Origin: Terricaulis silvestris
GTDB lineage: Bacteria > Pseudomonadota > Alphaproteobacteria > Caulobacterales > Aquidulcibacteraceae
Direction: 5' to 3'
DNA: 64,000 nucleotides
NCBI RefSeq assembly: GCF_009792355.1
Contig: NZ_CP047045.1
Span: 1,638,501 to 1,702,500, forward strand
The notes beneath the pieces are model-generated. The model searched no databases and was not told the origin of the DNA. It was given only the letters and a program-made list of their open reading frames with translations. Both the position numbers and the translations under genes were made by a program. Of this stretch, positions 1 through 64,000 are shown piece by piece; positions within the stretch are counted from its first letter, which is position 1, and the number at the start of each line of letters is the position of its first letter.

Positions 1-44
1 GCCGATCCGAGTAGTCCGCTGGCCGGACTGATTTAGTTTGTTGG

Positions 45-512
45 CTAAAATCGCGAATGCGGATTGACTGCGCCCTCAACCGGTCCCGCCACGACGTCCC
101 AGTGCTCGACTATGCGGCAGTCCTGAACGCGGAAGACGTCAGCGAGTGCGTATGCAGGGGCGCCTTCCGCAGGGGTGAAACGCACGTGCAGAAACACGAG
201 ATCGCCTTCAGCGATCGTGCGGACAATCTCCCAGCGCGCTTGAGGCACTGCGGCGATCACCCCCTCTAGAAAGCTGGCGGTCGCTTCGCGTGTGCCGCCG
301 GGAATGTCAGGTTTATGCTCGATGAAGTCGGGCGCCATGTAACGTTCAAAGGCCGCGCGTGGATGACGCTCGGGCTCCACGAGTGCTTCAGTGTAGAACG
401 CGACCACCACGGCGCGGTTATCGCATTGCGCGCCGCTAGTGGGAGACCCGCGATGCGCACACGACGCAAGTCCCACGCTCGCCGCAGCGAGCAGAAAAAC
501 AAAACCGCGCAT
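45..512 (-). CDS. SnoaL/NTF2-like secreted lipoprotein
   Basis: 155 residues. The N-terminus is a lipoprotein signal peptide: a hydrophobic stretch ending in LASC, so Cys18 is the likely lipidated residue. The rest (VVVAFYTEAL, ...FIEHKPDIPGG, ...FRVQDCRIVEHWDVV) matches the SnoaL-like/NTF2 fold, in particular the HWDVV ending typical of the family. Such domains bind small hydrophobic ligands or act as polyketide-cyclase-like isomerases; the substrate here cannot be read. It lies 9 bp downstream of trmFO on the same strand and could be cotranscribed. Family call is firm, function unknown. Confidence 0.8.
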   Translation of the reverse strand: MRGFVFLLAAASVGLASCAHRGSPTSGAQCDNRAVVVAFYTEALVEPERHPRAAFERYMAPDFIEHKPDIPGGTREATASFLEGVIAAVPQARWEIVRTIAEGDLVFLHVRFTPAEGAPAYALADVFRVQDCRIVEHWDVVAGPVEGAVNPHSRF

Positions 513-521
513 TCGCTTCCC

Positions 522-2006
522 CTAGGCCGCCGTTAGCCAGCTGTTCAAATCCTGTAACGCCCGCTCCGCCATCGCGAGCTTCTTTGCGCGCCCGCGCTCT
601 TCGCCCTTGAGCTTCTTCCCGTCCGCCCCATGCGTCGGCGCGGCGATCTCCGGAAATAGCCCGAAGTTCACATTCATCGGCTGAAACGAGCCCTTGCCGC
701 CGGCAATATGCCCGCCCGTCACGTGCGCAATCAACGCGCCCAGCGCAGTCGTGGCAGGCGGCGGTTCAATCGCACGCCCCAAACGCTCCGCCGCAGCAAA
801 GCGCCCCGCCATCATCCCCATCGCCGCACTCTCGACGTAACCCTCAACGCCCGTCACTTGCCCCGCAAACCGCACGCGCGGCTCCGCGCGCAGACGCAGC
901 GTGCCGTCGAGCAGCTTCGGCGAATTCAGAAACGTGTTGCGATGGATCCCGCCCAGCCGCGCAAAGCGCGCGTTTTGCAAGCCGGGGATCATGCGGAAAA
1001 TCTCTTCCTGCGCGCCGTACTTCAGCTTGGTCTGAAAGCCCACGATGTTGAACAGCGTGCCAAGCTTGTTGTCCTGGCGAAGCTGCACCACCGCATGCGC
1101 GCGCTTGCCGACGCGCGGGTCCAACAGCCCCACAGGCTTCATCGGCCCAAACCGCAACGTGTCGAGCCCCCGCTCCGCCATCACCTCGATCGGCAAGCAG
1201 CCTTCAAAGTAGGGCGTATTCTTCTCCCATTCCTTGAACTCAGTCTTCGCGCCCGCGTTCAGCGCATTGATGAACGCCACATACTGCACCTCATCCATCG
1301 GACAGTTCACATATGCGGCTTTGTCGCCGCCCGGACCTTCCTTGTCATAACGCGACTGCTTCCAAGCAATGTCGAAATCAATCGAGTCCGCATGCACGAT
1401 CGGCGCGATCGCATCGAAGAACGCGAGCGAGTCTTCGCCCGTGAGATTGCGAATGGAGTCAGCGAGGGAAGGCGAAGTCAAAGGTCCTGTCGCGAAAATA
1501 ATACTCTCGTCATCCCGGCCGGAGGCGCGCAGCGCCGTAGAGCCGGGACCCAGGGGATCGTAGAGCGCATCATTTGCCCCTGGGTCCCGGATCGCGCTCC
1601 GCGCGTCCGGGATGACGGAAAGGAGTTGATCGAGTGATTTGATCTCTTCGCGCTCCACCGTGATCAACGGATGCGCCACCAACGCCGCCGTCACCGCATC
1701 GCTAAACACATCGCGATCCACCGCCAAAGCGCTGCCAGCCGGCACCTGCGCCGGGCCAGCGCTCGCCATCACCAGCGAGCCCAACCGCCGCATCTCTTCA
1801 TGCAGCAGCCCAACAGCATTCCCGCGCCAGTCATCGCTACGGAACGAATTGGAACACACCAGTTCCGCGAACTTCTCCGTGTGGTGCGCGTCGGTTTTCA
1901 CCAGCGGCCGCATCTCGTGCAGCACCACCGGCACGCCAGCGTTCGCCAACGCCCAAGCGGCCTCGGATCCAGCCAAACCGCCGCCAACGACATGCACAGG
2001 TTTCAT
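522..2006 (-). CDS. trmFO: TrmFO, folate-dependent tRNA (uracil-54-C5) methyltransferase, with in-frame repeat insertion
   Basis: Cytosolic flavoprotein that makes T54 (m5U54) in the tRNA T-loop using methylene-tetrahydrofolate and FADH2. The N-terminal FAD motif [13 protein letters not shown], the [12 protein letters not shown] segment and the C-terminal [14 protein letters not shown] block are diagnostic. I start at the ATG giving [10 protein letters not shown] because the dinucleotide motif begins there in the family; in-frame starts exist up to 2057. The protein is longer than usual because about 37-40 residues (beginning [13 protein letters not shown]) sit just before FATGPLT. They are encoded by a 110-bp palindromic repeat (1508-1617) with a sister copy at 14511-14613. 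The frame is kept, so the gene is probably functional. Confidence 0.93.
1508..1617. repeat. Palindromic repeat element inside trmFO (copy 1)
   Basis: Outer arms cgtcatcccgg (1508-1518) and ccgggatgacg (1607-1617) are exact inverse complements. Inner arms at 1543-1556 and 1577-1590 (14 bp, ccgggacccagggg) also pair perfectly, so the unit folds into a long hairpin. On the minus strand it shares the order GTCAT(C/T)CC, GACGCGCG, AGCGCGATC, ACCCAGGG with the intergenic copy at 14511-14613, and both translate to VIPDARSAI. This is the behaviour of Rickettsia palindromic element (RPE)-like repeats. Confidence 0.85.
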
Positions 2007-2065
2007 CTCAGACCACATGCCGCGCCGATGCCGATCCTTCAACCCTCGCGGCGCCATGCGATTCC

Positions 2066-2947
2066 ATGCATAAGCGCCCCATGAGCGCTCCGATCACCCA
2101 GCCGAACCGGCTTCCCGTTCGCGATTCCGTCGGCGCAGCGCTCCGCTTCGTGCGCGAGAATTGGCGCTTCATCGCTGCCGCTGCCGCCGCCGGCGCCGTC
2201 GCCACCACTATCGCGGGCGCTCTGGCGCTCGCCGTACCGCCGCTTGGTATTGTCACCAGTCTTGCCAGCGGTTTCATCCAAGCGACAACCTACGCCGCCT
2301 TCACCGGCGCCATGTTGTTCGGCGCCGCCGCTACGCGCGGGCGCCTCGCTGGCGATGGCGGCCGCGTCTGGGTCGCGATGGCGATCATCGCGTTCTTCAT
2401 GATGCTGGTCATGGTTGTGCTCACCATCCCGGTCTTCATGGCGCTCGCCGTCGGACCGATGGCGCCGTACCGCGACGATCTCGCCGCCGCCGGTCAAGAC
2501 CGCGAGCGTGTCAGCGCGATCATGCTGCAATTCGCCGAAGCCAATCCCGGCGCGCTGTTGCTGGTTGCGCTATTCTACTTCGCCGTCTGGTTCGTCCTGA
2601 CATCGCGCCTCTATATCGCGGCGCCCGCAAGCGTCGATCAGCAACGCATCCTCAGTTTCGAAACCTGGGCTTGGACCAAGGGCGCTACGTTGCGCATTAT
2701 CGGCGCGCGTCTCATGCTGCTCTTGCCGGCTAACATCTTCGTCGGCGCACTGGGCTATCTCATCGGCCAAGCCGTGGGCGTCAACACGATCGACGTCGTC
2801 GCAGCCACCACCGCCGCGGCCGCCAATCCCGTCGGTTTCCTCACCTACATTTTGATCTCGACCTTTCTCACCTTTGCGCTTTATTCCGCGCTCGAAGCAG
2901 GGCTTTCCGCCGCGATTTATCAGCGCCTGAAGCCGCCCGCGCGCTAA
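2066..2947 (+). CDS. Multi-pass membrane protein of unknown function
   Basis: 293 residues with about five or six hydrophobic segments: Ala-rich helices near residues 35-55 and 65-90, then about 110-130, 165-185, 215-240 and 260-285. There is no signal peptide or recognised catalytic motif. The layout resembles DUF membrane proteins annotated as glycerophosphodiesterase membrane-domain-like, but I cannot prove this. It is divergent from trmFO, and the upstream gap is very short, so promoters must overlap the trmFO start. ATG at 2081 (MSAPITQ) is an equally possible start. Confidence 0.75.
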
Positions 2948-2989
2948 GTCTCGACCGACTCGTCGCCCTCCGCTAAAGAGCGCGTCCCC

Positions 2990-4321
2990 ATGGCCCAGAC
3001 GCGCCCATACGTCGCCGCATTGCTGCGGCTCGCCGGACCCGTTGCGCTCGCACGCCTCGGCATTATCGGCATGGCCATTGTCGACGTCGTCGTTGTCGGC
3101 CAACTTGCGCCCGACGAACTGCCGCACCAGGCGCTCGGTTGGGCGCCGACGGCGGTCTTCCTCGTCGCAGCGATCGGATTGCTGCAAGGCGTGCAAGTTC
3201 TCGCCGCGCGCACGCTCGGCGAAAAAAATCCAGAAGGCGCAGGCGTTGCACTCCGCCGCGGCCTCGTCCTCGCGCTGGTCGCCGGCTTGTTGTCAGCCGC
3301 GCTGATGTGGCTCGGCGGCGAGCGCATCTTCACGGCATTCGGCATCGGCGCAGATCTAGCGGGGCCATCGACGCCCGTGATGATGGTGCTCGCGCTCTCG
3401 ATCCCGCTGCATCTGCTTTACATCGCCGGCACTTACTTCCTTGAAGCCATCAAGAAGCCCGGCATCGGCAGCGCCGTGATGTGGGCGGCCAACATCGTTA
3501 ACCTCGCGCTCAATCTGCTCTGGGTGCCCGAGCACGGCGCCATCGGCTCCGCCTGGGCCACCGTCGCCGCGCGCGTTTTCCTCTCCGGCGTGCTGCTAGT
3601 CTGGATTTTCCTGCTGCGCGACGGCGCTCATTACGGCGTGCGCAAGCTCGGCGCGAAAGGCCCAAGCTTCAGCGCTCTGCTCGCCGTCGGCGTCGCCGCC
3701 GCTGTCAGCCAGGCGGTGGAAGCGGGCGCGTTCTCGGCGATGACGGTGATCGCCGGCCGCATCGGCGCGCATGTCGTTTCCGCTTACCAGATCATGCTCA
3801 ACCTGATGGCGTTCGTTTTCATGGTGGCGCTCGGCCTCGCCACCGCAACGGCCGTGCTGGTCAGCGAAGCCATTGGCCGCAAAGCGCCGCACGACGCCGC
3901 CCGCGCCGGCTGGACCGGCATTGGCCTCAACGCCATCGCCATGATCATCGCCGCCATCGCGATCCTGATGTTCGCCGAACAGATCGGTCGCGCCTACACC
4001 GCCGACGCAACGCTCGCGGCGCTGCTCGCCTCACTGATGTGGGTCGCAGCCCTCGCACTCCATCCTGATGGCGCACAAGTCGTCGCTGCCTCCGCGCTCC
4101 GCGCCCGTGGTGACAATTGGTTTCCCACCTTCAGCCATATCTTGGCGTACGCCGTAGTGATGCCAGTGCTCGGCTATTGGCTCGCCGAGCGCCAAGGCAT
4201 GGGCGTCGCTGGCCTTCTGTTTGCGATTTTCTGGGCCAGCGTCCTGAGCGCCGCGGTTCTGCTCTTGCGCTGGCGCGTGCTCGCGAACCGCTTGCCAAAG
4301 CAAGCAACGCAAACCGACTAA
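2990..4321 (+). CDS. MATE family multidrug/toxin efflux transporter
   Basis: 443 residues, the usual MATE size, with about 12 hydrophobic helices in two halves. MATE proteins export cationic drugs or metabolites across the inner membrane using Na+ or H+ gradients. Family-like segments are the N-terminal LLRLAGPVALARLGIIGMAI, GSAWATVAARV in the first half and the IGAHVVSAYQIMLNL block opening the second half. It follows the membrane protein at 2066-2947 on the same strand with a 42-bp gap. Its stop overlaps the stop of the convergent gene by 4 bp. The substrate is unknown. Confidence 0.9.
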   Translation: MAQTRPYVAALLRLAGPVALARLGIIGMAIVDVVVVGQLAPDELPHQALGWAPTAVFLVAAIGLLQGVQVLAARTLGEKNPEGAGVALRRGLVLALVAGLLSAALMWLGGERIFTAFGIGADLAGPSTPVMMVLALSIPLHLLYIAGTYFLEAIKKPGIGSAVMWAANIVNLALNLLWVPEHGAIGSAWATVAARVFLSGVLLVWIFLLRDGAHYGVRKLGAKGPSFSALLAVGVAAAVSQAVEAGAFSAMTVIAGRIGAHVVSAYQIMLNLMAFVFMVALGLATATAVLVSEAIGRKAPHDAARAGWTGIGLNAIAMIIAAIAILMFAEQIGRAYTADATLAALLASLMWVAALALHPDGAQVVAASALRARGDNWFPTFSHILAYAVVMPVLGYWLAERQGMGVAGLLFAIFWASVLSAAVLLLRWRVLANRLPKQATQTD

Positions 4322-5208
4322 GCGCCCACACCCAAAATCCAGCCTTCCTCGCGCTCCACCACGTCGCGCCGCGCATCATCCTTCGCCGGCCCAAACAGCG
4401 CGCCGAGCTGAAACTTTTCATCCAGCGCATTGAACCGCTCGCAAGCGCCGCGCACCTGCGCCGCGTCCCTCACTTCGGCGCCCTTGGCCGCCGTCGCGAA
4501 CATGCTTGGATAAATCTCAGCGAACACCGCGTCCACACCCGCGACATCGTCCGCGCCCAAAGGCTTCCACCCCGTCTCAAACGGCCACAGCTTTGCCGGC
4601 CGCGCATCGCGCAAGCGCTTCACCACCGGCATCCCCGTTAGCGCCTGACCACCAACCGAGCCTTGATAATAGAGCTTCCAGACCGAAGAGGGGCCCTTCA
4701 CGGCATCCTCCGCCAACCGAAACTCCGGCAGATCGCTTTCGCGATGTTCGCGCACGCGTTTGGCCGAGAGCATCGTCTGCTCGTCGCGCGCCGGCGCGCC
4801 CCAGAACGGAAACGCTTCGCCCGTCATCAACCGGTTCATCTTGGCGCCGACTTGAAACCGGTTGTTCGCGTTGTCGGCCTTGTCCTTCACTTCCTTGGCG
4901 ACGAAATCCATCACCGCGCGCCATGGCTCACCCGGCAACTTCAGCGCCGCCGCCGTGCCGCGCGGAAACGCGAACGGAAAGTCAAAGCCCACCAGCGCGC
5001 GCTCCCGTTTGCGCTTCAGATCGTCGAGCACATCGTTGAGTAGCTTTTCGGCTTCAGCGCGCGTCGGGGGATTGTGCGCCTCGAACGCCATCTGGAAGCG
5101 CACATTGCGCTTCAGTACGCCAACCCAAATGGAATCCGCGCCCGTCGCGGGTTTCGCCGCGGCGCTCCAATCCACCATCACGTACGCTTGGAACAGCCGC
5201 GCCGACAT
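4318..5208 (-). CDS. Conserved hypothetical protein, possibly DUF429-like (RNase H fold)
   Basis: 296 residues, soluble. The N-terminus YVMVDWSAAAKPATG, followed about 70 residues later by ALVGFDFPFAFPRG, puts two acidic residues at the ends of predicted beta strands, as in DUF429/RNase H-like proteins. No further catalytic motif is certain. It ends tail-to-tail with the MATE gene (4-bp overlap), and its start lies one base beyond the stop of the oxidoreductase at 5210-6208, so the two minus-strand genes probably form an operon. Function is not assigned. Confidence 0.75.
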   Translation of the reverse strand: MSARLFQAYVMVDWSAAAKPATGADSIWVGVLKRNVRFQMAFEAHNPPTRAEAEKLLNDVLDDLKRKRERALVGFDFPFAFPRGTAAALKLPGEPWRAVMDFVAKEVKDKADNANNRFQVGAKMNRLMTGEAFPFWGAPARDEQTMLSAKRVREHRESDLPEFRLAEDAVKGPSSVWKLYYQGSVGGQALTGMPVVKRLRDARPAKLWPFETGWKPLGADDVAGVDAVFAEIYPSMFATAAKGAEVRDAAQVRGACERFNALDEKFQLGALFGPAKDDARRDVVEREEGWILGVGA

Positions 5209-5209
5209 C

Positions 5210-6208
5210 TCAGTCCAGCTTCACCAGCATTTTGCCGGCATTGCCGCCGCTAAACAGGGTGAGAAACGCTTTCGGCGCATTCTCGATCCCGTTCTCGATC
5301 GTCTCTTGCCACTTGATGCGGCCGTCCTTCACCCATTGCGTCATCTCAGTGATGAATTGCTCACGCATGTCGATGAAGTCGAACACGATGAAGCCCTGCA
5401 TCTTGATCCGCTTGCCGACGATGTACGGCATGTTGCGCGGACCCGGCGACGGCTCCTTGTCGTTATAAACCGAGATCATGCCGCACTCGATGAACCGCGC
5501 CCACGGCCGCGCCACCTCGAGCGCCACTTCCAAATGCTCGCCGCCGACATTGTCGAAATAAATATCGATGCCCTTGGGCGCGGCCTTGCGAACGTTCTCG
5601 AGCAGGTTGCCCTTCTTGTAGTTCACCACCTCATCGACGCCGACGCTCTTCAGCCAGTCGAGCTTTTCATCGCTGCCGGCCGACGCCACCACCGTGCACT
5701 CACGGATCTTCGCGATCTGACACACGGTCGAGCCCACAGCGCCGCCGGCGCCGGAGACGAACACCACATTCCCAGGCTTCGGGTCACCGATGCGATGGAA
5801 GCTCGTGTACGCCGTCATGCCCGGCATGCCGAGCACGCCGAGATATGCTTGCGGCGGCACGCCACCTGCGAGCTTGGTCAGCGGCGCGCCCGTCGAGACG
5901 AACGCCTCGCGCCAACCCAGATTGCTCTCCACCAGATCGCCCGCCGCAAAGTTCGGATCGTTGGACTTCACGACTGTGCCAACAGCGCCGCCCTGCAGCG
6001 CTTCGCCTAGCGCAAACGGCGGCACGTAGCTCGGTCGGTCATACATCCGCCCGCGCATGTACGGATCGACGGACATCCAGCCATTGCGCACCAAAACTTC
6101 GCCCGGTCCCGGATCCTTCAGCTCTACCGTCACCACCTCGAAGTTCGCCGCTTCTGGCATGCCTACTGGCCGGCTCTTCAATCGGATTTCGCGCGCCTGC
6201 TTGGCCAT
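5210..6208 (-). CDS. NADP-dependent oxidoreductase (MDR/zinc-independent alcohol dehydrogenase-like)
   Basis: 332 residues beginning MAKQAREIRLKSRPVG, with a good ribosome site (AGGAGA) 6-10 bases upstream of this ATG. The longer frame upstream lies opposite gltX and is a shadow. SVDPYMRGRM, the Rossmann glycine motif VSGAGGAVGSTVCQIAK and the FDNVGGEHLEVAL segment identify the medium-chain family of curcumin/2-alkenal/prostaglandin reductases, which use NADPH to reduce activated double bonds and lack the zinc ligands. It is cytosolic. Which enone it reduces cannot be told. Confidence 0.92.
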   Translation of the reverse strand: MAKQAREIRLKSRPVGMPEAANFEVVTVELKDPGPGEVLVRNGWMSVDPYMRGRMYDRPSYVPPFALGEALQGGAVGTVVKSNDPNFAAGDLVESNLGWREAFVSTGAPLTKLAGGVPPQAYLGVLGMPGMTAYTSFHRIGDPKPGNVVFVSGAGGAVGSTVCQIAKIRECTVVASAGSDEKLDWLKSVGVDEVVNYKKGNLLENVRKAAPKGIDIYFDNVGGEHLEVALEVARPWARFIECGMISVYNDKEPSPGPRNMPYIVGKRIKMQGFIVFDFIDMREQFITEMTQWVKDGRIKWQETIENGIENAPKAFLTLFSGGNAGKMLVKLD

Positions 6209-6337
6209 GGATGTCTCCTGTGCGTAGGTTTTGCACCCTAGAGCGGCCCATGGTCCTGGCAAGCTGATCCGGCCCGCTGGACAGGTGAGGGCGGCGCGCC
6301 GCATAACCCGGCGCTCCCGAAAGGTCAGTCTAACCGA

Positions 6338-7675
6338 ATGTCCATCCGTCTCCGTTTCGCGCCGTCGCCAACCGGCAACATCCACGTCGGCAACGTGCGC
6401 ACCGCGCTCATGAACTGGCTGTTCGCGCTGAAGCACGGCGGCCAAGTGCTGCTGCGCATCGACGACACCGACATCGCGCGCTCGACGAAGGCCTACGAGG
6501 AAGGGATCGAGAGAGACCTCACGTGGCTCGGCCTCGCCTGGCAGGACCGCGCCAACCAATCCGCGCGCTTCGACGTCTACGAGAAAGCCGCCACGAAACT
6601 GAAAGACGGGGGTCTTCTTTACGCCGCCTACGAAACCGAAGAAGAACTCGACCGCAAGCGCAAGATCGCTCAAGCCACCGGCAAGCCGCCAGTCTACGAT
6701 CGCGCCGCGCTGAAGCTCACCGACGCCGACAAAGCCAAGCTCGAAGCCGAAGGCCGCAAGCCGCACTGGCGCTTCAAGCTCTCCGGCGCGCGCAAGGATT
6801 GGGACGATCTCGTCCGCGGCCATCAATCCATCGACACCGCCTCGCTCAGCGATCCCGTGCTGATCCGCGAAGACGGCGCCTTCCTCTACACGCTGCCCAG
6901 CGTCGTCGACGATATCGACTTCAAGATCACGCACATCGTCCGCGGCGAAGACCACGTCACCAATTCCGGCGTGCAGATCGAAATCTTCGAAGCCCTCGGC
7001 GGCCCGGTTCCGCTATTCGGTCACTTTCCATTGCTGGTCGGCGCTGACGGCAGCGCGCTGTCCAAACGCATCGGCTCACTCGGCGTCGGCGAACTTGCTG
7101 CCGACGGCTATGAGCCGATGGCCGTGCTCTCGCATCTCGCCAAGATTGGCACCTCCGATCCGGTCGAAGCACGCCTCACGCTGAAGCAGCTCTCCGAAGA
7201 ATTCGACTTCGCCAAAATCGGCCGCGCCCCCGCACGCTTCGATCCGGAAGAGCTGAAGCGCGTCAACGCTTCAGTCTTGCATCAACTCGATTACGCCACC
7301 GCGAAACCAAAGCTCGCGCAGTACGACGCCGACAAAGGCGAAGCGTTTTGGACCGCCGTTCGCGCCAATCTCGCGCTTTGGCCGGACGTGAAAGAATACG
7401 CCGCGATCGTCGACGGCCCGATCACGCCCGTCATCCCCGACGCCGCTTTCGCCACCGCCGCCGCCGAAGTGCTCCCAACTGGCGCCTACGACGCCACCAC
7501 CTGGCAAGCTTTCACCAATGCCGTGAAAGAAAAAACCGGCGCCAAGGGCAAAGCGCTCTTCATGCCGCTCCGCCAAGCCCTCACCGGCATGGACCATGGC
7601 CCAGAGATGGCGGCGCTGTTTCCGCTGATCGGCGAAGAGCGTGCGCGCAAACGCCTGCAAGGCCAGGCGGCTTAA
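6338..7675 (+). CDS. gltX: Glutamyl-tRNA synthetase
   Basis: 445 residues. This class I aminoacyl-tRNA synthetase charges tRNA-Glu. The start MSIRLRFAPSPTGNIHVGNVR carries the HIGH-type motif (HVGN), and SALSKRIGSLG is the KMSKS-type loop. IVRGEDHVTNSGVQIEIFEA is the family signature before it. Alphaproteobacteria often carry two GltX paralogues, one charging tRNA-Gln as well; the sequence alone does not say which this is. It is divergent from the oxidoreductase and only 6 bp upstream of the CPBP protease gene. Confidence 0.95.
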   Translation: MSIRLRFAPSPTGNIHVGNVRTALMNWLFALKHGGQVLLRIDDTDIARSTKAYEEGIERDLTWLGLAWQDRANQSARFDVYEKAATKLKDGGLLYAAYETEEELDRKRKIAQATGKPPVYDRAALKLTDADKAKLEAEGRKPHWRFKLSGARKDWDDLVRGHQSIDTASLSDPVLIREDGAFLYTLPSVVDDIDFKITHIVRGEDHVTNSGVQIEIFEALGGPVPLFGHFPLLVGADGSALSKRIGSLGVGELAADGYEPMAVLSHLAKIGTSDPVEARLTLKQLSEEFDFAKIGRAPARFDPEELKRVNASVLHQLDYATAKPKLAQYDADKGEAFWTAVRANLALWPDVKEYAAIVDGPITPVIPDAAFATAAAEVLPTGAYDATTWQAFTNAVKEKTGAKGKALFMPLRQALTGMDHGPEMAALFPLIGEERARKRLQGQAA

Positions 7676-7681
7676 GCGCCG

Positions 7682-8506
7682 ATGTTCAATGTCCTGAAGA
7701 ATCCCGCCGGCCGTCTCCGTAGCGGCTGGTGGGTCGCGATCTTCTTTATCGTCCTCGCCGCGCTGCTGGTTCCGCTGATCCTGCTCTCAGGCCAACAGGC
7801 GGGCGTGCCGATCTGGGCCCAAGCGCTGATCATCATTTTCGCGACCGTCGTTTGCCAAGCGCTCCGCCGCAAACCGCTCGCCGAAGTCTCTGGCGCGTTC
7901 AACACTACCTGGCTCATCCAACTCGCGTTCGGCGCCGCCATCGGCGCGCTCCTGATGATCGCACCGGCATTCGTCCTCTTCGCCACCGGCGCCGCGCGCT
8001 GGACCATGAGTGAGCAGGGCGCCGCCGCCCTTCTCCCCGCCGCGATGCTGATGGCCGCCGTCGCCATAGCGGAAGAATTTCTTTTCCGCGGCTTCCTCTT
8101 CCAGCGCCTCATTGACGGCCTCGGCCAGTGGTGGGCGAAGCTCATCATCGCCGGACTCTTCGTGCTGACGCACTCGACCGCACTCGAAGGCGCAGGAGAT
8201 ATCCGCTATCTCGCCGGTCTCAACATCTTCGTCGCCTCGTTGATGTTCGGCTTTGCGTTCATCAGAACGCGCAGCCTCGCCATGCCCGTCGGCATCCACT
8301 TCGCCGCCAACTTCGTCCAAGGCGGCGTCCTAGGCTTCGGGGTCAGCGGCAACGATGAGCAGGGGTTGCTGATGCCCACACTGGACGGCCCGGACTGGCT
8401 CACAGGCGGCGCGTTCGGTTTGGAAGCGAGTGTGCCCGGCCTCGTCTGCGTCATCGCCATCACCGTAGCGCTGTGGCGCTGGCGTGCTCAGCCCAATGCC
8501 CAATAG
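7682..8506 (+). CDS. CPBP family intramembrane glutamic endopeptidase
   Basis: 274 residues, about eight hydrophobic segments. The conserved CPBP (Abi/CAAX-protease-like) motifs are visible: EEFLFRGFLFQRL (EExxxR, around residue 123), LTHSTALEG (motif with catalytic His) and IHFAANFVQG (HxxxN). Members cleave peptides within the membrane and in bacteria are linked to bacteriocin maturation/immunity or abortive responses. It follows gltX by 6 bp and is likely cotranscribed. The last 19 bases overlap the end of the convergent thiolase gene. Confidence 0.88.
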   Translation: MFNVLKNPAGRLRSGWWVAIFFIVLAALLVPLILLSGQQAGVPIWAQALIIIFATVVCQALRRKPLAEVSGAFNTTWLIQLAFGAAIGALLMIAPAFVLFATGAARWTMSEQGAAALLPAAMLMAAVAIAEEFLFRGFLFQRLIDGLGQWWAKLIIAGLFVLTHSTALEGAGDIRYLAGLNIFVASLMFGFAFIRTRSLAMPVGIHFAANFVQGGVLGFGVSGNDEQGLLMPTLDGPDWLTGGAFGLEASVPGLVCVIAITVALWRWRAQPNAQ

Positions 8507-9972
8507 GCGACATCGTCGCGCATCCGCGCTTCGCCGCGGGCCCCAACGGGCTCAGCGTTTCCATCCGTCAGGAACGCGATCGTCTCAGCGTCAGCACCAG
8601 CGACTTGCGCCAAAAACCGCCGCCCATCGTCGGTCAGTCCAACCACGACGCCACGCTGCGCCGCGCCCTCGCGATCGTAGAACACCGTGTAAGTCTCAAT
8701 CACACCCGGCCCCGCGTATTCCTGTGTGAACACCGGCGCGCGCCCGCGCTGCGCATCCGCCTCGGCCTGCACATCAAACGGCCGCGCCTCATCGGCGCCA
8801 TCGCCAGCCTCGCGCAACAACACCACCGCGTGGTTCGTGTTCGCAAACCCGCCATTGCCAAACAGCAGCCCACGCGACCCCTCGCGCCGCATCAGCTCCA
8901 CCATCCGCGCCACCGCGTGGCTCATATAGTTCCCAACCGGCCCGCCGCCGAACGTCAGCCCGCCAACCACCGACATCGGCAATTCCACCGGCCACCCAAT
9001 CGCCCGCCGCGCCATTTTCGGCACGCACGGAAAGCACGAATAGAGCTCCACCAGATCCAAATCCGTTGTCGCCAGTCGATTGAACTCCAGCGTCATCTGC
9101 AGCGTCGTCTCCAACGCAATCGAGCGATCATAACCTTCACGCGTCAGCACATCGCGCGGCTCACTCGCGCCGGCGCCCCGCCCAACATAAACAAGTCGCT
9201 CATCCGCCACGCCCATCGCCCGCGCCTTCGCCAAGCTTGCGACAATGAACCCCGCGCCCTGGTTCACCGATTGGTTCGCCACCATTAGCTTCGTGTACGG
9301 AAACGCGATCGGCCGATTGTTGGCCGAAGCCGCCGCGATCTCCTCCGCGCTCACACGCTTGCGCAACCAAGCATGCGGATTAGCCTCCGCCACCGCTGAG
9401 AATTGCGCCCAAATCTGCGCACTCTCGGCTTGGCCCTCTGCCAAAGTCTGCCCACGCGCCGCCCGCAGCGCGTTTTCGTAGAGCGGATAAATATCCGTCG
9501 GCGCCACCAAGCCATGGCGCTTCCTCACATCCTTCGCCACACGCTGCGCCGACTCCCGCACCGCATCGCGCGCGCCGGCGCCCGCGTTCTTCGCCCGCCG
9601 CGCCGCCGTCCGCAGCGCTTCGCCGCCGACAACCGCCGCCACCTCGATCTCACCCGCGCGCACACGCTCCGCCGCCGCATTCAGCAACAGCACCGGGCTT
9701 TCGCCGCTCGGATACGCCGTCTTCATCAGATGCTTCGGCGTCGCGCCAAAATACGCCGCCACCATCGCCGGCAGTTCAACCAGATCCGGAAACGAAAGCT
9801 GATCCACCACCGCCAGCGACTGCATTTGCTTCAGCCAGCCGCCGCCCGCATCGCGCTCAGCCTCCGTCAGCGCCGCCAGCATCAGCCCCAGCGAATCCAG
9901 CGCCATCTCGTCCTCAGCGCGGTCATTCACCTGACCCACGCCCACAATCACCGGAATTCGAGATGCATCCAT
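8488..9972 (-). CDS. Thiolase-family acetyl-CoA acetyltransferase (long, atypical type)
   Basis: 494 residues. IPVIVGVGQVNDRA at the start, the Ala/Gly-rich AAERVRAGEIEVAAVVGGEAL block, NQSVNQGAGFIVASLAKA and LYSCFPCVPKMARRAIGW match the acyl-CoA acetyltransferase/SCP2-thiolase-like group found in Alphaproteobacteria and mycobacteria. These have a C-terminal extension relative to classical about 390-residue thiolases; here VEVAYVVG-type ends are replaced by an OB-like tail. Probably acts in beta-oxidation or sterol/terpenoid catabolism. It is followed upstream by a palindromic repeat (10000-10074). Confidence 0.85.
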   Translation of the reverse strand: MDASRIPVIVGVGQVNDRAEDEMALDSLGLMLAALTEAERDAGGGWLKQMQSLAVVDQLSFPDLVELPAMVAAYFGATPKHLMKTAYPSGESPVLLLNAAAERVRAGEIEVAAVVGGEALRTAARRAKNAGAGARDAVRESAQRVAKDVRKRHGLVAPTDIYPLYENALRAARGQTLAEGQAESAQIWAQFSAVAEANPHAWLRKRVSAEEIAAASANNRPIAFPYTKLMVANQSVNQGAGFIVASLAKARAMGVADERLVYVGRGAGASEPRDVLTREGYDRSIALETTLQMTLEFNRLATTDLDLVELYSCFPCVPKMARRAIGWPVELPMSVVGGLTFGGGPVGNYMSHAVARMVELMRREGSRGLLFGNGGFANTNHAVVLLREAGDGADEARPFDVQAEADAQRGRAPVFTQEYAGPGVIETYTVFYDREGAAQRGVVVGLTDDGRRFLAQVAGADAETIAFLTDGNAEPVGARGEARMRDDVAYWALG

Positions 9973-9999
9973 GAGGTGACCTTAGCACAAGCCTATGCA

Positions 10000-10074
10000 G
10001 GTTGGAGCGCGGGGCTCCAGCCCCGCATCTTCCGTTGCGTCCAAGTTGCGAGGCTGAAGCCTCGCGCTCCAACC
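10000..10074. repeat. Intergenic palindromic repeat (GGTTGGAGCGCGRGGCT type)
   Basis: Two inverted arms, 10000-10026 and 10048-10074, share ggttggagcgcg and its complement. Each arm is itself a small hairpin of the form GCGRGGCTnnAGCCYCGC. The element lies between the divergent thiolase and nitronate monooxygenase genes. It is a different family from the elements at 11256 and 15248. Confidence 0.75.
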
Positions 10075-10102
10075 TCCGAACAGAGCGTGCTAGAGATCGT
10101 AA

Positions 10103-11248
10103 ATGCTCAACTCCGCACTCTGCCAGCGCCTCGGCATCGAATTTCCGCTGTTCGCCTTTTCGCACTGCCGGGACGTCGTCGTCGCCGTGTCCAAGGCGGG
10201 CGGCATGGGCGTGCTCGGCGCCGTCGGCATGTCGCCCGACCGCCTGCGCGAAGAGCTCGACTGGATCGAGGCCCACGTCGCCGGCAAGCCCTACGGCCTC
10301 GACCTCATCGTCCCCAACAAGTTCGAAGGCAAAGCCGAAGCGTTCGACTCCGACAAACTGCTCGCCGCGCTCCCCGCCGAACACAAAGCCTACGCTGACG
10401 CCATCCTCAAACGCCACGGCGTCGATCCAACCGCGCTCGAAGAGAACCGCAAGCTCTCCACCAACTGGTCGCAAAATCTGCGCGAAGAGGGCGCGGCGAG
10501 CGGCCTCGAGGTTGCGTTCCAGTACCCGATCAAGCTCATCGCCAACGCACTCGGCCTGCCGCCGCCTATCATGTTGGAGCAGGGCAAGAAACACGGCGTC
10601 GCCGTCGCCGCCCTCGTCGGCGCCAAGGAGCACGCGCTCGCGCAAGTCGCGGCCGGCGTCGACTTCATCATCGCCGCGGGCGGCGAAGCCGGCGGCCATT
10701 GCGGCGACGTCTCCACCATGGTGCTGATCCCCGAAGTCTGCGCCGCACTACGCGCCATCAACTCCGACGTGCCCGTGCTCGCCGCCGGCGGCATCGTCAC
10801 CGGCGCGCAAATGGCCGCCGCCATGGCGATGGGCGCCGCCGGCGCCTGGTGCGGCTCGGTCTGGCTTACCACGCCGGAAGCCGAGACCAACCCCATCGTC
10901 AAACAGAAGATGCTCGCCGCCACCTCGCGCGACACTGTCCGCTCGCGCTCGCGCACCGGCAAACCCTCGCGCCAACTCCGCTCACCCTGGACCGACGCGT
11001 GGGAAAGCGAAGACGCGCCGAAGCCGCTGCCGATGCCGCTGCAAAGCTTCGTCTCCGAGCCCGCGCTGCGCTACGTCGATAAACTCAGCCAAAGCGGCCA
11101 CGAAGGCGCGCGCGAACTCGCCACCTACTGGGTCGGCCAAGGCGTCGGCCTCATGAACGAACCGATTTCCGCAGGCGCCGTGGTGCAAGCGTTCAAGGAA
11201 GACTTTATCGTCGCGACAGAGCGGCTCGCGAAATTCGTGGAGGCGTAG
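10103..11248 (+). CDS. Nitronate monooxygenase-like FMN flavoprotein (2-nitropropane dioxygenase family)
   Basis: 381 residues, TIM-barrel. MLNSALCQRLGIEFPLFAF, KAGGMGVLGAVGMSPDRL and the FMN/active-site loop AAGGEAGGHCGDVSTM followed by VLAAGGIVTGAQMAAAMAMG are typical of the NPD/nitronate monooxygenase superfamily. Enzymes of this family oxidise alkyl nitronates, or reduce quinones or enoyl substrates, with FMN. The His in GGHCGD occupies the usual catalytic position. The C-terminal about 120 residues (from SRSRTGKPSRQLRSPW) are also family-like. Real substrate unknown. Confidence 0.87.
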   Translation: MLNSALCQRLGIEFPLFAFSHCRDVVVAVSKAGGMGVLGAVGMSPDRLREELDWIEAHVAGKPYGLDLIVPNKFEGKAEAFDSDKLLAALPAEHKAYADAILKRHGVDPTALEENRKLSTNWSQNLREEGAASGLEVAFQYPIKLIANALGLPPPIMLEQGKKHGVAVAALVGAKEHALAQVAAGVDFIIAAGGEAGGHCGDVSTMVLIPEVCAALRAINSDVPVLAAGGIVTGAQMAAAMAMGAAGAWCGSVWLTTPEAETNPIVKQKMLAATSRDTVRSRSRTGKPSRQLRSPWTDAWESEDAPKPLPMPLQSFVSEPALRYVDKLSQSGHEGARELATYWVGQGVGLMNEPISAGAVVQAFKEDFIVATERLAKFVEA

Positions 11249-11255
11249 CTCGAAA

Positions 11256-11359
11256 AATATGGACCGCCGGCGCCCTCGCCGGCATGCGCACGAACGATCA
11301 AGCACCAGCGGCGTCTTGTGTTTACGAAGAAACCGGCGAGGGCGCCGGCGATCCATATT
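11256..11359. repeat. Intergenic palindrome (TGGACCGCCGGCG type, copy 1)
   Basis: 27-bp arms at 11256-11282 and 11333-11359 are inverse complements with one mismatch. Core is CGCCGGCGCCCTCGCCGG. It lies between two convergent genes and its right end reaches the stop codon of the LOG gene. A related copy is at 15248-15336. It may serve as a bidirectional terminator. Confidence 0.8.
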
Positions 11360-11933
11360 AAGCCGTAACCGGCACACCCAGCTCCGCAAAGCATTCCTCA
11401 ATGCTCCGCGCGTACGCCACCGCGTCGTGAAACGAGTCCGGCGTCAGCTTCGCTTCGATCGTGTGTTGCATCAGTGTAAAGAACGGCGCCCAGAAATCGT
11501 CTTCCGACAAAAACACCACCGGCTTGCGATGCAAATCCAGACGCCGCCACGACAGCGTCTCGACTGCTTCCTCAAGCGTGCCAATCCCGCCCGGCAGCAC
11601 CACAAACGCGTCGCTCTCCTCGAACATGATCATCTTGCGCTCGTGCATGGTGTCGACCATGCGGTGCGGCACGCTATCGAGCACGATCTCGCGCCGCTCT
11701 AAAAAGCGCGGCATCACGCCCAGCACGTCGCCACCCGCTGCGTGCGCCGCTTTCGCCGCACGTCCCATCAGCCCGATCGAGCCGCCGCCATAAACCAAAC
11801 GCAATCCGCGCGCCGCCAGCGCTTCACCAAAGCGCGTCGCCAAGTCGTGATATTCGGGCTTCGTCGACTCCGAAGAGCCGCAATAGACGCACACCGAACG
11901 CAAAGGACGGGGGACGGAACTGGAATCATCCAT
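11358..11933 (-). CDS. LOG family protein (TIGR00730 Rossmann fold)
   Basis: 191 residues from the ATG giving MDDSSS; an ATG two codons upstream is also possible. RSVCVYCGSSE, YGGGSIGLMG and the signature PGGIGTLEEAVETLSW identify the LOG family. Characterised members are nucleoside-5'-monophosphate phosphoribohydrolases (cytokinin riboside or AMP/IMP type), not lysine decarboxylases as older annotations say. The Glu of GTLEE and the upstream Arg are the expected catalytic residues. Divergent from the ABC exporter gene with a 23-bp gap. Confidence 0.9.
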   Translation of the reverse strand: MDDSSSVPRPLRSVCVYCGSSESTKPEYHDLATRFGEALAARGLRLVYGGGSIGLMGRAAKAAHAAGGDVLGVMPRFLERREIVLDSVPHRMVDTMHERKMIMFEESDAFVVLPGGIGTLEEAVETLSWRRLDLHRKPVVFLSEDDFWAPFFTLMQHTIEAKLTPDSFHDAVAYARSIEECFAELGVPVTA

Positions 11934-11956
11934 GCGCATAACCAAGCTTAGCCAAG

Positions 11957-13858
11957 ATGGCGCCATTGCGGGGAAAAACCCCCGCGCCTAAGTCCTCCCT
12001 TCAAGGAATGTTCCAAATGGCGCGCGGTGAAGGAAAAGTGGTGTCGAAGGCGGAACCACCCGTCGACCCGTCGCCGCCGATCACGCGGACGATCGGCCGT
12101 TTGATGAGCCTTATCGGCGGCTTACGCGGTCCGGGCTACCGGCTCCGCCTTGTGGTCGCCTTCCTGCTCACGCTGTTCGGCAAAGTGCTCGCGGTGTTTT
12201 CGCCGCTCGTTTTGGCCGAAGGCATCAACCGCTTGTCCGAAGGCGACGCCACCGGCGCGCTGCCAACCTTCATCGGCCTCGCCGGCTTCTGGGCAGCGCT
12301 CCGTTTCGCCTCCACCGCAGGCCCGCAAATCCGCGACGCCATCTTCCAGCCCATCAGCGAAGAAGCCCAGCGCCGCGCTGGCGCTAATGTCTTCAGCCAC
12401 GTCCACAATCTTTCGGTGCGCTTCCATCAATCCAAGCGCACCGGCTCAGTCTATCGCACCATCGAACGCGGCGTCCGCGCGATCGACTTCCTGCTGCGCT
12501 TCCTCGCCTTCAACATCGCCCCGACGGTGATCGAACTCCTGCTCGCCGCGGGCGTGCTCGGATTCCGCTATGGCTGGTGGTTCGCGCTGATCGCCGGCGC
12601 CACTGTGTTCATCTACGCCTGGATCACGTTCGGCGTCACCGAGTGGCGCTTGAAGCATCGCCGCGAAATGAACGAGGCCGACAGCGAAGCCGCGGGCAGG
12701 GCGGTCGACTCGCTCCTGAACTTCGAAACCGTGAAAAGCTTCGCCGCCGAGTCACGCGAAACCGAGCGCTACGATCGCGCGCTCTCCAGCTACGCCGACG
12801 CCGCCATTCGCTCCAACACCTCGCTCGTTCTGCTCAACGTGCTGCAGAACCTGCTCATGAACATCGGCCTCGTCGGCATGGTGATCGCGGCCGGCTATCT
12901 CGTCGCCAGCGGCCCGATGGGCCCCGGCGACATCACCGCCGTCATCCTAATCATGACGAACCTCTACGCGCCGTTGAACATCCTGGGCTTCGCCTATCGC
13001 GAGATCAAACAGACCAGCATCGACATGGAAAAGATGTTCACGCTGCTCGATGAAGCGCCCGACGTCTCAGACAAACCCAACGCCGCCGTGCTAAAGCCGG
13101 CGCGCGGCGAAGTCGTGTTCGACGCCGTTGGCTTTGCGCACGAGGGCCGTGACACCGGCCTCGACGCTGTCTCCTTCACCGCGCCCGCCGGCAAAACCAC
13201 CGCCATCGTCGGCCCTTCCGGCGCCGGCAAGTCCACGGTGCTGAAGCTGCTCTTCCGCTTCTACGATCCCACCGCAGGCGCCGTGCGCATCGACGGCCAA
13301 GATCTCCGCGATGTAACGCAAGCAAGCCTACGCAGCGCCCTCGGCCTCGTCCCGCAAGACGTGGTCCTCTTCAACGACACGCTCCGTTACAACATCGCCT
13401 ACGGCAAGCCCGAAGCTGCGCAAACCGAACTCGATGACGCCGCCCGCCACGCGCAATTGCTCACCTTCATCGAATCTCTCCCGCAAGGCTGGGACACCCG
13501 CGTCGGCGAGCGCGGCTTGAAACTCAGCGGCGGTGAAAAGCAACGCGTGGGCATCGCCCGCGTCGTGCTGAAGGACCCCGCCATCCTCATCCTCGACGAA
13601 GCCACGTCCTCACTCGATTCTGGCACCGAGTCCGAAGTGCAAGACGCGCTCGAGGACGCTTCTCGCGGCCGCACTACGCTCGTCGTCGCCCACCGCCTCA
13701 GCACCATCGCCAACGCCGACCAGATCCTCGTCCTCGACGCCGGCCGCATCGTCGAACGCGGCACGCACGCCGCCCTCATCGCCCAAGACGGCCTCTACGC
13801 CACCCTCTGGCGCCACCAAGCCGAAGAACCGGAAGCCGCTGCGGCGGCGGCGGAGTAG
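11957..13858 (+). CDS. ATM1-type ABC exporter (fused permease-ATPase)
   Basis: 633 residues. The N-terminal half holds six membrane helices; the C-terminal half is a complete ABC domain: Walker A GPSGAGKST (about 419), signature LSGGEKQRVGIAR (about 522), Walker B ILILDEATSSLD (about 543) and AHRLST. The VETVKSF-like segment LNFETVKSFAAESRETERYD before the ATPase and the overall pattern match ABCB7/ATM1-like half-transporters, which export glutathione-linked sulfur or metal conjugates from the cytosol. An internal ATG at 12008 (MFQMARGEGK) is an alternative start. Not linked to Fe-S genes here. Confidence 0.9.
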   Translation: MAPLRGKTPAPKSSLQGMFQMARGEGKVVSKAEPPVDPSPPITRTIGRLMSLIGGLRGPGYRLRLVVAFLLTLFGKVLAVFSPLVLAEGINRLSEGDATGALPTFIGLAGFWAALRFASTAGPQIRDAIFQPISEEAQRRAGANVFSHVHNLSVRFHQSKRTGSVYRTIERGVRAIDFLLRFLAFNIAPTVIELLLAAGVLGFRYGWWFALIAGATVFIYAWITFGVTEWRLKHRREMNEADSEAAGRAVDSLLNFETVKSFAAESRETERYDRALSSYADAAIRSNTSLVLLNVLQNLLMNIGLVGMVIAAGYLVASGPMGPGDITAVILIMTNLYAPLNILGFAYREIKQTSIDMEKMFTLLDEAPDVSDKPNAAVLKPARGEVVFDAVGFAHEGRDTGLDAVSFTAPAGKTTAIVGPSGAGKSTVLKLLFRFYDPTAGAVRIDGQDLRDVTQASLRSALGLVPQDVVLFNDTLRYNIAYGKPEAAQTELDDAARHAQLLTFIESLPQGWDTRVGERGLKLSGGEKQRVGIARVVLKDPAILILDEATSSLDSGTESEVQDALEDASRGRTTLVVAHRLSTIANADQILVLDAGRIVERGTHAALIAQDGLYATLWRHQAEEPEAAAAAAE

Positions 13859-13864
13859 TGTGCG

Positions 13865-14092
13865 TTACAGCGTCCGCCCACTCGGCTTCGCCACAGCCCG
13901 CAACGCCGCGCCCAAATGCTCGCACTCCAACACCCGCGCTGCGACCGGCTCGCCAGCCGCACTCGCCGCGCGCCCCACCGCGCATCGCCGCGCGCATTCT
14001 TCCGCGTCAAAGCTCGTGGTGCTGCGGTCGCCGGTTTGAATGAGGGTGGCGGCTAGCCCGCATTGGCCGCACGCAACGCGCTGAATGGACAT
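13865..14092 (-). CDS. Small Cys-containing protein, possible zinc ribbon
   Basis: 75 residues starting MSIQRVACGQCGLAATL. A CxxC pair near residue 8, followed by C-A-R-R-C at about residues 33-37, could hold one metal ion. Charged helix in the second half. Convergent with the ABC exporter (6-bp gap). Its ribosome site is weak. Plausible as a conserved small protein but not recognised. Confidence 0.5.
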   Translation of the reverse strand: MSIQRVACGQCGLAATLIQTGDRSTTSFDAEECARRCAVGRAASAAGEPVAARVLECEHLGAALRAVAKPSGRTL

Positions 14093-14270
14093 GGGCGCGA
14101 GGATGTCCCGAGTCCGAGCGCCCCGCTACTCACGCCAGCGCGAGGCGGCGCTTCAATCCACATCCGCCTGAACATCTCAGTTTTGTGACAGCACACGCCC
14201 AAAAAGCGTATCGCACACGGTTCTTCGCAAACCTGTTATAGGAACTGCGTCGAACAGCCAGGGATCGGCC

Positions 14271-14504
14271 ATGTCACAAAAGAAAGACCTGAAGCGCGCG
14301 GTCAAGGCGATTTGGGACGAAGTGAAAACGCTGCGTTCCGAACAAGGAAAGCGCTATGCACCGGAAGAGATCGAGGTCGCCGCCGCCGAGCTCGGCCGCC
14401 ACGCCAAGGATCTCCGCCTGTTGTCGCAGCGCATGAGCGCCCTCAGCGCCATGCCGCCAAAACCGGCAAAACCGAAAAAGAAAGCGTCATCCGCGGAAAG
14501 CTGA
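14271..14504 (+). CDS. Small charged hypothetical protein
   Basis: 77 residues, MSQKKDLKRAVKAIWDEVK, rich in Lys/Glu/Ala with a predicted coiled-coil-like helix over residues 1-60 and a Pro-Lys tail (PPKPAKPKKK). No membrane or enzyme motif. A ribosome-site-like AGGGAT lies 6 bases upstream, and a -10-like TTATAGG about 35 bases further upstream. Immediately downstream is a copy of the palindromic element also found in trmFO. Function unknown. Confidence 0.65.
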   Translation: MSQKKDLKRAVKAIWDEVKTLRSEQGKRYAPEEIEVAAAELGRHAKDLRLLSQRMSALSAMPPKPAKPKKKASSAES

Positions 14505-14510
14505 AGCCAC

Positions 14511-14613
14511 GAGTCATTCCAGACGCGCGCAGCGCGATCTGGAACCCAGGGCCACCAGTGCGACGTTTGCCCTTGGGTTCCGGGTCTTCGCTTCGCTCCG
14601 CCCGGAATGACTC
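14511..14613. repeat. Palindromic repeat element, intergenic (copy 2 of the trmFO element)
   Basis: 103 bp with inverse ends gagtcattcc and ggaatgactc. Internal order GACGCGCG, AGCGCGATCTGG, AACCCAGGG matches the minus strand of the copy in trmFO. Located 7 bp after the stop of the 77-residue gene; it could double as a terminator. Confidence 0.85.
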
Positions 14614-15247
14614 AAGAATAGGGGGATAGAGCTCACCTCTATCCACGCACAAACACGCAAAAACCCAGCACCATCAACGCGCATGCGAAAATCAATCCGA
14701 CCGAGTTCACACGCCCATAAACTGCGTCCATCCCCTGCAGGGAGGCTACTGGATCCAACAGCCAACTAGCGCAGGAGATGCGGTTTGAACGCGATGCGAG
14801 ATGAAGCCCGTGAGGATCAAAGCTCGCAGCTTCGGCGAGGAAAGGAAGCCGGAGGTCCTAGGTCGATGTTGGGTCGATCTACGCGTCAGCCGGGAACGAA
14901 CATCAGGCGCTAAGACGTCTGTCGGACTCCCAGCGTTGTGGGCGACCGGTCCTGGAAGCAGGCTGCATGACTCGGTTGGTCGTGCACGAAGCGGAGAAGG
15001 AGCTCACCGGTCAGACAATCCAGAGCGAAGCATCGCGTAAGCGAAGCGAGCGAAGGCCCACCTGCCATAGACGCATGGTACACCGAGACGGCATCAACGC
15101 CTCATGTTCGCCGGCAGCACAACAAACCGTGCGAGGGCGCGCTTCGGCACACCCCACGAAACATAATCTTTGAAGCTTCACCCGAAGCGCGCCCCGCTCT
15201 CCCCTCTCCGGAAACGCAAAGCGTTGTCCGGCTAAAGCGCTGTCCCA
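14614..15247. other. Gene-free stretch of unknown content
   Basis: About 630 bp between the palindrome at 14511 and the one at 15248. Short open frames exist (for example 14801-15040) but none has a convincing start, family likeness or neighbour logic. Base composition is lower in C-ending codons than surrounding genes. I considered a structured RNA (14801-15060 has several GC hairpins) and a decayed gene but could not match either. Confidence 0.5.
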
Positions 15248-15336
15248 TGGAGCGCCGGCGTCTCGCCGGCGGCGAACGAATGTTCAGGCGCGGGAGAATG
15301 TGGATGAAGCACCGCCGGCGAGACGCCGGCGGTCCA
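15248..15336. repeat. Intergenic palindrome (TGGACCGCCGGCG type, copy 2)
   Basis: 25-bp arms at 15248-15272 and 15312-15336, inverse complements with one mismatch, core CGCCGGCGTCTCGCCGGCGG. It lies 13 bp past the stop of the minus-strand lipoprotein gene. Same design as 11256-11359 with a variable loop. Confidence 0.8.
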
Positions 15337-15349
15337 AGACGGTCCGAAC

Positions 15350-15787
15350 TCAGTCCTTCAAAAACGAGCCGACATTCAGCACTACTGTGCACGCATAGAG
15401 CGGCTCGGCGTTGACGTTCGGAGAATCGCGCCAGCAATAATCCAGCCCGATCGTGTCGCGCTGAATCCGGTTGCTGAAGCGCCACGTGCGGATGCCGACA
15501 ACCATCTCGGAGCCTTCAGCCGCCGCGCGCTCCGCTAAGCCGGCGAAGAACCGTTCCGCGACATCGCCGTCGCAATTGAAGCGCAACAGCTCGTCATTGT
15601 GCTCTTCCCGAAAGTACGTGTGCTCCGCTGCCGCTTGCGCGATGCAATCGGCATAGAATCGCGCGCGCTCCGGCGCCGGCACATTGGCGGACACCTCAAG
15701 CGAAGGCTGTCCAGCAATCTCATCGCCACCGCCGCCGGTCGCGCAGGCGGTCAAAGCCGCCGCCAACACCAAAGCCACAAATCTCAT
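15350..15787 (-). CDS. Small secreted lipoprotein, unknown function
   Basis: 145 residues from MRFVALVLAAALTACATGG, which is a lipoprotein signal with lipobox LTAC (Cys15). The open frame continues upstream inside the FAD oxidoreductase, but this start gives a complete signal peptide and a 4-bp overlap with that gene (15784-15787). The mature part is acidic with four Cys (CIAQAAAEH, RFNCDG, DYCWRD, YACTVV), suggesting two disulfides. Likely cotranscribed with and downstream of the oxidoreductase. Family not recognised. Confidence 0.72.
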   Translation of the reverse strand: MRFVALVLAAALTACATGGGGDEIAGQPSLEVSANVPAPERARFYADCIAQAAAEHTYFREEHNDELLRFNCDGDVAERFFAGLAERAAAEGSEMVVGIRTWRFSNRIQRDTIGLDYCWRDSPNVNAEPLYACTVVLNVGSFLKD

Positions 15788-17421
15788 CGCACCGCACCTC
15801 CACGAAAATCGCGCTTCACCACTTGCGCCGCATTGTGCCCTGGCGCGCCAGTGACACCGCCGCCCGGATGCGTGCCCGCGCCGCACATATAAAGCCCCTT
15901 GATCGGCGCCCGATAGTCGCCATGACCCAACACTGGCCGCGCGCTGAACAACTGATCCAGCGAAAGCGCGCCATGCATGATGTCGCCCGCGACAAGCCCG
16001 AACGTCCGCTCCAAATCCAGCGGCGACATGATCTGGCGGCCCAGCACGCTCGCCTTGAACCCCGGAGCATACTTGTCGACCGTCGCGATCATGAGATCGG
16101 CCACCTCCTCACGGTGATCGTCCCAAGACCGCCCACCCGACAACTCCGGCTGCACGTGCTGACAGAACAGCGAAGCCACGTGTTTGCCCGCAGGGGCGAG
16201 TGAATCATCAAGCGTCGAAGGAATAAGCATCTCCACGATCGGCTCATCCGACCAACCCTTGGCGCGCGCCGTATCGTACGCACGCTCCATGTACTGCATC
16301 GACGGTGCGATGATGATGCCGGCGGTGAGGTGATCGCCAGGCTCTGGCTTACACGTGAACCGCGGCAGCTCAGAGAGCGCCACGTTCATCCGGAACGTGC
16401 CCGAGCCGACACGGTAGCGCGTAATCCGCTCCGCGAAATCCTCGGGCAGGGCATCGAGGGGTACAATGCGTCCAAACAGCAGCTTCGGATTGAGATTGGA
16501 AATCACCGCCTTCGCCACGATGCGCTCGCCATCCTCGGTAACGACGCCGCGTGCCGTCGCGGTCTCGCGCACGACAACACCGGCCTCGCGCGTCGGCTCA
16601 TTCTCGAGAATGAGCTCCTTCACCGAAACGCCGGTGCGGATTTCCACACCACGCTCCCGGCAACACGCCGCCATCGCCTGCGTAATTGCGCCCATGCCGC
16701 CGATGGCATGCCCCCACAAACCCTTCTTGCCGTTCACTTCGCCGAACACGTGATGCAGCAACACGTACGCCGAGCCTGGCGTGTAAGGGCTCGCATAATT
16801 GCCAACGATGGAATCGAACCCAAGCAGCGCCTTGATCGGCGCGCTCTCGAACCACCCATCCAGCCAATCGCCCGCGCTCTCGGAGAAGAGATCGAGCAGA
16901 TCGCGCTTGCCGGTGATGTCCAGCTTATTCAGCCGGCCACCCAACCCCGCCGCGCGCATCGCTTCTTCGACGCCGCGCACAAAGCCGTGCTCCACCAAAT
17001 TCGGCGGCTGCTCCAGCAACAGCGCCCGCACCACGTCGGCGATCACTTCAAGCCGGCGCTCGTACTCCTCCAACCGCATCGCATCGCGATTGGAAAACTT
17101 CGCCACTTCGCTCTGCGTGAGCCCCGGCGCCGACATGAAATAGGAATCGTCCGACAGCGGCAGGAAGTTCGAAATCTTCCGCTCAACTACGCGCAGCCCG
17201 TGCCGCGCCAACTCCAAATCCGCGATCACCTTCGGATTGAGCAGCGACACCGTGTAGCTCGCCACCGAATTGCGGAAGCCAGGATAAAACTCCTCGGTGA
17301 CCGCCGCACCCCCAACGACATCGCGCCGCTCCAGCACCAGCACCTTCAGCCCGGCCTCGGCCAGATACGCCGCACAAGTCAGCCCGTTATGGCCCCCGCC
17401 AATGATCACCACGTCGTGCAA
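15784..17421 (-). CDS. FAD-dependent oxidoreductase, phytoene desaturase/PYROXD2-like
   Basis: 545 residues. N-terminal dinucleotide motif VVIIGGGHNGLTCAAYLA, then LVLERRDVVGGAAVTEE, and a C-terminal FAD loop YMCGAGTHPGGGVTGAPGHNAA typical of the phytoene dehydrogenase/PYROXD2 group. These flavin amine-oxidase-fold proteins are often annotated as carotenoid desaturases, but no other carotenoid genes are near, so a carotenoid role is not supported. Downstream gene is the 145-residue lipoprotein (4-bp overlap). Confidence 0.88.
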   Translation of the reverse strand: MHDVVIIGGGHNGLTCAAYLAEAGLKVLVLERRDVVGGAAVTEEFYPGFRNSVASYTVSLLNPKVIADLELARHGLRVVERKISNFLPLSDDSYFMSAPGLTQSEVAKFSNRDAMRLEEYERRLEVIADVVRALLLEQPPNLVEHGFVRGVEEAMRAAGLGGRLNKLDITGKRDLLDLFSESAGDWLDGWFESAPIKALLGFDSIVGNYASPYTPGSAYVLLHHVFGEVNGKKGLWGHAIGGMGAITQAMAACCRERGVEIRTGVSVKELILENEPTREAGVVVRETATARGVVTEDGERIVAKAVISNLNPKLLFGRIVPLDALPEDFAERITRYRVGSGTFRMNVALSELPRFTCKPEPGDHLTAGIIIAPSMQYMERAYDTARAKGWSDEPIVEMLIPSTLDDSLAPAGKHVASLFCQHVQPELSGGRSWDDHREEVADLMIATVDKYAPGFKASVLGRQIMSPLDLERTFGLVAGDIMHGALSLDQLFSARPVLGHGDYRAPIKGLYMCGAGTHPGGGVTGAPGHNAAQVVKRDFRGGAVR

Positions 17422-17531
17422 GCGCGCCTCCCACCACCGTCATGGCCGACGCGCACGCAAAAACAAAGCCCGCCGGCGGCTGCCTGCGGGCTCGAGAAAA
17501 ACTTCCAACCAACCAGATGAAGAAAGGAGAA

Positions 17532-17606
17532 TGGCTCCCCGGGTAGGATTCGAACCTACGACCAACCGGTTAACAGCCGGTTGCTCTACCACTGAGCTAC
17601 CGAGGA
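17532..17606 (-). tRNA. tRNA-Asn (GTT)
   Basis: On the minus strand: acceptor TCCTCGG pairs with CCGGGGA, D-stem GCTC/GAGC, anticodon arm ACCGG-CTGTTAA-CCGGT giving anticodon GTT, T-loop GTAGG-TTCGAAT-CCTAC, discriminator G and encoded CCA. 75 nt, all arms pair. It lies downstream of where tRNA-Cys stood before the element at 17855-30837 inserted. Confidence 0.95.
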
Positions 17607-17695
17607 ACACTTCTAGCTTCGCCGACGAAGCAGGCGGGGTCTCTATCAAGTTCGGCGCCGGGGGGAAAGTCCCGCGGCGCAGAGTCCGAATAAAA

Positions 17696-17719
17696 CGAGG
17701 GCCCCTTGCGGGGCCCTCG
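17696..17719 (-). terminator. Rho-independent terminator, minus strand
   Basis: Perfect 10-bp stem cgagggcccc / ggggccctcg with 4-nt loop ttgc; read on the minus strand it is followed by TTTTA. It sits between tRNA-Asn and the tRNA-Cys remnant (attL), so it is probably the original terminator of tRNA-Cys, now separated from it by 13 kb. Confidence 0.75.
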
Positions 17720-17854
17720 AAGGCGTTGGGTATGGTGGGGTGTCTCCAAGGGAAGACAAGGTGAAGATCGCACTAACCGGTAAACGCCAGGTTAATAGGC
17801 AAACGTTCGCTAACGAAGCCTGCGAGAGTATTGAGATGTAAGGGAAATAAAGAG

Positions 17855-17877
17855 TGGAGGCCTCGCCCGGAATCGAA
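17855..17877. other. attL core (23-bp copy of tRNA-Cys 3' end)
   Basis: Starts tggaggcctcgcccgg and is identical over 23 bp to 30815-30837. Flanking bases differ on both sides. It includes the inverse of CCA, so it marks the 3' end of the tRNA. Confidence 0.93.
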
Positions 17878-18139
17878 GATCGTTGATTATCCGATATAAA
17901 ATCGACACTGGCGCCAACACGATACCAACGAATCCCCCGAACTGAATTCGACTCCCCGAGTATAGATCAACACGGCCAAAGCGCAAAATCGGCGCGATCT
18001 AAGTCAGATGCCAGTTGATCTAATTTCAGCCACAAATAAAACGGTCAAGACCACCTCGTAAATACTTCAGACCGAGGCGTGGACTCTTCGGCTTATCGGT
18101 GCTTGGACAAGATTAGTCTAGGCACAGAAAGGCCAGGAG
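17878..18139. promoter_or_regulatory. Left end of element: integrase arm-type site and possible operator/promoter
   Basis: No gene in these 262 bp. 17920-17929 is cgataccaac, the same 10-mer found three times near int at the right end; the longer string ggcgccaacacgataccaac (17910-17929) is repeated exactly at 30656-30675. An inverted repeat tagatcaac (17963-17971) / gttgatcta (18014-18022) could be an operator for the structural operon that starts at 18140. No promoter is certain. Confidence 0.65.
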
Positions 18140-18673
18140 ATGCACGAGGGTATGTGGCCGAGCGAAGCCGGGAAGGCGCTCGCGGCGGCGTGCGAGATGG
18201 GCGAACCGGAGGCCCTGGGGCGCTTCCGGCGCTTCCATGAGGCGCGGGTTATCGACCCCTGCGGACGGCAAGGAGTCGGCCCCACGGCGGCCTTTGTGTG
18301 GGCGCCTGAAACGGTCGCGGCTACCGCTGTTCTCTTCGCCATCTTCGACCGCGCGCGCATCGGCGACGCGCCCCGGCTGCGCAAGCTTCACGACTACCTC
18401 ATGCGACCCCAGCCGGAGGGCGGACGGCTAATCGAATTGATCCTGAGCGACATCGCCAGCGGCGGCGCGCCGGTCATGTGGCTGACCGTCTGGCGCGGCC
18501 CTGAGGATGGCGAGCAAACGACCTTCAGCACGCGGCTGAGCGCCGAACTGGACGCGCCCATCGTCTCGCCCGGCCATGAATGGGAGCCGCTCTTCTACGG
18601 CAAGCTAGACCTTAGGCCGCTGCTTCAGAACTTCGCTGGCGCCAACGTAGTGCCGCTGCGGGCGGTGAACTAA
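18140..18673 (+). CDS. Unknown first gene of the head operon
   Basis: 177 residues, soluble, mostly helical (MHEGMWPSEAGKALAAACEM). I recognise no family. An AGGAG touches the first ATG, so translation may start at the second ATG (18152, MWPSEAG), which gives normal spacing. Its stop overlaps the portal start (TAATG), so the two are translationally coupled. Being first in a packaging/head operon it could be an assembly or regulatory protein; this is inference from position only. Confidence 0.7.
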   Translation: MHEGMWPSEAGKALAAACEMGEPEALGRFRRFHEARVIDPCGRQGVGPTAAFVWAPETVAATAVLFAIFDRARIGDAPRLRKLHDYLMRPQPEGGRLIELILSDIASGGAPVMWLTVWRGPEDGEQTTFSTRLSAELDAPIVSPGHEWEPLFYGKLDLRPLLQNFAGANVVPLRAVN

Positions 18674-20040
18674 TGGCGGCGCAGCGACCCTTCTCCCTGC
18701 GCGCCTTCGCGGTGAAGACGCTGAGCCGTTGGCTTGGCGTCAACACGCGCGGCTATGACGCTGGACGCTGGGGGCGCTTCAGCCGTGAAGCGAGCATGGG
18801 CCGCACGGCGCAAGAGACGATGCAGGCCGCGCCGCAGATACGCAGCCGCGCGCGCTACTTCGCCGGGAATGACGGCCATGCCGCCGCAGCGGTCGCGGCG
18901 CTCGTTACCTACGCAGTCGGCGCCGGGGCGATGCCTGCAAACGCCAACAGCGAGCTAGTCGACTCGTTCACGAACGATTGGTGGAACGTCTGCGATGCGG
19001 ACGGGCGGACGGATTTTGGCGGCCTGATCGCGCTCATGGTGCGCGCGCTCGTTATCGACGGCGAGTGCTTCGCGGTGTTCGTGAACACGGCGGACGGCCT
19101 GCGGCTGCGGCTCTATCCCGCCGAACAGATTGACGAGTCGCTCACGCGCGACCTTGGCGGCGGCGCTTTCATCGCGGGCGGCGTAGAATTTGGACCGGAC
19201 GGAACACGGCGCGCCTATCACATTCAGCCGTTCGCGCCGACGCAGCAATTCGACACTTACGCGCCGCCGGTTCGTATCGACGCGGCGGACGTGCTGCACT
19301 TGATGCGCCCCGTTGGCGTCGGCCAAGTGCGCGGCGTTTCGTGGCTCGCGCCGACCATGCTGAAGCTCCACGACCTGGGGCTTCTGAATGACGCGCTGCT
19401 GAAGGGCTTTCAGGTTGCAGCCGCGCACGCTGGCTTCCTGACTGATACGGGCGGATCGTCCGCGCTTCCATTCGATGGCGAGAAAGACGGCGACGCGCTC
19501 GACGTGAGCCTAGAGCCGGGAGTCGTTCGCCGACTTCCGCCCGGCATGGACATCAAATTTAACGCTCCGCACCCGCAAAGTCAGAGCATCGAATTCCGCA
19601 CGTCGATTGTCGAAGAGATCAGCGCGGCGCTTGGCGTCCCGGCGTTCATGGTGAGCGGCAATGTTTCTCGCGCCAACTATTCGAGCCTGCGGGCGGCGCT
19701 GCTGACGTTCAAGGCCGCGCTCGAAGCGCTGCAATTCAACGTGCTCGTTCCCCAGGCGCTCGCGCCGATCTGGCGCCGCTTCGCGATTACCGAAGCGCTG
19801 CGGAATGGCGCCGATGTCGGCGACCCCGATCTGAATTGCGAATGGCGTTTCCCCGCCATGCCGTCCGCCGATGCGGTGAAAGACGTGCAGGCGACCACGC
19901 TCATGCTGGACGCCAAGCTAATGAGCCGTCGCGAAGCCATCGCGGCGCGCGGCGAAACCATCGAGCGCGTTGACGCCGACATCGCAGCGGACCCGCACGC
20001 GCAAGAGCAAGAAACCGAAAGCGAGGACTCCAATGCGTAA
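18673..20040 (+). CDS. Phage portal protein, lambda family
   Basis: 455 residues. Forms the dodecameric vertex ring through which DNA enters the head. The segment RSRARYFAGNDGHAAAAVAALV (split here: RSRARYF, then AVAALVTYAVGAGAMP) matches the lambda gpB N-terminus where R-R-L-x-N-x-x-A precedes the VVG-G motif. ADVLHLMRPVGVGQVRGVSW and EEISAALGVPAFMVSGNVSRANYSSLRAAL (middle and C-terminal family blocks) are also clear. Shorter than lambda gpB (533). Overlaps the capsid gene start by 8 bp. Confidence 0.93.
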   Translation: MAAQRPFSLRAFAVKTLSRWLGVNTRGYDAGRWGRFSREASMGRTAQETMQAAPQIRSRARYFAGNDGHAAAAVAALVTYAVGAGAMPANANSELVDSFTNDWWNVCDADGRTDFGGLIALMVRALVIDGECFAVFVNTADGLRLRLYPAEQIDESLTRDLGGGAFIAGGVEFGPDGTRRAYHIQPFAPTQQFDTYAPPVRIDAADVLHLMRPVGVGQVRGVSWLAPTMLKLHDLGLLNDALLKGFQVAAAHAGFLTDTGGSSALPFDGEKDGDALDVSLEPGVVRRLPPGMDIKFNAPHPQSQSIEFRTSIVEEISAALGVPAFMVSGNVSRANYSSLRAALLTFKAALEALQFNVLVPQALAPIWRRFAITEALRNGADVGDPDLNCEWRFPAMPSADAVKDVQATTLMLDAKLMSRREAIAARGETIERVDADIAADPHAQEQETESEDSNA

Positions 20041-21865
20041 CCAACTCATGTTGCGCGCCGCCGCGCTCGCGCCGACGACCTATGACGCCAAGACGCGGAC
20101 GATTGAGGTTGTGCTTTCGACTGGCGCGGCTGTCGCGCGTTACGGCTACGTCGAAAAGCTGGACATCAACGGCGCCGACTTGCGCGGCATCGTCGGCGCG
20201 CCGGTTCTCGACACACACAATCAAGGAAGCACACGCGCCGTTCTCGGTGTGATCGAAAAGGCATGGAAGGTGGACGGCGAAATCCGCGCGCGGCTTAGGC
20301 TGAGCGCGCGCGATGATGTCGCTGGCACCGTGCGCGACATCGCCGAGGGCATCATCCGCAATTTGAGCATCGGCTACAGCGTGTCGCGCTGGGCTGACTC
20401 CACGAACTCCAAGGGCGAGCGAACAAGGACGGCTCTCGCTTGGAGGATTCTCGAAGCGTCCTTTTGTTCAATCGGCGCCGATCCTGGCGCGCGAACCCGG
20501 AGTCATCCCATGAAGACGAAGACTAAGAAGGGCGCCGCGAGTTCCGCGCCGCCGCAAGATGACGTGATCGACGATCAAATCATCGAACGCGAAGAGCCGA
20601 CCGTTGCTGAGACGCGCGCCGAAATCCGCACGATCATCAAGCGCGCGGGCGGAACGGCTGAGCAAGCCGACGATCTGATCGACCAAGAGGCGACCGTGGA
20701 GCAAGCCCGCGCCGCCGCTTATGAGATCATGACGGCGCGCACGTCCAACACGCCGCGCGTTCGCATCGTCGGCAGCAATGAGGCGCCGCAGGCGATCATG
20801 CAGCGTCGCCAAGATGCGCTCTACGCGCGTGTCACTGGCGCGGCGCCGAAGCCGGAAGAGCGTGAGTTCTACAACACGCGACTCGTCGATCACGCGCGCG
20901 CCATGCTCGCCGAACGCGGCGTCCCGGTTGTCGGCCTCTCTGAGTTCGACATCATCACGCGCGCTCACACAACGTCGGATTTCCCGGAACTGCTGACCGG
21001 GACTGGCAATCGCATCCTGTTGGAGCAATTCCAAGCGGCGCAATCGCCGCTCATTCAGCTTGGCCGCACGGCGACGGCGCCGGATTTCCGTCCGCTCAAT
21101 CGCCTGCGCATCTCTGAAATGGGCGCGCTTCAACCGCTTGGCGGCGAAAACTCCGAACTGAAAAACATCAGCCGGAGCGAGATCGCCGACGCTTACAGCA
21201 TCGAGTCGTTCGGTGGCATCTTCGCGTTGAGCTTCAAAGCCCAGCAAAATGATGACCTTTCGGCCTTCGCCGATTTCGGTCGCGCCGCTGGGCAAGCCGT
21301 CGCGCAATATCAGCGCGCCGTGATCGTCGATCTGATCGAAGGCAACCCGAACATGGGCGAAGACAATCAGCCCTTGTTCTCTGCGGCTCACAACAACAAC
21401 ATGGACCCGAGCCGCATCCTTACGGCTGGCGGCGCGCTCACGCCGCTGGAAGACGCACGGCTTGCCATGCGGATACAGAAGGGCTTGGACGGTGTGACGC
21501 CGCTCAATCTCGCGCCGAAATTCCTGGTTGTCGGCGCCGAACTGGAAACCGAAGCGCAGCGCGCCATGAGCCTCGTTTACGCGGCTCAAGCAAGCGATGT
21601 GAACGTGTTTGCAGGCTCTCTCGAATTGCTCGTGGAGTCGGCGCTCGATCCGGTCAACTGGTTCTTGTTCGCCAATCCGTCTGCGGCGCCGGTGTTCGAA
21701 CACAGTTGGTTGCAAGGTTTTTCTGGGCCTCAGTTGGCGTCTCAGGAAAACTTCCGCACGCTCGCGCGCGACTATCGCGTTGTCGCGCACTGGGGTGCGG
21801 GTCTGCTTCCTGGCGGCTGGCGCGGCGCCGTGGCGAACTTCGCCACGAACGACAGCAACAGCTAA
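20033..21865 (+). CDS. Prohead protease - major capsid protein fusion
   Basis: 610 residues from MRNQLMLRAA. Residues 1-150 are a prohead (U35-like) protease: His62 in VLDTHNQGS and Ser112 in IRNLSIGYSV are the expected catalytic pair. A charged linker starting at MKTKTKK (about 160) resembles a scaffold/delta domain. Residues about 270-610 are an HK97-fold capsid part (RISEMGALQPLGGENSELK, FGRAAGQAVAQYQRAVIVD, AAHNNNMDPSRIL). Fused protease-scaffold-capsid proteins are known in Mu-like and siphophages; the mature capsid is released by self-cleavage. Start chosen because the next upstream ATG lies inside the portal gene in the wrong context. Confidence 0.9.
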   Translation: MRNQLMLRAAALAPTTYDAKTRTIEVVLSTGAAVARYGYVEKLDINGADLRGIVGAPVLDTHNQGSTRAVLGVIEKAWKVDGEIRARLRLSARDDVAGTVRDIAEGIIRNLSIGYSVSRWADSTNSKGERTRTALAWRILEASFCSIGADPGARTRSHPMKTKTKKGAASSAPPQDDVIDDQIIEREEPTVAETRAEIRTIIKRAGGTAEQADDLIDQEATVEQARAAAYEIMTARTSNTPRVRIVGSNEAPQAIMQRRQDALYARVTGAAPKPEEREFYNTRLVDHARAMLAERGVPVVGLSEFDIITRAHTTSDFPELLTGTGNRILLEQFQAAQSPLIQLGRTATAPDFRPLNRLRISEMGALQPLGGENSELKNISRSEIADAYSIESFGGIFALSFKAQQNDDLSAFADFGRAAGQAVAQYQRAVIVDLIEGNPNMGEDNQPLFSAAHNNNMDPSRILTAGGALTPLEDARLAMRIQKGLDGVTPLNLAPKFLVVGAELETEAQRAMSLVYAAQASDVNVFAGSLELLVESALDPVNWFLFANPSAAPVFEHSWLQGFSGPQLASQENFRTLARDYRVVAHWGAGLLPGGWRGAVANFATNDSNS

Positions 21866-22086
21866 TGGCGCTCGACCTAACCTCCCTGCAAACGCTCCGG
21901 GACGCGCTCATTCGCGCGCGTCTCGGCGGCGTGCGCGAGATCGAAGATCAAAACGGCGAACGCATCGCTTACAAGAGCGACGCTGAAATGGCGCGAGCCA
22001 TCGCCGATGTTGAAACACGCATCGCGCAATTGCAGGGCGGGACCGTCAACGTCATCCGATTCAATAATTCCAAGTTTGGAGAGTGA
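21865..22086 (+). CDS. gpW-like head completion/connector protein
   Basis: 73 residues, MALDLTSLQTLRDALIRAR followed by GVREIEDQNGERIAYKSDAEM, the typical pattern of the gpW family (lambda W), which plugs the portal after packaging and forms the site for the next neck protein. Start overlaps the capsid stop (TAATG). In this element a connector without tail genes means that the head is prepared for tails supplied from elsewhere. Confidence 0.82.
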   Translation: MALDLTSLQTLRDALIRARLGGVREIEDQNGERIAYKSDAEMARAIADVETRIAQLQGGTVNVIRFNNSKFGE

Positions 22087-22087
22087 A

Positions 22088-22453
22088 ATGAGAAACTACG
22101 TTCAACCCGGCGATAACATCGACATTGCGTCGGCGCCGTATGCAGTCGACTCTGGTGAAGGCGTGCTCGTCGGCTCGCTCTTCGGCGTTGCCAACAGCGA
22201 CGCGCTGATTTCCACGGCGGTCGTTATTTCGTGCGTGGGCGTGTTCGACATCGCCAAGAATGCCGCCGACGTGTTCACGGTCGGCGCGCCGGTCTATTTC
22301 GACATCACGTCGAAAACCGCGCGCTCGCACACGGACACCGACTCCAACAGCGTTGGCGATAGCGAAGCGCTGATCGGCGTCGCTATCGCGGCGGCTGGCG
22401 CGGGCGCGACGACGGTTCGCGTTCGCCTCGGTCAGCCGGTCACGTTGGCCTAA
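22088..22453 (+). CDS. DUF2190 capsid decoration/cement protein
   Basis: 121 residues. MRNYVQPGDNIDIASAPYAV, GEGVLVGSLFGVA, the GVFDIAK segment and the ending IGVAIAAAGAGATTVRVRLG match DUF2190 proteins, which sit next to capsid genes in many phages and are taken as head decoration proteins. Starts 1 bp after the gpW gene with the ribosome site GGAG overlapping its end. Confidence 0.85.
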   Translation: MRNYVQPGDNIDIASAPYAVDSGEGVLVGSLFGVANSDALISTAVVISCVGVFDIAKNAADVFTVGAPVYFDITSKTARSHTDTDSNSVGDSEALIGVAIAAAGAGATTVRVRLGQPVTLA

Positions 22454-22458
22454 GCGTC

Positions 22459-22716
22459 ATGCAGGTTGTCGCGCCGAACGGCTATTTCCATTGCGTCATC
22501 GAGGACTCGAACGGCGTTTTTCAATCGCCGCACTGGGTTCTCGGTTGGGCGATGGATGACGATGGAAGCGTAACGCCGCTCACCATCGAAGGGCTGCAAG
22601 CCGAAGCCGTGGGCATCGTGCGGCCAACGGGTGAGGTCGAATTATTCGGCCTTGGCGTGTTCGCCAACATGGGCGAGGCGCGCACGGCTTGGCTCGATAG
22701 GAGCGACGCAGAGTAG
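22459..22716 (+). CDS. Small hypothetical protein at end of head operon
   Basis: 85 residues, beta-rich and acidic: MQVVAPNGYFHCVIEDSNGV, WVLGWAMDDDGSVTPLTI. Starts 5 bp after the DUF2190 gene. Position after the decoration gene is where lambda-like phages keep FI/FII; the sequence does not let me claim it is a neck protein. Last gene before a 167-bp structured gap. Confidence 0.7.
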   Translation: MQVVAPNGYFHCVIEDSNGVFQSPHWVLGWAMDDDGSVTPLTIEGLQAEAVGIVRPTGEVELFGLGVFANMGEARTAWLDRSDAE

Positions 22717-22883
22717 GTACGTCGGCGCCGGGAGGTTTTGTTTTAACCCGGTCATTCAGGAAGCGCCCTCTCGGTGCCGACGATACCGAAAATGAAAAAG
22801 GTCCCCGCACGCGACCAACGTGCGAGGACCCGGAATAACGGGGCGCGACCCCCTAACCATCGGCGAACAAGGAGAAAAGCCAA
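22717..22883. other. Structured intergenic region with two hairpins
   Basis: Hairpin A: 22720-22730 pairs with 22772-22782 (11 bp, one G-T). Hairpin B: 22800-22811 with 22819-22830 (ggtccccgcacg, one mismatch, 7-nt loop). Read on the minus strand, hairpin B is followed by TTTTTCATTTTC, so it looks like a minus-strand terminator although no minus gene ends here. It could also end the head operon. A strong AAGGAGAAAAG ribosome site for the next gene closes the gap. Confidence 0.6.
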
Positions 22884-23372
22884 ATGGCTACGAGAGTTCT
22901 AAGTGCGCGTGCGGAGGCGGTCAACGCCGCGCCTCGCTATGGTCACGACCGCAGTTGGTATGATTGGCCTTATTGTATCGAGCGCCAGCCGGACGGCACT
23001 TGGCTTGCCCTCAATCGCGATTACAGGGCGCTGGGCGAGCGCGCCGGATGGTGCGTGTACGAGACGCACCCGGCGCGGACGCCGCTCCCCGGTCTCACGC
23101 GGCGCGTCGTGCGGCAAATCTCCATTGAGCCGATAGGCGCCGCGATCCCCGACCGCATCTATTTGTATAGCGACGCCACGTCCCCGCGCCGTTCGCCGGA
23201 GCATCGGGCCGCCTACAAGAAGAAGCTGGCGTTGCTGTTGGACGCGGGACTGCCGCTCTCAGAGAGGCGACCGTGCGCGCGCGCGGTGACGCCAGAGCAA
23301 ATCCGCGAGGCCGCGCGAAAGAGGCCACGGAGCCGCAGAGCATGGCCCATGTGGAAGGAAGTCGCGGAATGA
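22884..23372 (+). CDS. Hypothetical protein, first gene of replication module
   Basis: 162 residues. MATRVLSARAEAVNAAP, then SWYDWPYCIERQPDGTWLALNRDYRALG, and a basic tail (EAARKRPRSRRAWPMWKEVAE). The middle resembles small phage proteins of unknown role; no helix-turn-helix is evident. Strong ribosome site AAGGAG 9 bases upstream. Stop overlaps the helicase start (ATGA), so it is coupled to replication. Confidence 0.75.
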   Translation: MATRVLSARAEAVNAAPRYGHDRSWYDWPYCIERQPDGTWLALNRDYRALGERAGWCVYETHPARTPLPGLTRRVVRQISIEPIGAAIPDRIYLYSDATSPRRSPEHRAAYKKKLALLLDAGLPLSERRPCARAVTPEQIREAARKRPRSRRAWPMWKEVAE

Positions 23373-24853
23373 CGACCACGACTAAACAGCGGCGCAGCGC
23401 GGCGGAGCTTCTTGGCGATCCGGTTCAACCGACCGCGCTCGACACCATCGAGTCCGCCGTGCTCATTCTGGGTCAAAGCTCTGGCGGCGACACAAGCAAC
23501 GGCTTCGAGTTCTATCAGCGCTGCGGCGGAACTACCTGCTATGTGCCGGAACTGAAAATCTGGCTGGCGTTCGTCGATGGCGTTTGGTCCCCGACCGATC
23601 CCGAAACCCTCATGCAAGCGTTCTGCGCGGACCTAGTTCGTGAAGCCGCTGAGCAATATCGAGATGCTAAACGCGGCGCCATTGAAGATGCAAAGCGGGC
23701 GCTCTCTCGCGCGGGCCAATTGTTTGATGATCGCCGCATTCAGGAGCGCGCGCTTAAGCAGGCGCGCCCGCACATGTCCATTTCTTCGGCGCGGTTCAAT
23801 CGCACGCCGCACCTGCTGGGCGTCGCCAACGGCGTGCTAAACCTGAAGACGCTCAAGCTCGTTATGGCGCCAGCGAGCGAATACATCAGCAAGCGCATGG
23901 GTTGCGTTTACGATCCGCACGCCGACGCGCCGATGTGGAATCGATTTATCTGCGAAGTCCTGCCGAACGCTGACGAACGCGAGCTATTGCAGCGCGCGAT
24001 CGGCGCCGCGCTGTTCGGCGTGATCCTAGATCGCGCCATCGTGTTTCTGCTGGGCGAGAGCGGCGCCAATGGCAAGAGCGTGCTTTGCAACGTGCTCTCG
24101 CGGCTGTTCGGCGACTATCACCTTACCGCCAGCGCGGACCTGCTGCTGCAAACCAAGCATGACAGCGATTACAAGCGCGAGCTTACGGCGCTCTCTATGG
24201 GCGCGCGGTTCGTGTCGATTAACGAACTGCCGAAGCACGCGGTTTGGGATGATAAGAAGATCAGAGACATTGCGTCGAAAGACGACCTTGCGGCGCGGCG
24301 CCTCTATGGTGAGTCGTTCTCGTTCACCCCGACGCATCATGTGTTCGTGCGCGGCAATTTCGCGCCGGGAAGTCAGGACTCAAGCGATGCCTTCTGGGGC
24401 CGCATCATCCCCGTTCCCTTCGACGTGCAGATTCCGCGCGCGCGGCAAATCGGGGACCTAGATGAGAAGATCGCCGCGCGCGAATTGGCGGGCGTGCTCA
24501 ATTGGGCGTTGGACGGCGCGCGTGCGTGGCGGGCCGATGGGGAGGCGAGCGGAAGCCTGGGCAAGCTGATACTGCCCAAGGTCACAATCGACACCCGCGA
24601 GCGCTACAGGGCCAAGACGGATTATGTGGCGCGATGGCTCGGAGAATGCACTGAAGAAGGCGACGATTTCAGCGAAGCGCGGCCCGCGTTGTTCGCGAGC
24701 TATCGCGACTTTTGCCATGCGAGCGGCCTACGCAATGCTGGCCTAGATCGCGAGCTTTTCGACGAACTGGAGAAGCGTGGTTTCCGGCGCGGCGCTCGCA
24801 AAGGCGTGCGCGTATTGCGCGGGCTGCGGCTTAGAGATGAGCGCTTCACATGA
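23369..24853 (+). CDS. D5-like SF3 helicase (phage/plasmid primase-helicase C-terminal type)
   Basis: 494 residues. A D5_N-like region (NRTPHLLGVANGVLNLKTLK, around 145-165) precedes an SF3 ATPase with Walker A GESGANGKS at 229-237, a Walker B-like FVSINELP near 280 and the motif FVRGNFAPG near 330; a winged-helix-like C-terminus follows. No N-terminal AEP or Toprim primase motif is present, unlike P4 alpha or D5, so priming must come from the host or another protein. It likely melts the element's origin, possibly the inverted repeat just 3 bp downstream of its stop. Start at 23369 chosen for the ATGA overlap and AAGGAA site. Confidence 0.87.
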   Translation: MTTTTKQRRSAAELLGDPVQPTALDTIESAVLILGQSSGGDTSNGFEFYQRCGGTTCYVPELKIWLAFVDGVWSPTDPETLMQAFCADLVREAAEQYRDAKRGAIEDAKRALSRAGQLFDDRRIQERALKQARPHMSISSARFNRTPHLLGVANGVLNLKTLKLVMAPASEYISKRMGCVYDPHADAPMWNRFICEVLPNADERELLQRAIGAALFGVILDRAIVFLLGESGANGKSVLCNVLSRLFGDYHLTASADLLLQTKHDSDYKRELTALSMGARFVSINELPKHAVWDDKKIRDIASKDDLAARRLYGESFSFTPTHHVFVRGNFAPGSQDSSDAFWGRIIPVPFDVQIPRARQIGDLDEKIAARELAGVLNWALDGARAWRADGEASGSLGKLILPKVTIDTRERYRAKTDYVARWLGECTEEGDDFSEARPALFASYRDFCHASGLRNAGLDRELFDELEKRGFRRGARKGVRVLRGLRLRDERFT

Positions 24854-24855
24854 TC

Positions 24856-24944
24856 CGGGGTGCAGCGGGTGCAGGTCTCTCCAAGAGTCCTCTTATACGC
24901 GACTCTAAAAGAGTCTTGGCTAGACCTGCACCCGCTGCACCCCG
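24856..24944. repeat. Large iteron-bearing inverted repeat: candidate origin or cos site
   Basis: Arms 24856-24878 and 24922-24944 are perfect inverse complements over 23 bp. Each arm contains two direct copies of GGGTGCAG, so there are four copies in two orientations. The 43-bp centre has shorter nested pairings (ccaaga/tcttgg; gactct/agagtc). It begins 3 bp after the helicase stop and lies about 160 bp before terS, the place where satellites keep an origin and lambda-like genomes keep cos. Confidence 0.75.
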
Positions 24945-25103
24945 CACGTCGCCGTCAATCAACAATGGCAATGAGTCGACGGGTCCTTTCCGGCGGCGCC
25001 CGGCTGCGGGTGGCACTGAGCCGCAGAACATCGCCCGATTCAAGCAAACCCGATTCCAGGCCGATGCGTTGTGTTCGCCGTCGCTCATGGGGAAGATGAC
25101 GGC

Positions 25104-25472
25104 ATGACACGCGCACGCCGAACCGCAGCCGAGCTTCTTGGCGACGATCCGCCGAAGACGGCGCGACCGCATCAAGTGAAAGATCATCGACAGCGCCTTG
25201 TGCTGGCGCAGGCCGAACACGCCGAACTGAAAAACCGCGCGCTGAAGGGCGAGCTTCTGTCACGCGGCGCCGTCGTCGCCGAATGGAGCGCGATCCTGCG
25301 CGAGGTTCGAGCGGGCGTGCTGTCCGCGCCGTCGCGCATCCGGTCTAGGCTGCCTCACCTGACTCAACACGATGTAGCCACAATCGACGAAGTTTTGCGC
25401 GCGATCCTGACTGACCTTGCTGCGGATTCGAACGCTGAGGCCCCTAGCGTCGCCGTACAGGCCGTCCAATGA
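25104..25472 (+). CDS. Terminase small subunit (Nu1-like)
   Basis: 122 residues from MTRARRTAAELLG, with GGGGAAG upstream at good spacing. The helical segment LAQAEHAELKNRALKGELLS followed by VVAEWSAILREVRAGVLSAP and RIRSRLPHLT is typical of Nu1/gp1-type small terminases, which recognise cos/pac DNA and recruit the large subunit. The N-terminal DNA-binding region is short here. Overlaps terL by 4 bp. Note that the helicase gene also begins with an RRSAAELLGD stretch, a curious shared N-terminus. Confidence 0.82.
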   Translation: MTRARRTAAELLGDDPPKTARPHQVKDHRQRLVLAQAEHAELKNRALKGELLSRGAVVAEWSAILREVRAGVLSAPSRIRSRLPHLTQHDVATIDEVLRAILTDLAADSNAEAPSVAVQAVQ

Positions 25473-27307
25473 CGACCGCGACCCGAGAGGCCCGCGTGCT
25501 GCACGAACGCGCCAGCGCCGTTTCCAGCGGCGACGGCGGAGTCCTTGTCGCGAGAAAACAAGCTAAGGCCGTGCTCGCGCCGCCGCCGCGTCTGTCGCTC
25601 GCCGATTGGATGGAAGCCGAGATGCGCCTTCCGGCGGGTGTCAGCGCCGAGCCGGGCCGCGTGCAGCTATGGGCGTATCAGCGCGAGATCGCCGACGCGA
25701 TCAGCGACCCGGCGTGCGAGCGAGTGACGCTCTGCAAGTCCGTCCGGGTTGGCTTGTCGACTCTGCTGACCGGCGCCATCGGCGCGCATGTGGCGAACGA
25801 TCCGGCCAACATCATGTTGCTGCTGCCTACGGAGTCGGACTGCCGGGATTACGTCGTTTCCGACCTAGAGCCGATTTTCGAGGCGACGCCGGTGTTGCGC
25901 GGCCTTGTCAGCGGCGACGCCGACGAAACGGGCCGCAGCACGCTCCTGAGCCGCCGCTTTCCTGGCGGTTCGCTGAAGATCGTTCCGGCGCGCGCGCCGC
26001 GCAATCTCCGGCGCCACAACGTCCGCATCTTGCTCATGGACGAATGCGACGCCTACGAAATCACGAATGAAGGCTCGCCGATTGATCTGGCGATCCGCCG
26101 CACGCTCTCATATCCCGACCGCAAGATCATCATGGGCAGCACGCCGACGAATTACGAAACCGGCCACGTGCTGCGCGCCTATGAGCAATCGGACCAACGC
26201 ATTTACGAGTCGGTCTGCCCTGAGTGCGGCGGCCTGACTGAGATTCAATGGCGCCATATCGAATGGCCGAAGGGTGAGCCGGAGAAGGCTGCTTTTCGGT
26301 GTCCGCATTGCGAGGCGCTGATACCGGAGCGTTTCAAGGCTCAGATGGTGAGCAACGGCGCGTGGCGCGCGACGCGGCCCGAAGTGAAAGGCCATGCCGG
26401 TTTCCGCATCAATGCGCTTGTGAGCACGCTGGCGAATGCATCATGGGCGAAGCTCGCCGCAGAGTTCCGCGATGCGAAGCGACATCCCGACAAGCTCCGC
26501 GTGTTCGTCAACACGATCTTGGCCGAAGAGTTCAAGGAGGATTTGGGCGAAGGTCTCGACGAAGGCGAGTTAGCGACGCGCGCGGAATCGTTCTCGCTCG
26601 AATCCATTCCGGCCGAAGTGTTGTGGATCACGTGCGGCGTTGACGTGCAGCGCGACCGACTCGAATGCAGCTACTTGGGCCACACGCGCGACGGCGACAT
26701 CCTCGTTCTGAAGCATGAAGAGTTTTGGGGATCGCCGCAGGCCGATGACGTTTGGCAAGAGCTAGACGACGCACTGAAGACGACATGGAAGCATCCGCTA
26801 GGCGGGACGTTGCGCGTTGACGCTTGCGCCGTTGACGCTGGCGACGGCGAGACGACTGACTCCGTGATCGGCTTCACGAAATTCCGTGCCGCGCGCCGCG
26901 TCTATGCGGTGAAGGGTGTTGCGGGGCAGCGCCCGATGATCGAAGCGAGCAAAACGCAAGGCTCAAAGCTTTTCATCATCGGAGTCGACTCCGCCAAGTC
27001 GCAATTGCTTGCGCGCCTATCGAAAGGCCGCAGCGTGCGGTTCTCTCACTCGCTGGGGCCGGAGTATTATTCTCAACTCACGTCTGAGCGCCGCGTGGTG
27101 AAGTATCTTCGCGGCTCGCCGGTCGCGCGATGGGAACGAATTAGCGGACGCCGCGCCGAAGCGCTCGACTCGTTCGTGTATGGCTGGGCCGTGCGCCAGC
27201 TAATCAAGATGTCGCCGGACACGCGCGAGAATGAGCTACGCAACCTCGCGATGGCGCCAGTGATGAAAACTGTGCATCGCTCGAAATGGATGCAGGGTGA
27301 ACGGTGA
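25469..27307 (+). CDS. Terminase large subunit, GpA family
   Basis: 612 residues. DNA-packaging motor and nuclease. WAYQREIADAI, a Walker A-like LCKSVRVGLST near 88-98, Walker B ILLMDECD near 187, the SPIDLAIRRT/IIMGSTPT coupling motif and a zinc-finger pair CPECGG...CPHC near 251-275 are typical of GpA (lambda A) terminases. The C-terminal nuclease acidic residues are in CGVDVQRDRLE and DACAVDAGDGE. Having its own TerS/TerL pair means that the element can package its own DNA rather than rely on a helper's enzyme. Confidence 0.95.
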   Translation: MTTATREARVLHERASAVSSGDGGVLVARKQAKAVLAPPPRLSLADWMEAEMRLPAGVSAEPGRVQLWAYQREIADAISDPACERVTLCKSVRVGLSTLLTGAIGAHVANDPANIMLLLPTESDCRDYVVSDLEPIFEATPVLRGLVSGDADETGRSTLLSRRFPGGSLKIVPARAPRNLRRHNVRILLMDECDAYEITNEGSPIDLAIRRTLSYPDRKIIMGSTPTNYETGHVLRAYEQSDQRIYESVCPECGGLTEIQWRHIEWPKGEPEKAAFRCPHCEALIPERFKAQMVSNGAWRATRPEVKGHAGFRINALVSTLANASWAKLAAEFRDAKRHPDKLRVFVNTILAEEFKEDLGEGLDEGELATRAESFSLESIPAEVLWITCGVDVQRDRLECSYLGHTRDGDILVLKHEEFWGSPQADDVWQELDDALKTTWKHPLGGTLRVDACAVDAGDGETTDSVIGFTKFRAARRVYAVKGVAGQRPMIEASKTQGSKLFIIGVDSAKSQLLARLSKGRSVRFSHSLGPEYYSQLTSERRVVKYLRGSPVARWERISGRRAEALDSFVYGWAVRQLIKMSPDTRENELRNLAMAPVMKTVHRSKWMQGER

Positions 27308-27576
27308 TGGCTCACTATCGACGCAAGCCGAACAAGCGTTGCGTGATCTGCGCCGATCTGTTTTCGCCGAGGGCCGCCGCGATCACATGCAGCGATGAAT
27401 GTGCGCTGGCGCGTCGGCGCAACGTGAAGCGTGAGTATATGCGGCGGAAGCGTATGAGTGCGCCCGCGAAGTTTATGGAGAACCGCGACCCAGAGGTGGT
27501 GGCGCGGCGTGCGCGTGAACGCTGGCGCCGTGGTCAAGCCGCGCGGCGCGAGCGGTTGAAGTCAAATGCTCTCTGA
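27307..27576 (+). CDS. Small zinc-finger basic protein
   Basis: 89 residues, MAHYRRKPNKRCVICADLF then CSDECALARRR, a CxxC...CxxxC metal site followed by a long basic helix. This layout is seen in phage HNH-associated or DNA-binding proteins. Start overlaps the terL stop (TGATG). HNH-type proteins help cos cleavage in many cos phages; this protein lacks a clear HNH core, so that role is only suggested. Confidence 0.7.
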   Translation: MAHYRRKPNKRCVICADLFSPRAAAITCSDECALARRRNVKREYMRRKRMSAPAKFMENRDPEVVARRARERWRRGQAARRERLKSNAL

Positions 27577-28060
27577 GCAGGAGAAGCGCGACCGCCAGAT
27601 TGCGCGCGAGATCGAAGGGTCGAGTCGGCTAGCAAATGGCGACGGCCCGCTGACGAAGCGAGAGCGGCGGCGCGCATCCAAACGAAAATACGAAGCCAAC
27701 AATCGCGAGCGCATCTGGGCGCGAAGGCGAGAAAAACTCGCGCTCGATGAAAGTTTGCGCGAGCGGCGAAGGGAAGCGTCGCGGAAATACAAAGCGAAGC
27801 AGCGCGCGTTAAAGGCGATGACGCCGGAGCAGCGCGAGCGTGAGCTACACCGAAGACAACAGGCGAGATGGGCAAAGGCGAACCCCGATTGCATCGCCGA
27901 TGCGCAACGCAAATGGCGAGAGAAGCAGGACCCCGAGCTATTCCGCAAATACGATGCGAAGCGCTACGCCCTACACGCCGAGAAGATCAAAGCGCGGAAG
28001 CTCGCCTACTACTACGCCAATCGAGAGCGCATCAAAGCGAAGCGGCGCGCGCAAAGCTAG
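27566..28060 (+). CDS. Arg/Lys-rich repeat protein
   Basis: 164 residues, about one third Arg+Lys. It contains four loose repeats of a pattern like RKYxxxNRERxxARRR (KRKYEANNRERIWARRR; SRKYKAKQRALK; AKANPDCIADAQRKWREK; KYDAKRYALHAEKIKARK). Such repeats occur in front of HNH nucleases in phages, but no nuclease domain follows here. Likely a nucleic-acid-binding coil. Overlaps the zinc-finger gene by 11 bp in another frame; ends tail-to-tail with the minus-strand gene (4-bp overlap). Confidence 0.7.
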   Translation: MLSEQEKRDRQIAREIEGSSRLANGDGPLTKRERRRASKRKYEANNRERIWARRREKLALDESLRERRREASRKYKAKQRALKAMTPEQRERELHRRQQARWAKANPDCIADAQRKWREKQDPELFRKYDAKRYALHAEKIKARKLAYYYANRERIKAKRRAQS

Positions 28061-28479
28061 TCGGCGGTTCTCCGCCGCTCACGAAACACCGCGTCAAGTT
28101 GTTTGGCGGATCGCTGCTTTGCGCGCGCGAGATCAGCCGCAGTCACGCCGCCACCTTCGCCTTGCAAGGCGTCTTGACCGGAGCCGAGAAGCATTAGCCC
28201 GAACGCCATCTCCTCACGCGTGAGCGACTCCTTCTTTGCCTTCGCATCAATCTGTTGGACGAACCACTGCGGGACATCGATCTCTAAGCCGGTTGGGCGA
28301 TGCCGCCCGACGCGACGATCCGCAGAGTCGTGATGGCGAGTCTCCATCGCGATTAACGCCAGCCGTCGCATTGCTTCGGCGCGCGTGGGCAAGTCCTTTT
28401 GCTCGCGCCGCCACTTATCGAGTGCATCAAGGAAATCTGGCGTCGCGCGGACTAGAACTTGGTCGCGGTGTTCTGACAT
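28057..28479 (-). CDS. Ribbon-helix-helix-like DNA-binding protein
   Basis: 140 residues. DQVLVRATPDFLDALDKWRR followed by LPTRAEAMRRLALIA is an Arc/MetJ-type ribbon-helix-helix pattern (strand, helix A, turn, helix B). The second half (PQWFVQQIDAKAKKESLTRE) repeats a similar helix-turn shape. It may be the element's regulator, as no CI- or AlpA-like gene is visible. Convergent with the structural operon. Confidence 0.65.
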   Translation of the reverse strand: MSEHRDQVLVRATPDFLDALDKWRREQKDLPTRAEAMRRLALIAMETRHHDSADRRVGRHRPTGLEIDVPQWFVQQIDAKAKKESLTREEMAFGLMLLGSGQDALQGEGGGVTAADLARAKQRSAKQLDAVFRERRRTAD

Positions 28480-28540
28480 GGGCCGTCGCCACGCAAGGAC
28501 GGCGCCAGCTTGCTAGCGCGCTATCGTTAACCGTCGCGTT

Positions 28541-29029
28541 TCACTGTGCCAACGCTCGGCAATACTCGCCGCGTCCACGGAATTGGCTCGAAGCGTAGGC
28601 GTATTCCTCTGCGGTCATGGGCGGGTTAAAGCGCGACCTGAAAGATTCTAGGTCGTCGAAGTAGCTCTGTTCCATGTCTCGACACATTTCGAGCCATCGC
28701 CGTTGCCGCGCCGACAAACCAGATGTGGCGGGTGCGGGGGGAGTTGTTGCTTCTCGCGCTCGCCGCATGTCGTCGTATATGCCGACGCTGCTGCCTGGGC
28801 TGATAAAGTCGAAGCGGTTTCGACTCTGACCTTGTTGATTGACGACGCACGCGCCGCTCGGACCTGCCGCCTGACGGCAGGCGTCCATAGAGTAGTAGTA
28901 GCAGTTAAATTGAGTGCCGGTATTATCGACCGTGCAGAACGGAGCGCTCCCGCTTTGCGCAACTGCATTGCTCGCGAACGCTGCAACGCCAATTGTTGCA
29001 AGGGCCATTGCCAGTAGGATGCAGCGCAT
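28541..29029 (-). CDS. Secreted protein with DUF3551-like domain
   Basis: 162 residues from MRCILLAMALATIGVAAFAS, a signal peptide cleaved near AVAQS; GGGGAG lies 6 bases upstream. FCTVDNTGTQFNCYYYSMDACRQAAGPSGACVVN has the Cys pattern of DUF3551, common in Rhizobiales and relatives as small exported proteins. The C-terminus is helical (LSARQRRWLEMCRDMEQSY). Not a phage structural gene: probably host-derived cargo. Confidence 0.72.
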   Translation of the reverse strand: MRCILLAMALATIGVAAFASNAVAQSGSAPFCTVDNTGTQFNCYYYSMDACRQAAGPSGACVVNQQGQSRNRFDFISPGSSVGIYDDMRRAREATTPPAPATSGLSARQRRWLEMCRDMEQSYFDDLESFRSRFNPPMTAEEYAYASSQFRGRGEYCRALAQ

Positions 29030-29181
29030 CGGTGCTCCCCAATTACTTCGCGAACGCAACAAATACACAAACCTAGGCGGCTCGGCGAGAGGTCTTTCCG
29101 AATATCTTAAGCTCGATTCACCCCTTGCGCGCCAAATCACTCCAGGCTCACGGCCCCCTGTGATGATTCGGAGGTAGCGAA

Positions 29182-29373
29182 ATGCAAGTTGGTGATGAAG
29201 TTCAATACCCGCCGTTCAGGCACAAATGGACCATTGTAAAACTCGTTGACGACGACAAGGCGGAATGTGTCCGCGAAGATAACGGCGCCGTTGAGATATT
29301 TGAATTGGCGCTGCTGGAGCCTTATGAGCCGCCTCGCGAGTCTCTCGTCGCTCGCGGAAAATCTTGGATTTAG
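29182..29373 (+). CDS. Small acidic hypothetical protein
   Basis: 63 residues, MQVGDEVQYPPFRHKWTIVK, SH3-like beta pattern (VGDEVQYP, WTIVKLVDDDKAEC). A strong GGAGGTAG site lies 6 bases upstream. Convergent with int. Unknown function. Confidence 0.65.
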   Translation: MQVGDEVQYPPFRHKWTIVKLVDDDKAECVREDNGAVEIFELALLEPYEPPRESLVARGKSWI

Positions 29374-29391
29374 CCTCTGGGTTTAAGCGCC

Positions 29392-30603
29392 CTAGCCGAA
29401 CAGACCTTCATGCCAAGTCGCGCTGCCGTGCAGCTTGTCCAATTCATCGGCCCACCATTGCAGAAGCTCGCGCCGCTTCGGCAGGTGTTCGGCGCTGTTG
29501 TAGGCGCGCCGGACTTCACTACCGGAGACGTGCGCTAGGCAAAGCTCGATCACATCGGGCGCCCACAAGCCGGACTCGTTGGCGATGGTGGAGAACGATC
29601 CGCGCCAGCCGTGCATCGTGGTCTTGTTGCGATAGCCCATCGCGTAGCAGTGAAAAATCATCGTGTTGTTGGACATCGCGCCGTGACCGCCGCGCCCCGG
29701 AAAGACGTAGCTGCCAAGCCCGCGCTGAGCCTGCAATTCCTTCACGATGGCGAGCGCCTGCGGAGACAACGGAACGATGTGTTCGCGGCCTTCCTTCATG
29801 CGCTCGCCGGGGATGCGCCAGAGCGCTTTCGACGGGTGACGCAGGTTCTCGAATTCATCCCATTGCGCGCCGATGGCCTCGCCAGTGCGCGCGGCGGTCA
29901 AGATCGTGAAGAGGATCGCCGACCGCGTTTGCGGCTCGCATTTGCTGGCGCGCAGCTTCGCGAGAAAGTCTCCGATTTCATCGCGCTTCAGCGACTTATG
30001 GTGAACCGGGCGTGGCGCGGGCTTCAGGCGACCTTTGAGCGCGGGTGTCGGATCAATCACGTTGTCATCATCTGAGAAACGGAAGATGCCGCCGATGTAT
30101 TCGCGGACTCGATGCGCCGTTTCGATGATGCCGCGATCTTCGATCTTGCGGAGCACGGCGAGCACGTCGGACTTGCGAACGCTGCCGATGGGCATGTCGC
30201 CGATGTGGGGGAAGACGTAGGTTTCCAGCCGCTTCAGAACGATGTCCGCGTATTTGCGATTCCAGCGCGCTTCCTTGTGCCGATACCAGCGGCGCCCGAT
30301 CCGCTCGAAGGTCTCGCTGCTGTCCATGGTCACGGCGACGCGGCCCGGATCGCGGCCCTCCTTAAGCGCCTTCTTGGCGGCCTCCCGTGCGGCGCGGGCT
30401 TCAATCAGTCCGTTGGCCTTCGGATCATAGGCGCCGAGCGCCAGCGTCTTCTGCTTGCCGCCGTGGCGGTAGCTGAGCCGCAGGAGCTTCGACCCGTTGG
30501 GGTTCACAAGCAGGTGCAGCCCGCCGCCGTCGCTGACCTTGTAGGGCTTCGGCTGCGGCTTCAGTTGCTCGATTTTCGTTTGGGTAAGTGGCGCGGTCGG
30601 CAT
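29392..30603 (-). CDS. int: Tyrosine-recombinase integrase (P4/DUF4102 type)
   Basis: 403 residues from MPTAPLTQTKIEQLKP. N-terminal arm-binding DUF4102 (YKVSDGGGLHLLVNPNGSK), then a core-binding SAM-like domain and catalytic domain with Arg in TAARTGEAIGAQW (about 236), HxxR in MHGWRGSF (about 330-333) and Tyr in VRRAYNSAEHL (about 367). It catalyses integration/excision at the tRNA-Cys 3' end. An open frame continues upstream through the tRNA gene (MAEWLRSGLQIRAPRFD), which is only a translation of tRNA. Lies 212 bp downstream of tRNA-Cys on the same strand. Confidence 0.95.
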   Translation of the reverse strand: MPTAPLTQTKIEQLKPQPKPYKVSDGGGLHLLVNPNGSKLLRLSYRHGGKQKTLALGAYDPKANGLIEARAAREAAKKALKEGRDPGRVAVTMDSSETFERIGRRWYRHKEARWNRKYADIVLKRLETYVFPHIGDMPIGSVRKSDVLAVLRKIEDRGIIETAHRVREYIGGIFRFSDDDNVIDPTPALKGRLKPAPRPVHHKSLKRDEIGDFLAKLRASKCEPQTRSAILFTILTAARTGEAIGAQWDEFENLRHPSKALWRIPGERMKEGREHIVPLSPQALAIVKELQAQRGLGSYVFPGRGGHGAMSNNTMIFHCYAMGYRNKTTMHGWRGSFSTIANESGLWAPDVIELCLAHVSGSEVRRAYNSAEHLPKRRELLQWWADELDKLHGSATWHEGLFG

Positions 30604-30636
30604 GTTGATTCCCGGTTCGATTCCGCGTTGCGGAAC

Positions 30637-30784
30637 TTTGTTGGTATCGATTTTCGGCGCCAACACGATACCAACAAACCCGGCTGAAACATGCCGATTC
30701 GCCTGACTCTGCGAAAACCCGCTGAAAACGCTGGATTTCCGGTCTAGGCGGATGAAAGCGCAGGCGTTTTTGGTGTTGGTATCG
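30637..30784. promoter_or_regulatory. Integrase arm-type sites / int operator
   Basis: A 13-bp perfect inverted repeat tttgttggtatcg (30637-30649) / cgataccaacaaa (30666-30678) lies 34 bp upstream of int. A third copy of gttggtatcg is at 30775-30784 beside the tRNA, and a fourth, inverted, at 17920-17929 near attL. Spacing and distribution fit arm-binding sites of the integrase; the inverted pair may also repress int. Confidence 0.72.
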
Positions 30785-30814
30785 CCTGCAAAAACACGTC
30801 TGAAATGAGGGGGT

Positions 30815-30837
30815 TGGAGGCCTCGCCCGGAATCGAA
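30815..30837. other. attR core within tRNA-Cys 3' end
   Basis: Identical over 23 bp to 17855-17877; covers CCA, acceptor 3' strand and part of the T-arm. Confidence 0.93.
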
Positions 30838-30888
30838 CCGGGGTGCGCGGATTTGCAGTCCGCTGCGTAGCCACTCCGCCACGAGGCC
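30815..30888 (-). tRNA. tRNA-Cys (GCA)
   Basis: Minus strand: acceptor GGCCTCG / CGAGGCC, anticodon loop CTGCAAA giving GCA, T-loop GGTTCGATTCC, encoded CCA; 74 nt. All stems pair. It is the integration target of the satellite; its last 23 bases are duplicated at 17855-17877. Confidence 0.96.
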
Positions 30889-30971
30889 CTCTATGGCGCT
30901 AGATGGTCGCGCCGGGGGCGAAGTCCTAGGCGCTAGTCACGGAATCGGTCAAGGCGAGCGCCCTCAACGCA

Positions 30972-31688
30972 ATGCGAATTATCGGATCGATCCCGCCGCC
31001 CTCCAAGCAGGAGCATGAACGCGCCCGCATCTGGGCGGCGTCCGGCTTGGCCGCGCTCGCGTTGCTGATGCTGATGCTGCTGATCGGCGCGCCGCCGCCG
31101 GAAGAGGCTGACTTGATGCCGCCGGCGTTGCGTGTCTCGGAATTGCAGCGCTTCACCGTCGATAGCGGCGCCTGCCGCGCGGCGCTGAACGGCGCGGGCT
31201 TCAAGACTGAGCGCATTCCGGATGTCAGCGAAGGCGCGTGCGGCTATCGCGGCGCTGTGGAACTGACGCAATCGGTGCACCCGTACTCGCAGACCGTCGC
31301 CGCGAACTGTGGCCTGGCGGCCGGGCTGGTGCTGTGGGAGCGTGACGTGGTGACACCCGCCGCGCGGCGCTACCTCGGCCAGGACGTCGAGCGCATCCAA
31401 GTGGCTGGCGCGGCCTACCAGTGCCGGCCTATCGCCGGCCGGCGGGATCGGCGCCTGAGCGAACACGCCCATGCCAATGCCATCGACATTGGCGGGTTCA
31501 CGTTGGCCAATGGCCGCGAGGTCACCGTCGAGCGCGGCTGGCGCGGCACACAAGCGGAGCGCAACTTCTTGCGCGCCGTGCGCAACGGCGGCTGCCGCCA
31601 CTTCGTCACCGTACTCTCACCGGATTACAACCGCGCCCACCGCGATCACCTGCACTTCGACATGGGTGGCGACGACCTCTGCCGCTAA
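30972..31688 (+). CDS. Extensin-like C-terminal domain protein (M15-like fold)
   Basis: 238 residues. One membrane helix near 25-45 anchors it; the rest is periplasmic. LRVSELQRFTVDSGACRAAL, GAVELTQSVHPYSQTVAANCGLAA, SEHAHANAIDIGGF and HRDHLHFDMGGDDLC are diagnostic for the bacterial extensin-like family (pfam06904), a relative of D-Ala-D-Ala peptidases with the His/Asp/His metal site visible in SEHAHANAID and DHLHFD. Likely a cell-wall enzyme. It starts just right of tRNA-Cys and converges with the permease (4-bp overlap). Confidence 0.88.
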   Translation: MRIIGSIPPPSKQEHERARIWAASGLAALALLMLMLLIGAPPPEEADLMPPALRVSELQRFTVDSGACRAALNGAGFKTERIPDVSEGACGYRGAVELTQSVHPYSQTVAANCGLAAGLVLWERDVVTPAARRYLGQDVERIQVAGAAYQCRPIAGRRDRRLSEHAHANAIDIGGFTLANGREVTVERGWRGTQAERNFLRAVRNGGCRHFVTVLSPDYNRAHRDHLHFDMGGDDLCR

Positions 31689-33064
31689 CGCTTGCGCCAC
31701 AAGGCCAGCGCGTAGAGCACAACGCCCGAAAGCAGCAGCACCGCGGACGCCAACAGCAGCTTCAGCGTCGTGCCGAGCTGGTCCTGCGCGTCGGGGCTCG
31801 GCACGAGCGAGCACAGCACCGCGCTCAACGTGACGAGAAACCCGACTGTCCCGATCGCCACGGCGCCACGCTTGCCGCCCGGCGCCACCCACGCGCCGAC
31901 GCGCGCCGGCATACGCTGCGCGATGAGGTACGCCGCGAACAGGAACAGGAATGGCAAGGTGTATGAAAGCGTGCTCATAGAGATGAGGAAATCATAAGCC
32001 TCACGTGCGTTCTCGCCGTCGGCTTGGCTAAGCCACACCAAAGCCACCACCGCGATCGTCTGCACGATGATGGACGCGACGGGAGCGCCCGTCTTTGGAT
32101 CGCGGAACGCGAACACACGCGGCAACACGTGATCGAGGCCTGCTGCGTACGGCAACCGCGCCGCCGCGCCGAACCACGCCGCATAGCTGCCGAGCATAAC
32201 GAGCGCGAGCAGCAGCATGGCGAACGGCGCGAGGCCGCCAGCGCCAACACGGCCAAGGCCAAGCTGCAACGCCTCCGGCAAGCCGGAAAGCCGCGTCGCT
32301 TGCTCGGGCGAGACAATGGTCAGCATCGCAATCGTACCGGCCACATAGGCGACGACGAGAAAGACACCGATCATCGCGATCGCCCGCACCAGCCGCTTCA
32401 TGCCGCCGGCAATGTCGTTGCGCAGCAGCGCCACCGCTTCGGCGCCGGCAAAACCAAACACCATCGTCGCCCAGAGTATCGCACCATTGGCGTCGAGCGG
32501 CGGTGTGTAGTCGGCGGTGGCGAAGTTGGTGGCAGGGCCGTCGCGCAGGCCGAGCATCCAGCCAACGATGAGCAGCGTCGCGAGCAGCGTGAGCGAAGCG
32601 ATTGCGCCGAACACCGGCAGCCACTTGCCCGCCGCCATGCCGATCAAATTGGCGCCGGCAATAACGATGGCGACGATTGTCGCGATCGCAAGCCGCACCG
32701 GCGCAGGCTCCAGCGCCGCTTGCAGGTCAGGTGAGATGTGAGAGAGCGCTTCGATGAAGAAGAACAGCACGCTTGAGAAGAACGGCAGATTGCAGACCCA
32801 ATAGATCCAGCCGCACACGAAACCCGCGAACGGCCCCATCGTGTCGCGGGTCCAGGCGTAAACCGCGCCTTCGCCCTCGTACCGTCCCGCCAATTCCGCG
32901 GTGGCGATGGCCAACGGCGCCAAGAAGCCGACCGCGGCCAGAATCCAGATCGGCAGCGAAGCGGGGCCGATCGCGGCGGCGGTGGCGAGCCAACGGATGC
33001 CGAAGGTCAGCGCCGTGGAATAGAGCACCAGCTCCCAGAAATTGATCGTCCTCGGCGCGGTCAT
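31685..33064 (-). CDS. APC superfamily amino acid permease
   Basis: 459 residues, about 12 membrane helices. The start ELVLYSTALTFGIRWLATAAAIGPASLP, ELAGRYEGEGAVYAWTRDTMGPF and FGFAGAEAVALLRNDIAGG are APC-type (amino acid-polyamine-organocation) features; GxG-like unwound helix 1 (AAAIGPAS) binds the amino acid. Substrate unknown; glutamate/GABA antiporter-like proteins are nearest in pattern. No linked catabolic gene. Confidence 0.85.
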   Translation of the reverse strand: MTAPRTINFWELVLYSTALTFGIRWLATAAAIGPASLPIWILAAVGFLAPLAIATAELAGRYEGEGAVYAWTRDTMGPFAGFVCGWIYWVCNLPFFSSVLFFFIEALSHISPDLQAALEPAPVRLAIATIVAIVIAGANLIGMAAGKWLPVFGAIASLTLLATLLIVGWMLGLRDGPATNFATADYTPPLDANGAILWATMVFGFAGAEAVALLRNDIAGGMKRLVRAIAMIGVFLVVAYVAGTIAMLTIVSPEQATRLSGLPEALQLGLGRVGAGGLAPFAMLLLALVMLGSYAAWFGAAARLPYAAGLDHVLPRVFAFRDPKTGAPVASIIVQTIAVVALVWLSQADGENAREAYDFLISMSTLSYTLPFLFLFAAYLIAQRMPARVGAWVAPGGKRGAVAIGTVGFLVTLSAVLCSLVPSPDAQDQLGTTLKLLLASAVLLLSGVVLYALALWRKR

Positions 33065-33160
33065 GTGCCTGCCTAGCGTGATCCTGGCCGCCGGGCAAAA
33101 CGACGCGCTTGCGGGCCGGGGCGGGGCGGCTTAACCGGGGCGCTCCGAGGAGAAGCGTTC

Positions 33161-33811
33161 ATGGACTTCGCGCGCGCCCGCGACATCATGGTGGAAAGCC
33201 AAGTCCGTCCCAGCGACGTGACCGATACGCGCATCATCCACGCGATGCGCACGCTGCCGCGCGAACGCTTCGCGCCGGCCCAGAGACGCACGCTCGCTTA
33301 TGGCGATCTCGAACTGGAAGTCGCGCCCGGCCGCACCCTGATGCGCCCGCGCGACCTGGCCAAGCTGATCCACGCGCTGGCGCCGCAAGCCAACGAACGC
33401 GCGCTCGAAATTGCGGGCGCCACAGGTTATGGCGCGGCGGTGCTGGCCGCATGCTGCAAGCACGTGATCACGCTCGATCCGGACTCGTCGCTCTCGTTCG
33501 CTGCAGGCGCCGCGTTGGAATCTTGTGCGCTGACGAACGTCAAAGCCGTCTCCACGCCGGCCGTCGATGGCTGGAGCGACGAAGCGCCGTACGACGTGAT
33601 GCTGGTAAACGGCAGCGCCGAGATCGTGCCGGATGCATGGCTGGCGCAACTCGCGCCGGGCGGCCGCCTCGGCGTCATCGTACGCCAAGGCGCTGCCGGC
33701 AGTGCGCGCATCTACACGCGCGCCGGTGAGTCCGTAGCCTATCGCACGGTATTCGATGCCGCGCCGCCCGTTGCGCCGGGCCTGGAACGACCGGCCAGCT
33801 TCGCGTTCTGA
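33161..33811 (+). CDS. Protein-L-isoaspartate O-methyltransferase-like
   Basis: 216 residues. MDFARARDIMVESQVRPSDV, RERFAPAQRRTLAYGD and the SAM motif ALEIAGATGYGAAVLAACC match the alphaproteobacterial PCMT-like proteins. Classical Pcm repairs isoaspartyl residues by methylation with SAM. The GXGXG motif is altered here (GATGYGA), as usual in this subgroup, so repair activity is uncertain. Lies upstream of popZ on the same strand. Confidence 0.82.
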   Translation: MDFARARDIMVESQVRPSDVTDTRIIHAMRTLPRERFAPAQRRTLAYGDLELEVAPGRTLMRPRDLAKLIHALAPQANERALEIAGATGYGAAVLAACCKHVITLDPDSSLSFAAGAALESCALTNVKAVSTPAVDGWSDEAPYDVMLVNGSAEIVPDAWLAQLAPGGRLGVIVRQGAAGSARIYTRAGESVAYRTVFDAAPPVAPGLERPASFAF

Positions 33812-33862
33812 CGCGATAACCGCGCGTTTCCACGCCGGAACAATACAGCGACGTTAGGGATG

Positions 33863-33877
33863 TTAACGATCCCTTAT
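33863..33877 (+). promoter_or_regulatory. Possible CtrA-like box upstream of popZ
   Basis: TTAA-N7-TTAT at 33863-33877, one base off the TTAA-N7-TTAA half-site pair bound by the cell-cycle regulator CtrA. It is 156 bp before the popZ start. One near-match by eye is weak evidence. Confidence 0.35.
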
Positions 33878-34032
33878 GTCTAAACCCGCAAACGTAACGA
33901 CGAACAGAAGCGGTGATTCCGCACACGCGCGCTCTGCTGTGCATGTGGCAAGCGCTCAGGTGGACGGGAATCACCGCGATCCATAACCTTCGAGTCGGTA
34001 TCGACTCGATTGGAAGTCGCAAGGGGCTCGAC

Positions 34033-34536
34033 ATGGCGCTGCAAGATCCGCAAGCCGAACCTTCAATGGAAGAAATCCTGGCGTCGATCCGCCGGATCAT
34101 CTCCGAAGAAGAGCAGGCGCCGAATGCCGCGCCAGTGCTCGATCTCACGCAAACCGACGAACCGGCGCCGCCAGCGTATGCGCCTGCACCCGAGATTGAA
34201 GACGACATCGTATTTGAAGCGGTCGAGCAGGCCGTCATTGAGGAAACGCCCGTGCCAGCTGAACCCGCCTACGCACCCGCTCCGGCCCGCGCTCACACGC
34301 CGCAGCCCGTCGTCGAGACCATGCTCTCGATGCCGACCACCAATGCCGCCGCCGGTTCGCTGGCGCGCCTGGCCGGCTCGCTCCGCGTCTCCGACATACC
34401 CGGCCAGACGGTCGAAGGCGTTGTCCGCGAACTGCTGAAGCCGATGCTTAAGGAATGGCTCGACCGCAACCTCCCAGGCATCGTCGAAGCCCGCGTCGAA
34501 GCCGAACTTGAGCGCATCGCGCGCCTGGCGCGGTAA
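34033..34536 (+). CDS. popZ: PopZ, polar organising protein (DUF2497)
   Basis: 167 residues from MALQDPQAEPSMEEILASIR; the N-terminal SMEEILASIRRIISEE helix and the C-terminal LLKPMLKEWLDRNLPGIVEARVEAE (family block, about 128-155) are the two hallmarks of PopZ/DUF2497, with an acidic Pro-rich linker between (EPAPPAYAPAPEIEDD). In Caulobacter it forms polar condensates that tether ParB/origin and cell-cycle proteins; the C-terminus drives self-assembly and the N-terminus binds clients. Close in length to Caulobacter PopZ (177). Start at 34033 rather than 33913 because the conserved region begins there. Confidence 0.92.
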   Translation: MALQDPQAEPSMEEILASIRRIISEEEQAPNAAPVLDLTQTDEPAPPAYAPAPEIEDDIVFEAVEQAVIEETPVPAEPAYAPAPARAHTPQPVVETMLSMPTTNAAAGSLARLAGSLRVSDIPGQTVEGVVRELLKPMLKEWLDRNLPGIVEARVEAELERIARLAR

Positions 34537-34558
34537 GCGTCCGGCCTATCGAACACTG

Positions 34559-34588
34559 AAGCGCCCCGGCGGAAACGCTGGGGCGCTT
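34559..34588 (+). terminator. Terminator after popZ
   Basis: 9-bp stem aagcgcccc / ggggcgctt with a 12-nt loop, followed by TTG. 22 bp after the popZ stop and 60 bp before valS. Confidence 0.65.
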
Positions 34589-34650
34589 TGCTGTGCAGGT
34601 GCGAGATGCCATCTCGCCCTCCCAGGCTTTGCCCTGCTATACGCTCGGCG

Positions 34651-37503
34651 ATGATCGAGACCACTTTCAACCCGAAAGCCGTGGAGCCGCGCTGGAGCGA
34701 GGCTTGGGAGCAATCCGGCGCCTTCAAGCCCAAGAATGACCCCAAGGCGGAGACGTTCTGCATCGTTATCCCGCCGCCGAACGTCACCGGCTCGCTGCAC
34801 ATCGGCCACGCACTCAACAATACGCTGCAAGACGTGCTGATCCGGTTCGAGCGGCTGCGCGGCAAGAGTGTGCTCTGGCAGCCCGGCATGGACCATGCCG
34901 GTATCGCCACGCAGATGGTGGTGGAGCGTCAGCTCGCCGAGGGCGGCAAAAACGAAGACCGCCGCACCATGGGACGCGAGGAATTTCTGAAACGCGTCTG
35001 GGCGTGGAAAGAGCAAAGCGGCGGCACGATCTTCAATCAGCTCCGCCGCTTGGGCGCCTCGTGCGATTGGTCGCGCGAACGCTTCACCATGGATGAAGGG
35101 CTCTCGGCGGCCGTGCTGAAAGTGTTCGTCCAGCTCCACAAGGAAGGGCTGATCTACAAAGACAAGCGCCTGGTGAACTGGGACCCGCACTTCGAAACCG
35201 CGATCTCCGATCTCGAAGTCGAGAACCGCGAAGTCAACGGCCACTTCTGGCACTTCAAGTATCCGCTCGAAAACGGTGAGACCTATCAATTCCCGATCGC
35301 GCACGACGAAGCCGGCAATCCCACCGAATGGGAAACGCGCGACTACATCGCCATCGCCACCACGCGTCCTGAAACGATGTTGGGCGACGGGGCCGTCGCG
35401 GTGCATCCGAGCGATACGCGCTACGCGCCGATCGTCGGCAAGAAGGTGCTGCTGCCGCTGGCGGATCGCTACATCCCGATCATCACCGACGAATACCCCG
35501 ATCCGGACTTCGGCTCAGGCGCGGTGAAGATCACCGGCGCGCACGATTTCAACGACTACAAGGTCGCGCGCGCGCACAACATTCCGCTCTACATCCTGAT
35601 GGACACGAAGGGCCGCATGGCCGACGCTGAGCATGTGCCGGCGAAGTATCGCGGCCTCGATCGCTTCGAAGCGCGCAAGCAGGTGGTCGCGGACATCGAG
35701 GCGATCGGTTTGCTTGATCGCGTCGAGAACAAGAAGATCATGCAGCCGTTCGGCGATCGCTCCGGCGTCGTGATCGAGCCGATGCTGACGGATCAGTGGT
35801 ACGTCAACGCCGGCGAGCTTGCGAAAGAAGCGATCAAAGCGGTGGACGACGGCCGCACCAAGTTCGTCCCTGAGCAATGGACCAAGACCTACTATCAGTG
35901 GATGAACAACATCGAGCCGTGGTGCGTCTCGCGCCAGCTCTGGTGGGGTCACCGTATTCCGGCGTGGTACGGGCCTCTGTTCCAAAACGACAGCGTCAAT
36001 CAAACCATGATGGGGCAGATTTTCGTTGCTGAGACCGAGGAAGAGGCCAAGCGCTTGGCGCTTGAACTCTACAGGCAAGACAAGCGGCTGAAGATCAAAG
36101 GTATTGTCATCAAAGGCAATTGGAACGACGCGCTCGCGCACAACTCGTTCGATGCCGACGATGTCGCGACGATCGCCATCTATCGCGACGAAGACGTGCT
36201 CGACACTTGGTTCTCGTCCGGACTCTGGCCGTTCTCGACGCTCGGCTGGCCGGAGAACACGACGGAACTGAAGCGCTACTACCCGACCTCCACGCTCGTC
36301 ACTGCACACGACATCATCTTCTTCTGGGTCGCGCGCATGATGATGTTCGGGCTGCACTTCATGAAGGAGACGCCGTTTCACGAAGTCTACATTCACGCGC
36401 TCGTGCGGGACGCCAAAGGCGCGAAGATGTCGAAGTCCAAGGGCAACACCATGGACCCGTTGGAGCTGATCGATAAGTTCGGCGCTGACGCGCTCCGCTT
36501 CACGCTGGCGGCGATGGCCGCGCAGGGCCGCGACATCAAGCTCAGCGAACAGCGCATCGAAGGCTATCGCAATTTCGGCACCAAGCTCTGGAATGCGGCG
36601 CGCTTTGCGCAAATGAACGAATGCGCGGTGTGGGACCAGTACGATCCGCGCACGCCAGAGCAGACCGTCAACAAATGGATCGTCGGCGAAACCGCGAAAG
36701 CAGCGGCGGCGGTGACGCGCGAACTGGAAGCGCGGCGCTTCAACGAAGCGGCGGGCGCACTCTACAAGTTCGTCTGGAACGTCTATTGCGATTGGTATCT
36801 CGAGTTCATCAAGCCGCTGCTGAATGGCGAGGATGAAGCCGCGAAACTCGAAACCCGGCGCACCGCGGCCTGGGTGCTGGATCAGATCCTGATCATGCTG
36901 CACCCGTTCATGCCCTTCATTACCGAAGAGCTCTGGGCGCGCACCGGCGAGTATGGCGCCAAGCGCGAGCGGATGCTGATCGTCGAAGAATGGCCCAACC
37001 TCAGCGCCGATCTGATCGATCCGGCGGCGGAAGCTGAGATCGACTGGATGGTGCGCCTGATCGAAGAGACGCGCTCCACTCGCTCTGAGCTCAACGTGCC
37101 GGCAGGCGCGAAGATTCAACTGCTGCTGATCGGCGCCGACGACGCGAGCAACGCCCGCCTCGAACGCTACCAGGATCTGATCGACCGCATGGCGCGGCTG
37201 GAATACTCCACTAGCGCCGACGCTGCGCCGAAAGGCTCGGTCACGTTCGTGCTCGACGGCGCAACGGTGGCGTTGCCGCTCGAAGGCGTGGTCGATCTGC
37301 CGGCGGAAGCGGCGCGGCTGGCGAAGGAAATCTCCAAGCTTGAAAGCGAAGTCGCCAAGATGGACGCCAAGCTCAACAATGAAGCGTTCGTGTCGAAAGC
37401 GCCTGAGGAAGTCGTCGATGAATTGCGCGAGCGTCGCGACGATGAAGCGGCGTCGGCGGTGAAGCTGAAGCACGCGTTGAGCCAGATCAAAGGTGGCGCC
37501 TGA
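34651..37503 (+). CDS. valS: Valyl-tRNA synthetase
   Basis: 950 residues from MIETTFNPKAVEPRWSEAW. Class I motifs: PPNVTGSLHIGHALNN (HIGH) and KMSKSKGNTMDPL (KMSKS); CP1 editing domain between; anticodon-binding helices; C-terminal coiled coil (AARLAKEISKLESEVAKMDAKL split over about 890-915) that contacts tRNA. The frame opens 63 bases earlier, but this ATG begins the conserved N-terminus. Stop overlaps the next start (TGATG). Confidence 0.97.
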   Translation: MIETTFNPKAVEPRWSEAWEQSGAFKPKNDPKAETFCIVIPPPNVTGSLHIGHALNNTLQDVLIRFERLRGKSVLWQPGMDHAGIATQMVVERQLAEGGKNEDRRTMGREEFLKRVWAWKEQSGGTIFNQLRRLGASCDWSRERFTMDEGLSAAVLKVFVQLHKEGLIYKDKRLVNWDPHFETAISDLEVENREVNGHFWHFKYPLENGETYQFPIAHDEAGNPTEWETRDYIAIATTRPETMLGDGAVAVHPSDTRYAPIVGKKVLLPLADRYIPIITDEYPDPDFGSGAVKITGAHDFNDYKVARAHNIPLYILMDTKGRMADAEHVPAKYRGLDRFEARKQVVADIEAIGLLDRVENKKIMQPFGDRSGVVIEPMLTDQWYVNAGELAKEAIKAVDDGRTKFVPEQWTKTYYQWMNNIEPWCVSRQLWWGHRIPAWYGPLFQNDSVNQTMMGQIFVAETEEEAKRLALELYRQDKRLKIKGIVIKGNWNDALAHNSFDADDVATIAIYRDEDVLDTWFSSGLWPFSTLGWPENTTELKRYYPTSTLVTAHDIIFFWVARMMMFGLHFMKETPFHEVYIHALVRDAKGAKMSKSKGNTMDPLELIDKFGADALRFTLAAMAAQGRDIKLSEQRIEGYRNFGTKLWNAARFAQMNECAVWDQYDPRTPEQTVNKWIVGETAKAAAAVTRELEARRFNEAAGALYKFVWNVYCDWYLEFIKPLLNGEDEAAKLETRRTAAWVLDQILIMLHPFMPFITEELWARTGEYGAKRERMLIVEEWPNLSADLIDPAAEAEIDWMVRLIEETRSTRSELNVPAGAKIQLLLIGADDASNARLERYQDLIDRMARLEYSTSADAAPKGSVTFVLDGATVALPLEGVVDLPAEAARLAKEISKLESEVAKMDAKLNNEAFVSKAPEEVVDELRERRDDEAASAVKLKHALSQIKGGA

Positions 37504-38465
37504 TGCGCATCTTCGTCACGGGCGCGTCTGGCTTCGTCGGCGGTGCGGCGGTGCGAAAGCTCGTCGCAGATGGGCACGATGTCCGCGCCATGTCGCGCTC
37601 GGAGAAGAGCGACGCCAAGATCGCAGCACTCGGTGGCAAGTCGGTACGCTGCGATTTGGAAGACGTCGCAGCGGCGCACATCGGCGATGCCGAGGCGATC
37701 ATCCATGCCGCCGCGTTCGTCGAGCAATGGGGCCCACGCGACGCGTGGCGCAAGTTCAACGTCGACGGGACGGCGCGCATGCTCAAAGCTACGCGTGAAG
37801 CGGGCGCTAAGCGCTTCATCCACATCGGCACGGAGGCGGCGCTCTTCCACGGCCAACATCTACGCGGCGTGGATGAGACGTACCCGATCGCACCGAACTC
37901 GCCCTATCCGTACTCATCGACGAAGGCGCAAGCTGAGCAATTGGTGCGCGACGCGAACGCGCCGGGGTTCGAGACTATCGTGCTGCGCCCGCGCTTCATC
38001 TGGGGTCCAGGCGACACCACGTTGCTGCCGCTGATTGTGCAAATGGCGCGCGCGGGCAAGTTCATGTGGGTGAATGGCGGGCGCTCGATGACATCGACGA
38101 CGCATATCAACAACCTCATCCACGCCATCGACCTGGCGCTGAGCAAAGGCCACGGCGGCGAGGCGTACTTCATTCTCGACGATGGTGTGCGGCCCATGCG
38201 CGAGATGATGAGCGGGATGGCGGCGTCGCAGGGCGTCGATCTCGGCGATAAATCCGTGCCGGGCTGGCTGGCCGATACGATCGGTGCGACTTGCGAGATC
38301 GCATGGAGCACGTTGCCGCTCAAACGCGATCCGCCGTTGACGCGCTTCTCGGCGATGATCATGTCGCGCGATTCAGTCTTGAACGACGCCAAGGCGCGCA
38401 CAGATATGGGTTATCGGCCGTTGATCTCGGTCGAAGAAGGTTTGCGGGCGCTCGCCGCCCGCTGA
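37503..38465 (+). CDS. NAD-dependent epimerase/dehydratase (extended SDR)
   Basis: 320 residues. MRIFVTGASGFVGGAAVRKL is the NAD(P)-binding motif TGxxGxxG; YPYSSTKAQAEQLV holds the catalytic YxxxK. Similar proteins include 3-beta-hydroxysteroid dehydrogenase/isomerase-like and sugar epimerases; YSSTKAQAE and GGRSMTSTTHINNL (instead of a sugar-binding loop) favour the steroid/NAD-epimerase-like group. Translationally coupled to valS (1-bp overlap), although no functional link is known. Confidence 0.85.
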   Translation: MRIFVTGASGFVGGAAVRKLVADGHDVRAMSRSEKSDAKIAALGGKSVRCDLEDVAAAHIGDAEAIIHAAAFVEQWGPRDAWRKFNVDGTARMLKATREAGAKRFIHIGTEAALFHGQHLRGVDETYPIAPNSPYPYSSTKAQAEQLVRDANAPGFETIVLRPRFIWGPGDTTLLPLIVQMARAGKFMWVNGGRSMTSTTHINNLIHAIDLALSKGHGGEAYFILDDGVRPMREMMSGMAASQGVDLGDKSVPGWLADTIGATCEIAWSTLPLKRDPPLTRFSAMIMSRDSVLNDAKARTDMGYRPLISVEEGLRALAAR

Positions 38466-38471
38466 GGCGCA

Positions 38472-38960
38472 ATGAGCGAACACGAGCATCACCACAGCCA
38501 ATCGCAACCCGTAAAGAGTGACGGTCTCGACCGCGTCGCGTGGTCGGCCACGCTGCACTGCCTTACCGGGTGCGCGATCGGTGAAGTTCTAGGCTTAGTG
38601 TTGGCGACCTGGTGGGGTTGGGGTGTCGCGTCGAGCATTGTGCTCGCGATCGCGCTGGCGTTCCTGTTCGGCTATGGGCTGACCATCGTGCCGTTGCTGC
38701 GCTCGGGCCTTGGCGTGAAGCGTGCGCTGCCGCTGGCGTTCGCATCCGACACGCTCTCAATCACCGTGATGGAAATCATCGACAACGCGATCATGCTGGT
38801 CGTGCCCGGCGCGATGACCGCGGGCCTGACGTCCTGGCTGTTCTGGATCAGCCTGGTCGTTGCGCTGACGATCGCGGCGGTGGCCGCGTTCCCGGTCAAC
38901 CGCTGGCTGATCGCACGCGGTCGCGGTCATGCCGTGCTGCACGAACATCATCACCACTAA
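38472..38960 (+). CDS. DUF4396 membrane protein with His-rich ends
   Basis: 162 residues with four membrane helices. WSATLHCLTGCAIGEVLGL and FASDTLSITVMEIIDNAIML are the family blocks of DUF4396. Both termini are His-rich (MSEHEHHHSQS; HEHHHH), suggesting metal binding. DUF4396 proteins are sometimes near copper oxidases or metal genes; here the CobW gene with a His-rich loop is 3.6 kb away. Follows the epimerase by 6 bp. Confidence 0.85.
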   Translation: MSEHEHHHSQSQPVKSDGLDRVAWSATLHCLTGCAIGEVLGLVLATWWGWGVASSIVLAIALAFLFGYGLTIVPLLRSGLGVKRALPLAFASDTLSITVMEIIDNAIMLVVPGAMTAGLTSWLFWISLVVALTIAAVAAFPVNRWLIARGRGHAVLHEHHHH

Positions 38961-40480
38961 GTGCCCGGCTGCACATAAGGCACGCGCGCAAATAACTCGC
39001 GTTCGGCTCGGCGCGGATCGTTCTCAACGCGCGATGTGGTATCGAAAATCATCGTTGAGCGCGCCGGCAGCGTATAGGGCGCCCAGCCCGGATCGCCGGT
39101 GCGGGCAAAGCGGATGAAGGCGTCCATCAAAGTGCGCGACATCGCCTCGGCCTCCCGCGTGCGCGCGCCGATCCACTCCGATGCTTCGAGAGTGCCGAAC
39201 ACCAACGGAATATCGAGCGTGTGCGGCGCGCCGAAAATGCCGCCCTCCGCCGATGCGCGCCAATCGAGCTGGTAGGCGTATGCTGGCGCGCCTGCTTTCG
39301 CCCGCTCCTCCAGCTCGATTAAAGCGCCGCGCCACGATCGAGCCGCGGTGGACGCGGCGAAGTACACATCGCTCGGTGTATAGTGCGGATAAAGCCGGCG
39401 ATACTCGCTGACGACGTAGCTCGGCAGAATGTCGACGCGCATCGCGCCTGCGAGCCGTGCAGGCACTTCGTCCCATGTCATTGCGAACACACCGCGATCG
39501 CTGCCGACAAACCCGCGCGTCTCGTCGTGCGTGTTTCCAATCATCATCGGAATGCCCAGAGATTGCGGCGCGGCGTCAGGATAGAACGGATGCCGCGTGA
39601 GATGGCGCTGATCCAGCACCGGGCCGAAATAGAGCGAGCCGAAGCCAAGCACGGGATCGGTTGGCGTTAACGCCTCGACAAGACGATCGGCGGACAGGGC
39701 CGCTATGTTGCGCGCAGTCTCCGCGCCTAAACCAAGCGCTGCCAGGTAGGCGTCTGTGCGCCGCGCGGCGTTGCCCGGCCCCGACGCCGTAACTTGCTGA
39801 CCGCTCATCGTGAAAGCGCGATGGAAGAGTCCGGCTGCCGCGGGCATCGCCATCAATGTCGCGATCTTCGCGCCGCCGCCGGACTGTCCGAACACGGTGA
39901 CGCAAGCGGGGTCGCCACCGAAGTTGGCGATGTTATCGCGCACCCATTCGAGCGCGAGAATGAGATCGAGCTGGCCGGCATTGCCGCTATCGGGGAAGCC
40001 GTGGCCGGCGAGATAAGCGTATCCGAATGCGTTGAGCCGGTGGTTCAGCGTGACGACAACAACGTCGCCATATGCCGCGAGGCGCGCGCCATCGGTAACC
40101 GGGCTTGAGCCGGAGCCGGTGTTGTAGGCGCCGCCGTGGATGTAGAGCGCGACCGGCCGCGAGCCGCTCAGCGCCGGCGTCCAGACATTGAGGAAGAGGC
40201 AGTCCTCGCTCTGCGCCTCGCCGTCCAAGCCCCGTTGCGGACACGCGGGGCCGAACGCCAGCGCATCGCGCACACCGCGCCACGCTTGTGGCCGTTCTGG
40301 CGCCTGAAACCGCCGCGTCGACGCGCCATAGCGCACGCCTTTGAACGACAGCACCTCGCTCGCAACAGCGCCGCGCACCCGGCCGTGCCGGGTGCGCGCG
40401 ATGGGCGCCGACTGCGCATGCGCGGCGGTCGTTGCCAATGCGAGCGGAGCGGCGATCAGGGTGCGGCGGCTGAACTGCAT
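38957..40480 (-). CDS. Type B carboxylesterase, exported
   Basis: 507 residues from MQFSRRTLIAAPLALATTAA, a signal peptide with twin Arg (possible Tat substrate), cleavage near AHAQS. FKGVRYGAST, SEDCLFLNVWTP, LYIHGGAYNTGSG (oxyanion hole), NFGGDPACVTVFGQSGGGAK (nucleophile Ser in GQSGGG, a variant of GESAGG) are typical of type B esterases. The open frame extends upstream opposite the DUF3137 gene as a shadow. Substrate unknown. Confidence 0.9.
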   Translation of the reverse strand: MQFSRRTLIAAPLALATTAAHAQSAPIARTRHGRVRGAVASEVLSFKGVRYGASTRRFQAPERPQAWRGVRDALAFGPACPQRGLDGEAQSEDCLFLNVWTPALSGSRPVALYIHGGAYNTGSGSSPVTDGARLAAYGDVVVVTLNHRLNAFGYAYLAGHGFPDSGNAGQLDLILALEWVRDNIANFGGDPACVTVFGQSGGGAKIATLMAMPAAAGLFHRAFTMSGQQVTASGPGNAARRTDAYLAALGLGAETARNIAALSADRLVEALTPTDPVLGFGSLYFGPVLDQRHLTRHPFYPDAAPQSLGIPMMIGNTHDETRGFVGSDRGVFAMTWDEVPARLAGAMRVDILPSYVVSEYRRLYPHYTPSDVYFAASTAARSWRGALIELEERAKAGAPAYAYQLDWRASAEGGIFGAPHTLDIPLVFGTLEASEWIGARTREAEAMSRTLMDAFIRFARTGDPGWAPYTLPARSTMIFDTTSRVENDPRRAERELFARVPYVQPGT

Positions 40481-40561
40481 ACGGGATAACTCTATCGGCG
40501 CCAGTCGCGTGGTTGCAAACGCCAGGCGGCTGGCGCCAAGCTCGCGTGGGGAGAATCGGGC

Positions 40562-41542
40562 GTGGATACTGGCACTCAGCCAATCGATCTTGCGCGGCTC
40601 GACGACGCGCTGTTCGACCGGCTCTACAAAGGGCGGATCGAGCCGTGCTTTGCATCCAATGAGGAGGGCCGCCTCGGCGCGGTGAAGCAATTCAAGCAGC
40701 GGCTCCTGATCGGCGGCGGCATCGTGCTGGCGATCATCGTGCTGGCGTCGATGTTCTGGGATCTTGGCGGGGGCGTCACGCTTGGCCTCATGACGGCGGT
40801 GTTCGCCGGCATCGTCGCCTACCAGCCGCTCGCGAAACTCGGCCACAAGCTGAAGCAGGAATATTGCACCGCGATCGCTCAAGCGATGGGCGCCACCTTC
40901 AAGATCGGCGCGTTCGACCCGCCTGCGTTTGCGCGGCTCAAAGGCTTGCGCCTTGTGCCGGGCTACGCGCGGTCGAGCTTCGAGGACTTGTTCAGCGGCG
41001 CACACAAAGGCGCGCGCTACGAGCTCTATGAGGCGCATCTCGAACAGCGGACCACCGACAGCAAAGGCCGCACCCGCTATAGCACGGTGTTTCGCGGCCA
41101 GCTCATCCGTATGCATTTTCCGCGCGAGTTTCTGGGCGTCACCATCGTTCGCCGCGACGCGGGCGTGTTCAACGTATTCGGCGGTGGCGAGTTGGATGGA
41201 CGCAAGCTTGAGCGCGTGCGCTTGGTGGCGTCGGAATTCGAGAAGGCGTTCGAGGTTTGGGGCACGGATCAAGTTGAGGCGCGCTATCTGCTGCATCCGG
41301 TGATGATGGAGCGGCTGATCGAGCTGGAGAAAGGCCTGCACGGCAAGCGGCTGCGTTGCGGGTTCGAGAACGGCGATCTGCTGGTGGCGGTGGAAGGCGG
41401 CAACTTGTTCGAGCCGGGTGATCTCTTCAAACCGCTGGTCGACCCTGCGCGCGCGCGCCGCATCATCAACGAGATCGCCGGCGTGGTGAAAGTGATGGAT
41501 CAAGTGGTGACCGCGCAAAGCGCACGGCCGCCTACGAGCTGA
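40562..41542 (+). CDS. DUF3137 family membrane protein
   Basis: 326 residues. Two membrane helices at about 48-68 and 70-90 (LLIGGGIVLAIIVLASMFW; LGLMTAVFAGIVAYQPLA), then a cytosolic domain with YELYEAHLEQRTTDSKGRTR and TVFRGQLIRMHFPREF, which match DUF3137 (galanin-related name in old annotation). Unknown role. Overlaps the end of the convergent WD40 gene by 11 bp. Confidence 0.82.
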   Translation: MDTGTQPIDLARLDDALFDRLYKGRIEPCFASNEEGRLGAVKQFKQRLLIGGGIVLAIIVLASMFWDLGGGVTLGLMTAVFAGIVAYQPLAKLGHKLKQEYCTAIAQAMGATFKIGAFDPPAFARLKGLRLVPGYARSSFEDLFSGAHKGARYELYEAHLEQRTTDSKGRTRYSTVFRGQLIRMHFPREFLGVTIVRRDAGVFNVFGGGELDGRKLERVRLVASEFEKAFEVWGTDQVEARYLLHPVMMERLIELEKGLHGKRLRCGFENGDLLVAVEGGNLFEPGDLFKPLVDPARARRIINEIAGVVKVMDQVVTAQSARPPTS

Positions 41543-42542
41543 GACTGATGATCGCGCCGCGCCCGGCTTCGTCGCCGATCGCGATCTGCTTACCATCCGC
41601 GCTCCAGGCCAGCGCCGTAACGGGCCCTTCACCGGGCTCATCGAGTTCAACGCCCATCTGATCGTTGAGCCGCACCGCGAGCGCTGCGCCATCGGCATAA
41701 CCAATCGCCAGCACCTCTTCGTTCGGATGAAACGCGACCGCCGTCACCAATGCTTCACGCTCGCCAGGCTGCATCGGCGGTTTGCCCTGCGGCCCAAGCT
41801 TGCCGACGAACGGCCACACGATCGCTGAATTGGCGCCAGAGGTGGCGAGCCAACGGCCGCGTTTGTCCCAAGAGAAGCTGCGTGTCTTGGCCGGGTAGCC
41901 ATCCATCCGGAGATCGATTTTCTCCGGCAGCCGCCAGCCATGCAACGCGTTCTCTTGCATGGCGGAGATCACGTAGTCGGCGTCCGGAGAAAGCGTGATA
42001 GCGAGATGCGAGCCGGACCAGTTGAGCGTTTGGCCTTTGTCGTCTGGCATCAACACGTAACGCATCGTGATGCCGTTATAATGGCTGGCAGCGAGACGCC
42101 TGCCCTTGGCGTCGAGCGCGAGGCCGCCGACCGTGGACGGGTAAGTGAACGTGTGGACGACCTTCTGACTGTCCTTACGAAACACCGACACGGATTTGCC
42201 CAATGCCGCAGCGAATATTCCTGATGCTGAGTTCGACACGAGGTGGTTGATCCACTTGCCGCCGAACTCTTCAACGACTGACAAGGTGCCATCCGACTCT
42301 GTCTCACAGAGAAATCCATCGTCGCCTCCAGTGAGAAGTGCGCCTGCGATCGGATGAGGAGCAGCGCACAGGATTGGCCCGCTGTGCACCTCCCTTTTCA
42401 TCTGAAGGGCGCCTGCGTCATCGAAAACGTGCACGGTGCCGTCGCCAAGCGCGAAAAAGCAAAGGCCCTTTATCCAGTGAACGCTTGTCGCGCTCGCGCC
42501 GAGCGCCAAGCGGCGGCCGGTTTCGTAGACCTGCGCCGTCAC
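41532..42542 (-). CDS. WD40-repeat protein coupled to CobW
   Basis: 336 residues from a GTG at 42542 overlapping the CobW stop (GTGA). About six to seven WD-like blades (for example VHVFDDAGALQMKREVHSG, SFSWDKRGRWLATSG, VTALAWSADGKQIAIGD), enough for one beta-propeller. It has no signal peptide. CobW-WD40 pairs are recurrent in Alphaproteobacteria and suggest a metal-delivery partner role, which is inference. The frame continues upstream inside cobW, but earlier starts lack support. Confidence 0.85.
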   Translation of the reverse strand: MTAQVYETGRRLALGASATSVHWIKGLCFFALGDGTVHVFDDAGALQMKREVHSGPILCAAPHPIAGALLTGGDDGFLCETESDGTLSVVEEFGGKWINHLVSNSASGIFAAALGKSVSVFRKDSQKVVHTFTYPSTVGGLALDAKGRRLAASHYNGITMRYVLMPDDKGQTLNWSGSHLAITLSPDADYVISAMQENALHGWRLPEKIDLRMDGYPAKTRSFSWDKRGRWLATSGANSAIVWPFVGKLGPQGKPPMQPGEREALVTAVAFHPNEEVLAIGYADGAALAVRLNDQMGVELDEPGEGPVTALAWSADGKQIAIGDEAGRGAIISLSS

Positions 42543-43582
42543 GCCGCGCACGCGGCGAAGGCTTGCTCCAGTTCGGCGCGGTCGAGGTTGCGGCCGATGA
42601 AGACGAGGCGTGACGTGCGCGGCTCGCCTTCGCGCCAATCGCGCTGCGTGTCGCCTTCGATGATCATATGAACGCCCTGGACGACGAAGCGCTTCGGCTC
42701 GTCCGGGAACGCGAGGATGCCTTTGAGCCGCAGAATGTCCGGCCCGCGCGCCTGAGTCAGATCATTGAGCCAGGGCAGCAACTTCTCAGGATTGATCAGC
42801 TTATCGGTAGAGAGCGAAACGCTGGAAATGCCGGCGGCGGCGACGTGATCGTGCGCGTGGTCATGATCGTGGTGGTGATGATCGTGGCCGTGGTGATCGT
42901 GATCGTCGTGATGCGCGCAGGCGTCGTCGCAATCGTGGTCGGGCAGGAAGTGCGGATCGAGTTCGGTGACGCGATCGAGGTCGAACGCGTGCAAGCCCAT
43001 GATCGCGTCGAGCGCAATATCGCCGCGTGTCATGCGATGGAGCCGGGCGGTCGGGTTCACCGCCCGCACTTGGCGTTCCAACGTGACCAGTTCGTCCTTC
43101 GACACCAAATCGGTCTTGTTCAGCAGAATCACGTCCGCGAATGCCACTTGCTCCGCGGCCTCTTCGGACGTCTCCAATTGCCGCGCCGCGTGCTTGGCGT
43201 CCACGACCGTGACGATTGCATCTAGCTTCGTCTTTGCGCGCACATCAGCGTCCACAAAGAACGTCTGCGCAACCGGCGCCGGTTTCGCCAAGCCGGTGGT
43301 CTCCACCAGGATCGCGTCGAAGCGGCCCTTGCGTTTCATCAAACCTTCAATGATGCGGATCAGGTCGCCGCGCACGGTGCAGCAGACGCAGCCATTGTTC
43401 ATCTCGAACACTTCTTCGTCAGCATCGACGATCAGATCGTTGTCGATGCCAATTTCGCCAAACTCGTTGACGATGACCGCGTACTTCTTGCCGTGCTGTT
43501 CGGTCAGGATGCGGTTCAGGAGCGTGGTCTTGCCCGCGCCCAGGAAGCCGGTGAGCACGGTGACGGGAACGGGTTCAGTCAT
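42539..43582 (-). CDS. CobW/COG0523 GTPase metallochaperone
   Basis: 347 residues. Walker A GFLGAGKTTLLNRIL, metal motif NNGCVCCTVRGD (CxCC), NKTDLV (G4), and C-terminal CobW_C domain ending LVFIGRNLDRAELE. A long His/Asp-rich loop near 215-250 (HHDDHDHHGHDHHHHDHD) probably binds Zn. COG0523 proteins insert Zn or Co into client enzymes under GTP control. Followed by the coupled WD40 gene. Zur-like operator was not found in the short upstream gap. Confidence 0.92.
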   Translation of the reverse strand: MTEPVPVTVLTGFLGAGKTTLLNRILTEQHGKKYAVIVNEFGEIGIDNDLIVDADEEVFEMNNGCVCCTVRGDLIRIIEGLMKRKGRFDAILVETTGLAKPAPVAQTFFVDADVRAKTKLDAIVTVVDAKHAARQLETSEEAAEQVAFADVILLNKTDLVSKDELVTLERQVRAVNPTARLHRMTRGDIALDAIMGLHAFDLDRVTELDPHFLPDHDCDDACAHHDDHDHHGHDHHHHDHDHAHDHVAAAGISSVSLSTDKLINPEKLLPWLNDLTQARGPDILRLKGILAFPDEPKRFVVQGVHMIIEGDTQRDWREGEPRTSRLVFIGRNLDRAELEQAFAACAA

Positions 43583-43653
43583 GGGCGCATAGATAGCTAT
43601 TCCGGGCCGCTTCGCCAGCGGCTAGGCTTGTCCGGAAACGTGGGGAGACGGCC

Positions 43654-45609
43654 ATGAAAGGCTGGATGCGCTGGGTATTGCTGATCGGGGGCGGTCTGTT
43701 CGCGGCGGCGCTGATCGCGGCCGGGGGGCTGGCGTACCTGGTCTACCGTCTCGACGTGCGCGGCGAAGTTGAGCGCGCTGTGGAAAACGCCACCGGGCGC
43801 GACCTCACGATCAATGGCGACGTCGGTGTGTCGTACTGGCCCGTGCTGGGCTTGCGCGCCATGGACACGACGCTGGCGAATGTCGAAGGCGGCCGGGCGC
43901 CGTCATTCATTTCGGCTGACGAGATCGATATCGGTGTTGAGTTACGGCCTCTGCTTGATCGTCAGGTCGTCGTGCGCCGGCTTGTATTGCAGCGGCCGCA
44001 GATCGCGCTCGAAGTCGATGCTGAAGGCGATCCGAACTGGGTGCTGGCGCCGCGTGCCGCGCCGCCGGGTGCGCCACCGACGCGTCCGACAGAACCCGGC
44101 ATCGATATCGCGCGCACGAACTTACGCGAGGTGCGCGTCATTGATGGTGAGGTGAGCTTCTACGACGCGCGCCGCGGTTCGGGCTGGGTGATTGGCGACG
44201 CCGACCTCAGCACCGCCATCACCGCGCTCGATGCACCGATGACCGTGGAAGGTTCGGTGAAGTACAATGACCGTCAAGTCGAACTCACCGCCGTCATCGC
44301 TAATCCGGGCGCCGCCACCAAGGGTGAGCTGACGCCGCTCACGCTCACCGTCGAAAGCGAGTTGATCAATTTCGAGTTTACGGGCCAGACCGTCGCCACC
44401 TCCGGCGAACTGGCAGGCACAGTGCGCGCGACAGGGCCGAACTTGCGCGACCTCGCGTCTTGGGCAGGTTCGCCGCTTCAAGGCGCAACCGCGTTTGGGC
44501 AATTCGCCGTGACAGGTCGTCTCGTGATCGGCGGCGGCGCTTACGATTTCTCCAACGCCGGCTTCTCGATCGATCAGCTGCGCGGACGCGGGGATTTCAT
44601 CGTCTCCGAAGTGCGCGGAAAGCCCTATATTAGTGGCCGTCTTGAGCTGTTTGATTTTGACCTGAATCCGTACCTCACCGGCGAGCCGCCGCCGCCGCCA
44701 AGCGAAGACGCGGCCGTTGCAGCTGCGGTGCTGCCGGAACAGGGCGAACCCCAGACGACCGCCGAAATCGCAGTGATGGAAGCGCCGCCACGCGCGCTCG
44801 ACGTGCAGGCGGCGCCAAGCGCTGCGCCCGTGAGCTTCGCCGGCTTACAAGCGTTCAACGCCGACCTCGAACTGGTGACTCACGCGGTGCTGGTGCAGCA
44901 CCTGCGCATCGATAGCTCGCGGCTCAACCTCGTGCTGAACGATGGCTTCATGGCCGCCACACTGCACAATCTGGCGCTCTATGGCGGCTCCGGCCGCGGG
45001 CGGTTCGAGATCGACGCACGGGCGCCGGCGACGCGGATCGTTCAGGATCTGGCGTTCAGCAACGTCGATGCACGCCGTTTCCTCGGCGACGCGATCAACT
45101 TCACCAATATCGAAGGGCGCGCGGAGATTGGTCTCAACATACGTGCTCAAGGCGCCACGCAGGCGGAGTTGCTGGCGAGCGTCGATGGCACGACCCATCT
45201 GGAAGTCGTCAGCGGGGTTCTGCACGGCGTCGATCTCGGCGGCGTTGCGTCCACCATCCGCAACGCGTTGCGCGGCGAGCTGATCGCGCCGGAAGCGCGG
45301 ACCCCGTTCCAGGGTTTCTCCGGCACCTTCGCCATCGCCGACGGCGTGCTCGCCGCCGACGATCTTTCCTTCAACACCGAGAACCTGCGCATCCCCGGCA
45401 TCGGCGTCATCGACGTGCCGCAGCGCCGGGTCGATGTGCGGCTCGCGCCGCGCTCGCCGCGCGGTGGCATCGTGTTTCCATTCTCGGTCCGGGGACCGTG
45501 GAGCCAGCTCAGTTACGCCAGTGACCTAAACGACCGCGCTCAGCGTGATATCCTGGCCCGGGTGCGGGCGACGGAGGCCGCGTCTCGGGCCGCCGAGGCT
45601 GCGGAATAG
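43654..45609 (+). CDS. AsmA family protein
   Basis: 651 residues. A single N-terminal membrane helix (WVLLIGGGLFAAALIAAGGLAY, about 6-27) followed by a long periplasmic beta-rich region: VERAVENATGRDLTINGDV near the start and the AsmA-like C-terminal block (LNIRAQGATQAELLASVDGT, ending DVRLAPRSPRGG). AsmA-like proteins bridge the envelope and carry phospholipids or affect outer membrane assembly. A Pro-rich break near 345-355 (EPPPPPSED) separates two halves. Followed by tRNA-Phe. Confidence 0.87.
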   Translation: MKGWMRWVLLIGGGLFAAALIAAGGLAYLVYRLDVRGEVERAVENATGRDLTINGDVGVSYWPVLGLRAMDTTLANVEGGRAPSFISADEIDIGVELRPLLDRQVVVRRLVLQRPQIALEVDAEGDPNWVLAPRAAPPGAPPTRPTEPGIDIARTNLREVRVIDGEVSFYDARRGSGWVIGDADLSTAITALDAPMTVEGSVKYNDRQVELTAVIANPGAATKGELTPLTLTVESELINFEFTGQTVATSGELAGTVRATGPNLRDLASWAGSPLQGATAFGQFAVTGRLVIGGGAYDFSNAGFSIDQLRGRGDFIVSEVRGKPYISGRLELFDFDLNPYLTGEPPPPPSEDAAVAAAVLPEQGEPQTTAEIAVMEAPPRALDVQAAPSAAPVSFAGLQAFNADLELVTHAVLVQHLRIDSSRLNLVLNDGFMAATLHNLALYGGSGRGRFEIDARAPATRIVQDLAFSNVDARRFLGDAINFTNIEGRAEIGLNIRAQGATQAELLASVDGTTHLEVVSGVLHGVDLGGVASTIRNALRGELIAPEARTPFQGFSGTFAIADGVLAADDLSFNTENLRIPGIGVIDVPQRRVDVRLAPRSPRGGIVFPFSVRGPWSQLSYASDLNDRAQRDILARVRATEAASRAAEAAE

Positions 45610-45693
45610 GGCCGCCGGGCGGCGTGGACAGGGCCGGGCGGTCCCGCTATAGACCCCGCTCCGCGCCGGGAGGCTAATCCGGCGGCCGGGTTT

Positions 45694-45769
45694 GCCTGGG
45701 TAGCTCAGTTGGTAGAGCAGCGGATTGAAAATCCGCGTGTCGCTGGTTCGATTCCGGCCCCAGGCACCA
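45694..45769 (+). tRNA. tRNA-Phe (GAA)
   Basis: Acceptor GCCTGGG / CCCAGGC, D-arm GCTCAGTTGGTAGAGC, anticodon arm with GAA in loop TTGAAAA, T-arm with GGTTCGATTCC, encoded CCA; 76 nt. Confidence 0.96.
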
Positions 45770-45956
45770 GCCTTCGCTGCGCGCAGCGGAGCGTGGGATG
45801 TCCTCCGAAGCCTTGGCGTAGGAGGACTGTTGGACGCCTTCGCGCAGCTTCGGATGGCAGGCCAGCCTCTCATCATTAAAACGCCACTTGCCTCCGGCGC
45901 GTCTCGGTCGAAGATAGTCCTGCAAGGGATCAACGCCCCGGGTGTGGAGGAAGCTC

Positions 45957-46763
45957 ATGTGCAATCATCACGGCGCAGCTGACGACGAAGCTCAGATCAA
46001 GCCCACCACCATCGGCCGGCGCGACATGCTGCGCGGCGTGGCCGCCGGCGCGCTGGCCCTGACGGCCGGCGCGTGTGCCACCAATCCGGAAACGGGCCGC
46101 AGCCAGTTCATCATGATCGACGACGCGCAGCTGCAGCAGGCGGCGCTGCAAGCTTGGGCTCAGCAGGTGCAGCAACAGCCCACCTGGAACAACCGCGCAG
46201 CGCAAACCCGCCTCGAGCGCGTTGGCCAGCGCATCGTCAACGCCGCCGGGCGCGGCAACCAGCAATGGGAATTCCGCTTGTTCGACAGCCCGCAGAAGAA
46301 CGCGTTCGTGCTGCCGGCCAACAAAGTCGGCTTCTATCGCGGTCTCTATGAGATCTGCGACGTCGATGATTACATGGCGACCGTGCTTGGCCACGAGACC
46401 GGCCACGTCACTGGCCGCCACGCCGCTGAGCGCTACAGCCGCGCCGCCGCGACGCAGACCGCGCTGCAAGTCGCGGGCACGCAAGTGAACAGCCAGCTCG
46501 CAATGGCGGCGCTGGGCATGGGCGCGCAAGTCGGCGTGCTGTTGCCGTTCGGGCGCGAGCAAGAAGCGGAAGCCGATATTCTCGGCCTCAATTACATGCA
46601 GCGCGCTGGCTTCGATCCGAAGCTGGCAATCCCGTTCTGGCAGCGCATGCAGGAAAGCGGCGGCTCGCGTCCGCCGGAATTCCTCTCCACGCACCCCGAC
46701 CCGGACAACCGCATTCAGCGCATCCGCAACTACATCAACCAGCAAGGCTGGGGACCGGTGTAA
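45957..46763 (+). CDS. M48 family zinc metalloprotease lipoprotein
   Basis: 268 residues from MCNHHGAADDEAQ; GAGGA lies 5 bases upstream. N-terminus has RRDMLRGVAAGALALTAGAC, a Tat-like signal with lipobox LTAGAC-type Cys. Zinc motif HETGH (in LGHETGHVTGRHAAER) with third ligand Glu in REQEAEADILGLNYM, and the STHPDPDNRIQRI ending, match the BepA/LoiP-like M48 group that controls outer-membrane protein quality. Lies between tRNA-Phe and the broken tRNA-His, at the edge of core DNA. Confidence 0.92.
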   Translation: MCNHHGAADDEAQIKPTTIGRRDMLRGVAAGALALTAGACATNPETGRSQFIMIDDAQLQQAALQAWAQQVQQQPTWNNRAAQTRLERVGQRIVNAAGRGNQQWEFRLFDSPQKNAFVLPANKVGFYRGLYEICDVDDYMATVLGHETGHVTGRHAAERYSRAAATQTALQVAGTQVNSQLAMAALGMGAQVGVLLPFGREQEAEADILGLNYMQRAGFDPKLAIPFWQRMQESGGSRPPEFLSTHPDPDNRIQRIRNYINQQGWGPV

Positions 46764-46836
46764 ACGGGCGAAATCAGGCGCTTGAGCCCGCCTTGCTTCA
46801 GCCGGTTCGCGGCGCTAGGTTCCGCGCCCCGAGCAT

Positions 46837-46885
46837 GCCGCCTTAGCTCAGTTGGTTAGAGCACTGGTTTGTGGAACCAGTGATC
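46837..46885 (+). pseudogene. tRNA-His (GTG) 5' fragment at an island boundary
   Basis: GCCGCCT acceptor strand, D-arm GCTCAGTTGGTTAGAGC and a perfect anticodon arm CTGGT-TTGTGGA-ACCAG (anticodon GTG) are intact, but after the variable loop (TGATC) there is no T-arm, acceptor 3' strand or CCA. The following bases (taaccgccggcgttgc) do not fold as a tRNA. Accessory genes follow, so this is read as an attachment junction, with the other half elsewhere. Confidence 0.8.
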
Positions 46886-47271
46886 TAACCGCCGGCGTTG
46901 CAACCTAACCTCTTGAATTTACTTGTTTAAAGCGGGCGCGGCGACCGTTGCTTCATTGCACATTCCGTCGTGTAAAAAATTGATGCATTTCAATCCGTTG
47001 TGTTCTGTCGCGTTCTGACGTGTGGAATAAATGTGCAACGAAAATCCAGCGCGCAAATCTACTTTTGTTCTGCATCGCGGGCTGTGCACTGACGCTCCCG
47101 TGCTTGCGTCGGGCGCGGGTGCCTCGGCAGTTATTGCTCCCAGCGCTCCGCGTGGGCGCGGGCGCAATACCACATGGGCCGCTGTGAGAGTTCTCGAGGA
47201 TGACCGCGGCGCGGGCGTATGACGCTGTGTGCGCCGAGCAACGGCACCCGGCGGCTACTTGCTCCTGCAAC
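46886..47271. other. Gene-free, more AT-rich island edge with short repeats
   Basis: No supported gene. 46960-47050 is less GC-rich than its surroundings and contains related short words (tgttctgtcg, cgttctgacg, ttgttctgcatcg) that might be recombinase arm sites next to the tRNA-His junction. ORFs crossing it have no family likeness. Confidence 0.45.
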
Positions 47272-47514
47272 TCAGCGTGTTCGGACACCGGCGGCGTAGG
47301 CCAGACAGCCGATCAAGAACCGAACCCCGAGCGCTCCAATGATAAAAGCCCAGAACACCTGTCCGGGATCGGTGGGATGCCGTTCGAGAGTGACCTGCAT
47401 CGCGGCGAGCGCGGCGAGGATCGGTGCGAGCCATAGTAACGCAACCGCCAAGAGCCGGTACGTGGCCTCCAAGAACAAGCCCAGAAAGGCGAGAGCAAGA
47501 AAACCAGACAGCAT
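47272..47514 (-). CDS. Small membrane protein
   Basis: 80 residues with two or three hydrophobic helices (MLSGFLALAFLGLFLEATYR; LLWLAPILAALAAMQ; VFWAFIIGALGVRFLIGCLAY). No motif. Downstream of the relaxase on the same strand with hairpins (47568-47587, gatcccg/cgggatc) in between. Such small membrane proteins are frequent next to mobilisation genes. Function unknown. Confidence 0.58.
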   Translation of the reverse strand: MLSGFLALAFLGLFLEATYRLLAVALLWLAPILAALAAMQVTLERHPTDPGQVFWAFIIGALGVRFLIGCLAYAAGVRTR

Positions 47515-47677
47515 GAAAGCGCCTCCAAAAAAAGAGCAGGCGTCTCAGCAAGGCCCGAACATGTGTTGATCCCGGCCTAACGGGATCCAGTCACTTCCCG
47601 CTTAGCGGGTCGAACAAGGGCTTCTGTGCAGATTCTGGCAAAGGCCCGCACTCCGCGCAAGCGCGAACGCAAGAACC

Positions 47678-48871
47678 TCAGCGATCCATCAAGCCTTTCG
47701 GTAGAGGCGGCATAGGACGCTGCTGAATGAGACCGCGTTCAACGCGTTCGCGAACGATGCGCTTTCGAATGTCGAGGTGAAGCTCCATCGCCTTGAGGCG
47801 GTCGTGCCAATCGGGAGACAGAGCGAACACGTTGCGCTTGATTTCCTGAGCCAGCCCTAAGCGCTCTAGCTCGCGGACACGGGCTTTCACGGCCTGCGTG
47901 AGGGATGGGTCGCCATTGGGTGCGGCGAGTTCGGCGACCCGGACGACATTGCCGTGCGCCTGCGCCGCGATGATGGGATCAAGCCGGGTCGGGCCGTGGC
48001 GGAAGGCTTCACGCGCCAGGGCGCGGCGCTCCTGCTCGGGCGTGCGCTCCCCAAGCCACTCAGTCGCCACGTCCCGCGCCAGGCTACGGAAGCCGTGCTT
48101 GATGAAGTCGCGCGGCAGGACGAGGTCCTGACCATTGGCGCGCCGGCCGCGGAGGATGATGTGCGTGTGGGCGTTGTCCGTGTCGTGGTGGTCGACAGCA
48201 ATCCAACTCAGCTTAGTCCCAAGCGCGGCGCCTGCGCGCGCCATCACCTCCCGGGTGTAGCCAGGCAGGTCGCGCAGCCGTCCGCCTTCCTCTGCTGAGA
48301 GGATGATCCGAAAGTGCCGGCGGTCGGACGCAGCCCAGCGTTCGACTCTTCCCGCGCCGTCCACATGGGCGCCGTCAGTGTCGTAGAAAATGCCTCGCTT
48401 GCCGCCGCGATCCAGATAGTCCGCGTGGGCCTTCGCCTTTTCCTTGTCGGGCGCCTTTGCTTCGTCGGCGCCTACAGGAGACGACAGGCCGTCACGGGCC
48501 GCGGCGTCACGCGCGACGTATTTGGTATGGGCCTTCAGTGCCGCGCCGCCGCCGCCGCCATGCGCGAAATAATGCACCTTTACGACCGCGCGCTGACGGC
48601 GATCGAAGGACATGGCGCCGATGCTGACCTTCGTTCCTCCTGCACGAGGCGTCTTTTGCTTCAGCCGGTTCGCCAACTTATCGATGAGCTTTCCGCCATT
48701 GGCCGAACCGCCGCCGGCGCTGCCTCGGGAGCGTTGGACCTTCCCTTCAAAGCGCTCGCGATCTGGACGAGTAAGCCGGATCGATCGATCGACGATGAAC
48801 TCGCTCTTCTCCATCGCGCTCATCGCGAGGCGAGAAGATTTCACTAACCGCTCGAAGCTAGACTCAGTCAT
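47678..48871 (-). CDS. VirD2/TraI-like relaxase (DUF3363 type), probably C-terminally short
   Basis: 397 residues from MTESSFERLVKSSRLAMSAM. The relaxase domain has RAVVKVHYFAHGGGG, HADYLDRGGKRGIFYDTDG, RHFRIILSAEEGGRL and the metal-binding His pair in DNAHTHIILRG, typical of alphaproteobacterial relaxases that nick oriT in integrative elements. In the usual form a DUF3363 region of some 250 more residues follows; here the protein ends at PMPPLPKGLMDR, so it looks truncated or minimal. The candidate oriT lies just upstream. Confidence 0.85.
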   Translation of the reverse strand: MTESSFERLVKSSRLAMSAMEKSEFIVDRSIRLTRPDRERFEGKVQRSRGSAGGGSANGGKLIDKLANRLKQKTPRAGGTKVSIGAMSFDRRQRAVVKVHYFAHGGGGGAALKAHTKYVARDAAARDGLSSPVGADEAKAPDKEKAKAHADYLDRGGKRGIFYDTDGAHVDGAGRVERWAASDRRHFRIILSAEEGGRLRDLPGYTREVMARAGAALGTKLSWIAVDHHDTDNAHTHIILRGRRANGQDLVLPRDFIKHGFRSLARDVATEWLGERTPEQERRALAREAFRHGPTRLDPIIAAQAHGNVVRVAELAAPNGDPSLTQAVKARVRELERLGLAQEIKRNVFALSPDWHDRLKAMELHLDIRKRIVRERVERGLIQQRPMPPLPKGLMDR

Positions 48872-48990
48872 CGGTGCTGCTCGATCGTGCGGCCCACACA
48901 CGGCCCGTGTTGCACGCTACGGCCCGCGAAAAACTCAACGCGCGCAAGCGCTTTGCGCGGCCACGGGCCGCGGCTTTATCTTGCCCTAAG
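48872..48990. other. Candidate oriT upstream of the relaxase
   Basis: Directly before the relaxase start lie three copies of cggccc (near 48900, 48901-48906 and 48920-48925), an inverted repeat cgcgcaa/ttgcgcg (48941-48947 and 48953-48959) and a further GC palindrome (ccacgggccgcgg). Repeats followed by an inverted repeat next to a relaxase gene are the usual oriT setting. No nick site can be named. Confidence 0.4.
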
Positions 48991-49069
48991 TCCTTCCTTC
49001 GTCCCGTCATGCGCTGATTGTAGATGAAAACGAAATTAGTGACGCCAAAACTCGCCTCGCACACGAGGT

Positions 49070-51358
49070 TCAGGTTTCAGCTGCCGCAGCACGCCGACGG
49101 TTCTGAAAGAACACGGCGTCTGTGATGTTGGCCATATCATTGAAGTCGGTGGACACTTCATCGATGTCGAATTCGATCTTGGTCCGTTCGTATGTGAAGT
49201 ACGGTTCGAGTTCGCGATCGGTCAGCAGAATCGCCCGCAACCGTGGTCCATCGTTGAGCGGCTTGATCAGCGCGATCTCATCCTCGGTGAAGGGGGCGAG
49301 CTTCGAGAACACAATGAACGTGTTGAAGCGCGCCGAAGGAAACGCATCCGCGACAGCCTTCAGCTTGGCGACGTCATCCGCGGTTATGGGCTTGCGCGTC
49401 TTGCACTCGCCAATGGCGACTTGAACGCGTTCCTCCCGCCCATGAGACGCGATTACGACGAAATCCGTTTCGCAGGTGCGGATGCTCGCCGTAAGCGATG
49501 TGAGGTCCATGCCGGTGCAGTAGAGTTCGCCATCCCGCATCCCCCCGTGCCGAACCAGTTGCTGCAGCGTCAGCGTGACCGGAAGAGCGCCTTCCTGGTT
49601 GTCGTCGCGCCCGAACAGGCCGGAGCGCCGAAACGCCCAATCCTTGTCCTTGAGCTGGCGCGCCACGTTGAAGCTGTGGCCGCAATACTCGCACTCGAGC
49701 CGCCCGGCCGCCTCTTCCAGGCTCTTCCAGAATGTCAGCTGACAATTGGGGCAGGCGAAGTTGAGCCCTCCGCGGAAGACGCCGTGGTCGAGCAAATAGC
49801 CCAAGACGTCGGAATTCTTCAGCTCCGCCCCGGCCGGTCGTTGTTCGATGTGGAGCCATTGATAGGCCGATAGCGGAAACGGCGTATGCGCCGCGCGTAT
49901 GGTCTGCATGGCGTCGGATCGGCTGAACGTGTCGTCCGGCCGATGCCGTTCAATCAAGGTGCGCACGCCTGAGATCTTGAACGGCCGGCAGCCATTCAAG
50001 CCGCCCATCTGGTGGATGAGCGTCGTCCCAACCAATCCGGCTTTGCTGGGTGTCGCCTTGATCCCCACGGTTTCGAAGATCGCCGCGATCAGGGCCGTGG
50101 TGTCGACGGCCGAGATCGATATGTCTTCCGTGTCGGCGGAGGTGATGAACCCGAGCCCAGCAGGCTCGGCCCGGACGTGCCGAGACGAGGAAAATGCGGT
50201 GCGCCCCAGGAAAGGGTTGAGCGCGGGCACGAACGGCGGGCGCAGTGTTGCTCTGGATTGGGCCGGCAGGTCGACAAGGGGATCAACCGACAACACAAAA
50301 TGCTGCCCCGTGGTCGGCAGGACGTCGCTGAAGGGCTTGTCCGCCAGCGCGAAGGCGGCCGTCGGCGCTTTATGGCGGTCATCAACGGTGGCGAGCGCCG
50401 ACCTCTCAGCGAAATACTGGATGGGCGCGCGCAGATTGAGACCATTCCACAGCGCGGGATCGACGGCGCAGTCAAATATGGGCGGCGCAAAACCTAGGTC
50501 GGCCTCCAGGGGGCGTTCGCGGCGATGCCAAAGGGCGATGCCGCGATTACGGTCCTGTTCTGATCGGAAGCGCTGAACGCGGTCGATCCAGGCAGGGCGG
50601 GCGCCTTCGTACCGCGCCGCCTGGCTTGGGTCGAAGAACAGGAGATCGACGCCCGCCGCCTTGATGTTCCAATAGGCGACGAGATCGTCGAAGTTGCTCG
50701 CCTCGCCGACATAGAAGCCGGGGTAACGCCACGAATTGCGTACCGCATAATGCTGCTCCAGATACTCGCCCTGCACGGACGCCAGCGGCATGCGGCCCCA
50801 CTCGAAAGGCGGCACGACACCGTCCTTTTGGATCGTGATACGCCGGCCCATGAGGCGCCGGACGATGCTGTCGGTGTAGTCACGGCTTTCCTCGCCTTCC
50901 GGCAGGGCGCCAAACGTCGCCAAGAAAACATCGGCGAGAGGATCGGTTGGGTCCCATGTCGCCATGTCCACGCTGGCGCCGTCCCGCGTCGCCTCGGCGC
51001 GATCCCTGAAGATGTAGCGGTCGAGAAGCGCGATCGGGTGTTCAAGATCGACGAGCCGCGGCGATCGCCGCTTGAACAATTCCTTGCCTAACAATGGCCA
51101 GGGCAAATGCGTCTGGGCCTCGACGAACCTGGTGACCGGCGCCGTGTCCGATGCGGTGACGAGTGCGTCAACGCGGAAGAGATCAAGCAGCGCTCGCGCC
51201 TCGGCGGCATTTCCAATCGGCACGATTGGGTGCCCGCCGCCACCCCACATGGTGAAACTGCGGCGCATCGAGCGGCGCACCGCCTCGAAATCCCCGTGCT
51301 CCACACACCAGCCGAGCCGGAGCGGTCGATATCGAAGCCGGAGCGAGAGTGTTTGCAT
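49070..51358 (-). CDS. Large zinc-ribbon + PD-(D/E)XK nuclease-like protein, possible defence gene
   Basis: 762 residues, soluble. N-terminus: YRPLRLGWCVEHGDFEAVRR then TMWGGGGHPIVPIG, a conserved-looking region I cannot name. Zinc ribbon: CxxC at 536/539 and 556/559 (CPNC...CEYC). C-terminus: an Asp at 632 (CETDFVVIAS) and E-x-K at 651-653 (AIGECKTRKP) on adjoining strands followed by a helix, the layout of a PD-(D/E)XK nuclease such as restriction or Mrr-like enzymes. It stands alone between relaxase and ArdC modules, where defence genes are common. It is preceded by a hairpin (51430-51467), so it likely has its own promoter. Function is inference. Confidence 0.75.
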   Translation of the reverse strand: MQTLSLRLRYRPLRLGWCVEHGDFEAVRRSMRRSFTMWGGGGHPIVPIGNAAEARALLDLFRVDALVTASDTAPVTRFVEAQTHLPWPLLGKELFKRRSPRLVDLEHPIALLDRYIFRDRAEATRDGASVDMATWDPTDPLADVFLATFGALPEGEESRDYTDSIVRRLMGRRITIQKDGVVPPFEWGRMPLASVQGEYLEQHYAVRNSWRYPGFYVGEASNFDDLVAYWNIKAAGVDLLFFDPSQAARYEGARPAWIDRVQRFRSEQDRNRGIALWHRRERPLEADLGFAPPIFDCAVDPALWNGLNLRAPIQYFAERSALATVDDRHKAPTAAFALADKPFSDVLPTTGQHFVLSVDPLVDLPAQSRATLRPPFVPALNPFLGRTAFSSSRHVRAEPAGLGFITSADTEDISISAVDTTALIAAIFETVGIKATPSKAGLVGTTLIHQMGGLNGCRPFKISGVRTLIERHRPDDTFSRSDAMQTIRAAHTPFPLSAYQWLHIEQRPAGAELKNSDVLGYLLDHGVFRGGLNFACPNCQLTFWKSLEEAAGRLECEYCGHSFNVARQLKDKDWAFRRSGLFGRDDNQEGALPVTLTLQQLVRHGGMRDGELYCTGMDLTSLTASIRTCETDFVVIASHGREERVQVAIGECKTRKPITADDVAKLKAVADAFPSARFNTFIVFSKLAPFTEDEIALIKPLNDGPRLRAILLTDRELEPYFTYERTKIEFDIDEVSTDFNDMANITDAVFFQNRRRAAAAET

Positions 51359-51429
51359 GCGCAGGCGAGGCTACAAGCCTTGGCGTACGAGCGCGAGTGT
51401 TTCGGACGATCGCGGGCACTATGGCGGCG

Positions 51430-51467
51430 GTCTTCCGCCGCGCCCCCGCGGAGGCGCGGCGGAAGAC
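51430..51467 (-). terminator. Strong hairpin between the ArdC operon and the nuclease gene
   Basis: 15-bp perfect stem gtcttccgccgcgcc (51430-51444) / 51453-51467, 8-nt loop. It lies 4 bp after the stop of the minus-strand 69-residue gene. No T-run follows, so it may be a Rho-assisted or attenuating hairpin. Confidence 0.6.
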
Positions 51468-51471
51468 AATT

Positions 51472-51681
51472 TCACCAAACCTGGCGGGACGGGATCAGTT
51501 CGCGGCCCGTTAGATCTTCGACGGCCATCTCAGCATTGTCATAGGTGCTCACGCGGCAATTGATCCATGCGCAGTCTGATGATTTGGCCTGCTCCAGCGC
51601 GGCATGCGCGCTGGATGCTTCAATCTCGACTTCGTAACGCACGCAGGCATCGCGAAACTGAATGACCTTAAACCGATGCAT
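51472..51681 (-). CDS. Small hypothetical protein
   Basis: 69 residues, MHRFKVIQFRDACVRYEVEI then SSAHAALEQAKSSDCAW. Alpha-beta pattern like small DUF proteins found next to ArdC in proteobacterial mobile elements. Overlaps the ArdC stop region by 14 bp, so it is coupled to it. Confidence 0.65.
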   Translation of the reverse strand: MHRFKVIQFRDACVRYEVEIEASSAHAALEQAKSSDCAWINCRVSTYDNAEMAVEDLTGRELIPSRQVW

Positions 51682-52675
51682 GGACGCCTCCCGACGCTTG
51701 ATATGACGTAAGCGCCTCGACCTCGGCTTCGGACGTGTGGGCCGTCAAGGAGGGCCCGGCAGGATGGCCGGCGTGTGCGATCAGCCAATCGACGGCTGCC
51801 TGCGCCTTTGCGCCCGCGGACAGAAATGCGCGCGGTGACTCGCGTACGAGCTTCGCCCAATCGGAAATGTACGCCGCATGATCTTCAAGATGGCTTGGCG
51901 CAAGACCGATCATGGCGCCGAGCGTAGCGGACGCCAGTTCCGCGACGAGCTCTTCATGGAATTTCGCCTTGCGGTCGGTGAAATAGTCGCCCAGCCGATC
52001 AAGACGGCTGGTGTGGCCCGTCCAATGCGCCAGCTCATGATATTTTGTGGCGCGTTCGTGCTCGTCGCTAAGGAACGAAACGCGTGGCGGCATGTGAATC
52101 GTGTCGGTCACGGGGGCGTAGTGTGCGCTCGCGCCGCCGACTATGATCTTGGCGCCGAGGCGTCCGATCCAGGCGTCGAGCGCGTCAGGCGCCTGCGGCT
52201 CCGGTGTGATTTCCACACCGATATGCGGCGGCAGATCGTCGATCTGCTCGCAATTAAAGACAAGAAACAGCTTCACGAAGCGATAGCCGCGCGCTGGCTC
52301 ACCGTCATCACCCATGGCAGGGCGCTTCTCGTTCTTTGCAATCGCTTGACCGTAATAGATGACGGGGCAGGCTTTCTCGCCCTTGCGAACCTGGCCGCCT
52401 AGTTGCGCCGCCTGCCGATAGGTCAGCCAGGTACGCTTGGAATATCCGCGCGCCATTTGTGCTGCCCAAAGCAGAACAACATTGGCGCCTCTATACGGCT
52501 CGCCCGTGTGGCGGAGCGGCAGGCCGGGCGTCGCCGCCATGGCGAGTTTGGCATCCCACGGCGCGCGCCATGGCATGACGCCCTCATCGAGGAGCCGAAC
52601 GATTTCGGCAGTGACGTGCGCCAGTGCATCTTGCGCAGAGCGGCGCGGCGAATGGGGTTTGAAAGAACGTGTCAT
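51668..52675 (-). CDS. ArdC-like antirestriction protein (ssDNA-binding + zincin)
   Basis: 335 residues from MTRSFKPHSPRRSAQ. N-terminal ArdC domain: IVRLLDEGVMPWRAPWDAKL, RGANVVLLWAAQMARGYSKR, WLTYRQAAQLGGQVRKGEKA; C-terminal zincin with HExxH in YHELAHWTGH and the second Glu in FHEELVAELAS. ArdC proteins enter recipient cells with the transferred strand and protect it from restriction. This is a standard member of conjugative or mobilisable elements. Confidence 0.92.
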   Translation of the reverse strand: MTRSFKPHSPRRSAQDALAHVTAEIVRLLDEGVMPWRAPWDAKLAMAATPGLPLRHTGEPYRGANVVLLWAAQMARGYSKRTWLTYRQAAQLGGQVRKGEKACPVIYYGQAIAKNEKRPAMGDDGEPARGYRFVKLFLVFNCEQIDDLPPHIGVEITPEPQAPDALDAWIGRLGAKIIVGGASAHYAPVTDTIHMPPRVSFLSDEHERATKYHELAHWTGHTSRLDRLGDYFTDRKAKFHEELVAELASATLGAMIGLAPSHLEDHAAYISDWAKLVRESPRAFLSAGAKAQAAVDWLIAHAGHPAGPSLTAHTSEAEVEALTSYQASGGVHASV

Positions 52676-52740
52676 CGACTTGGTCCTGATGGCGCGTGAT
52701 CGCATTCGCCCTCACGCGCGTTGATGAAGAAGAAGGTGAA

Positions 52741-52764
52741 GCGGCCGCGCTTGCACGCGGCCGC
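52741..52764 (-). terminator. Hairpin after SSB gene
   Basis: Perfect 9-bp stem gcggccgcg / cgcggccgc with 6-nt loop, 7 bp past the SSB stop; on the minus strand it is followed by a T/C-rich stretch (TTCACCTTCTTC). Probably a terminator or attenuator before ardC. Confidence 0.55.
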
Positions 52765-52771
52765 GAGAGCC

Positions 52772-53134
52772 TCAAACGGACGCGTTAGCCGTCTCGGCGG
52801 GTGCGCTTTTGGCCCGGCCATTGGCCTTGGGCTTGGCGCCGCGTTGGAAACTCGTGATTTCGAGCGCGGTTTCGTAGGTCTTCTTGTCGGCGGATTTGTC
52901 ACGCACGCGCGGGACGAGACGACCTTCGAAGGTGACGAGCTGACCCTTTTCGAGTTCGACCAGCATCTGCTTGTTGAGTTCGGCGTCGAAGGAGACGCAG
53001 CGCATCCATTCGGTCGCGGTGTATTGGCCATCGCGCCCTTCGACGAGGCGGTCGGCTGCGACGGAGATCGAGAGCGTGTTGCTGCGATATTCGTTGATCG
53101 AGCCGATGCGGCCTTGGACGGTGAAGCGGAACAT
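52772..53134 (-). CDS. Single-stranded DNA-binding protein of the mobile element
   Basis: 120 residues from MFRFTVQGRIGSINEYRSNT. OB-fold pattern: ISVAADRLVEGRDGQYTATE, WMRCVSFDAELNKQMLVELEKGQLV, TFEGRLVPRVRDK. A basic Ala/Lys tail replaces the acidic DDDIPF tip of housekeeping SSBs, so it may not recruit the same partners. Typical of SSB genes in conjugative elements, where it coats incoming ssDNA. The frame extends upstream without support. Confidence 0.85.
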   Translation of the reverse strand: MFRFTVQGRIGSINEYRSNTLSISVAADRLVEGRDGQYTATEWMRCVSFDAELNKQMLVELEKGQLVTFEGRLVPRVRDKSADKKTYETALEITSFQRGAKPKANGRAKSAPAETANASV

Positions 53135-53205
53135 GGGTGTTCTCCCGTTTGCGCCGGAGAGCTCCGGCTGGCTCGCGGGTCCATTCCCGCGATGGGTTGC
53201 GGGAG

Positions 53206-53283
53206 GCATGGGCGTAAGAGGGCGCGCGCAAGGGGTCGCTACGCGACCGAAGGCTTGCCCCTTGCGCGCGCCCGCGCCCATGC
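53206..53283. repeat. Long GC palindrome upstream of SSB
   Basis: Two nested perfect arm pairs: 53206-53214 with 53275-53283 (9 bp) and 53220-53235 with 53258-53273 (16 bp). In the loop, cggtcgc..gcgaccg-like bases can form a further small hairpin. It lies 72 bp before the SSB start on the minus strand. Could be an ssDNA promoter (Frpo-like), origin or operator. Confidence 0.65.
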
Positions 53284-53372
53284 GAAGGAGCAGACCAATT
53301 AAGCGGGATGGATCAGTGAGCTGCTGAAGCGAGATGCGGACGGGAGAGCACTCGCTTGTGCTGGCGGACAGC

Positions 53373-53831
53373 TTAGCTCTGGCGACACAACAAATGCAGA
53401 TTGACACGCCGAGCTTCGGTCAACGCGGTGGGATCATTGGCCAAGGCAAATTCAATCGTAACATCGCTGGGAGCAAGCTCGGTTCGCGAGAGAGACAACA
53501 TGCGTGTTTCCATCGGAACGCCTCGAAGCACGTCGCCGCTGAAAGAGAGCGTCGTTGTGGAAGCATCAGCACCGACCAACGTCGCGCTGAGATTCGACGT
53601 GACGAAGCCTTCGTTGTGGATGTGTACGAGAATGTCCAGACGAGGCTCGCACGCGTTCGGCCGCGTAGCGTCGCTCCATGCGGCCGCTACCCGCGCTTCG
53701 GGGTTAATCGTGACCACAATCGTGCCTGGTGGAGGCGTGTGCCCTGCCAAGGGATCGTGATTATGCTGCTGACCACGCGCGGAGCCAGCCATGCTTGCGA
53801 GTGCTAGAGCTGCGACGACGAGGGGTTTCAT
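53373..53831 (-). CDS. Small secreted hypothetical protein
   Basis: 152 residues, MKPLVVAALALASMAGSARG signal peptide, cleaved near RGQQH. A His-containing start of the mature protein (QQHNHDPLAGH) then an Ig-like beta-rich domain (ILVHIHNEGFVTSNLSATLVG). Overlaps the stop of the CehA/McbA gene by 4 bp and is likely its operon partner, perhaps a periplasmic accessory protein. Family not recognised. Confidence 0.72.
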   Translation of the reverse strand: MKPLVVAALALASMAGSARGQQHNHDPLAGHTPPPGTIVVTINPEARVAAAWSDATRPNACEPRLDILVHIHNEGFVTSNLSATLVGADASTTTLSFSGDVLRGVPMETRMLSLSRTELAPSDVTIEFALANDPTALTEARRVNLHLLCRQS

Positions 53832-56194
53832 GTCCCGGCCTCGGATTCCGAGATGATGGCGTCATAGGCGCGACGCGCGTGATCGTACGCCGCACGCGCG
53901 GCGCCTTGCTCGGATTCGCGAATGAATGGGCGTTTCTCGTCCCAAATCTTATCGACGCATTGGCGGCACCATTCCGCGCTACGGCGCGATGCGCGGATGG
54001 GTTGCTCGGCAACGGTGACGAAGATCGGATGCGTGTGCCCTGAGGGCAGAATGCGCAAGGCGACCCAAGACGAGCGCTCAAGTGCTACGGAAAAACGCAG
54101 GTCATGCGGTTCGCCGTCGGCTTCCAGGGGCGCTTGCGCCGCCACTTGGCCGTTGACCACCAGCTCGACCATGACCGTACGCGTGTCGCCGATGCGCGCT
54201 TTCTCAAGATGCCAAATGCTCCAGGTGCCGCGCGCATCGCGGATTGAACGCGTTTCGTCGGTTTGCTCCGATTCCAGCCGTGCGCAGATCGTCGCTTCAA
54301 CTTGGACGGCGCCTGACGTTGAGAGCGCAACGTTCGCCGTTCCTTGCGGGTGTCCGTTGACACTGAACGCGAGGAAGTGGCTGCGTCCGTCGCCGGAATA
54401 GACTTTCCCGAGCTTCAGATTGGAGATCCACGCATTGTAACCCGCGTCGTCCACTGGTCGTTCGGGCATTTGAACGTAAGTGCGCCCGTGACCTGGTCGC
54501 TCGCCGGTGATGCAAGGAAAGTCTGTCTCGCCGAGGAAGCCGAGGCGATAGCCGCAGTTCAAGAGATGATACCAAATGTTGAGTTCCCACGCTGGCGGAA
54601 ACTGGCAACCGGAGATGAAGTCGAGCGCGTCATGGGTGACGTCGATAATCGCTTCGTTGGCGCCGATCGAGTCGAACTGCGGGATCTCATAATTTGGAAG
54701 TTCGTTCGACTGCGTGCGAAGCCCCAACGCAGAATGCGTAAATCCGACGATTGCGTTTTGCGCTTTGCCCCATTGCAGTATTGGCAGACACCAAGATGGC
54801 CAATCCTCGATGGCGGAGGCGCCGGGATAATTTTGGTCGGCGAGCCGAAGTAGCGAGACGTGTCCGGAGTGGCTGGACGGGAAACCAGAGACCTCAACGC
54901 CGTAGCGTAACCAGCTTTCGTCATCTTGCGCCGTCGGGCGAGGGCGCCATTCAGAATTGTTGGCTTCTTGGAATTCCGGGTGCTCCAGTGTCGCTGGCGG
55001 GCTCACTGCACGTCCACTGAAAAACTGCCGCTGGTAATAATACCCAGGTCCCCAGGTCAAAACGTCGGCCATGGAAAGCGCTTCGCCGCGAACGTGGCGG
55101 ATCATCGTTTCTGGTGTGACGCCTTCGGTTGGATTGTCGTAATGGGCGCATCCAGAAGCGTGAATGTGTGGGTCGCCGGAATACCAGCCCCATTCACTAG
55201 GATCGATCCAGCGCTGTAGCTGGATGTCGACGGCGCGGCGTCCTCTCGCGACGTGGAACGACTGAGTTGATTTCAAATATTCAGGTCCACGCCAGCTCTC
55301 GATTGTATACGGCCCGTCCGGCAGACGGACAGTTTCGCCGGTAGCTCGATAAATTTGGGGCTGAAAGAAAAGGTCAGGCGCGACGCGCATACCCTGAAGC
55401 GGAAAGATGCGACTTTGGGAATCACGAGTGATCACGGACGCCATGCAGCTTTCGCCGTGTTGGTCTCGTATACGCAGCACAACGTCATTCGATGGCGTCG
55501 CTTCGAAGATGATCGGAATAGGATCGGAAAAGCGCGCCAAATATGCGCGCGGCGAGGAGAGACCGGGATCGGCGCCCGAGATCAACACAATCTCCGAGCG
55601 GCGACGCCCACGATCTCTACTGTAGACTTGAACGACTTTGTATTCGACCGCCGCGCCCGAGAGCGGATTGCCGTCGGCAAATTCGTAAACGATCCACGGG
55701 CGCTGGAGCGAAGCCTCCGCGCGCACCGTGTAGCCCCCAGGCGGTAGAGCCCGCGCTGCGCCGCTTCCGCTGCGACGGCCTATGCTGGCCGCAGACGGCG
55801 TGATGGCGAGCGGCAACACTTGGGCGGAAGGATTTTCGACTCGAATGAGGAAGACACGCCAGCCTTGCTCAATCAGTGTCGGTGTAGCACCGCCTTGCTC
55901 AGCACGCCCGACAGAGCTGCCATTCAAGCTGCCATTCAAGAGTACATGGGGCGCAAGGAGCGCCTCGGCCTCCGCAACAGAAGCGGACGTGCCAGCGCCG
56001 GCAAGCGTGGCAATACGGGAGCGCACTCGGTCGGAAATCGGGGCGCCAAGCCGCTCCAGCGCGGCGATTACGCGGTCAACGCCTTCGAAATAAGGTTGCG
56101 GCGGGATCGACGGTTCAGTCGCGAACGCCGCCGGCCCCGTGGCAGTAGCACCGATCGCCGCCAGTAACGCTCGCCGGTCAATTAGAGCACCCAT
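53828..56194 (-). CDS. CehA/McbA family metallohydrolase, exported
   Basis: 788 residues from the ATG giving MGALIDRRALLAAIG; GGGGAG lies 6 bases upstream (the longer TTG start has none). N-terminus is a Tat-like signal (DRRALLAAIGATATGPAAF). The C-terminal half has a PHP-like metal site: WYSGDPHIHASGC, later HSGHVSLLRL and ETDFPCITGE. CehA/McbA proteins include carbaryl hydrolase; most are of unknown substrate and often in sugar or aromatic ester catabolism. The N-terminal 350 residues are beta-rich carbohydrate- or peptide-binding-like. A palindromic operator candidate is at 56211-56225. Confidence 0.85.
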   Translation of the reverse strand: MGALIDRRALLAAIGATATGPAAFATEPSIPPQPYFEGVDRVIAALERLGAPISDRVRSRIATLAGAGTSASVAEAEALLAPHVLLNGSLNGSSVGRAEQGGATPTLIEQGWRVFLIRVENPSAQVLPLAITPSAASIGRRSGSGAARALPPGGYTVRAEASLQRPWIVYEFADGNPLSGAAVEYKVVQVYSRDRGRRRSEIVLISGADPGLSSPRAYLARFSDPIPIIFEATPSNDVVLRIRDQHGESCMASVITRDSQSRIFPLQGMRVAPDLFFQPQIYRATGETVRLPDGPYTIESWRGPEYLKSTQSFHVARGRRAVDIQLQRWIDPSEWGWYSGDPHIHASGCAHYDNPTEGVTPETMIRHVRGEALSMADVLTWGPGYYYQRQFFSGRAVSPPATLEHPEFQEANNSEWRPRPTAQDDESWLRYGVEVSGFPSSHSGHVSLLRLADQNYPGASAIEDWPSWCLPILQWGKAQNAIVGFTHSALGLRTQSNELPNYEIPQFDSIGANEAIIDVTHDALDFISGCQFPPAWELNIWYHLLNCGYRLGFLGETDFPCITGERPGHGRTYVQMPERPVDDAGYNAWISNLKLGKVYSGDGRSHFLAFSVNGHPQGTANVALSTSGAVQVEATICARLESEQTDETRSIRDARGTWSIWHLEKARIGDTRTVMVELVVNGQVAAQAPLEADGEPHDLRFSVALERSSWVALRILPSGHTHPIFVTVAEQPIRASRRSAEWCRQCVDKIWDEKRPFIRESEQGAARAAYDHARRAYDAIISESEAGT

Positions 56195-56210
56195 CGCCAA
56201 CTCCCCAACT

Positions 56211-56225
56211 GATATCTGAGATGCC
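56211..56225. promoter_or_regulatory. Palindromic operator candidate (site 1)
   Basis: GATATCTGAGATGCC, a 7-1-7 palindrome of form GAYATCT-N-AGATRYC with one mismatch, just 17 bp before the CehA/McbA start. Sister site at 61280-61294 (13 of 15 identical). From 56226 to 56547 I see no gene. Confidence 0.55.
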
Positions 56226-56547
56226 TTTGGGGAGCGCTCGCGTCAAGGATCGAAGCCCGATAGGGCGAAGACGCGACTATGCGCGGCTTCGTGCGCAGCA
56301 CGAGAGCCTGGCCCAAAAGGCGGCGACGCCCAACCAATCCAACTCCTCTGACTTGCGCGCCTCCGACCGCATGCAAAGCCAAAGACCAAGGAGCGGAGAG
56401 GAACGAGGCAATGCCGGATTGATGGCGTTGCTGGGAAATAGCCTTCCGCGTGCGGTCAGGCGCCAGCGGCGCGGCGCATTAAGAATTGCAATACGACTCG
56501 CTCGGCATTGAAGAAGCGTCTCGCAACTTCGAATAGGATCGACGCAC

Positions 56548-56616
56548 ATGGCGATGAAGAAGAAGGCGAAAGCCAAGGCCGCGCCGAAGGCAAAGAAGGC
56601 CAAGAAGAAGAAATAG
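56548..56616 (+). CDS. Tiny Lys/Ala-rich peptide
   Basis: 22 residues, MAMKKKAKAKAAPKAK and a Lys-rich end; 13 Lys. AGGATC lies 9 bases upstream and a 13-bp-stem terminator follows 45 bp later. Similar composition to the C-terminal tails of histone H1-like bacterial proteins. It could be a DNA- or RNA-binding peptide, or a chance frame; the terminator supports a real short transcript. Confidence 0.45.
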   Translation: MAMKKKAKAKAAPKAKKAKKKK

Positions 56617-56661
56617 GAGCGCCAAGCTCTACGAAGCGGACTCCCCACCGTCCGCGCACAA

Positions 56662-56695
56662 ACGCCGCCGCGAGACCGAATCCTCGCGGCGGCGT
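56662..56695 (+). terminator. Terminator hairpin after the small peptide
   Basis: 13-bp stem acgccgccgcgag (56662-56674) / ctcgcggcggcgt (56683-56695), 8-nt loop, followed by cttcatgtt. Lies between the plus-strand peptide and the end of the convergent nuclease gene and may serve both. Confidence 0.65.
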
Positions 56696-56727
56696 CTTCA
56701 TGTTCCGAACCGGTAGCTACTGGGCGT

Positions 56728-57549
56728 CTAGCAGCCAATCTCTCGCGCTAATGGTCGTAGCGCGTTGGGGTCGACGGCCGGGAAGAGATTAAGTCCGCTA
56801 CGGCGTTCGATCTCCGAGATGTCGCGTTGGAAGGCGCAATATCGACCGGTTTCGCGGCGGTTCTCGAAGATGAAGCCCAAAGCGCGCCCATCGGCAGTCG
56901 CTACAATCTTCCAATAGCCGGACGGGACGCGATGCGGTTCGTCGGCGCGCGGCAGTGCGGGCATTGGCCGCTCATAGAGCGGACCGGTGATGACGAAGAC
57001 AGGAACGTGCTCGCGTCGCGCCAGATTGCGTTCGGCGTCTTCCAGGCGCCGCCAGCGGCCTCGGTTCAGGTTGAGGCTTTGGGGCGTGATGTTGGAGATA
57101 TAATTGGTCTCTGGCCAATCAGGCGCGTTGGTGAATGAGCCAAGCGGCGCTTGGTGGCCGCGATCAGCTTGAAGTGCGGAGATGTCATCGTAGTCGCGCG
57201 TCTCAAGCGTTTCATCCGGGTCGAGATCGGGATCGTCGGCCCAGCCGCGGTCTTCCTCGGGACCGATCCATTCTTCTCGAACGACGTACGCCACCCAGTC
57301 GGCAAATTTGGTCTCCCTATTGTTGGAGAGCGCATAGAGGTGACGGACAATAAGTTCGTTGCTCATACTTGCGCCAAGCGGACAGCCATAAAGGCATTGC
57401 GCTGGCGCCGCGGGCGGCGCGCTCCATACTGGCGGTGAGCTTGTGGGAAGAGACGGCGCGGGCGCAGGCGGCGTAGCACAGCCCGCGAGCGCCAGGGCGA
57501 GCGCGACCAGCATTGCATTCAGGACCGATCGCGTGGGACTCACCTGCAT
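56728..57549 (-). CDS. DNA/RNA non-specific endonuclease lipoprotein
   Basis: 273 residues from MQVSPTRSVLNAMLVALAL; lipobox LAGC. After a Pro/Ala-rich linker the NUC domain begins. DRGHQAPLGSF carries the RGH catalytic His motif, ISNITPQSLNLNRGRWRRLE the metal-binding Asn and the following Glu. These his-Me finger nucleases degrade DNA or RNA outside the cytosol. Membrane-anchored on the envelope, it may serve nutrient scavenging or as a barrier to incoming DNA. Starts upstream of 57549 exist but would destroy the lipoprotein signal. Confidence 0.85.
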   Translation of the reverse strand: MQVSPTRSVLNAMLVALALALAGCATPPAPAPSLPTSSPPVWSAPPAAPAQCLYGCPLGASMSNELIVRHLYALSNNRETKFADWVAYVVREEWIGPEEDRGWADDPDLDPDETLETRDYDDISALQADRGHQAPLGSFTNAPDWPETNYISNITPQSLNLNRGRWRRLEDAERNLARREHVPVFVITGPLYERPMPALPRADEPHRVPSGYWKIVATADGRALGFIFENRRETGRYCAFQRDISEIERRSGLNLFPAVDPNALRPLAREIGC

Positions 57550-57894
57550 CAGCGGAGCTTTCAATCTCAAAGGCGCCAAAGCAAGGGGTCGGATTTTGCA
57601 TTGGCCCCTTGCGGGCGAACGCCCGTTTGCGAAGAGCAAGAGCCAAGAGCGGGTGAAGGGCTGTGGCGTCGACGAAGGGTCGTGCAGCGGAGATGCAACG
57701 CCTTACTGAAACGCCCAAGGACGGGATCGGACCGCCAATTGGCCAAGCGGCAGTTACTCGGCTGCGATCGCTAACGGCTCATCGGTAGGAACAGACGTCC
57801 GAAGCACCTCCGGCAACACGCGCTGCCTTTGAAGATGCGTTTTGCTCGGCGTGTGGCGGCCATGGCGCCCGGCGCGGGTTATGGCGGGGCGGCG
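57550..57894. other. Gene-free gap with a hairpin
   Basis: 345 bp with no supported gene. 57581-57590 (gcaaggggtc) faces 57603-57612 (ggccccttgc), and a second small hairpin gggcgaacgccc follows. The word gcaaggggtc and its inverse also make up the palindrome at 53206-53283, so the two gaps share an element. Confidence 0.45.
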
Positions 57895-59229
57895 TTAGCT
57901 GGCGAGGCGCGTTGGTTCGACGCTAACGTGGCCCGAAGGCACGCGGAGCGTAAAGCATGAGCCAGCCCCCGGCGTGCTCGCAGCCGTCAACTCCCCTCCC
58001 ATGGCGCGTGCAATGCGGCGCGCCGCGGCAAGTCCTAAACCCAGTCCGTCCTTGCTTCGTGTGTTCGACATATCGCTCTGTCGAAACGCTTCGAAGATAA
58101 CTCCAAGCTGGTCGGCCGGTATGCCGGGCCCGGTATCTTCGACCGAGATCAAGGCGCAATCGCCAACCGCTCCGACGCGAACGACAATGCGCGCACTCGA
58201 CGTGTGTTCACGGGCATTGGCGAGCAAGCATCCTATGCATTGCGCGAGCCGGTCCTTATCGGCGAAAATTGTGGGCGCTTCATTGTCGGCGAAGATCAGC
58301 GCAACGTGGGTGTCGCGATCAATCTCGGTCTTCCGGATCAAATCGCGTATGAACATGTCGACATCGATGGGAGTGGGAGTGAGACGGAGTTTACCTGCGT
58401 CGAGATCTGCGAAGTCCAAAATGCGGTCGAGCAACCCCAACAAGCGGCGAGCGGCCTGGGTGATCTTACCAGCGTCTGACGCGATCGCCCCTTCGGAATC
58501 TTCTTCGATCATCTCGGCATAGTTGATGACCGCGTTGAGGGGCGTGCGCAGTTCATGCGTCATCGTTGTCAGGAACTGCGTCTTGGCGATGCTGGTTTCC
58601 TCGGCGGCTTGACGCTCGGTATTGGCACGCATCATTTGGCCGACCAGCGCCGATAGGCGACCGCGCAAGAAGTAAGTGCAGAGGAGGAGATTGGCGAACG
58701 CCGCCAGAAAAACGCCGGCGGCCGCCAAATTCTCGAGGCGCATCGCAAGCACCGCCAACATGGCCAGCACCGGTGGACTGCAATAGGCAAAGAAGACTCG
58801 CTCGGACTGCGAGAACGAGACGACGCCGCGGATGAGCGTTGCGCCGACCAAGGCCGCGGCGACGAAGTCGCCTGCCGGCCCGGCGGCAAGCCAAGCGGGG
58901 AGCCAACCCAAGAGGTAGAGACATGACGTCATCAGGAGGATGAGGACGCTGGCGCGTTCAGCTCTGCGCGCTTCGTCCTGGGCGAAGGGTCGAACGAAGC
59001 GCTGGAGCAGCCAAGGGCTGATGCGCATTTCGTAGAGAGCAAAGGCCACGCACCAGGCGAACGCCCAAGGCCAACCCAGCCAGTAAGCGCTGACCAAAGT
59101 CTGCACAACGCCGAGGGAAATCCGTCCGGGTCCCAGACGTGTGGCCGTCTCTGCAAAAGCGCCGAGTGAAACGCTCTGCGCCAATGCGCTGGCCTCAACG
59201 CGTTTCGCTGTTTCGTTATCGCTAATCAT
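57895..59229 (-). CDS. Membrane sensor histidine kinase (orphan)
   Basis: 444 residues. About six hydrophobic helices in residues 35-195 form the sensor, followed by a HisKA domain with FLTTMTHELRTPLNAVIN (His in H-box near 230) and a HATPase_c domain with the N-box LLANAREH, G1 DTGPGIP and G2 GLGLGLAAARR. It would phosphorylate a response regulator; none is encoded nearby, so it is an orphan here. It lies between the nuclease and hemB. Confidence 0.92.
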   Translation of the reverse strand: MISDNETAKRVEASALAQSVSLGAFAETATRLGPGRISLGVVQTLVSAYWLGWPWAFAWCVAFALYEMRISPWLLQRFVRPFAQDEARRAERASVLILLMTSCLYLLGWLPAWLAAGPAGDFVAAALVGATLIRGVVSFSQSERVFFAYCSPPVLAMLAVLAMRLENLAAAGVFLAAFANLLLCTYFLRGRLSALVGQMMRANTERQAAEETSIAKTQFLTTMTHELRTPLNAVINYAEMIEEDSEGAIASDAGKITQAARRLLGLLDRILDFADLDAGKLRLTPTPIDVDMFIRDLIRKTEIDRDTHVALIFADNEAPTIFADKDRLAQCIGCLLANAREHTSSARIVVRVGAVGDCALISVEDTGPGIPADQLGVIFEAFRQSDMSNTRSKDGLGLGLAAARRIARAMGGELTAASTPGAGSCFTLRVPSGHVSVEPTRLAS

Positions 59230-59334
59230 GCTGTTCGATTGTGACGCCTACGAAGGCAGAATCGGAGCTTGGCGGCTTGGCGCCGCGCGATCCAATAATC
59301 CTGAGCTATGCGCCCATACGCCAACGAATATGGA

Positions 59335-60349
<1,015 letters not shown>

Positions 60350-60353
<4 letters not shown>

Positions 60354-60568
60354 GATTGCTCCGTGTTGGCTTGGTCTTGGCCCTTTGGATCGCCTTCAGC
60401 AGTTTTCTCGCCGGCCGCCAGCGCGCGATCATAGGCGCGAACCGCATCCATCAAATGATCCAGGATTTTAAACGTCGCGTTGGCGCGCGCGGCGGCAAGC
60501 AATGCTTCCACGGCAAGGTCGCGGGCATGCAGCAGGGCTGCAAAATCTGGCGGCGGGCGGTTCCTCAT
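60350..60568 (-). CDS. Small hypothetical protein between traF and hemB
   Basis: 72 residues, MRNRPPPDFAALLHARDLAV, mostly helical with an acidic/Gln tail. Its ATG overlaps the TraF-like stop (ATGA), and its stop overlaps the hemB GTG start. Compact coupling indicates one operon of three genes. Not recognised. Confidence 0.65.
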
Positions 60569-61065
60569 AGGGGCCGCCACACGCCTTCAATTTGAGATCG
60601 TGGGACCGGACCCCAATAGCGGCTGTCAAAGCTGTCGTCGCTTTCGCCCATAAGAAAGACTTCGTCTGCGGCGAGCGGACGGCACTCTGTCCATTGCGGC
60701 AGTGCAGCGCCCGCAGTGTCAACAGAAGCGCGCGTGGCGACGACAATGCCATTCAGGACTATGCGCGAGCCAACCACGCAGACGTGGTCGCTTGACGTTG
60801 CAACTACGCGCTTGATGAAGCGATCTCCGCTGTCGGTGAAGTTGCGTCCCAGCGCATAAGCTTCAGCGACATCGCGCGCACGTACGGTGACGATCGCGCC
60901 AATGGTGATTGGCGCATCTGACCGAACATAGAAGCCCACCGGCATCGAGGGGGAAGGGTTGTAGAGAATGATGTCGTCGGCATTCGCCGCCACCATTGCG
61001 GCGGCCCCGAAGGCGCAGACAACGAGGATGACGATGAGGCGGCGACGGCGCGGGTCAGGACGCAC
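60565..61065 (-). CDS. S26 signal peptidase, TraF-like
   Basis: 166 residues. One membrane helix (about 9-27), then YNPSPSMPVGFY with nucleophile Ser40 and GDRFIKRVVA with general base Lys85, followed by GESDDSFDSRYWGPV. This is the TraF/TrbI-associated S26 family that processes (and in RP4 cyclises) conjugative pilin. No pilin or T4SS is in the window, so it may be a remnant of a conjugative module or act on another substrate. Confidence 0.85.
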   Translation of the reverse strand: MRPDPRRRRLIVILVVCAFGAAAMVAANADDIILYNPSPSMPVGFYVRSDAPITIGAIVTVRARDVAEAYALGRNFTDSGDRFIKRVVATSSDHVCVVGSRIVLNGIVVATRASVDTAGAALPQWTECRPLAADEVFLMGESDDSFDSRYWGPVPRSQIEGVWRPL

Positions 61066-61279
61066 GAATGACCTCGCAACCTGGTGCCGAAGGGCCGCCG
61101 CGCCGCCACTTGGAGGAGTGAGACGGCGCGGCGGAGTTTCGGGAGGAGGACGCTCTTAGGGCTCGCAGGCTCGCGTTCCCTCCCGTGTACGAGGGGCGCG
61201 AGGCCCGAGCGCAATGCCGTGGAGCCCGCCCCCGCTTGCCCCTGTAAGCTGGAAAGCTCCACGCCACCGCTGCTTGACT

Positions 61280-61294
61280 GATATCTAAGATGTC
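61280..61294. promoter_or_regulatory. Palindromic operator candidate (site 2)
   Basis: GATATCTAAGATGTC, same palindrome as 56211-56225, nested in an outer inverted repeat cttgact (61273-61279) / agtcaag (61300-61306). It lies 36 bp before the SDR start and also between it and the divergent TraF-like gene. Confidence 0.6.
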
Positions 61295-61329
61295 ATAGGA
61301 GTCAAGCGAGCAGCGAGCGATTAGGTGCC

Positions 61330-62025
61330 ATGGAACTGAAGGGCAAGACAGTGCTCGTGACCGGCGCGAGCCGCGGTTTGGGCCGCGCCTGCGCGATCGC
61401 GTTCGCCAAGTCGGGTGCGCAAATTGTCGGGACCGGCCGCGACGCGAGTGCGCTGGCTGAGACAGCAGCAGCGCTTGAGGCATTGGGCGCCCAGTTTCAG
61501 CTGGCTGAGATCGATGTAACCGACGAAGCGGAGGTCATAGGTTTAGTTCAATCGCTCGACCGCATTGATGTGCTCGTGAACAATGCAGGGATCGCGCGTG
61601 TGGCGCCGCTATTGGATTGCTCGACAGACGAGGTGCGCGAGATCTTCAACATCAATGTGCTGGGCGCGTTCATTGTCATGCGCGAAGCGGCTCGGAAAAT
61701 GGCGGATCAGGGCGCGGGCGACATTATCAACATCGCCTCCGATGGCGCGCTTCGTGGTTTACCGCGCATGTCGGCCTATGCGGCGTCGAAGCACGCTTTA
61801 TTGGGTCTTTCTCGCTCAGCGCGCCTTGAACTGCGGCCGCTTGGCATTCGCGTCCTCTGCGTTTGCCCCGGTGCTATCAATACTACCATTTTGGGAGAAG
61901 GGGTCGAAGGCGCAATCAATTCGGAAAGCCTCGCGCAGCTCATCGTGCGTTTGACCGAGGCGCATCGAGATTTGGTGTGCAGTGAGCTTCTCGTTCAATC
62001 CGCTGATCTCGGGATGGCGATGTGA
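61330..62025 (+). CDS. Short-chain dehydrogenase/reductase
   Basis: 231 residues. MELKGKTVLVTGASRGLGRAC is the NAD(P) motif (TGxxxGxG), DVLVNNAGIARV the NNAG motif, and YAASKHALLGLSRSARLEL the catalytic YxxxK; Ser in IINIASDGA stands in the active-site triad. A classical SDR of the FabG-like kind; substrate unknown. Its upstream palindrome is shared with the CehA/McbA operon. Confidence 0.9.
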   Translation: MELKGKTVLVTGASRGLGRACAIAFAKSGAQIVGTGRDASALAETAAALEALGAQFQLAEIDVTDEAEVIGLVQSLDRIDVLVNNAGIARVAPLLDCSTDEVREIFNINVLGAFIVMREAARKMADQGAGDIINIASDGALRGLPRMSAYAASKHALLGLSRSARLELRPLGIRVLCVCPGAINTTILGEGVEGAINSESLAQLIVRLTEAHRDLVCSELLVQSADLGMAM

Positions 62026-62060
62026 CCGATGCTTCTGGCAGAATTGGGCGAGGGCGTTTC

Positions 62061-64000
62061 CTAATCGCTGACCCTGAAGTGATATGTGCCGGACCCGATG
62101 CTGATTTCTATCTCGTGATCGAGGCGACGCTCAATACGCATGTCGGTTCGTCGATCAACGAGGCGGCCGCCTTCTCGCACGATCGCACTTGGTCGCGCGG
62201 GTACCGAGACGACAGCTTCGGTGTTTGCCGGAATGGTTACATCGAGATGGAGTGTCAAATCGGAATGTTGCCACCAAGCGGTGGAGATCCTCCCGACGAC
62301 AGAGTCATAATCCGCGCCGCCGCGCCTCACGCGAGGGTTCAGCACTGGGCGAACGGCGATTTTCTTAAAGCCGGGCTCCAATGCGTGGACGCCCGCAACG
62401 CGGCGAAAAAGAAATCCGCACACAGACCCTAGAGCGGGGTGATTGTAGGAGTTCATGGCGAGATTGCCTTGGTCTCCGTTCCAGCGCTCCCAAATGGTCG
62501 TGGCGCCTTTTGCGATCATGTATCCCCACGATGGGTAATCGGTGCGGAGTAAAAGGTCATAGGCGAGATCAGAGTAACCCGCGTCGACGAGTACGTCTAA
62601 AATGTGCGCCGTTCCGAAAATGCCAGTCGTCATCAGCGTGCCGCGCACGCGTATGTTGTCAGCCAATCGTTCCGCCGCAATCGCCCTCAGCCCCTCTGGT
62701 ACAAGCCCGTATTGGAGCGCCAGGACATAGCTAGTTTGGCTCCCATTGCCGATTATACCGTCAGGCCCCACAAAGGCGGCGATGAATGCGGAGCGGATAT
62801 GCGCGTGTAGGCGTTGAAGGTTGTCGGCGTCATCGATGCGTCCAATGGCTGTCGCCATGCGGCCCATGCGCTCCGTAGCGCTTGCCCAATTGGCGGTGGC
62901 GACGAGGTCGTAAGGGGTGGTGGGAACGTTGTCCTTTGTCGCATCCACTGCCAGCCAGTCGCCCATGTTGAATTGGGACCTCCAGATGTAGTCTGGGTTG
63001 GCTTGTTCGAGATACTGGAGGAAACGCGTCATGGCGCTCCAGTTTTCACGAATGATGTCGTTGTCGCCGTAACGACGCCAATTGGACCAGACGAATGTAA
63101 TGCTGGCGTCCGCCCAACCAGGCGCGCCCTCGACGAGCGTGTTGAACCTCGGGATCGCGCCGGGCGACAAAGCCGGAAGGTTGCCGTTTGGAGATTGATC
63201 TGTTCTGACGTCATCCAGTTGGCGGCGCGTGAACGCAGCGACGTCCATGTTGAACGCGGCAGCGTCATAGAAGACACTCGGGTCGGCCAACCAAGGCAGG
63301 CGCTCGTCGCGTTGGGGACAATCGGTGAAGACCCCCATGAGATTTGAACGCTGCGTCCACACCGCATTGCGCCAAATCTGTTGGATGAGTGCGTTGTCGG
63401 TGAAGAGGCGTCCCGTCACCGCGAGATCGCTGTGAACGACAATGCCTTCGACCGAATTCAGCGTCGGCAGCGTGGGCAGGCCGACTATCTGCACATACCG
63501 AAAACCATGATAGGTGAACTTGGGCTCGAAGGTTTCTCCGTTTGTATGCCCCGCCAATATGAAGACATCCAGCGCCTCAGCGCCACGGAGATTGGATTGA
63601 TCGACCTCGCCAGTTGCCGTGAGAAGTTCCGCAAAGCGAAGCTCAACACGTGCGCCGACCGGGCCTTTGGTGCGCAGGCGGCACCAACCTGCAAAATTCT
63701 GTCCGAAGTCGAATACGTAGACGCCCGGCGCCGGATTGGTCAGCTGCGTGGCCTTTAGTGTTTGCGTGGCGCGGATGGGTGGGCTGCATTGCGCCGCCAG
63801 CTCGCATGTCGGGCGATCGGCGGCCTCGGCGTAGGCCCAACGAGTATCGTCGAAATCAATTGTGTCCCATCCGGCTTGTTCGTAACGGCCGTCATAGACT
63901 TCCCCGTTATAGATTTCGGACCGGCGAATGGCGGAGTCGGAGGTACGCCAGTCGCAATCGGTATTGATCGTTTCTCGCAAGCCATCGTCATAGGTAAGCT
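62061..64000 (-). CDS. Alpha-L-rhamnosidase, GH78 (5' end outside window)
   Basis: At least 646 residues; the frame is still open at the right edge (…LTYDDGLRETINTD), so the N-terminal start is missing. DWRTSDSAIRRSEIYNGEVY, VYVFDFGQNFAGW, and FTDCPQRDERLPWLADPSVF, which carries the acidic catalytic region, then SWGYMIAKGATTIWERWNGD, are typical of GH78 enzymes that remove terminal rhamnose from plant glycosides or polysaccharides. Ends convergent with the SDR (35-bp gap). Inverting catalysis is known for the family. Confidence 0.92.
   Translation of the reverse strand, partial: LTYDDGLRETINTDCDWRTSDSAIRRSEIYNGEVYDGRYEQAGWDTIDFDDTRWAYAEAADRPTCELAAQCSPPIRATQTLKATQLTNPAPGVYVFDFGQNFAGWCRLRTKGPVGARVELRFAELLTATGEVDQSNLRGAEALDVFILAGHTNGETFEPKFTYHGFRYVQIVGLPTLPTLNSVEGIVVHSDLAVTGRLFTDNALIQQIWRNAVWTQRSNLMGVFTDCPQRDERLPWLADPSVFYDAAAFNMDVAAFTRRQLDDVRTDQSPNGNLPALSPGAIPRFNTLVEGAPGWADASITFVWSNWRRYGDNDIIRENWSAMTRFLQYLEQANPDYIWRSQFNMGDWLAVDATKDNVPTTPYDLVATANWASATERMGRMATAIGRIDDADNLQRLHAHIRSAFIAAFVGPDGIIGNGSQTSYVLALQYGLVPEGLRAIAAERLADNIRVRGTLMTTGIFGTAHILDVLVDAGYSDLAYDLLLRTDYPSWGYMIAKGATTIWERWNGDQGNLAMNSYNHPALGSVCGFLFRRVAGVHALEPGFKKIAVRPVLNPRVRRGGADYDSVVGRISTAWWQHSDLTLHLDVTIPANTEAVVSVPARPSAIVREGGRLVDRRTDMRIERRLDHEIEISIGSGTYHFRVSD

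Follow-up and report, generated by a model that had tools for sequence, protein, structure and literature searches.

A probable tail-borrowing phage satellite with its own capsid and packaging genes in Terricaulis silvestris, and its relatives among the Alphaproteobacteria

The stretch of DNA analysed here, called the window, comprises 64,000 nt of Terricaulis silvestris (NZ_CP047045.1, assembly GCF_009792355.1, positions 1,638,501–1,702,500 of the forward strand), and all coordinates refer to it. It holds an integrated element of 12,960 bp bordered by two identical 23-bp stretches of tRNA-Cys 3′-terminal sequence, an exact duplication as the initial annotation had stated. The element has 16 genes, not the 17 counted in that annotation, and their reading frames are free of premature stops (16/16). 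All 16 were scanned with Pfam and PHROGs profiles:

17855..17877, no strand: attL, 23-bp copy of the tRNA-Cys 3′ end (exact repeat)
17910..17935, no strand: putative integrase arm-type site, 26-nt repeat 92% identical to 30656–30681
18140..18673, +: g01, 177 aa, satellite-specific gene immediately preceding that for the portal
18673..20040, +: portal, lambda family (PF05136, 3e-70; phrog_21)
20033..21865, +: prohead protease–major capsid fusion, 610 aa (phrog_4523, 3e-129; PF25209, 3e-36)
21865..22086, +: gpW-like head–tail adaptor Ad1, 73 aa (phrog_2545, 6e-12; no Pfam family matched)
22088..22453, +: cement/decoration protein, Phage_cement_2, DUF2190 (PF09956, 4e-23)
22459..22716, +: 85-aa protein (no credible Pfam or PHROGs family)
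22884..23372, +: 162-aa protein (no Pfam or PHROGs family)
23369..24853, +: SF3 helicase, D5_N/DUF5906, replication initiator (PF08706, 5e-19; phrog_1156, 6e-84)
24856..24944, no strand: inverted repeat between helicase and TerS genes, arms 31–34 nt, candidate origin or cos site
25104..25472, +: TerS, Nu1-like (phrog_57, 5e-15; PF07471, 5e-4, below the Pfam cut-off)
25469..27307, +: TerL, GpA type, ATPase and nuclease domains (PF05876, 2e-80; PF20454, 5e-74)
27307..27576, +: treble-clef-like protein, 89 aa, conserved beside TerL (weak PHROG matches, among them HNH endonuclease, 0.006)
27566..28060, +: basic protein, 164 aa (homologues in G043, G680 and G681)
28057..28479, −: 140-aa ribbon-helix-helix-like repressor candidate (phrog_4738 repressor, 0.013; motif judged by eye)
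28541..29029, −: DUF3551-like protein, 162 aa, possibly cargo (PF12071, 3e-6)
29182..29373, +: 63-aa protein (no Pfam or PHROGs family)
29392..30603, −: tyrosine integrase, 403 aa, with arm, central and catalytic domains (PF22022, PF13356, PF00589)
30640..30784, no strand: putative integrase arm sites
30815..30837, no strand: attR, inside the tRNA-Cys 3′ end (exact repeat)
30815..30888, −: tRNA-Cys(GCA), intact after insertion; the 23-bp repeat is its CCA-ending 3′ end

The genes retained above 200 aa are those for the portal, capsid, SF3 helicase, TerL and integrase, the remaining long ORFs overlapping these in other frames. Integrase, helicase, TerS/TerL, portal, protease–capsid, gpW and DUF2190 genes are all intact, as originally described. 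The helicase aligns with phage primase PHROGs in their C-terminal portions and shows no primase domain in Pfam; the inverted repeat that follows it folds as DNA at −40.9 kcal/mol (z −11.6). Solved relatives of the capsid protein comprise three chains, of Mu GpT type or unnamed major capsid, and its AlphaFold model (pLDDT 53) is too poor for use. Homologues of the 89-aa treble-clef-like gene occur in the relatives G043, G056, G680 and G681. Neither AlpA nor HTH_17 was matched in Pfam by any of the 16 genes, and PADLOC gave no match for six window genes.

The 3.86-Mb chromosome has no third full copy of the 23-bp att sequence at E 0.001. A tRNA-Cys match was obtained in 25 sister genomes, and 19 of them have an empty site: there, tRNA-Cys is followed on its 3′ side, at a distance of 172–335 nt, by a tRNA-Asn gene of the same orientation. 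The corresponding spacing in the window is 13.2 kb, of which 248 nt are left once the element is subtracted. Of the six sisters lacking a nearby tRNA-Asn, the four examined, G057, G049 (5.3-kb stretch), G059 and G039, showed no gene of the element at this place. The left putative arm-type site includes CGATACCAAC at 17920–17929; the right region, within which the right copy of the 26-nt repeat (30656–30681) falls, has copies of GTTGGTATCG at 30640–30649 and 30775–30784 and an inverted copy at 30666–30675.

The packaging and head module ends at the gpW-like adaptor and the cement protein. No tail, baseplate or lysis family was recognised in any of the 16 genes with Pfam and PHROGs profiles, in agreement with the initial annotation, and structure prediction, applied to g01, revealed no hidden tail or lysis gene. 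By the presence of tail, baseplate and lysis genes, the element is not a complete tailed prophage. As a control, the Pfam pipeline applied to relatives detected tube, attachment and tape-measure genes in the tailed G001 and G684. Tape-measure genes are found in two larger family members, G622 and G761 (the latter also with a neck protein), and in a divergent capsid relative, G202; the family as a whole is therefore not uniformly without tail genes. A tape-measure gene also occurs in at least one viral contig. PHROGs detected tape measures in G622 and G202 that had been overlooked by Pfam scans of 113 non-core ORFs of the relatives, a set without ORFs shorter than 50 aa or the two that ran over joins between stretches. 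In a tblastn search for tail genes one query, L010_x1, was a cement (head) gene, and its matches were disregarded; the remaining queries were positive in 8/8 phage-like genome stretches (two weakly) and in 6/8 tailed control loci, so that single tail genes can escape this search.

A search for related elements with the same core yielded 13 elements, this one included, that are bounded by duplicated tRNA 3′ ends and have a common head and packaging core. They span 10.2–17.8 kb (median 12.5 kb), ten tRNA types and ten bacterial families, and in three (G043, G266 and G626) the att repeat is only 15–17 nt; G202, in which portal, adaptor, cement and TerL are all without a match, stands outside this count. 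Because 13 tRNA-bounded elements share the core, the element is not a one-off deletion; it is one of a class-wide family in Alphaproteobacteria. Only 3 of 60 genomes of its bacterial family, its own included, have it (E 1e-100 or better). Its closest relatives proved to be small elements likewise bounded by tRNA sequence rather than full-length phages; of its small genes without a confident family, g01 and the two that follow TerL alone have homologues in these relatives. Replication families vary among the non-core ORFs of the relatives (SF3, AAA_25 and Prim-Pol, unassigned to single ORFs), and the head is constant. In all 20 gene-pair comparisons dN was below dS (ratio about 0.15–0.46), and the head genes are therefore kept under selection; four close portal pairs have dN of 0.20–0.26 and dS of 0.92–1.12. 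Plasmid records with a related portal number 32, all below 60% identity.

In a portal tree of 40 rows (L035 dropped), 15 satellites and an odd relative, G349, form a clade with support of 100/99 against 24 other portals, which lends weight to the earlier suggestion of a new lineage. The portal of G349 falls within the satellite clade, yet podovirus-like adaptor pieces follow it. The capsid tree (L029 dropped) does not resolve a single satellite clade, and an AU test does not reject one (p 0.234); satellite TerL proteins fall into three groups (L029, L035, G570 and G322 dropped). Gene order separates satellites from annotated phage relatives: gpW comes after the capsid gene in the former and after TerL in annotated tailed phages, in which the tail genes come after the head module. 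The 165 phage records that have a related portal are all less than 60% identical, and those with this capsid type are at most 32.8% identical among the matches listed (30 of 106). The refuting case named in the initial annotation, full-length phages with this segment plus tails, was not borne out by these relatives. Among the E. coli ‘phage’ records, two short ones that encode a related capsid proved to be partial genomes of tailed phages and were rejected as satellites.

Related records in IMG/VR number 148 after exclusion of five duplicate loci. TerL, portal and capsid occur together in 114 (median contig 12.6 kb), of which 102 have gpW after the capsid gene, two have the phage order and ten have no detected gpW. 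The seven records checked for topology are all classed linear, and a search of the termini of the viral stretches found no exact repeat of ≥20 nt; evidence for circular genomes is therefore absent. Viral contigs queried with the capsid protein alone gave no match.

Homologues of g01 were found in 10/16 satellite records and 0/26 other regions; one of the six records without a detected copy, G680, begins at the portal. The AF2 model of g01 (pLDDT 88) weakly matches phage MerR-type HTH proteins (E 0.04–0.06; none below 0.001), with nothing credible in the PDB, and we suspect that g01 is a MerR-like HTH regulator.

Very probably, then, the element is an intact, integrated, capsid-encoding phage satellite that would package itself and borrow the tails of a helper. 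When a tailed helper phage infects or is induced, the element would be derepressed and excise, replicate from its own origin, build its own capsid and package its own ~13 kb of DNA with its own TerS/TerL; its adaptor would close the vertex, the helper's tail (and neck) would then be attached, and particles would leave through the helper's lysis. Within its own genome PhageMin_Tail and Phage_sheath_1 had no match, GpA_ATPase was matched by the element itself only, and a single further portal, of the HK97-type family, lies in a degenerate gene transfer agent (GTA) cluster. Since no resident helper was recognised with the four families tried overall, the helper is probably an infecting phage.

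That this is instead the remnant of an ordinary tailed prophage after loss of tail and lysis genes appears highly improbable. In its favour, tailed phages have homologues of the head genes, and those relatives that are annotated and tailed have their tail genes after the head module; set against this are the exact att sequences on both sides, a relocated gpW, purifying selection, a portal clade separate from other portals and, above all, the same tail-less core in elements separately integrated at ten tRNA types, a repeated architecture that largely refutes decay. We rejected a deletion remnant because of this architecture together with the portal tree and the unoccupied sites.

A self-sufficient tail-less or short-tailed virus, with entry and lysis proteins hidden among the small genes, is very unlikely. 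Seven small genes lack a confident family, and tape measures in some relatives demonstrate that tail genes may escape a search by Pfam alone, but the genes concerned encode 63–177 aa, only g01 and the two post-TerL genes among them have homologues in the nearest relatives, and a portal/terminase virion able to infect with no tail at all is not known to us. The host's degenerate GTA cluster (TerL, portal, partial capsid gene and GTA_TIM) might suggest a domesticated GTA-like particle system; this is scarcely credible for an element that has an integrase and att sites, is missing from its site in sister genomes, occurs in so few genomes of its bacterial family, and whose capsid, TerL and portal fall in Pfam families distinct from those of the host GTA.

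For the satellite family as a whole we offer a more tentative reading, which we hold to be possible though somewhat short of probable: an old, class-wide lineage of capsid-encoding satellites within the Alphaproteobacteria, independent of known capsid-forming PICIs (cf-PICIs), that arose from a lambda/Mu-GpT-type head and is marked by the relocated gpW and the satellite-specific regulator g01, with some branches supplying their own tape measure, chaperone and neck protein, by which they would dictate the length of the borrowed tail. Few experimental systems of capsid-encoding, tail-borrowing satellites are known so far. A second head chemistry, more than 100 records and distinct satellite and phage gene orders make the frequency and mode of satellite origin testable; the tape-measure branch allows one to ask whether a satellite sets the length of a borrowed tail; and Caulobacter and Rhodobacter offer tractable relatives with known phages.

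Among known systems, the closest in mode of life are cf-PICIs (e.g. EcCIEDL933), defined, as quoted in PMC10690885, as having their own capsid, protease, portal, connectors and TerS/TerL and needing a helper for tails only. The element likewise has its own major capsid protein, protease, portal, head–tail adaptor, TerS and TerL, an integrase and flanking att sites, and none of its 16 scanned genes is a recognised tail or lysis gene. The initial annotation matched it to cf-PICIs, which holds for mode of life and, for membership, is no more than a possibility. No AlpA was matched in the element, and its gene is called a signature gene in PMC10448857. As to two further cf-PICI features, HNH and Pri-Rep, the 89-aa treble-clef-like gene after TerL may be an HNH endonuclease (HNH PHROG, 0.006), and the SF3 helicase resembles phage primases in the C-terminal part and has no Pfam primase domain. 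Its Mu-GpT-like capsid with fused protease also sets it apart from cf-PICIs as described, the capsid of an E. coli cf-PICI being said in PMC12846349 to group with that of the Rhodobacter GTA, as do its lambda-type GpA terminase and alphaproteobacterial host. Our best reading, made against the cf-PICI description, is that it works like these elements on a different head module.

MulchRoom-type Streptomyces satellites, according to PMC10690885, similarly have their own capsid and packaging genes, a tyrosine integrase and a tail thought to be helper-derived; by description they differ in host (Streptomyces), direct terminal repeats and low GC. E. coli RepA_N satellites, according to PMC10448857, often lie at tRNAs and carry major capsid and decoration genes, and a tape measure as do G761 and G622; there they are said to lack the terminase, protease and adaptor genes that the present family has. 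Among tailed phages, RcOceanus, Stenotrophomonas S1 and Pseudomonas LPPA33 all have a related protease–capsid fusion and portal, and the first and last share the cement protein; they differ in their genomes of 37.6–40.3 kb and in capsids at most 32.8% identical among the matches listed, and in RcOceanus and S1 (the LPPA33 record is unannotated) genes for tail and lysis are annotated and gpW precedes the portal gene.

The initial annotation had reported a perfect 23-bp att duplication in tRNA-Cys bounding 17855–30837. The repeat is indeed exact and is the 3' end of tRNA-Cys (30815–30888, minus strand), at an E threshold of 0.001 the 3.86-Mb chromosome shows no third full copy, and the element is real. 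A tRNA-Cys match is present in 26 of the 30 genomes of the genus (the window's own among the 26), and tRNA-Asn lies 172–335 nt 3' of it on the same strand in 19 of the 25 sister genomes; in the window, the two are 13.2 kb apart, or 248 nt without the element. The site is mostly empty in sister genomes. The remaining six lack this tRNA neighbourhood in the stretch examined; in four of them (G057, G049, G059, and G039), no genes of the element were found near tRNA-Cys. G039 has a further copy (32 nt) of the tRNA-Cys 3' part, located 1.3 kb downstream of tRNA-Cys (L134:7463–8792), which perhaps marks a small insertion at this site.

Gene families were assigned using Pfam and PHROGs, giving the following order.

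Gene order of the window element from attL
First half: g01 (177 aa), portal, protease-capsid fusion, gpW-like adaptor, cement, two unknowns
Second half: SF3 helicase, TerS, TerL, small treble-clef-like gene, basic protein, two minus-strand genes
End: 63-aa gene, then minus-strand integrase adjoining attR

The absence of tail, baseplate, and lysis genes noted earlier held up, none of the 16 genes matching a family of tail, baseplate, holin, endolysin, or spanin proteins (Pfam and PHROGs). Among solved chains, the capsid profile matches Mu GpT-type capsids plus a single unnamed major capsid, and the portal profile matches portals. Homologues of g01, directly upstream of the portal gene, occur in 10 of 16 records of satellites (small relatives with the same head and packaging core) versus 0 of 26 other regions; its predicted model is confident (pLDDT 88), and MerR-type HTH proteins are among its top viral fold matches, though weakly (E 0.04–0.06). 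In all 20 pairs computed, dN is below dS (ratio about 0.15–0.46).

Related elements, sought in other genomes, were found. Counting the window's own genome at each rank, capsid relatives occur in it and three others of 60 family genomes (E 1e-10) and in 7 of 299 order genomes (1e-40), portal profile matches in 18 of 385 class genomes (1e-60), and capsid profile matches in 31 of 398 phylum genomes (1e-60). Two of the three family relatives, G043 and G056, are full-length and of the same genus; their syntenic elements adjoin other tRNA genes (Ser and Gln) and carry replication genes differing from the window's (AAA-type and SF3-type, read by eye). Among seven new phylum-wide matches fetched long, gpW follows the capsid gene in G888, G948, G1020, and G761, all of the same class, and not in G693, G746, and G1021, from outside it; two of these three have tail matches, and one contig stops just past the cement gene.

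Elements between duplicated tRNA 3' ends (lengths start-to-start)
G000 (window), tRNA-Cys, 12,960 bp
G043, tRNA-Ser, 12,900 bp, 15-nt repeat (marginal alone)
G056, tRNA-Gln, 12,665 bp
G248, tRNA-Thr, 12,509 bp, 51-nt repeat
G169, tRNA-Arg, 10,520 bp, 46-nt repeat
G266, tRNA-Cys, 10,207 bp, 17-nt repeat
G578, tRNA-Gly, 11,762 bp, 49-nt repeat
G363, tRNA-Arg, 10,868 bp, 20-nt repeat
G626, tRNA-Phe, 12,456 bp, 17-nt repeat
G340, tRNA-Met, 16,655 bp, 21-nt repeat
G622, tRNA-Gly, 17,763 bp, 48-nt repeat
G888, tRNA-Lys, 11,933 bp, 47-nt repeat
G761, tRNA-Pro, 15,301 bp, 53-nt repeat

These 13 elements use ten tRNA isotypes and come from ten different families of the class; G202 (tRNA-Asn, 15-nt repeat, 9,969 bp) is left out, having the capsid alone in common. 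Such bounds were not seen for G349, G684, G582, G001, G394a/b, G402, G673, G656, G318, G610, G397, G340b, G639, G322, G570, G948, G1020, G693, G746, or G1021, several of which are phage-like or short contigs. In G680, an AIPR/AbiU-like protein (L063:4630–5853, minus strand) adjoins the relative's integrase and is possibly anti-phage cargo of the satellite; beyond the tRNA-Gln bordering that integrase lies a 963-aa TIR-nSTAND-FGE-sulfatase fusion (L063:4–2892, minus strand). The G363 integrase gene is apparently interrupted by a 399-aa gene (L055:2820–5270), and a Mutator-type transposase is among the Pfam families of the ORF set holding the latter.

In all five annotated phage records naming the head-tail adaptor gpW/Ad1, it lies between TerL and portal; in satellites, gpW lies between capsid and cement. 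In a tree of 40 portals, 15 satellites and G349 form one clade (support 100/99), with 24 others outside it, nine from named phage records, and all 165 phage-collection records with a related portal are < 60% identical. A single satellite clade is not rejected for the capsid (p-AU 0.234), the tree itself being without resolution. Satellite TerL falls into three groups, with G622 alone on a long branch, and packaging genes have therefore been exchanged. In G349, podovirus-like head-tail adaptor pieces follow the satellite-clade portal (L062:3272–8538), and this is either a mosaic element or a decayed neighbour.

IMG/VR holds 420 relatives by capsid profile and 227 by TerL profile; the best 80 of each, less five duplicates and with earlier loci L029, L032, and L033, gave 148 distinct records. 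TerL, portal, and capsid occur together in 114 of these, whose contigs have a median length of 12.6 kb, with quartiles at 11.2 and 15.6 kb; 105 reach no more than 20 kb, two are longer than 30 kb, and 63 have an integrase as well. The gpW gene comes after the capsid gene in 102, two have the phage order, and gpW was not detected in ten. The set is not a census, because records were chosen for their similarity to relatives of the window element and many are fragments.

A Pfam scan covering 113 non-core ORFs from 13 elements or records identified neither tail nor lysis families (25 of 26 families listed); the same pipeline finds tail families in phage-like relatives (25 of 31 listed). When tailed-phage tail and lysis proteins served as tblastn queries (one head gene taken out), matches came from all eight phage-like stretches and six of the eight control loci, against one of 12 elements (G202) and four of the 148 viral records (L202, L219, L270, and L279). 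PHROGs, however, detected tape-measure proteins in G761, G622, and G202; G761 additionally encodes Neck1 and a small tail protein.

Tail-type genes in relatives
L301:11538–13919, minus strand, G761 tape measure
L301:14061–14333, minus strand, G761 small tail protein (chaperone suspected)
L301:17019–17582, minus strand, G761 neck protein
L060:9086–11656, plus strand, tape measure of G622, a 17.8-kb relative
L021:15835–17652, minus strand, tape measure of G202, a divergent element with the capsid alone in common

The G761 genes adjoin a satellite head module inside the 15.3-kb tRNA-Pro-bounded relative. When nine tail proteins were used as queries, the same three of 16 elements showed a tape measure, as did four of the 148 viral records (L219, L270, L272, and L279). 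Three of these four, which may be phages, match the tape measure of RcOceanus, a tailed phage with a related protease-capsid fusion and portal; in L272, the tape measure, neck, and chaperone all match those of G761. Neither PHROGs nor this search found a tape measure in the window element. Such a protein could be a means to fix the length of a borrowed tail.

Three things are read directly from the sequence: that the element is integrated, which genes it holds, and that a strong inverted repeat (31–34-nt arms, z -11.6) separates the helicase and TerS genes. The near-perfect repeat, at 24856–24944, has iteron-like GCTGCACCC units. Shorter inverted repeats at the same place exceed all 15 shuffles in G043, G056, G680, G681, and G340; those in G248, G578, G626, and G169 do not. 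Helper infection would lead to excision, replication would start from the inverted repeat, the element's own terminase would package its DNA, and the helper would supply tails and lysis. No resident helper was recognised in the host genome with four families. The host GTA (gene transfer agent) cluster (L100:7482–14710; G000:C1 about 2355481–2362709) comprises TerL, portal, a partial capsid gene (matching profile 1–132 of 280), and a GTA_TIM protein, with no tail gene called between its members, and is degenerate. According to a review (PMC11389934), none of the 17 prophages of the source strain of EcCIEDL933, a capsid-forming PICI (cf-PICI), mobilised it at detectable frequency and two foreign phages did; therefore, the lack of a resident helper does not count against this scheme.

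A literature search by title and opening abstract, among the matches listed and outside bioRxiv preprints and most subscription papers, returned no capsid-encoding satellites of Alphaproteobacteria. The same review describes three radiations of cf-PICI capsids. By the definition given in PMC10690885 and PMC10448857, cf-PICIs have the nearest known mode of life to that of the window element.
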